IMG/VR virus record: IMGVR_UViG_3300050821_002131
Location: 1-21,619 of that record
DNA length: 21,619 bases
DNA from: a virus
Reading direction: 5' to 3' (one strand)
Each line of letters opens with the position of its first letter. The stretch's first letter is position 1. Both the position numbers and the translations under genes were made by a program. Below the pieces are notes generated by a model. That model had not been told where the DNA came from and did no database searches. It worked only from the letters and a program-made list of their open reading frames with translations. Shown here in pieces: positions 1 through 21,619 of the stretch.

Positions 1-656
1 GGCCAGGGCGGCGTGAACTGCGAGAAGTACAGCCAGATCGGCAGGCTGTTCGACACGATCATTCGGTTGGTCTGCAGCAGGCCCGGGTCATCAACTATTT
101 GCGTAGACATCGTCGGGTAGACGGCGTACCCGGTGTAGTGATAAAGGTCGGTCTGCCGATAGAACGAGCCGCGCGAAGAGAACGCAAAGCGGATCGGCGT
201 CGTAGTGCGCGGCGCAACCGGCGTCTGCGCAGTCGGCCCATCAAAGGTGCCGATGTACATCAGGTTGGCACCAATGGCGTTCATATCCTGCAGCGGCTCT
301 TCCGATGTGAACACCACGCGGTTAGCTGAAAAGTTGGCGTCGTCGGTCTGCCGCGAATCGGTCGCGTAATGCAGTGATCCCAGTGCGGTGAACTGCGGGG
401 CAGGCAACCCTGGAGGCAGCGGCGTAAGTGTCGGTCCCTGATCGTTGGCGAAGCGGTTCAAGGCCGACGCATTGAACAGCGCCGAATCCGATGCCTGCGT
501 CGCTTTCAACCAGAACACGTAGCCGTCAATCGGCAAAACCACGCGCACGTATAGGTCGAACGTGACGGTCTGGCGCAGAGAGACCGTATCTACGCCGGTC
601 GCCAGCGGGCCGCCCAGTATGGTGCGTGCAGATAGGGTCTCGTCTGCCGTGGCCAT
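1..656 (-). CDS. Phage structural protein, 3' end beyond the left edge (partial)
   Basis: The reading frame is open from an ATG at 656 to the left edge, giving 218 complete codons; the C-terminus is outside the window. The start directly follows the TAA of the upstream gene (659-657) in the same frame, so only one stop codon separates the two proteins. The N-terminus begins MATADETLSARTILGG. The rest is rich in Thr, Ser, Asn and aromatic residues, with no membrane segment or Cys motif, as expected of a beta-rich virion protein. I do not recognise a named family. Its place after the neck-type genes suggests a neck or tail component, by position only. Confidence 0.75.
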   Translation of the reverse strand, partial: MATADETLSARTILGGPLATGVDTVSLRQTVTFDLYVRVVLPIDGYVFWLKATQASDSALFNASALNRFANDQGPTLTPLPPGLPAPQFTALGSLHYATDSRQTDDANFSANRVVFTSEEPLQDMNAIGANLMYIGTFDGPTAQTPVAPRTTTPIRFAFSSRGSFYRQTDLYHYTGYAVYPTMSTQIVDDPGLLQTNRMIVSNSLPIWLYFSQFTPPW

Positions 657-1160
657 TTAGAACTCCGCCTGCCATATCCTGAACGACGACTGATACAGTC
701 CGGTATCGATGAACGACGGCCGGCTGACGTTGCCCCGGGCATAGGGGTGAGCGAAGCGATGCTGGATGCCACCCACCCGCGTGCCCTGTCCGGATGCTTC
801 GGTGGGCACGCCCGGCATACCTAAAGCGTTCATCTCCTCGTTGGTCAGGAAGTCGCGGAACCTCTGCTCGATTTTCTCAAACGCCTCGCGCGCCGGCTCC
901 TGCTGCAGCGCACCGCCTGCCAACACGTTATCGATCGCACCCTCGTAGGAATCGAGCAGCGCTTCCATTACTTCCTCGCCATGGACTTCAAAGAACGTTT
1001 CCATGACGTGATATTGGTCCTCCAGGTACTCCGCCACTTCGCCCGTGGTCGTCGACTTGGTGACGGTACGCCCGCGCTTAAGCGGCTTGCCCTTCTTGCT
1101 CAGACGCTGCTGCTCGTAGGCGTATGGAATGTCAATGACGCCAAGATTGAAGACGGTCAT
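657..1160 (-). CDS. Neck / tail-completion-like minor structural protein (167 aa)
   Basis: The start ATG at 1160 overlaps the stop of the upstream gene (ATGA), so the two are translationally coupled. The protein has a basic stretch near the N-terminus (KKGKPLKRGR), then an acidic predicted-helical middle, and ends RPSFIDTGLYQSSFRIWQ. Endings of the form RPsFiDTGLYqsSFr are familiar from memory in head-tail connector or tail-completion proteins of siphophages and myophages, which make the junction between head and tail. The location, several genes after the major capsid gene, agrees with such a role. The family assignment is an inference from this motif and from gene order; no database comparison was possible. 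Confidence 0.7.
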   Translation of the reverse strand: MTVFNLGVIDIPYAYEQQRLSKKGKPLKRGRTVTKSTTTGEVAEYLEDQYHVMETFFEVHGEEVMEALLDSYEGAIDNVLAGGALQQEPAREAFEKIEQRFRDFLTNEEMNALGMPGVPTEASGQGTRVGGIQHRFAHPYARGNVSRPSFIDTGLYQSSFRIWQAEF

Positions 1161-1468
1161 GGCACAGTCCGACAGGTGACAATGATGCCAATGCGATTGC
1201 AGGTCATCGTCGACGGCATCTGGTATTGCTGCATCGGAGGTAACGACGAATACGATGGAAGCGTCGACGAATAGTTATCCAGGATGACCGCCCGCGCCTC
1301 GTCATGAGCAGCGTAACATATCGCCTTGTCCGTAGGGCTGGCCAGACATCTTTTCAAAGTAGCGTCGTTGCGAGCAAGCTCCGTTTGGGTCCGGTTGATC
1401 ACCTCGAGCGACTGCGCAGAGGCTCCCGAAGCCAGGACCATGAGGCATAAGATGATCGCTCGCATCAT
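1157..1468 (-). CDS. Small secreted protein with signal peptide and four cysteines (103 aa)
   Basis: The start ATG at 1468 overlaps the TGA of the upstream gene (ATGA), with a GGGGGT stretch 5 bases ahead. A longer frame extends upstream, but this start puts a signal peptide exactly at the N-terminus. Residues 1-18 have the arrangement Met-Arg, hydrophobic core, then ASA|Q, a textbook type I signal-peptidase site. The mature part of about 85 residues has two cysteine pairs (C41/C51 and C90/C99), which suits two disulfides in the periplasm. The C-terminal CNRIGIIVTCR resembles endings seen from memory in small exported proteins of alphaproteobacteria. An exported protein among neck genes is unusual; superinfection exclusion or an envelope function is possible but unproven. 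It has no lipobox, so it is not an Rz1-like lipoprotein. Confidence 0.7.
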   Translation of the reverse strand: MMRAIILCLMVLASGASAQSLEVINRTQTELARNDATLKRCLASPTDKAICYAAHDEARAVILDNYSSTLPSYSSLPPMQQYQMPSTMTCNRIGIIVTCRTVP

Positions 1469-1983
1469 GTCAACCCCCATGCGCTCGGTCCCAGCGACTG
1501 CGCGATGCCGAGATACTCGCGGCCCCATGGCGTCTTCATGCGCTGCAAGTTGTCGAACGTCAGCTGGCCCAGCGATTCGGGAACCGTAAGCGACACCGAC
1601 GTGCCTTCGTCGGACGTCGAATTTACCGCACCGGCCACGAACGCGTTGAGCTTGTAGGTAGCACGCAGGTTGGCGAAATACGGCAGCGTGCCGCCCTGGA
1701 CCGGCGGTGCGTTCAGCACGTCCTGTGCGTAGTTCACTAGCCGGTCGCCCGCCAGATTGTAGACGGCGACCGCATAAAGCGACGGGTACGTCGGGTCGAG
1801 CCCGTCAGGCGGCGCAAAGCTCTGGCTCTGCACCTGCTGCAGGTTTGTGTTGACCCAACGCAATGCCATCTGATACGACCACGGAATGTAGATCGAGTTA
1901 TCAGGCAGCACTGCCGTTGAGATGGCCATGACCGTGCGGATGAAGTTCAGATATCCGCTGAAAGTCGGGCCGGAAACGCTCAT
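1465..1983 (-). CDS. Probable head-tail connector / head-completion protein (172 aa)
   Basis: The start ATG at 1983 overlaps the upstream stop (ATGA); the stop overlaps the next start in the same way. The protein is largely predicted helical in its first half (residues about 15-90), with a Tyr- and Ala-rich segment, and ends in a Ser/Thr-rich part and WGREYLGIAQSLGPSAWG. Two to four genes after the major capsid gene is where phages of this type usually carry head-tail adaptor proteins such as DUF4054 members. The sequence is compatible with that but has no diagnostic motif I can name, so the role rests on position. Confidence 0.65.
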   Translation of the reverse strand: MSVSGPTFSGYLNFIRTVMAISTAVLPDNSIYIPWSYQMALRWVNTNLQQVQSQSFAPPDGLDPTYPSLYAVAVYNLAGDRLVNYAQDVLNAPPVQGGTLPYFANLRATYKLNAFVAGAVNSTSDEGTSVSLTVPESLGQLTFDNLQRMKTPWGREYLGIAQSLGPSAWGLT

Positions 1984-2489
1984 CGCCGCTTCGCCTTGCT
2001 CTTCTCGTTGCGTGAGCGGCGAGCCTCATCGCGCACGATCACGCCTTCGGCCAGCTGGCTCTGCCCCGGCTCCGGAGGCGAATCCTGCTGGACCGTCATC
2101 TCGAGTTCGTTGACGAGACCCGGCGTCATCTTCTCCATGGCTTCGTTGACGGCGATCGCCGCCTGCTCGCGCGCTTCCTTGCCGATCAGCGTCAGCTGCC
2201 CGGTGTTGTGACGCATGACGCGCTCGATCTCTTTGCGTGGGATTTCCTTGTCAATGTCGTACAGGTAAGAGATCACCTTGCCCTTGACGCCGGTGTAATC
2301 ACCGACGCGGACACCGCCGTAGGTCTCGATCTGCTCGACCAGCGCATCGATTTCGGGCTTGCTGAGTTCGCGACCCAGGACCACCTGCTGGCCGATGCGG
2401 ATCGGCTGCCCGATCGCCTTGGGGTTCTCAGGGAGCCGGAAATTGAACTGGCTGTCCTGTCGCGACGTGTTGGCTGCATAGAAGTTCAT
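1980..2489 (-). CDS. Conserved-type phage structural protein of unknown function (169 aa)
   Basis: The start ATG at 2489 overlaps the stop of the gene before it (ATGA), and its stop overlaps the next start. An AAGGTAGG element lies just ahead. The first part (MNFYAANTSRQDSQFNFRLP) is polar. Residues about 35-65 (GQQVVLGRELSKPEIDALV) and the helical middle look folded, and the C-terminus is strongly basic (RRSRNEKSKAKRR). No enzyme motif is visible. The position after the capsid gene and the lack of a signal or membrane segment suggest a minor head or head-tail interface protein. I do not recognise the family. Confidence 0.65.
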   Translation of the reverse strand: MNFYAANTSRQDSQFNFRLPENPKAIGQPIRIGQQVVLGRELSKPEIDALVEQIETYGGVRVGDYTGVKGKVISYLYDIDKEIPRKEIERVMRHNTGQLTLIGKEAREQAAIAVNEAMEKMTPGLVNELEMTVQQDSPPEPGQSQLAEGVIVRDEARRSRNEKSKAKRR

Positions 2490-2713
2490 GACGTACCTAC
2501 CTTCCTAAGTGTTTGTTTGGGCTCGAATCGAAACGTCTCGAAGGTATCGCCCTCCGAGTTAAGCAAAAACGCGTTACCCGTCAGCACTAGCTTCTTTTCT
2601 TCGTCCTCTCCCTTTACGCGGTATAAAACACAAGGTTCCTCAAGACGCCTGAACGAGGCGGACGCAACTTCGATCACTCGAAATCCGCCCTGTTCAAGTA
2701 TCTTGAGGTACAC
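2486..2713 (-). CDS. Small unknown protein (75 aa), GTG start
   Basis: The frame starts with GTG at 2713, preceded by GGGAG at a usable distance, and ends in an ATGA overlap with the following gene. The protein is short and beta-rich by eye, with a pattern like that of a small beta-barrel (VIEVASASF, VLYRVKG, KKLVLTGNAFLLN), and has a basic C-terminus. It sits directly after the major capsid gene. Its length and beta pattern would suit a small capsid-associated protein, but I cannot name a family and no function should be assumed. Confidence 0.6.
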   Translation of the reverse strand: MYLKILEQGGFRVIEVASASFRRLEEPCVLYRVKGEDEEKKLVLTGNAFLLNSEGDTFETFRFEPKQTLRKVGTS

Positions 2714-2732
2714 TTGCCGTCTCCCAGTCGAC

Positions 2733-3755
2733 CTAGAACCCGGCCGAAATGATGGTGACCGCCTCCGGGCGCGGAGCCCAGCCGGAAGTCACGCGCCACT
2801 CGGACAGCACGTCGGTTGCGCCACCCGCCAGCGGCGAAGTGATCTCGACCGGCGCTGCCTTGTCGCAGTACATGAGCGTGCACGCATCGTTGCCGGGCTT
2901 GACTTCGGCAAAGACGTTGGTGTTGATCGTGCGCGCGCCCTTCGGCTTCTCGATCTTCGGCATGGTGATGACGATGGCATCGGTGCCACCCGCGCCCTTG
3001 CCGATCAGCGTGTCGTCGTAGGTCCACAGCAGCTTGTCGCCGTTCGTCATCAGAATCGCCTTGACGACGCCCGCCGTGCTCTCGGAGCCCGCACCAATCC
3101 GCTGGAACTGAACCAGCTGGACGATGCCCTGGTACTCCATCTGAGAAAGCAGGCGCTGCGGTCCACAGATCGTGAACTCGCGCCCGATGCCCAGCTGGTT
3201 GGTGCGCGTCTTCATCGCAGAAAACTGCGAGGTGATGAAGAACGCCAGTTCGCCGTTGTCGTACGTCGAGATCGTGGTGTGGCCCGACGAATCGGGCGGC
3301 AGGTTGATGGCAAACGCGCCCGCCGCATTGAGCAGGCCCTCGCCATTCTGCGGCTGGAAGCCATAGAGCAGCGCATTGCGGGCCAGCTGGAAGTGACCCT
3401 GGCGCATGCCGAGACGGTACGCCTCGGGCAGCGAGAAGTCCCAGCGGCCCGCCGCCGCCGTGTCGTGGTGATCGTACTCCGCGCGGACGCGCAGCAGATA
3501 GGTGGGCGTCTGGATCATCGACATGGCGATGGCCACGCCGGGCAGCTGGTTCGGCCCCATCGTGCCAGCTTCCATCTGCGTACGGATGTCCATGCGCTTG
3601 ATGTAGACCGACAGATCGCCGTCACCCAAGCGAGTGCGCGGCGCGCCGCCGTCGATCAGATCGAATGCGCCCGATGCCTGCGCATACGGCAGGATGATCT
3701 CCGGTTCAAAGAATGCCGGTTGAACCGTGATATAGGCGGGAGTGGAAATGCTCAT
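2733..3755 (-). CDS. Major capsid protein, DUF2184-type (340 aa)
   Basis: This forms the icosahedral head shell, presumably with the HK97 fold. The opening (MSISTPAYITVQPAFFEPEI), the RTQMEAGTMGPNQLPGVAI stretch, the region RWDFSLPEAYRLGMRQGHF and the helix-rich middle match my memory of DUF2184 capsid proteins. The length of 340 residues is normal for them. A TAGGAG ribosome-binding site lies 10 bases before the ATG. It is the last of the block protease/scaffold, decoration-like protein, capsid protein, the usual order in such phages. I see no N-terminal R-x-D-[A/S] motif, so if the shell protein is processed, it is not at that motif. The family call rests on recalled similarity. Confidence 0.85.
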   Translation of the reverse strand: MSISTPAYITVQPAFFEPEIILPYAQASGAFDLIDGGAPRTRLGDGDLSVYIKRMDIRTQMEAGTMGPNQLPGVAIAMSMIQTPTYLLRVRAEYDHHDTAAAGRWDFSLPEAYRLGMRQGHFQLARNALLYGFQPQNGEGLLNAAGAFAINLPPDSSGHTTISTYDNGELAFFITSQFSAMKTRTNQLGIGREFTICGPQRLLSQMEYQGIVQLVQFQRIGAGSESTAGVVKAILMTNGDKLLWTYDDTLIGKGAGGTDAIVITMPKIEKPKGARTINTNVFAEVKPGNDACTLMYCDKAAPVEITSPLAGGATDVLSEWRVTSGWAPRPEAVTIISAGF

Positions 3756-3767
3756 GTGTGGTTGCTC

Positions 3768-4670
3768 CTAGATGAGGATCAGAGCAGCCGCAGCATTGCG
3801 ATTCCACGTCGCAAAGCCGGCCACCGGATCGTATGAGACGGTCATGTTGTTGGTCGGCTGGACCTTCAACACGCGAACGGGCAAAGCGCCGCCGCCAGCA
3901 TCCAGCTGGCCGCCCGAAACGTAAGCTCCGGGGTTGACGCCCTGATTGACGATGCGCTGACCGATCAGGGTCGAACCCGTCGTGCCAGCGATCGAACGGT
4001 AGGTGCCGTTGTAGCCGGCCGGGTTGGTGACGCCCGCGCCGCCTGAGATGTCGAACACCTGACCGACGCCGACGCCGTGCGCCGAAGTCGTGGTGAACGT
4101 CACCTGACCACCGCCGGTCGCCGCGAATACCGCCGCCGTCAGCAGGTTGGCGGCGTACGCCGCGTTGAATGGCACCAGGGTCTGCGTGTCCCAGTCCCAC
4201 GACACCTGCTGCGTGATGATGGAGCCCTGGCCGACGAGCGACGCATCGGCCGCGACGGCGATGCGCGCCCCCGAACCGAGACGATAGAACATCACCTGCC
4301 CGCCCGGGAAACCTAGCGGAACTGGCGACTGCGGCGAGTTGACCATGCCGTAGGCTTGGTCGAACACCGAGAAGCCGGTGAGAGATAGCGCCGCGCCTAC
4401 GGTCGAAATGTTGGTTGCGCGGTCGATCTGACCCTGCAACGAGACATCGGGCGTGAGCGGCGGCGATGCCGGAAACGTCGGCACGAGTTCCGAAATGGCG
4501 ACGCCGCCCCACATCGGCAGCGGGGCCGCTAGATCGAGGAAGCCGCTCGCGAGAAAGAAGCGGACGGCGGGATCGGGCATCGCCATGCCCTGCATGAGTC
4601 CATCCCACGAGACGCCGAAAGTACCCGGCGCGTTCGAAGTCAGGACGGGATTGATGGTTACGCCAGCCAT
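3768..4670 (-). CDS. Probable capsid decoration / cement protein (300 aa)
   Basis: It lies between the protease/scaffold gene and the major capsid gene, the position where related phages often carry a decoration (cement) protein that binds the outside of the shell. The ATG at 4670 is preceded by AAGGAG with an 8-base spacer, one of the strongest ribosome-binding sites here, which suits a protein made in many copies. The sequence is rich in Gly, Ala, Thr and Val with few charges. Residues about 175-225 (GGGQVTFTTTSAHGVGVGQ, then AGYNGTYRSIAG) form a repeat-like beta domain seen in many virion surface proteins. No enzyme motif is present. A tail role cannot be excluded. Confidence 0.65.
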   Translation of the reverse strand: MAGVTINPVLTSNAPGTFGVSWDGLMQGMAMPDPAVRFFLASGFLDLAAPLPMWGGVAISELVPTFPASPPLTPDVSLQGQIDRATNISTVGAALSLTGFSVFDQAYGMVNSPQSPVPLGFPGGQVMFYRLGSGARIAVAADASLVGQGSIITQQVSWDWDTQTLVPFNAAYAANLLTAAVFAATGGGQVTFTTTSAHGVGVGQVFDISGGAGVTNPAGYNGTYRSIAGTTGSTLIGQRIVNQGVNPGAYVSGGQLDAGGGALPVRVLKVQPTNNMTVSYDPVAGFATWNRNAAAALILI

Positions 4671-4682
4671 GAGGTTTCTCCT

Positions 4683-5654
4683 TTACTTTCTGGCCGCAGT
4701 GGTCGAGCCGAAGCCCGTGACGGCTTGGCCGACCGGCTGATTGCCGCTCATCCAAGTCTTGGGGTCACCGATGAAATCGGTGTAGGTGTGGCCGTTCTTG
4801 GTGTGAACGACCTCACGCATCTCGCCCTCGGGAACCGAAGCCGGCGAGCGCGCGACGGCGTCGGCCTGCTCCAAAATCTGCTTCTCGACGACGTCAAAGC
4901 CAGCCGAATCGACGGCGATCACGCCGAGATCGACGTCCTTGAATTGAGTGTGTTCCTTGAGGCCGTCGAGTAGGCGACGGCGGTAGATTAGCTTGGTCTC
5001 GCCCTGGAGCGAGCGCGGCGCGGACTTGCCGAACATGTTGTAGACCGCGTCGGCGCGGGCCTGCACGGCGAGCAGGCCGTTATAATCCTCGTCGCTCGGC
5101 TGAGCAGGAATCTTGCCCTCGAGTTCGTCGATGCGGGCGAGCAGCGCGTCGATCCGCTTGCTGCCTTCCGAATCGTGGCGACGAGACTTGTCGGCGCGTT
5201 CCTTCTCGTCCTCTTCCTCGGCATCGCGGCGACGCTTTTTCGCCTTGTCGAGAGCGACCGGCTCGGGCTCGCCCGCTTCCATCTCGGCGTCGGCGCAGTC
5301 GCGCTCCTCAGCGTCGTGGCGTTCCTTGAACTCGTCCTCTTCCTCCTCGTCCTTGCGCTTGGAGAACTTGAAGGCATCGGCACGCTTGCGCGCATCCTTG
5401 GCCTTCTCGGCCTTCTCGAGCGCTTCCTTCTGCTCCTCGGTCTCGGCGTCCTTCTTGAACTTCTCTTCGAAGTTGTCGAGCCGCTTGTTGGTCGAATCGA
5501 GCGCAGTGGCCACGGCATCGATACCCTTGAGTACCTTGTCGAGTTCCTTGCCGCCGTCGGCATCGGCGCGCGCCGTAGAAAGCAGCTTGTCCATCTCGTC
5601 GCAACGGGCCTTGTAGGCGTCGTCGCTCTCGCCGTTGATGCGTGCGAGCTTCAT
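4683..5654 (-). CDS. Predicted nested scaffolding protein from an internal in-frame start (323 aa)
   Basis: Inside the protease gene an ATG at 5654 is preceded by AAGAGGAG with an 8-base spacer, a better ribosome-binding site than that of the full-length gene. It lies exactly where the protease domain ends (residue 353 of the long form) and begins MKLARINGESDDAYKARC. The product would be the scaffold domain alone: an acidic and basic, Ala/Glu/Lys-rich coiled coil with few hydrophobic segments, then a compact C-terminal part. The arrangement matches lambda C/Nu3, where the scaffold is translated from an internal start of the protease gene. Expression is an inference from the site; the protein itself shares its sequence with the long form. 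Confidence 0.6.
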   Translation of the reverse strand: MKLARINGESDDAYKARCDEMDKLLSTARADADGGKELDKVLKGIDAVATALDSTNKRLDNFEEKFKKDAETEEQKEALEKAEKAKDARKRADAFKFSKRKDEEEEDEFKERHDAEERDCADAEMEAGEPEPVALDKAKKRRRDAEEEDEKERADKSRRHDSEGSKRIDALLARIDELEGKIPAQPSDEDYNGLLAVQARADAVYNMFGKSAPRSLQGETKLIYRRRLLDGLKEHTQFKDVDLGVIAVDSAGFDVVEKQILEQADAVARSPASVPEGEMREVVHTKNGHTYTDFIGDPKTWMSGNQPVGQAVTGFGSTTAARK

Positions 5655-6710
5655 GTCATCATCTCCTCTTACAGTGGTGTTGTCGTCCACGATGGTAGAT
5701 TCGACCCCGTCTGGCGGGCCGCCGTTGTCCCACACGCCATGTTCGCACACGGCGATGTGATCGAGTAGAGAAGGCTTGCCCTCAATCAGGAAGGTCGAAC
5801 CATCCTCTTGCTTAAACGTGCTGTTCACATCGGGGTCTTTCCAGACCACGGCCGGCGAAGTCGACAGCTTGTCTTCGCACAGCATCTGGGCAGCCGACGC
5901 ATCCATGATGCGGGCCACGCCCCAGATTTCGTCTCTCTTCTGGTACGGCACGACTATCGAGCCGATGTTGCGCTTGCGATATTCCTTAGTGTTGAGTATC
6001 GATGTCGCCGGATGCTCGAGAATTACCGGCAGGCCGTTGCAGCGGTCGATGAAGTCCTGGTTCAAGTAAATAGACGGGTCGCGCCACACGTGCTCGTTGA
6101 ATTTCTGGCGGTAGGTAGAGCCCGTGCCGGTGATGCGAATGTCGACGAACGTGATGTTGTCGTAGCTCTGCGGCGAAGTAAGCTCACCAGCCGCAATCGC
6201 CTTCGCCACGTCCATCTCGTGCATCGAGAACCGGCGCAGTGCAATGCGCACTCCCGGATGCAAAGGTTCGGGCGGCTCCGTAATGGGTGCCCACGACCAG
6301 CCAACGTGCTCCGGAGAGCCGCTAGGTCCGAGGACCGGAATAAACTGGCTGTCTACCCGAAGGATGAAAGTGGTGAAGTCGACCTGCTCGCCGCCCAAGA
6401 TCGCCACCTGATCGGTGACGCCGACGACCGGGGCGACGGTCTCGCCGCTCGGCGGGGTCGTGGGGTTAGCTCCTGTAGTCTCCCGTGGGGCGACGCGCCT
6501 CGTCCAGGGCCGCAGAGCCTTAGGGTCGGCCTGATATCCCGCCTCCTCTAAACACTCTCGGATGGCCGCCGTCTGGGCGTCCTCGCCCTCCTCCAGCCGG
6601 CCGCCCGGTATACCCCAAGTCCCGGGCATGTCGCCCCCCGGACCGCGCTTGAGAAACAAGGCGCAGTTGGACTTGGTGTCGAGTATAAGGATGCCGGCCG
6701 CCTGGATCAT
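4683..6710 (-). CDS. Nudix hydrolase-DUF2213 prohead protease-scaffold fusion (675 aa)
   Basis: Three parts are visible. Residues 1-150 form a Nudix domain with a complete signature: G37, E43, then R51-E52-x-x-E55-E56-x-G58 within GGRLEEGEDAQTAAIRECL. Residues about 160-340 match the DUF2213 prohead protease family as I remember it (DIRITGTGSTY, YVWRDP-like VWRDPSIYLN, CNGLPVILEHP, LSTSPAVVW, GKPSLLDHIAVCEHGVW); likely catalytic candidates are H233, S283 or S285 and D317/H318. Residues 353-675 are highly charged, predicted coiled coil and scaffold-like, with R-x-D-[A/S] tetrapeptides at 381, 443, 464, 494, 511, 519 and 552. The gene follows the 885-residue protein after a 3-base gap. A strong internal start (5654) splits off the scaffold part. 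The Nudix substrate is unknown. Confidence 0.85.
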   Translation of the reverse strand: MIQAAGILILDTKSNCALFLKRGPGGDMPGTWGIPGGRLEEGEDAQTAAIRECLEEAGYQADPKALRPWTRRVAPRETTGANPTTPPSGETVAPVVGVTDQVAILGGEQVDFTTFILRVDSQFIPVLGPSGSPEHVGWSWAPITEPPEPLHPGVRIALRRFSMHEMDVAKAIAAGELTSPQSYDNITFVDIRITGTGSTYRQKFNEHVWRDPSIYLNQDFIDRCNGLPVILEHPATSILNTKEYRKRNIGSIVVPYQKRDEIWGVARIMDASAAQMLCEDKLSTSPAVVWKDPDVNSTFKQEDGSTFLIEGKPSLLDHIAVCEHGVWDNGGPPDGVESTIVDDNTTVRGDDDMKLARINGESDDAYKARCDEMDKLLSTARADADGGKELDKVLKGIDAVATALDSTNKRLDNFEEKFKKDAETEEQKEALEKAEKAKDARKRADAFKFSKRKDEEEEDEFKERHDAEERDCADAEMEAGEPEPVALDKAKKRRRDAEEEDEKERADKSRRHDSEGSKRIDALLARIDELEGKIPAQPSDEDYNGLLAVQARADAVYNMFGKSAPRSLQGETKLIYRRRLLDGLKEHTQFKDVDLGVIAVDSAGFDVVEKQILEQADAVARSPASVPEGEMREVVHTKNGHTYTDFIGDPKTWMSGNQPVGQAVTGFGSTTAARK
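5663..5670 (-). promoter_or_regulatory. Internal Shine-Dalgarno site for the nested scaffold
   Basis: On the minus strand AAGAGGAG is followed by the 8-base spacer ATGATGAC and the ATG at 5654. The nearly full match to the anti-Shine-Dalgarno sequence inside a coding region, at a domain boundary, suggests a real second initiation site. The codons it covers encode R-G-D-D-D, a linker. Confidence 0.6.
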
Positions 6711-6713
6711 GAC

Positions 6714-9371
6714 CTAGAACTCACCTACGAACTGGCCGCCCTTCCTCGAGATGAAGACATTGCCTTCATCCTCTTCGCCGTTGTCGTCCATGAACGTGAT
6801 CTTGTAGACCGCCTCACTGCCATCCTTGTTGAAACCGGAGAACCGCGACCGCTTGATGTCGCCTAGATCACCATATCCAGAATTGTTGAGCGCCTTCTTG
6901 ATCTCGCCCAAGCTTAGCATTCTAAGTGCGTTACTGTCCATCTCTTTCGAAGTCGGCGGGGTCCGCACTGCATCATGTCGCGTCTGAGGAAGAGCACGCC
7001 GGTTGAGTTCCTTGATGGCTAGCGGGTTTCCCGCCTTGATCTGCATCGCCAGCCCAACCGCGCTGAGTTCACTGAACCTCATATTGCCTCTTGTCGAATC
7101 AGAACGAGAATTGCCCTCATCGCGCAGCTTCCTGTATTTGCGATGAGCAGTCGACGTCCGCGATGAAAACTCACCGTGCGTCTTTTTTGCCTCCTCCCAC
7201 GCAAGGCGAGCCTTCTCCACTTCATCAGGCTCGGCATCCTTGCGCGTCGTCTTGCCGGTGCCATTGCAATCCTGGCAGCCCGCACCCTTGCACGACGGAC
7301 AGTCCCACGCAGCATCGATCCCGAGAGATGGAGTTTTCGGCTCGATGCGAACATCGACGTCTTTGCGCGTCAGCGCATCGGCGCGGCGGATCGTGCGATG
7401 GACGCCCGACGCCAGCCGGTCGAGCCGGTCGCGCACCATCAGCAAATCTGAATCCTTGCGAGCAGCCACCAGAGCACGTCCTTTCAAAGGTTCATATTCA
7501 AGCGCATCGGCCCTCAAGTCCTTGGCAGGAATGTCAGGCGTCTGGCGATGCGGGGCATTGAGCTTGACCCAATATCCGCCACCATACGTGCTGGCAGGCT
7601 CTTCAACGGTTCCTGTGGCTCCCTTGAACGGCCCGTTGATTACGGTGACCTTCTGACCCCTTCGGAACTCAGCATCGCCGCGCCTATGCTGGTTCTTGAG
7701 CCACGGAATGTCGCCCAACACCTTAGACGACGACTCATCACCGCGCCACACGATTTTGTCATTCTCATCCGCATTGATGATTTGCAGTGACGGGACATCG
7801 ACACCACGCTGGTTCTTCTCCAGTTCGCGGCGCACCTTAGGCAGGGCCGCCTTAGCTTCGGCCAACGTCTTGAAGTAACCGCCACCGCCACCCGCGTCAG
7901 AGCCATTGATGAGAATGTGAAACGGGTACTCGCGCGCATCGACCCGCACGCTATCCCAGCGCACCGACAGGATGTAGCTCTCATCGGGCAGCCCGCGCAT
8001 CGCAATGATGCGACCCTTCTTGCCGTCCTTCTCGTACTTGTCGCCGGTCTTGAGCACGCGGCCTTCCATCGCCGGAACCGGAATGCGCTCGGGCAACTTG
8101 ATCTCGGCATCGCCCTTGTACGTGCCTGCCAACCCGCCGCTCATAGACGCCTTCATGAATTCGCGCCCGGCGTCCTCTGCCTTGGCGCGCAGCATCTCGA
8201 GTTCGCGCTTAACGGCCGGATCGCGCCTCGACTTCTCGCCGGCGCGTATGGCATCCTCGAATGCCTGCGCCTTGCGCGCCGCCGTCTGAAAGCGAGTGCG
8301 AATGGCGCGCGGAATCTTGTTTAGATCGTCGCCCGCGTCGTGCCGGTCGTGCGCCGTCGCTGCCTCGATCATAGTCTGCAAAATGTCGAGGACGCCGTCG
8401 CCGCGCGCCTCGACTTCGGCGTCGATGATAGCCTCCTCGCAAGTCCGAATGTCGCGCTTCAACGCCTCGCGCTCGTCCGGCGTGGTCGCGCCGTTCAGCT
8501 GCTCACGCAGATACTTGATGTTGTGCTTCATCTTCTCGACGAACTTGGTAACGCCGGTCAGCGTCGGCGCGACTTCGGCGTCATCAACATACTTTCTAGT
8601 GCCCGGCAAGCCATGCTTTACTGCCGTTCGCCCATATTCACCAGTCTTTTGAGCTTCCTTGCGTGCGTCGCGATAACCGCGCATAATTTCTTGTACATTA
8701 TAGCCCATCGCCTTGCCACTATTAGTCGCGTAGTGATGCGCCGCCTCTTCGGTCTTGGCATCCCGGTGCATCGCCTGTCCGAGATCATAGGCCGCTTTCT
8801 TATTGTCGATTGCATCACCACGTACCCATGGGAACTTCCAGCGCTGCACTTCAAGGAAGCGCTTGTTGCGCACCGCCCAGTCGGGCAGCGTGCCGCCGCC
8901 TGCAACGATCGTTTCCATGTTGCGGCTCGCCTGCGGCGCGTGGTACTGGGTCGCGTTGCCATCCCAGTTGCCGCTCTCGGTACACAATTCACGGATCATG
9001 TCGAGGTTGGACGTCGCCGCCTGCAGCATGCCCTTCGTGACCTTGGCATCGCTGCGCGCTTCGCCATCGATGTACTCTTTAGCCAGCGCCTCGGTCTTGA
9101 ACACGCGACTACCTACGTAGTAGTGACCCTCGGCGCGCTTGTCGATGACCTGTCCTTTGTACTCGATCTGCACCGCCATGTCGGCCGCCATCAGCGCATC
9201 GACGCGTCCCTTGAGCGCCGCCGCGCCCGCAATCAGTCCATCGAGCGCCGCATCGACGCCGCTTATCTTGCCCGCGTTCTTAGATGCATAAAAGACCTTC
9301 TTGGCTTCCTTGGAGCCGTATTCCTTCTCCATGTTGCCCATGATCTTGTTGCCCTTGGAGGTGAGCGGCAT
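6714..9371 (-). CDS. Large modular head-region protein with KOW and zinc-ribbon modules (885 aa)
   Basis: The start ATG at 9371 follows AGGGAG. Residues 1-45 (KGNKIMGNMEKEYGSKEAKK, FYASKNAGKISGVD) match a short N-terminal module that I recall from many phage proteins. The rest is modular: a helical part at 190-410, a beta-rich part at about 425-490, a KOW/SH3-like module at 570-605 (RRGQKVTVINGPFKGATGTV), and a DnaJ-like zinc ribbon at 691-706 with C691, C694, C699 and C702 in two CxxCxGxG motifs. A separate C-terminal domain occupies about 815-885. Ten R-x-D-A tetrapeptides (from residues 56, 106, 184, 343, 476, 564, 620, 663, 710 and 798) lie mostly between modules. It stands next to the protease gene and may be an internal head protein or a cleaved polyprotein. 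No catalytic function is evident. Confidence 0.8.
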   Translation of the reverse strand: MPLTSKGNKIMGNMEKEYGSKEAKKVFYASKNAGKISGVDAALDGLIAGAAALKGRVDALMAADMAVQIEYKGQVIDKRAEGHYYVGSRVFKTEALAKEYIDGEARSDAKVTKGMLQAATSNLDMIRELCTESGNWDGNATQYHAPQASRNMETIVAGGGTLPDWAVRNKRFLEVQRWKFPWVRGDAIDNKKAAYDLGQAMHRDAKTEEAAHHYATNSGKAMGYNVQEIMRGYRDARKEAQKTGEYGRTAVKHGLPGTRKYVDDAEVAPTLTGVTKFVEKMKHNIKYLREQLNGATTPDEREALKRDIRTCEEAIIDAEVEARGDGVLDILQTMIEAATAHDRHDAGDDLNKIPRAIRTRFQTAARKAQAFEDAIRAGEKSRRDPAVKRELEMLRAKAEDAGREFMKASMSGGLAGTYKGDAEIKLPERIPVPAMEGRVLKTGDKYEKDGKKGRIIAMRGLPDESYILSVRWDSVRVDAREYPFHILINGSDAGGGGGYFKTLAEAKAALPKVRRELEKNQRGVDVPSLQIINADENDKIVWRGDESSSKVLGDIPWLKNQHRRGDAEFRRGQKVTVINGPFKGATGTVEEPASTYGGGYWVKLNAPHRQTPDIPAKDLRADALEYEPLKGRALVAARKDSDLLMVRDRLDRLASGVHRTIRRADALTRKDVDVRIEPKTPSLGIDAAWDCPSCKGAGCQDCNGTGKTTRKDAEPDEVEKARLAWEEAKKTHGEFSSRTSTAHRKYRKLRDEGNSRSDSTRGNMRFSELSAVGLAMQIKAGNPLAIKELNRRALPQTRHDAVRTPPTSKEMDSNALRMLSLGEIKKALNNSGYGDLGDIKRSRFSGFNKDGSEAVYKITFMDDNGEEDEGNVFISRKGGQFVGEF

Positions 9372-9383
9372 GTGACGCGCTCC

Positions 9384-9644
9384 CTACCCCAGCCCAAGCA
9401 TGAGCGTTGCCGTGGTGCCGGTCGCCCAGACCCGGGTGAACTGCACCGGTAGGATGCCTATAGGAACCGCCTTGAACAGCACCGACGTGCCCGCCGTCAT
9501 GCCGGCCAACGTAACCGTCACGTCGCCGGTTGCTCCGATATAGAGCCCCTGGAAAACTCCCTGATCCGCGCCGTCTGCCGGCACGATGGCCGTCGCCTGC
9601 CCGTAGTTGGACAGTCCACGTGCATTGTAGGGCTTGAGAGCCAT
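9384..9644 (-). CDS. Spike-base-like small structural protein (86 aa)
   Basis: A GAGGA site lies 9 bases before the ATG. The protein reads as a small beta-sandwich: DQGVFQGLYIGATGDVTVTL, then SVLFKAVPIGILPVQFTRV and a Gly/Thr-rich end. This pattern (GLYvG..GDVtVtl, then fk.vp.G.lPv...rV.atGTtAt) is what I remember for the spike base protein family named after RCAP_Rcc01079 of Rhodobacter phage-like elements. Such proteins attach spikes or fibres to the virion. The neighbouring genes are fibre-like, which supports this. The family call is from memory and not verified. Confidence 0.65.
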   Translation of the reverse strand: MALKPYNARGLSNYGQATAIVPADGADQGVFQGLYIGATGDVTVTLAGMTAGTSVLFKAVPIGILPVQFTRVWATGTTATLMLGLG

Positions 9645-9655
9645 GTTGTTAATCC

Positions 9656-10705
9656 TCAGGGCGTGTTTAAGGGGAAAAACATCGTCAGAAGTCCGGGCGG
9701 ACCGCCAACCGGCGTCGGGCCGTAAGTCTTGGTGAGCGTGTCGGTCGCCACCGCAGTCTCGGCTATGTTTACCGCCACTACCAGCAGTTCAAACGGCGTA
9801 TCGGTCACTGGTGCGCTCTCCACTACCGCCACCACAAACGTCGCGGTCTCGCTCACCGAATCCAGAGCACTCACTGCCTCGACGACGGCGGCCGACGGGT
9901 TGTTGGCCGCGCTTGGCGCATCGGCAGCTGCTGCCGCCTCGCTGATCGCCGCTGCAAACGCGCCCAGCACTGAAATCACATCGGCAGCCGTGCTCGCCTC
10001 GACTATCGCTCCCACCATCGTCGCCACGACTGAGACCAGATCAGCTGCAGCTGCCGCTTCACTAATACTGGCCTGCGCGGCCAGGGTCGCGGCCGGCGTG
10101 TCGCTCGCCGCCCCAGCCTCCGAAATCGCCCCGCTCATCGAAATCGTATAACTGACGGTGTCGGTTGCGGACAAAGCCTCGGTGATCGACACCGGAATGG
10201 TGACTATTGCATTTACCGTGTCGGTCGCCGTCAGCGCTTCGGTGATAGACGCCGCCGCCGACATCACTTCCGATGGAGCGTCCTGCGCGAGCGAACTCTC
10301 CGAGATCGTGGCCGTGGCCGCCATCGTTTCAGATACCGAATCGGTCGCAGTTAAAGCCTCCGTCAAGCTCGCCGTCGCCGCCATGGTCTCTGATACTGAA
10401 TCCGTGGCCGCAGGCCCGTTTTCGTTGACCGCTTCCAGGGCCACGACGCTCACTGTATCTATGATGACCGAACCCGTCTCCTGCCTGTCTGCCGTGGCCG
10501 CCATGGTGGCAGATGGCGTATCCGTCGCGCTCGCCGCGTCACTGACGGCTGCAGTCGCCGCCATAACCTCCGATACCGAATCGGTTGCGCTCGCCGCGTC
10601 GCTCACCGAAACCGCTATAGTGCCGCCCGAAGGCGCAGCCGGCGCGTATTGGACCGCGTAATTGAACTTCGGCGGAGCGCGATGCGCCTGAAAGGTCGGC
10701 GGCAT
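9656..10705 (-). CDS. Repeat-built fibre-like structural protein (349 aa, fifteen 20-residue repeats)
   Basis: The start ATG at 10705 overlaps the upstream stop (TGATG). Residues 1-32 (MPPTFQAHRAPPKFNYAVQY...) form an anchor segment. Residues 33-329 are fifteen 20-residue repeats, one of them heavily diverged and the last shortened. Each contains a [ST]-[EDV]-[AS] element followed by A-x-D-[ST]-x-S and an Ala/Val-rich end, for example SLTEALTATDSVSETMAATA. Residues 330-349 are a Pro/Gly-rich tail (PTPVGGPPGLLTMFFPLNTP). The regular spacing, small residues and a conserved Asp suggest a beta-solenoid or extended fibre. There is no signal peptide and no Cys. It is probably a virion surface fibre; whether head or tail is open. 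Confidence 0.75.
   Translation of the reverse strand: MPPTFQAHRAPPKFNYAVQYAPAAPSGGTIAVSVSDAASATDSVSEVMAATAAVSDAASATDTPSATMAATADRQETGSVIIDTVSVVALEAVNENGPAATDSVSETMAATASLTEALTATDSVSETMAATATISESSLAQDAPSEVMSAAASITEALTATDTVNAIVTIPVSITEALSATDTVSYTISMSGAISEAGAASDTPAATLAAQASISEAAAAADLVSVVATMVGAIVEASTAADVISVLGAFAAAISEAAAAADAPSAANNPSAAVVEAVSALDSVSETATFVVAVVESAPVTDTPFELLVVAVNIAETAVATDTLTKTYGPTPVGGPPGLLTMFFPLNTP
9719..10609 (-). repeat. Tandem 60-bp coding repeats (15 copies)
   Basis: The fifteen 20-residue repeats correspond to 60-bp DNA units. They have diverged at the DNA level, so they are old duplications rather than a recent expansion, except that several copies ending in M-A-A-T-A are still close to each other at the promoter-proximal end (about 10190-10610). 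The repeat number could vary between relatives. Confidence 0.8.
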
Positions 10706-11286
10706 CAGTTATAGCTTTCGAACGTCCACCAATCGATGCGAATGCCGTTACCCGCGTTGCTCACCGACTGCGCCACCCACAGGTCAACGCTCTCGGTGAT
10801 CGTCGAATCGAAGCCAGTGCCCGCGCCGGGCGACGTGAGCGGCCCCAATGCGAAGCCCGTGCCGCCCGCATTGTTAGCCAGCGACGCCGCCATGGCGAAC
10901 GACTGGCCGCGCAGGTCCCAGATTCCTTCGAACTTGGCCGACGTGCCGTTGCCAATGGCCGTCGTATTGAGCATGATCTCGCCGGTAAACGACGCCAGCG
11001 TGTTGGCCGTCGTCGTCAAATTGACCGCGCCCGATGTACAAGCAACGATGCCGCCCGAGTTCACCATGATCTGAAACGTCATGGTGTCGGGACCAGTCAC
11101 GCGGTTCGACGTCGCCCCCGCAAAGGCGAAGCGGAACTTGGTGCCCAGCTGCATATAGTTCGCCGGAATCGACGGCAGGCCGCCCGCAGCCGGCAACACC
11201 GACTTCGCCGTGGTGTAGGTGTTGAGCAGTGAACCCGCGTTGCCGCCGTCCGACTGCCACATTTCCTCCCAGCCTTGACGTGACAT
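10705..11286 (-). CDS. Structural protein, beta-sandwich-like (193 aa)
   Basis: AAGGGA lies upstream of the ATG at 11286, and the stop overlaps the next start. The sequence begins with a Trp-containing segment (GWEEMWQSDGGNAG). It continues as a Thr/Ser/Gly-rich all-beta protein with the elements TKFRFAFAGATSNRV, DTMTFQIMVNSGGIVA, SAKFEGIWDLRGQSF and GTGFDSTITESVDLWVAQS, ending in NGIRIDWWTFESYN. I recall this element order from conserved virion proteins in many phages, probably a jelly-roll or concanavalin-like fold, without a named function. The context of fibre-like genes supports a surface structural protein. Confidence 0.7.
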   Translation of the reverse strand: MSRQGWEEMWQSDGGNAGSLLNTYTTAKSVLPAAGGLPSIPANYMQLGTKFRFAFAGATSNRVTGPDTMTFQIMVNSGGIVACTSGAVNLTTTANTLASFTGEIMLNTTAIGNGTSAKFEGIWDLRGQSFAMAASLANNAGGTGFALGPLTSPGAGTGFDSTITESVDLWVAQSVSNAGNGIRIDWWTFESYN

Positions 11287-11297
11287 CTAGCGATCCC

Positions 11298-12176
11298 TTA
11301 AAAGACGTTAAAACCTTGCGCCCTAGCAAAATTGTTGGCCAGCGTCGCAATCTGCGCCTGCTGTGCCGCTGACAAGCCACCACCAATTCCGCACATGGCG
11401 AACTGATTAGTAGACCACTCCAGCCATAACCCCGCAGGACTATACGCGCCGCCGATGCCGAAATTATGTGTGGGAACGGCCGTGCTCACCTGTCCGTTCG
11501 ATGCGAACGCCGATCCGCCATTCTGGTATATGATCGCAGTCGTGCTGGACACTCGCGTATTTACCCAAAACCCTCGCGTATCCGTAGGCGCAGCACGACC
11601 AGTATCACCATTGGCATCGTTCAAAGCAAAATACAGGTTACCGTCACCATATCGTAGCGTTGTGGCTTCACCAAATGAATTAACGTTATCTGAATTCCCC
11701 ATATCGACATTATTGCGCGCCGCATAATTTATCAGCGAGTAGAACATATTCGACGCCGAATTGAGCGTGTATTGAGACTTAGAACCGCCAATCGTGCCGA
11801 GGTCGATGCCCTGCGACGTTCCGTTTCCCGTCACGCCTTGCTGGTTGGTCCACGTTAGCGGCCCGGCAATCTCTGTACCGACGACCCGCGAACGGATGTC
11901 GGTCAGCGCCGCGATTTTGCCAGCAGCAGTGCTGACATTACCAAGTGCGGTGAACCACCAGTTATCGAGCAGCGACCACAGATTGATCGCCTTCATTCCA
12001 AGAGCGAAGTTGTTCGCCAAAACCAAATCGGACGATAGAACAAGGCCACCAGCAAGGTTAACAGTCGTCAGCCATAAAGCGATGTCAGGATCAAGAGAGA
12101 ACCCAGAACCGCGCCCAACGAAGTTATGGCGCGCGACGCCCGATGAACGCGCGCCACTTCCTCTGAAAATCGGCAT
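11298..12176 (-). CDS. LamG/concanavalin-like fibre protein (292 aa)
   Basis: The start ATG at 12176 overlaps the upstream TAA (TAATG). After a short N-terminus (MPIFRGSGARSSGVARHNF) come a segment with NLWSLLDNWWFTALGN and a domain with GVTGNGTSQGIDLGTIGG, strand-rich stretches, and a last helix ending LSAAQQAQIATLANNFARAQ. A terminal helix of this kind is common at the end of phage LamG-like proteins that bind sugars or other fibre subunits. The DNA is less GC-rich than its surroundings (hand count about 44% over 11641-11760), which suggests separate acquisition. A receptor-binding or virion surface role is likely but not shown. Confidence 0.7.
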   Translation of the reverse strand: MPIFRGSGARSSGVARHNFVGRGSGFSLDPDIALWLTTVNLAGGLVLSSDLVLANNFALGMKAINLWSLLDNWWFTALGNVSTAAGKIAALTDIRSRVVGTEIAGPLTWTNQQGVTGNGTSQGIDLGTIGGSKSQYTLNSASNMFYSLINYAARNNVDMGNSDNVNSFGEATTLRYGDGNLYFALNDANGDTGRAAPTDTRGFWVNTRVSSTTAIIYQNGGSAFASNGQVSTAVPTHNFGIGGAYSPAGLWLEWSTNQFAMCGIGGGLSAAQQAQIATLANNFARAQGFNVF

Positions 12177-12427
12177 TATGGGTACACTTTACTGATGGCC
12201 GGGTTATACGCCAAGATAGCCGCCTCCGAGGCTACTTCATCATAAAGAATGTCCCACAACACGCGCTGCGCCGGGCTGGTCATCGCCGTCCTGAGTGGGT
12301 TGCCCGTGCTGATCCGGGCAACAAGCGCTTTTCTGTTAGGGTCGATGTCAACAACGCCTTCTTCGATCACGGCCTGATCAATTGCCAGCCGGTACTGTAG
12401 AATGATTTCAGGCGGGCCATTTACCAT
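12176..12427 (-). CDS. Small unknown protein (83 aa)
   Basis: The start ATG at 12427 lies two bases after the preceding stop, and the stop overlaps the next start (TAATG), so it is embedded in the coupled operon. No clear ribosome-binding site is visible; re-initiation after the upstream gene is likely. The protein contains YRLAIDQAVIEEGVVDIDPN and is predicted mainly helical. No motif, signal peptide or membrane segment was seen. It stands between two surface-type genes, and an accessory role in their attachment or folding is only a guess. Confidence 0.6.
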   Translation of the reverse strand: MVNGPPEIILQYRLAIDQAVIEEGVVDIDPNRKALVARISTGNPLRTAMTSPAQRVLWDILYDEVASEAAILAYNPAISKVYP

Positions 12428-12429
12428 TT

Positions 12430-13029
12430 TTACATGCTCGTGGTGTAGGTCACCGCCAGCGTGTTGCCGTTAATGACGGGCTGCGTGCCGCCCGTGAAGG
12501 TGCCGGCCGACCACAGCGTGCCTGCCGTCGAATCTATCGTGCTCACCGCGCCCGAACCGTAAACCAGACCCGCTCCCTGCACGGTGCCCGAGCCGGTCAT
12601 CGCAAAGTTGAGCGCCGCGCTCGTGGTCTTTGAGCCGCCCGATGCTGAGGAGAATGCTACTGTCTTGCGTGGACTGGTATAAGTGGGCGCGTTGGCGTTG
12701 CCCGCCTCGAGCCAGCCGGCGTGGCTCGCCATGGTGTCCGCCGCCGCGTAAGCCGAGAACGACGTGGCCGACACCAAAAACATGAACGGCCCGGTGACCG
12801 TATAAGCCGAACCCGCGAAGCCGGTGTCGAGCAGCAGATTCTTGCCGACCGTCATCACGAGGTTGGGAAAAATAGTGTCGCGCAGCAGCCGGCTCTCGTT
12901 GGGCCTGCCTTCCCACACCTTCACGCCGAACCAGCCGACGACGCGTGAGCGCTCCTCCATGCTCAGCGCGGCCAGAATATGGGCTTTCTGCTCCGCATCT
13001 GCGAAGACTTTCTCGACGCCGCTGCTCAT
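12430..13029 (-). CDS. Virion surface-type structural protein (199 aa)
   Basis: AGGAG precedes the ATG at 13029, which overlaps the stop of the 64-residue gene (ATGA). Residues 1-60 are helical and charged. From about 60 the sequence is an all-beta domain with the elements MTVGKNLLLDTGFAGSAYTV, DTMASHAGWLEAG, APTYTSPRKTVAF and GTLWSAGTFTGG, ending VINGNTLAVTYTTSM. I recall this order (a VGKNxLLDT element, DTMaSHaGW, then sR.t..) from a widespread phage structural family without an assigned function. It is likely a fibre or decoration component. No enzyme motif is present. Confidence 0.7.
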   Translation of the reverse strand: MSSGVEKVFADAEQKAHILAALSMEERSRVVGWFGVKVWEGRPNESRLLRDTIFPNLVMTVGKNLLLDTGFAGSAYTVTGPFMFLVSATSFSAYAAADTMASHAGWLEAGNANAPTYTSPRKTVAFSSASGGSKTTSAALNFAMTGSGTVQGAGLVYGSGAVSTIDSTAGTLWSAGTFTGGTQPVINGNTLAVTYTTSM

Positions 13030-13220
13030 TTGGTAGGCTCCTGCGGCTTGAGTTGGTGTTCATGGAACCACTTGGAGTGGGTGACTTGATTGTCATCCTC
13101 CCACGACACGTGGAGTTGCGGATCGCCCGATTCCTGGTCGATCGAAAATGCGTCGACGCGGCCCCGGATAGGCGCGGGCATGATCTGCTCGACCTTGTCG
13201 CCTTTCTTGAACTTCGCCAT
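13026..13220 (-). CDS. Small SH3/KOW-like protein (64 aa)
   Basis: The start ATG is at 13220 and the stop overlaps the next start (ATGA). It begins MAKFKKGDKVEQIMPAPIRG, then RVDAFSIDQESGDPQLHVSW and a WFHEHQLK segment. The GDKV...G.V..F..D...G..Q..V.W pattern is typical of small SH3-like barrels such as KOW-type or DUF1918/DUF2945-like proteins that occur in many phages and bacteria. Whether it binds nucleic acid or protein is unknown. It is one of three SH3/KOW-like sequences in this window. Confidence 0.65.
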   Translation of the reverse strand: MAKFKKGDKVEQIMPAPIRGRVDAFSIDQESGDPQLHVSWEDDNQVTHSKWFHEHQLKPQEPTK

Positions 13221-13223
13221 GTC

Positions 13224-13523
13224 CTAATCCCCTAGCACGACGTGAAAGGTTTCGCGCTCATCTTCGGCGTCCATGTTGTGACCCTCACCCGGCAACACGA
13301 ACAGGCGGCCACCCTCCTGGCGCAGCACCGTGCGCGCCGAAAAACTCTGCCCATTGAACTCGACCGCAATCTTGGTTGGAATGATGCCGGTACGCTTGCG
13401 GTCGATGCGGTAGTACCAGTACGGCGCGTGGTCCGAGCGGTGCTCCGCCGTGACCTGCGCTTCCGGGTCGTGCACGTCGTCGAACAGCACACGACGGTCA
13501 TGATTGTTGAGGTCGACCTTCAT
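13224..13523 (-). CDS. Unknown protein (99 aa)
   Basis: GAGGGA lies just before the ATG at 13523, and the gene is separated by three bases from the next. The protein is charged and mixed, with DHAPYWYYRIDRKRTGIIPT and a beta-like RTVLRQEGGRLFVLPGEGHN. It has no Cys motif, membrane segment or catalytic signature that I can name. It lies between the beta-helix gene and the small SH3-like gene. I do not recognise a family and give no function. Confidence 0.6.
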   Translation of the reverse strand: MKVDLNNHDRRVLFDDVHDPEAQVTAEHRSDHAPYWYYRIDRKRTGIIPTKIAVEFNGQSFSARTVLRQEGGRLFVLPGEGHNMDAEDERETFHVVLGD

Positions 13524-13533
13524 TTGTCCCTCG

Positions 13534-14811
13534 CTACGATACTACCGTGCCATTGACCATCTGATTGTTGGTCTGGGTCAAGCCGCCAGCCGTCCCGGTG
13601 TACTTGATCAAGGTAGTCATCGGGCCGCCCGGTAAGGTCGCCGTGTTGGAACCCCAGCTGTTGGTAACGACGACGCCGCTATCGCCCGCGCCACGAATGT
13701 CGAAGGCGGCAGTACCACAGTTTTCGGCGTTGAACCCATCGATCAGCTGGATGCCGTTCTCAGCCAGGATGCCTCCGGCGACGTCATTGATCGCCTGCCC
13801 ACCGCGCACGACGACTGATTTGGCCGTGGTGAGATGCAGGCCCCAGCCGCCGCAGCGCGAGATGTTGGGCGTGAGCAGCGTGAGCGTGCTTATGATGCCA
13901 TCGATCACGTTGCCCGGGCCATCCATGATCTGCCACGCGTCGCCCAGGCAATTCTCGATCTGCATGTTGTCGAATAGGCTCTCGAAGACGTTGCCCTGGT
14001 CGACCATGCCGATGCCAAAGGCATCGATGAAGATGCGGCTGCAGGTCAGCTTATAGATGCTCGCGCCCGAATCGGCGTCGAACACAAAGCCGCGCGACGT
14101 GGTCTGCGGGTTGTTGAAATTGCCGACAAGATGGAAGTTGTCGAAAATCATGCCACGATTGCCGTTGACCGATCCCGACTTGAGCGTAAAGGCGTCGCCT
14201 GCGCCGGTGTACTGGAACGATGCGCCGTTGCCCAGCATACCGCGTGGCTGCTGGCCGAAATCCACGCCGTTGACGAGGATCGGCGCGCTGTCGACCACCG
14301 CCGTCGTCGGGTCGAACATCAACAGGAAGCCGCCCGCAATGGCGTTCTGCAACCCCTGCTGCCACTGCGCCGCCGTCATCGGCTTGAAGAAGCTCGCACC
14401 GACGAACAGAGATGATGGTGCGACCGCAGCAAGCTTGGCATTGGCGTCGATCACCAGGACATCGCCATCAGTGCCGCCCGTGACCGGGTCACCAATGGCC
14501 AGCGTCGGCGGCGTCGGCGGCGGGGGCGGCGGGGGCGGAGGAGGAGCGGCAGCGGCTACCGTGAACGTGCCGACGCTCTCGGTGTTCACATACTGCAGGT
14601 CAATCACGGTGCCATCGGGCAGGTCCATGCTCCACAACACCTGCCCGGCCGGCGCGACGCCGTCATAGAAGCTCAGCGGACCGCCCGCACCCGTAGCAAT
14701 CGTGCCCAAGTCCTGCCAGCCGTTGGCGCGCACCTTGATCGTGTCGTTGGGGCGCACGTCGAATTGAGCAATAAAGCCCACGGAAGAGTTGAGCAATGCG
14801 GAAATGGTCAT
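13534..14811 (-). CDS. Beta-helix spike/fibre protein with polyproline hinge (425 aa)
   Basis: The start ATG at 14811 overlaps the upstream stop (ATGA) and follows GGAAGG. Residues 1-88 form a small beta-rich N-terminal domain, probably the attachment part. Residues 90-102 are an almost pure proline stretch (ten Pro, Thr, two Pro) that acts as a stiff hinge. From about 160 on the sequence has the periodic short strands and Asn/Gly turns of a right-handed parallel beta-helix (FDNFHLVGNF, FDNMQIENC, RGGQAINDV, DGFNAENC), as in tailspikes and pectate-lyase-like folds. No clear catalytic triad is visible, so binding rather than depolymerase activity cannot be told apart. Two neighbouring proteins also look like surface proteins. 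Confidence 0.75.
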   Translation of the reverse strand: MTISALLNSSVGFIAQFDVRPNDTIKVRANGWQDLGTIATGAGGPLSFYDGVAPAGQVLWSMDLPDGTVIDLQYVNTESVGTFTVAAAAPPPPPPPPPPTPPTLAIGDPVTGGTDGDVLVIDANAKLAAVAPSSLFVGASFFKPMTAAQWQQGLQNAIAGGFLLMFDPTTAVVDSAPILVNGVDFGQQPRGMLGNGASFQYTGAGDAFTLKSGSVNGNRGMIFDNFHLVGNFNNPQTTSRGFVFDADSGASIYKLTCSRIFIDAFGIGMVDQGNVFESLFDNMQIENCLGDAWQIMDGPGNVIDGIISTLTLLTPNISRCGGWGLHLTTAKSVVVRGGQAINDVAGGILAENGIQLIDGFNAENCGTAAFDIRGAGDSGVVVTNSWGSNTATLPGGPMTTLIKYTGTAGGLTQTNNQMVNGTVVS

Positions 14812-15641
14812 GTCCGTCGTCCTTCCCTAGCTGCAGCCAGCGCGTCCTTGCCCTTCCTGGTCAGGCAATAATCAGGCACCGAACGCAGGTTATAGACCCA
14901 TTGATACTTGCACCGGCAATAGATGTCCTCGCCGGGCTTGCTGATTTCATCGGTGTATCCGGCCGGGCCGCGCTTAATGAAACCCTTCTCGAGCGCCCAG
15001 TTGCCGCGCACCATGTAGAACTGTCCGTCGCGATCCTTGTGCTCCTCGCGATAGTCGTAGTTCGCCTGCCGCCAGTTTGAACGCCAGAAGCCGCCGAGTG
15101 CGCCGCCGTCGAGCGCAATCACTTCGGACAGCGCACTGGTGAACTTGTGGCCCTGATCGATCAGCACGCGCCGTTCCTCGAACGGCAGCGACGCCAGCCC
15201 ACGGCGAATGTTATCCCGTTCCTCTGGCTTGTCTACAGCCTTGCTGCCGCCCTTCGGTATGCTAGACGCCCAGCCGGCGAAGCGCTGCACGGTCTGCTGG
15301 ATGGACTTCTCCTGGTTGAGCTTAATCAGGTTGGCCGATGCCAGCATATAGCGCTCGAGCGTGTCGCGTAGCTTAGGGCGGAGCCTGTCCACCGTGAATT
15401 TGGGTACGCCTGGATGAAGCTCCAGGACTTCCTTTCTCTCGACCTGCTTGCGGTAGATCAGGCGATAGAAATCGTTCAGTTTCTTGCGCGTCTGATCGGG
15501 CGACATGAGCGACGCGCGGGCCGCTTCCTCGAGCCTGCGCTGCCACTGCAGCAACCTGGACTCCGAATCGTAGCCGTGCTCCGCGAAATCCTTCAATGCC
15601 GCGTTCAGGACCTCGTAGAACGTCGTAGTGCGGGTCGCCAC
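14808..15641 (-). CDS. Head morphogenesis protein, SPP1 gp7 / Mu F-like (277 aa), GTG start
   Basis: Minor head proteins of this type sit inside the head near the portal and help assembly and DNA delivery. The evidence is the C-terminal element GEDIYCRCKYQWVYNLRSVP with C242 and C244, the CxC-plus-aromatic signature of the gp7/F-like domain, and the position after the portal. Residues 1-130 are helical and charged. The frame opens with GTG at 15641; no ATG lies in the same frame upstream before a stop, and the ribosome-binding site is weak. The protein is shorter than many relatives and appears to keep the conserved C-terminal domain. Confidence 0.75.
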   Translation of the reverse strand: MATRTTTFYEVLNAALKDFAEHGYDSESRLLQWQRRLEEAARASLMSPDQTRKKLNDFYRLIYRKQVERKEVLELHPGVPKFTVDRLRPKLRDTLERYMLASANLIKLNQEKSIQQTVQRFAGWASSIPKGGSKAVDKPEERDNIRRGLASLPFEERRVLIDQGHKFTSALSEVIALDGGALGGFWRSNWRQANYDYREEHKDRDGQFYMVRGNWALEKGFIKRGPAGYTDEISKPGEDIYCRCKYQWVYNLRSVPDYCLTRKGKDALAAAREGRRT

Positions 15642-15693
15642 ACGTCACCGCCACAGCCAAGCGGCGATAAACATGCCGTCCGCCTCGCACGCC

Positions 15694-16017
15694 TTAAGCT
15701 GCCGGCGCAGACGACGGAACATCTTCGGTCCAGATGCCATCGATCAGACGGCCCTTCCAGAAGCCGGTCTTGGCGCAGTCGATCTCCACCGGCCCTTTCA
15801 TCTGGCCGCCCTTTGGGATGTCGTCGGTGAAGAAAGAGCGGCTCAGGCCGCAGCCGCACGGGCAGACGACGCGCATCATCATCCTGTCCGACACTACGCC
15901 TGTGCGCCACGCCCCGGCAGTGTCGAGGCTCGAGAAGTCCACTGCGATCATAGCGCCAGTTTCATCCTTGACCGCGATCGGCTCCGCCTCGACGGCCTTT
16001 GCGTTCCTACCTGCCAT
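15694..16017 (-). CDS. Small protein with CPCGCG cysteine cluster (107 aa)
   Basis: The ATG at 16017 is preceded by AGGAGG with a good spacer (AGGAGGCAGGAATG), a very strong site, and overlaps the portal stop by 11 bases. The protein has VVCPCGCGLSRSFFTDDIPK in its middle and a fourth Cys downstream (EIDCAKTGFWKG). Four cysteines in this arrangement suggest a small zinc-binding ribbon. It has no signal peptide. Lying between the portal and the gp7-like gene, it is probably co-produced with them, but I do not recognise the family and assign no function. Confidence 0.7.
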   Translation of the reverse strand: MAGRNAKAVEAEPIAVKDETGAMIAVDFSSLDTAGAWRTGVVSDRMMMRVVCPCGCGLSRSFFTDDIPKGGQMKGPVEIDCAKTGFWKGRLIDGIWTEDVPSSAPAA

Positions 16018-17602
16018 TCCTGCCTCCTGTTTTCTTCAACGAATCGAGCGAGCGTCTAAACTCGATCAGCGAGCGGTCGACGCGCGTAGAATCGGAGCGC
16101 ATCGGCTTTGGTGGCTTGGGCACCGCCAGCTTTTCTTTCGTGGGGTCTTCGGTATCGCCGCCCTCGCCGCCGTCCTCGGCTCCGCCGCCCGCTGCGGCGT
16201 CCGCCTCGGCCTGCTGCTTCTGCTTCTCCTGCTCGACGGCGAACTTGCGCATCTCGTCGTAATCGAAGTTGAGCGGCGAGCCGAACAGCAGCTTGAGTTC
16301 GTTGAACGCGTCGCACGCCCACTCAATAGCGATCATCCGGTTTTCCGGGTCCAGTAGTGGTAGGAATACTTCAAGCAGCGCAACCACAGCGCGCAGCTTG
16401 ACGTCATCCACTTTGACAAGCTCACTGTCCGGCTCCTTGAGCAGTGACGGCCACTCGGTGGAAAACGCGTTGCTCCACTTGGTGAACGCCACCTTGTAAT
16501 CGACCTTGCCGTACTCGTCCGGGAAGCGCTCCTGGATGGTCTTGTAGAAGTCGGGATTCCAAGCACGGTAGCGAACGATCTTGTCCATCCACTCGTACAG
16601 CGGGTCCATCTGCTCGCGTATCTTGTCCACGAACTGCGCGATCTGCTTGGCATCCTCAGTGCCTTCACCGAAGCCCTCGGCCAGCGTCTCCTGCGTCATC
16701 AGCTTGGCCGGCATCGGAACCGCCGATGCGATGTTTTCCAGGACGTCAGTGCGCACCGCTTTCAGCACGCCATCGAGGTTCTGCAGGTTGAGCGATTCGA
16801 TCTTGTCGTCGACGCCGATCGACAGCACGTTGTTAGTCTGACCCTGCTGCAGGATCACCCGCTTGAATGACGTAATCGCGTCCATCACGCCATCGATGAT
16901 GGAACCCGCTTGCTTGACCATGGCGACGAGCAGACCGACCTTGCGGGCCGCCATGTCATCGGCCACCATCGTCGATATGAAGGTCTTGAGCGGAAACAAC
17001 GCGCGCTGATAAACCGAACGGCCAGTGAAGCCGAACGCCGCCGACTGGTACTCGATGTAGATTGGCCGCTCGTGCATCTGCACGAAGGCGCGCGTCCGGT
17101 GGAAGCTCGAGCCTGATACCGAAATCTCGCGCACGTGCTGGAAGTCCATGGCCAGTGGGTCCTGGTTGAGCACCAGCGAGCCCGCGACGTTGAGCGGATC
17201 ATAGACGTTGAACGAGATGTCCTGCTTATAGAGCTTGTCGAAATCGACCGGCTCCTGGGTCTTCGCACCACGCTCCATCAGTGCGATCGCACCGATGCCG
17301 TAGATGCGCGACGTGATCATGAGCGTCGCTGCAAAGACGTCGATATTTAGCTTCTTCCACTCCTCTTCGAACGCCTCGACCACGACCTGCTCCGGCGAAT
17401 CGGGCACCGTGATCTTGCGCTTCTGTGACTGTGCCAGTTCGATCGGCTTCTCGGCAATCTTGGCTCCGAGCGGGTGGAACAGATAGATTTGCTTGCACAA
17501 CTGATAGCCGGGCTGTGAACCCAGCGTAATGTCGTCCGCCATCAGCAACATCTGCAGCGATGTGCCGAGGTTGGAAGCATTGACAGTGACGGTGCCGTTC
17601 AT
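16007..17602 (-). CDS. Portal protein, DUF1073-type (531 aa)
   Basis: The portal forms the ring at the head vertex through which DNA enters and leaves. It is recognised from the family order I remember for DUF1073: a start with QPGYQLCKQIYLFHPLGAKI, a central domain with DFQHVREISVSGSSFHRTR and YEYQSAAFG-like IYIEYQSAAFGFTG, and VPMPAKLMTQETLAEGFGEG in the stem/wing part. The start ATG at 17602 overlaps the upstream TGA (TGATG). After about residue 440 the protein becomes low-complexity (Glu/Gly/Ala-rich) and then basic. The RSDSTR hexapeptide at about residue 502 is identical to one in the 885-residue protein, and may be a processing site. Confidence 0.85.
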   Translation of the reverse strand: MNGTVTVNASNLGTSLQMLLMADDITLGSQPGYQLCKQIYLFHPLGAKIAEKPIELAQSQKRKITVPDSPEQVVVEAFEEEWKKLNIDVFAATLMITSRIYGIGAIALMERGAKTQEPVDFDKLYKQDISFNVYDPLNVAGSLVLNQDPLAMDFQHVREISVSGSSFHRTRAFVQMHERPIYIEYQSAAFGFTGRSVYQRALFPLKTFISTMVADDMAARKVGLLVAMVKQAGSIIDGVMDAITSFKRVILQQGQTNNVLSIGVDDKIESLNLQNLDGVLKAVRTDVLENIASAVPMPAKLMTQETLAEGFGEGTEDAKQIAQFVDKIREQMDPLYEWMDKIVRYRAWNPDFYKTIQERFPDEYGKVDYKVAFTKWSNAFSTEWPSLLKEPDSELVKVDDVKLRAVVALLEVFLPLLDPENRMIAIEWACDAFNELKLLFGSPLNFDYDEMRKFAVEQEKQKQQAEADAAAGGGAEDGGEGGDTEDPTKEKLAVPKPPKPMRSDSTRVDRSLIEFRRSLDSLKKTGGRNGR

Positions 17603-18036
17603 CACTCGCCCCGCACTTCGCCCGTATACATCGTGCGCGCCTCGCGGTCAGTGCCGCGTTCAAACACGACGTAAGGATCGTTGCCCGGTCCGTGGTGTGG
17701 CGCATAGGGCCGTTTACCGTCAATCTTAAAGAACTCGCAGCACTCGTGGCGCTCGACCAGCAGACATTGCTCGAACAGCCAACGACGCCACGATACCTCG
17801 TTGTAGGCAGCCGGTGGCACCAGCATGTAATGATTAACGCGGTAAGTCTCGCCGTCGTGCACGTTGTAGCTGTTGTAGCCCAGCGTCGTGATGATCAGCG
17901 TCAGGCCAGCGCTGCCCTGCCCTCGATCAAAGTCGATAAGCTGGAACTTCCATCGCCGGTACTCGAGCCGATCGACGAGGCTCTTGAGCACCATCGGATA
18001 AGGCGCTTGCTGCTGATTTACCAACGTGTTTTCCAT
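17602..18036 (-). CDS. Unknown protein between terminase and portal (144 aa)
   Basis: The ATG at 18036 overlaps the stop of the gene before it (TAATG), and its own stop overlaps the portal start. Residues 30-60 (RRWKFQLIDFDRGQGSAGLT, then TTLGYNSYNVHDGET) suggest a compact alpha/beta fold. Two vicinal cysteines occur in ERHECCEFF, and the C-terminus is polar. No known motif is visible. Phages of this type often have one or two uncharacterised genes between TerL and portal, and this fits that place. No function is assigned. Confidence 0.65.
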   Translation of the reverse strand: MENTLVNQQQAPYPMVLKSLVDRLEYRRWKFQLIDFDRGQGSAGLTLIITTLGYNSYNVHDGETYRVNHYMLVPPAAYNEVSWRRWLFEQCLLVERHECCEFFKIDGKRPYAPHHGPGNDPYVVFERGTDREARTMYTGEVRGE

Positions 18037-18311
18037 TACGCGCGGCTCTCACAGTCGCAGTAGAACAGGTACTGTGCCTGCGTGTTCAGCACGGCGACGA
18101 CCGGCTCGCAATCCGGGCGATCCTTCTTTGGCATCTGGTTGAAAAACGCAGTGAAAGCACGAATGCCGTCCTCAACCACGCGGCGACGCGACCAGAAGCG
18201 CCCACCCGGCGTATCAGTCATGTAGAACGGCGGCGGCGCAGTTACTTCGAACACGCCGAGCCGCGCCAGCTGCGCCATGGTGCCAATCTCAATCAGTACC
18301 ACGTCGTTCAT
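18036..18311 (-). CDS. Small unknown protein (91 aa) after TerL
   Basis: AGAAGG precedes the ATG at 18311, which overlaps the TerL stop (ATGA). The protein starts MNDVVLIEIGTMAQLARLGV, contains PPPFYMTDTPGGRFWSRRRV, and ends YLFYCDCESRA with a CxC pair. It is probably a compact alpha/beta protein; there is no signal or membrane segment. Tight coupling to TerL and the next gene suggests a head-assembly or packaging accessory, by position only. Confidence 0.65.
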   Translation of the reverse strand: MNDVVLIEIGTMAQLARLGVFEVTAPPPFYMTDTPGGRFWSRRRVVEDGIRAFTAFFNQMPKKDRPDCEPVVAVLNTQAQYLFYCDCESRA

Positions 18312-19987
18312 GTGCCTTCTCCCAGCGAGAGATCGACGCCATAGCAGAAGCAGTCAAAAAGCTCGTCCTCATCGGTCAGCGTACCGATGCCCATGCGGTA
18401 GCCCGTCACCTGATCGATCGAGTGGCTCTTGGTGCGGCCCTTGTAGATTGCCGTCTTGTCGTAGGCGGGCTGGCAGTAGCGCACGTGGCCCTTGTAGACG
18501 TGGCCCGAAATCTTGAGCGCGCGGCCATCCTTGCCCAGCGCCGTCAACTTCGAATCTATCGCATGAACGCGGCCCATCTTGGCCAGCTGCGCCTGCTGCA
18601 GCAGCACGGTGCCTGAATCCTTGTCCTCGATCCAGACGCCCGAGAAGCCATTGCGCGCGCCGACCAGCTTGGCCAGTTCCTCGCCTTGAGTGAACACGTT
18701 GGGCAGCCACGTGATGAGCAGCGCCGCATCGATCTGCTGCACGTCCCAGTCGATCACCCATACGCGCTTGGCAGGCGCGTACTTGGAATAAGCGAAGTAT
18801 TTAACTCCGGTACCGTCCCTATTCTTGCCGGTCTTGCTGGCCGAATCGACCACGGCATAGACCGTATCGCACTTCGTGATCATCGGCGGAGCCACGTAAC
18901 TGGCCACGGTAGGCTTGCCGTCCGCACCTATTACCTGCTTGCCCGCCGCGTCGAGCGCCCATACCGGATCGAGCAGGTTCTCAATCGAGAAATAGCTTTC
19001 GCCGGCTCGCACCCGGGGCCGCTGCTGGAATTGCGTATCCCAAGCATGCGGACCAAGCTCCACCTTCTTCAGTTCCACCTTGTCGCGCGGAAAGCGTGAC
19101 GGATGGAGCAGTTCGCCCATCTCGGTGCGCGGGTCCTCGAAGTAGATCGATTTGACCGACAATGACGGCACGTACTCCATCTGCAGAATGAGCTTGACGT
19201 ACGGCAGGCCGAGTTCTTCGATCACTCCGCAGACGTCTTCCGGGTGCATGCGCTGCATCATTACGATGATCGCATCCAGCATCGGATCATTGATGCGAGA
19301 CGGGACAGATTCGCGGAAAGTCTGGACCGTAGCCGGTCGCGTCTGTTCGCTCTCAGCTTGGTCCAAGGAATGCGGGTCGTCAATAACAACGCGATTACCG
19401 CGTTCACCAGTGAGGGACTTGAATGGAACGGCCTTGCGTCGTCCTCGGAAGGTGTTTTCGAAGTCGCCATCGCCGTTCCTCATCAGCTGCACGTGCGGCC
19501 ACAACGCGCGGTACCAGGGCGAGATGACGAGGTCGCGCATCTTGCGTGAATCGCGCAGCGCGTAGTCCTCACGGTAGCTTGCCGTCAGGTAGCGCAAACC
19601 GGGCCGCCTCGTCGGCCCCCATTCCCACGCGCCGAACATCACCGACACCGTAAGCGACTTCATCGTGCCGGGCGGCTGGTTGATCTGCAGCAGGTTGATC
19701 TCTGCCCGATTGACCGCCTGCAGGTGCTCACCGATGGCGTCGATGTGCCAGTTGTGCTTGTACTCGGTCTCCGGCTCGAGGATGTGCCACGCGTTGCGCG
19801 TGAAGCCGGCGAACGTCTTGCACTCCTCGCGTATCTCACCTAACCGGTCCTGCAGCGCCCGCTCGTGGTCCTGTCTAGTGCGCCTTTTTTCCCGCGCTTC
19901 CTTCGCCAGTCTCAACAGGTCCTGCAATTTGGAGTGCCTGTTCGATGCGAGCGATGGTGATGTCAAGCTCGTCGTCGGTGTAGTCAT
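18308..19987 (-). CDS. terL: Terminase large subunit (559 aa)
   Basis: This is the motor that pumps DNA into the prohead and cuts it. Residues 1-60 are basic and helical. The ATPase carries a Walker A-type loop at 104-111 (QPPGTMKS), a Walker B element at 200-205 (VVIDDP) and a motif III-like IIVMMQRMHP at 240-249. The nuclease domain has D381 in VVDSASKTG, an acidic cluster at W452-D457 (WIEDKDSG) and further acids near 541-552. The start at 19987 is chosen because AAGGA lies 5 bases ahead of an ATG; an in-frame TTG at 20005 has no such site. The gene overlaps the small subunit gene by 113 bases. The segment at about 345-365 between ATPase and nuclease (ALDAAGKQVIGADG) looks like an insertion. 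Confidence 0.9.
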   Translation of the reverse strand: MTTPTTSLTSPSLASNRHSKLQDLLRLAKEAREKRRTRQDHERALQDRLGEIREECKTFAGFTRNAWHILEPETEYKHNWHIDAIGEHLQAVNRAEINLLQINQPPGTMKSLTVSVMFGAWEWGPTRRPGLRYLTASYREDYALRDSRKMRDLVISPWYRALWPHVQLMRNGDGDFENTFRGRRKAVPFKSLTGERGNRVVIDDPHSLDQAESEQTRPATVQTFRESVPSRINDPMLDAIIVMMQRMHPEDVCGVIEELGLPYVKLILQMEYVPSLSVKSIYFEDPRTEMGELLHPSRFPRDKVELKKVELGPHAWDTQFQQRPRVRAGESYFSIENLLDPVWALDAAGKQVIGADGKPTVASYVAPPMITKCDTVYAVVDSASKTGKNRDGTGVKYFAYSKYAPAKRVWVIDWDVQQIDAALLITWLPNVFTQGEELAKLVGARNGFSGVWIEDKDSGTVLLQQAQLAKMGRVHAIDSKLTALGKDGRALKISGHVYKGHVRYCQPAYDKTAIYKGRTKSHSIDQVTGYRMGIGTLTDEDELFDCFCYGVDLSLGEGT

Positions 19988-20417
19988 TGAGGTCCTTCTC
20001 GGCAATCGTCTTCAAGGCGATGGCCTGCAGTCGAGGATGGACGTACGGCGCGGCCTGCACTGCCACTGCCTGCGCCTCTGCCCTGGCGCGATTACGGTCT
20101 CCCTCTTCCAAAGTCTTGTCGAGCGCTCGATTGAACCAGTAGTCGAGGTTCTGGCACATCACGTCGAGCGGCGAGAACCGATGTAGCTCCGCCTGATTCT
20201 CGACGCGCCGCAGATCGATCGCCTTGCGCACCAGTTCATTATTGTGAATCTTGGAAATGCGGACGTGCAGCCGGTCGAGGTTACTGCAGGTGTAGCCCGC
20301 CTCAAAGAATGCTGCCTTCTTATCGAACTTGTTCTTAAAGAACGCATCGACGTAGGCGCGCTGCTTGTCGGTCAGCCCGGTCTGCTCGATGTAGTCGGGC
20401 TCGAGATCGTCGCTCAT
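19875..20417 (-). CDS. terS: Terminase small subunit (180 aa)
   Basis: It recognises the packaging site on phage DNA and recruits the large subunit. The N-terminal region contains GLTDKQRAYVDAFFKNKF (residues 14-31), then a helix-turn-helix-like part (AAFFEAGYTCSNLDRLHVRI), as in Terminase_2 family proteins. The middle is helical for oligomerisation, and the C-terminal end is acidic then Gly/Lys-rich. GAGGAG lies 3 bases before the ATG at 20417. It directly precedes and overlaps the large subunit gene. The packaging site is usually near or in this gene, but I could not locate it. Confidence 0.8.
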   Translation of the reverse strand: MSDDLEPDYIEQTGLTDKQRAYVDAFFKNKFDKKAAFFEAGYTCSNLDRLHVRISKIHNNELVRKAIDLRRVENQAELHRFSPLDVMCQNLDYWFNRALDKTLEEGDRNRARAEAQAVAVQAAPYVHPRLQAIALKTIAEKDLNDYTDDELDITIARIEQALQIAGPVETGEGSAGKKAH

Positions 20418-20492
20418 GGTCTCCTCATTGGTAGGGGCGCGGCTCTCGCTATTGGAACTGCCCGACTCGTGGCCGGCGCGCTCACCCCGTCT

Positions 20493-21017
20493 CTATGTCG
20501 CCTGTACCTGATCCACCGGAACCGTCATAGTGCGCTCATGACCGAATATGCGCACCAGAAGCTCGACGTTGTCCTTGACCTGTTGAACGAACTTGGCGGG
20601 CAGCCCTGCCCACGCACCCCTCGTCACGGGCACCACGTCACCCGGGCGGTACTTGAGGACCAGCCGGCCGCGTACACCTCGTACCGTAAACTCACCGCGC
20701 TCCTCAAGGCCCTGGACCCACCCAATGAAGGCAGACGGCAGGTCGACCGGATAAACCGAGTGCAGCGGCAGCAGTTTGACCACGTGGCGGTCGTCGTTTA
20801 TTCGTTGCCAGCCGTCGATATCCGTGTCGAATGCAAAGAACGCGTAGGATGGGAACGCAGCCCCTATGATTTCCTCGTCCATGCGGAACTGCGGGGCGTA
20901 GCCTTCAATGGCGAGGTCAGAAGCGACCCGCTCGACTACCGATAACTCACAGCCCCAGCGAACGCGTGCCGCGTACCAGTGCGTTCCTGAGCGTGGTTCG
21001 TAGAGCTTGGCTTCCAT
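20493..21017 (-). CDS. NusG/RfaH-like transcription factor (174 aa)
   Basis: NusG-type proteins bind RNA polymerase through an NGN domain and act through a KOW domain. Residues 13-105 match NGN: HWYAARVRWGCELSVVERV, then FPSYAFFAF and RHVVKLLPL. Residues 122-172 match KOW: KYRPGDVVPVTRGAWAGL..VQQV, then VELLVRIFGHERTMTVPVDQ. The length of 174 is close to the usual 160-180. The ATG at 21017 is chosen because NGN begins at once; a TTG at 21107 would give a longer form with no visible ribosome site. It is the first gene of the operon, 75 bases before terS. A specialised, RfaH-like antitermination role for the late operon is likely but inferred. Confidence 0.85.
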   Translation of the reverse strand: MEAKLYEPRSGTHWYAARVRWGCELSVVERVASDLAIEGYAPQFRMDEEIIGAAFPSYAFFAFDTDIDGWQRINDDRHVVKLLPLHSVYPVDLPSAFIGWVQGLEERGEFTVRGVRGRLVLKYRPGDVVPVTRGAWAGLPAKFVQQVKDNVELLVRIFGHERTMTVPVDQVQAT

Positions 21018-21115
21018 CGTCGGCCCCCACAGACGCTTCGCGCATCTCACCAAAGCCCACGTAGGCGATGGCGGCACGCGGTAATGTACCGCACGCGGGG
21101 CCGGCAATCATCTAT

Positions 21116-21128
21116 GGAGCGCTGCTCC
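21116..21128. repeat. Inverted repeat downstream of the promoter
   Basis: GGAGC-GCT-GCTCC is a perfect 5-bp inverted repeat with a 3-base loop, in the predicted leader of the operon. It could be an operator or a small RNA hairpin. It has no T-run on the minus strand, so it is not an intrinsic terminator for the operon. Confidence 0.4.
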
Positions 21129-21141
21129 CGCTGGGTCGGGA

Positions 21142-21170
21142 GAGAAGCACGGCGCGAAAAGCGCTGTCAA
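21142..21170 (-). promoter_or_regulatory. Candidate late promoter
   Basis: The minus strand has a perfect -35 hexamer TTGACA (21170-21165). After a 17-base spacer comes CTTCTC (21147-21142), a weak -10. The preceding C (CTTGACA) fits alphaproteobacterial promoters, which tolerate poor -10 boxes. Transcription would start near 21135, about 120 bases before the preferred NusG start. Confidence 0.4.
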
Positions 21171-21204
21171 GCGGCGGGGGACCGACTGTACAGGCTGCCG
21201 GCCG

Positions 21205-21226
21205 CCTGACGATTGCCTGACGATTG
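21205..21226 (+). repeat. Tandem 11-bp repeat
   Basis: CCTGACGATTG is present twice head to tail without a gap. It resembles the CCTGTACGATT element of the neighbouring repeat cluster with one base missing, so it may be a degenerate member of the same family. Confidence 0.65.
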
Positions 21227-21292
21227 CTTAGAGATGCCATCCGTAACGACGGGACGGGCATCGAGGGCATGCCCTGTACGATTCCTGTACAT

Positions 21293-21316
21293 GCCGATAT
21301 ATCGGCTCGTTTTTTT
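21293..21316 (+). terminator. Terminator-like hairpin on the plus strand
   Basis: GCCGATATATCGGC (21293-21306) is a perfect 14-bp palindrome that can fold as a 5-bp stem with a TATA loop. It is followed by TCG and seven T (21310-21316), the look of a short rho-independent terminator for rightward transcription. No plus-strand gene was found to its left, so it may stop antisense transcripts or be a palindromic protein-binding site. The stem is short. Confidence 0.4.
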
Positions 21317-21342
21317 ATCTATATCTCTTTTTTTATTTTTCT

Positions 21343-21358
21343 CCCCTTTTAAAAGGGG
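21343..21358. repeat. Perfect 16-bp palindrome in an AT-rich segment
   Basis: CCCCTTTTAAAAGGGG is fully self-complementary. It lies at the right edge of the pyrimidine-rich AT segment 21310-21350. A run of A follows on the minus strand and a run of T precedes on the plus strand, so it is not a standard terminator in either direction. It could be a dimeric protein-binding site or part of an unwinding element. Confidence 0.6.
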
Positions 21359-21619
21359 TCTCCAATTGTACAGGGCCGTACTGTCAGCGGTCCGACGGGC
21401 ATCGAGACCGTACAGGGCAATTGTCAGGCGACCGACAGTGAGCCGTACAGGTGTGGAATGTTCCATCCTTCCTGTACGATCCTGACGGTTTCTAATCGTA
21501 CAGGTGGCCATTCGACTTGACATCATCTCGTGGTGCGTGCTGTGGTCTGCACCCACTGCATCGGGGGTCACATGGCGCGTTCCACGCGTAGCGTTCCAAT
21601 CACCACGGGTCTAGTAGCT

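Follow-up and report, generated by a model that had tools for sequence, protein, structure and literature searches.

R-x-D-[A/S] motifs as probable prohead-protease sites in the scaffold and proposed modular head cargo of a DUF2213 phage

We describe a tetrapeptide, R-x-D-[A/S], that recurs in two neighboring proteins of a viral DNA stretch of 21,619 nucleotides (the window). One, P0002, is predicted to fuse a prohead protease to its scaffold; the other, P0001, is a long protein of modular appearance (Table 1). We propose that R-x-D↓[A/S], where the arrow marks the presumed cut, is the site at which the prohead protease dismantles the scaffold and releases modular head cargo, and we assign this reading a probability of roughly 0.8. 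It builds on the specificity, conservation and position of the motif, on mosaic modules in relatives, and on a capsid-protein boundary that fits the motif in another DUF2213 lineage. The original prediction, that cleavage by the DUF2213 protease would explain the pattern, is thus supported by comparison, through enrichment in homologues, a layout like that of phage SPN3US, and an AMD↓S sequence at the visible start of the Pbunavirus capsid protein.

P0001 carries 10 R-x-D-A and three R-x-D-S sequences, plus one variant with Lys. The estimate that fewer than one R-x-D-A would arise by chance holds, as the computed expectation is 0.65, and the count never exceeded 6 in 20,000 composition shuffles, against 10 in P0001. 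When all gapped three-residue patterns were ranked, R.DA was the most over-represented, both in P0001 and in the scaffold protein. A chance origin is ruled out by the shuffles together with this ranking. All twelve positions first listed for P0001 are present in the minus-strand gene at 6714-9371, but that list had missed RWDS 471 and the Lys variant KGDA 419. The motif copies use different codons for Arg (CGC, CGT, CGG, CGA and AGG) and for Ala (GCG, GCC, GCA and GCT), so a DNA-level repeat is rejected and conservation at the protein level, as first suggested, is confirmed. Two modules are bracketed by sites in the manner expected: a KOW motif at residues 572-591 (Pfam E-value 1e-3, under the curated cut-off) lies between sites 564 and 620, and cysteines 691-702 (CPSCKGAGCQDCNGTG), a DnaJ-type CxxCxGxG pair, lie between sites 663 and 710. 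The seven scaffold sites were likewise found in P0002, and the portal C-terminus does contain RSDSTR at residue 503, the same hexapeptide as at P0001 residue 756.

Table 1. Positions in the window of the two proteins, their predicted parts and the motif sites
Feature	Protein	Position	Strand	Remark
885-aa modular cargo polyprotein (predicted)	P0001	6714..9371	-	Between upstream structural genes and protease-scaffold gene
Predicted fragment 1, residues 1-58	P0001	9198..9371	-	phrog_2423-type MPLT..KG module; stand-alone gene in other phages
RVDA 56	P0001	9195..9206	-	
RSDA 106	P0001	9045..9056	-	
RGDA 184	P0001	8811..8822	-	
RHDA 343	P0001	8334..8345	-	
KGDA 419	P0001	8106..8117	-	Lys variant
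RWDS 471	P0001	7950..7961	-	Absent from the original prediction
RVDA 476	P0001	7935..7946	-	
RGDA 564	P0001	7671..7682	-	
Predicted fragment, residues 567-622	P0001	7506..7673	-	With KOW-like motif
RADA 620	P0001	7503..7514	-	
RKDS 638	P0001	7449..7460	-	
RADA 663	P0001	7374..7385	-	
Predicted fragment, residues 666-712	P0001	7236..7376	-	With DnaJ-type CxxCxGxG pair
RKDA 710	P0001	7233..7244	-	
RSDS 756	P0001	7095..7106	-	
RHDA 798	P0001	6969..6980	-	
675-aa Nudix, DUF2213 prohead protease and scaffold fusion	P0002	4683..6710	-	
DUF2213 protease domain, ~residues 166-341	P0002	5688..6215	-	H233, S285, D317, H318 almost invariant
Scaffold region, ~residues 342-546	P0002	5073..5687	-	Motifs concentrate here
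RADA 381	P0002	5559..5570	-	D383 nearly invariant in 37 homologues
RADA 443	P0002	5373..5384	-	
RHDA 464	P0002	5310..5321	-	
RRDA 494	P0002	5220..5231	-	D496 nearly invariant in homologues
RHDS 511	P0002	5169..5180	-	D513 nearly invariant in homologues
RIDA 519	P0002	5145..5156	-	
RADA 552	P0002	5046..5057	-	Scaffold/C-terminal domain border; D554 invariant in 37 homologues
RSDS 503	Portal	16088..16099	-	C-terminal site; portal tails enriched in relatives

The assignment of P0002 to DUF2213 (PF09979) is borderline but consistent, and lies near Pfam's threshold: the match scored 22.7 bits in the genome search (cut-off 22) and 19.6, just under, in a whole-protein hmmscan. A homologue (L002) matches with 30 bits, and P0002 itself matches phrog_530 (head maturation protease) with an E-value of 2e-6. 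When the predicted structure of the whole fusion was compared with a viral structure library, it matched entries for DUF2213, prohead protease and prohead serine protease; in a PDB fold search with whole P0002, all were Nudix among the matches listed. S285 is present in 45 of 45 homologues, and H233 and D317-H318 in 44 of 45, making these residues candidates for a catalytic role.

Enrichment in homologous DUF2213 phages had been named as a test of the idea, and the motif is indeed enriched about six-fold in scaffolds and about seven-fold (R form) in adjoining ORFs, with control motifs flat. A set of 67 non-redundant Nudix-DUF2213-scaffold homologues contains 548 copies of [RK].D[AS] where 86 are expected; [RK].E[AS] is not enriched (38 versus 76 expected), and neither is the reversed motif. 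Position 4 is restricted to Ala or Ser, and Glu is not tolerated in place of Asp. The sites lie in the scaffold (347 versus 55 expected) and at the border of its C-terminal domain; the protease (6 versus 8) and Nudix (5 versus 4.4) regions are not enriched. P0002 also has RVDS at residue 118 within its Nudix domain, which we take as probably due to chance because of this last result. The Asp columns at 383, 412, 496, 513 and 554 show little or no variation, and the rest of the scaffold has diverged.

For cargo, we collected ORFs by position alone, namely those flanked by the portal/morphogenesis genes on one side and the protease gene on the other. In this set, R.D[AS] occurs 134 times versus 19.4 expected (6.9 times), and R.DA ranks first among gapped patterns of three residues once redundancy is removed (65 versus 8.9). 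In ORFs preceding the portal gene, in those following the capsid gene and in antisense ORFs, R.D[AS] is at 0.65 to 0.95 of expectation. In portal C-terminal tails, the motif was observed 11 times versus 4.1 expected. We also considered selective avoidance of the motif in other head proteins. The capsid protein has 0 versus 14.5 expected before redundancy removal, and 0 versus 1.8 after it, which is not significant; the morphogenesis protein has 7 versus 36 before redundancy removal, and control motifs drop too. Given the non-significant capsid depletion and the low control motifs, avoidance is not claimed.

The scaffolds of enterobacterial homologues contain KADAEE runs, and the pattern could accordingly be imagined as an artefact of composition or repeat expansion, in which a linker, or a coil of the TolA-like KADAEE type, was duplicated and spread. 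We consider this very improbable, and the control motifs largely refute it: shuffles, reversed motifs and Glu motifs are flat, codons differ between copies, the P2 residue and the flanks vary, and sites also occur in cargo linkers that are not coils.

We also judge a function without cutting unlikely, in which the motif would serve in binding or docking: repeated along a disordered tether, it would be a short helical signal that ties cargo to the scaffold or capsid interior. Predicted helices contain many scaffold sites, and the fact that several fall in long ones makes a structural role possible there and counts against cleavage. Cargo and scaffold have in common a coil that surrounds one RxDA copy; with RxDA masked, this coil still matches 17 of 191 scaffold ORFs at more than 7 bits, and none of the portal, MCP, TerL, morphogenesis or antisense ORFs. 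However, strict Asp without Glu, followed by Ala or Ser, suits a protease more than a helix motif. Moreover, cargo sites occur in many contexts, often linkers rich in Gly, Lys and Ser, with nearly free flanking residues, and the Pbunavirus AMDS falls where the visible capsid chain begins. Docking and cleavage roles can coexist. Across phages, the use of Arg or Lys in the scaffold shows no correlation with that in cargo (rho 0.06), which also counts against cleavage.

Many of the positionally chosen ORFs of relatives are mosaic chains of 40-90-aa modules joined at the motif. The modules include RMF, KOW, DnaJ-type zinc motifs and beta-beta-alpha units; many domains are shuffled between relatives, and N-terminal modules also occur as stand-alone genes. 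Ends of local homology fall within 3 aa of sites in 19% of cases versus 12% by chance, and none of 2000 shifts gave as high a value, so the module-boundary effect is real and modest. P0001 itself, searched against public phages and viral contigs, has relatives for its first ~40 residues only. Its modules beyond the first are orphans, which counts against a prohead-protease role for the motif. Pfam detected no peptidase in P0001, and KOW was the only domain found. In the predicted structure of a related cargo protein (L133 family; mean pLDDT 55), five of six sites lie in segments below 50, but half of the chain is also below 50, and we therefore give site placement in that model no weight.

Pbunavirus (PB1-like phages; PMC10329688, PMC11042391) provides independent support from a second lineage. 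As in the window, it has a DUF2213 protease with a scaffold tail and a D↓S signal in scaffold and portal. A small NIATE-type module gene, annotated as a virion protein, lies between its morphogenesis and protease genes. Unlike here, P3 is Ala (AMD↓S) rather than Arg or Lys, the capsid protein itself has a site, and there is no multi-module polyprotein. The Pbunavirus proteome contains just three AMDS sequences: at portal residue 72, at protease-scaffold residue 413, and in the major capsid protein with the putative cut between residues 64 and 65. Cryo-EM resolves the capsid chains of E217 and Pa193 starting at residue 66, and for Pa193 neither the map nor the LC-MS data include portal residues 1-93 (PMC10329688, PMC11042391). 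The motif offers a simple explanation for these missing N-termini. LC-MS detected Pa193 gp21 (PMC10329688, PMC11042391), presumably the product of the stand-alone module gene, as judged by gene order.

Under the proteolytic scheme that we favor, R-x-D↓[A/S], with Lys tolerated at P3, would be the recognition sequence of the scaffold-fused DUF2213 prohead protease. The Nudix-protease-scaffold protein and P0001 would be enclosed in the prohead during assembly. At maturation, the protease would cut after Asp and fragment the scaffold so that DNA could enter, and would probably also trim the portal tail. P0001 would be cut at 13-14 sites, giving small modules of mostly ~40-160 aa that are retained in the head; these would most probably leave it together with the DNA, as a payload of proteins that act on the host or bind DNA. 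The presumed cleavage signal is common to scaffold and cargo, as for an internal head protein processed by a prohead protease (T4 IP/phiKZ ejection type), and the differently assembled versions in many related phages suggest a swappable small-protein payload delivered with viral DNA. The T4 internal proteins IPI-III and P1 DarA/DdrB are packaged in the head and processed by protease, and have roles in shielding the phage DNA or in acting on the host. They are products of separate genes with one processing event each, whereas P0001 would be a chain of many products.

Prohead proteases of T4-like and phiKZ-like phages, such as SPN3US gp245, act in the prohead, where they process portal and capsid proteins as well as packaged proteins destined for ejection, some of them at more than one site (PMC10052503). 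The experimentally mapped gp245 signal, A-x-E↓S (PMC10052503), follows the same logic as R-x-D↓[A/S]: a chosen P3, a free P2, an acidic P1 and a small P1'. Here, in contrast, Arg or Lys occupies P3 and Asp occupies P1, the DUF2213 protease is joined to Nudix and scaffold parts in one protein, and a single cargo protein has 13-14 sites between folded modules rather than an N-terminal propeptide. The polyvalent proteins of phages and plasmids are also multi-domain, mosaic and fast-shuffling, are thought to be delivered with DNA, and have been compared to polyproteins by their authors (PMC5512222). Many of them have embedded peptidases and large enzymatic domains, whereas the modules here are small, mostly lack known enzymatic domains, and are separated by sites that match a separate prohead protease. 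Processing after injection has also been suggested for polyvalent proteins (PMC5512222), and our choice of enzyme comes from comparison. The cutting enzyme might instead be a different one, from the host or the phage, that acts on the motif either before injection or once inside the next host. This seems quite improbable to us, as the same motif fills the DUF2213-fused scaffold in prophages of hosts as different as Burkholderiaceae and Enterobacterales, even those without a cargo gene.

If cleavage by the scaffold-linked protease is correct, R-x-D↓[A/S] could serve as a readable code for finding protease substrates across a large phage group, and as a rule for splitting long uncharacterized phage proteins into testable small modules. 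It would also be a candidate route by which one gene lets a phage deliver many small host-acting proteins. As to the size of the group, at least 510 of 599 screened candidate stretches in one scan encoded a relative of the capsid protein. We regard as an even bet the broader proposal that a widespread group of tailed phages has a swappable multi-effector polyprotein that is cut in the capsid into at least 10 co-injected small proteins, with any module delivered if flanked by R-x-D-[A/S]. The multi-effector proposal includes the RMF-like ribosome-hibernation modules present in some relatives.

The R-x-D-[A/S] tetrapeptide, suggested in the original prediction to be a cleavage signal of the DUF2213 prohead protease, is strongly over-represented in the 885-amino acid putative cargo polyprotein (P0001) encoded in the head-gene cluster of this 21.6-kb virus record. 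The ten R-x-D-A sites claimed for this protein were recovered exactly; 0.65 are expected, and none of 20,000 shuffled sequences came close. P0001 also carries three R-x-D-S sites and one KGDA. In P0002, a 675-amino acid fusion of a Nudix domain, the protease and a scaffold, R-x-D-[A/S] occurs seven times in the scaffold part and once in the Nudix domain, and the C-terminal tail of the portal includes RSDS. Nine other translated window proteins that were checked, including the major capsid protein and the large terminase, have no copies. As originally noted, Arg and Ala codons differ among copies. A supposed zinc ribbon is indeed a zinc motif, but of the DnaJ type, with two CxxCxGxG units (CPSCKGAG and CQDCNGTG). 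Near the cargo gene lies a gene for a 349-amino acid protein of roughly 22-residue repeats (ISEA..ATD.VSE.MAATA), without R-x-D-A.

Locations of features in the window and in comparison loci
Feature	Location	Strand
Terminase, portal, morphogenesis gene, several small structural-type genes	First in head cluster as listed	-
349-amino acid repeat protein	9656-10705	
P0001	6714-9371	-
DnaJ-type zinc motif	7236-7376	
P0002 (Nudix-DUF2213-scaffold)	4683-6710	-
One further gene	Listed between P0002 and major capsid protein	-
Major capsid protein	2733-3755	-
Cargo ORFs with shared coil (examples)	L020:686-1012; L140:8053-9675	
Scaffold copy of shared coil (example)	L114:7636-9510	
RMF domain (PF04957, E 2e-7)	L034:3-1244, residues 292-345	
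RMF module (PF04957, E 3e-6)	L037:6256-7104, residues 135-180	
Large ORFs upstream of protease gene	L055:1645-3660; L121:5331-7214	
AMDS sites, phage Ab28	Portal 72; protease-scaffold 413; capsid protein 64|65	

Seventeen annotated phages match P0002 (among them Pantoea PdC23, Klebsiella Chronis, Yersinia, Shewanella QDWS and Rac-SA53); most matches are fusion homologues, and three, in large phages, involve the Nudix domain only. At least 156 distinct loci encoding either the capsid protein or the fusion were recovered from IMG/VR. The enrichment proposed for homologues was borne out: 67 nonredundant fusion proteins contain 548 [RK].D[AS] sites versus 86 expected, with R.DA and R.DS each 8-fold and K.DA 5-fold over expectation, whereas the control [RK].E[AS] occurs at half of expectation and the reversed motif at 1.1. 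When mapped on P0002, 347 sites fall in the scaffold (55 expected), with a second concentration at residue 552, on the border of the conserved C-terminal domain; only background levels are seen in the protease and in the Nudix domain. Across an alignment of 37 sequences, D554 never varies, and conservation reaches at least 90% at D383, D412, D496 and D513; the rest of this region is difficult to align. The Nudix domain, which precedes the protease in P0002, is retained in most relatives and missing in Rac-SA53-type phages. Processing of the scaffold seems to be the older role, because the scaffold sites are present in Caballeronia, Paraburkholderia and Enterobacterales prophages that lack the cargo gene. 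The Rac-SA53 prophage region, included for its homologous scaffold, has annotated toxin genes outside its head cluster.

Cargo ORFs were chosen solely by position, between the portal or morphogenesis gene and the fusion gene, so the motif did not select them. These 162 ORFs contain 134 R.D[AS] sites versus 19.4 expected, with control motifs near 1; comparison ORFs (preceding the portal, following the capsid gene or lying on the opposite strand) have 0.65 to 0.95 of expectation. Among gapped tri-residue patterns, R.DA ranked first (65 versus 8.9) in the 97 ORFs left after removal of redundancy and exclusion of the window. Both flanking genes are present in 129 loci; 64 of these have a cargo ORF that bears one or more sites, and 26 have one that bears at least three.

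Cargo ORFs are strings of small units divided at the motif. Where local homology among cargo proteins ends, a site is at most three residues away 19% of the time, versus 12% when the sites are shifted (0 of 2,000 shifts). One RMF domain (L034) is bounded exactly by two sites, and a second RMF module (L037) lies inside another phage cargo ORF; delivery of a ribosome-hibernation factor from a phage head would be unusual. Other units include a SPOR-like one (L032) and repeated beta-beta-alpha units. Two N-terminal types recur: MPLT..KG...YG...VFYASKN.G.I.GVD, the window type, and MPLE.G.S....N..TE...GK..KQA.AIAY. The former is a free-standing 51-amino acid gene in MW202711 and is present in other phages; the latter occurs in 341 phage records, mostly Pbunavirus, and in two records examined is a free-standing gene of 65-68 amino acids between the morphogenesis and DUF2213 protease genes. 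Beyond its first unit, P0001 has modules with no detectable relatives, and structure prediction for a related cargo protein was too weak to use. Two scanned cargo members, probably the large L055 and L121 ORFs, gave ADP-ribosyltransferase (Alt-like) matches in Pfam and PHROGs.

A short coil of the type KLVSECDALSSRLDAFE / KLDKLLSHLDSLSKRMDAME is shared by many cargo ORFs and scaffolds, where it follows the protease domain, and it persists in some scaffolds when the RxDA letters are masked. This coil could serve to dock cargo and so draw it in; P0001 does not score for it.

Precedents exist both for prohead proteases of P3-x-acidic specificity, such as SPN3US gp245 (PMC10052503), and for the processing of head proteins; a likeness of polyvalent phage proteins to polyproteins has also been pointed out (PMC5512222). 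By analogy with what is established for prohead proteases, the fusion protein and the polyprotein would most likely be enclosed, and the protease, once activated, would cut after the Asp of R-x-D|[A/S]. The scaffold would then be broken into fragments and the polyprotein separated into 14-15 pieces, most of 42-159 residues. The portal tail would also be trimmed; portal tails carry 11 sites versus 4.1 expected. We infer packaging and ejection of the pieces from gene position, the shared signal and the virion-protein annotation of the stand-alone Pbunavirus module; cleavage, packaging and injection are predictions from comparison. A search of literature that included few subscription journals turned up no description of small modules strung into a mosaic chain through sites of the scaffold protease itself, although one may exist elsewhere.

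An independent check came from another lineage, Pbunavirus, whose head protease matches DUF2213 clearly (113 bits). In the proteome of the Pbunavirus Ab28 (20,071 amino acids; L180, L204 and L205), AMDS occurs exactly three times, once each in the portal, the protease-scaffold and the capsid protein, versus 0.2 expected overall. In the structures of E217 (PMC10329688) and Pa193 (PMC11042391), the capsid protein is visible from residue 66 only, at the place of the capsid AMDS, and neither the map nor LC-MS covers the Pa193 portal's first 93 residues (PMC11042391); the E217 authors proposed cleavage or disorder (PMC10329688). A putative D|S signal with Ala replacing Arg at P3 offers a specific account of these missing N-termini and predicts mature N-termini of Ser65 for the capsid protein and Ser73 for the portal. 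The layout of this signal matches that of the specificity mapped for SPN3US gp245, A-x-E|S (PMC10052503).
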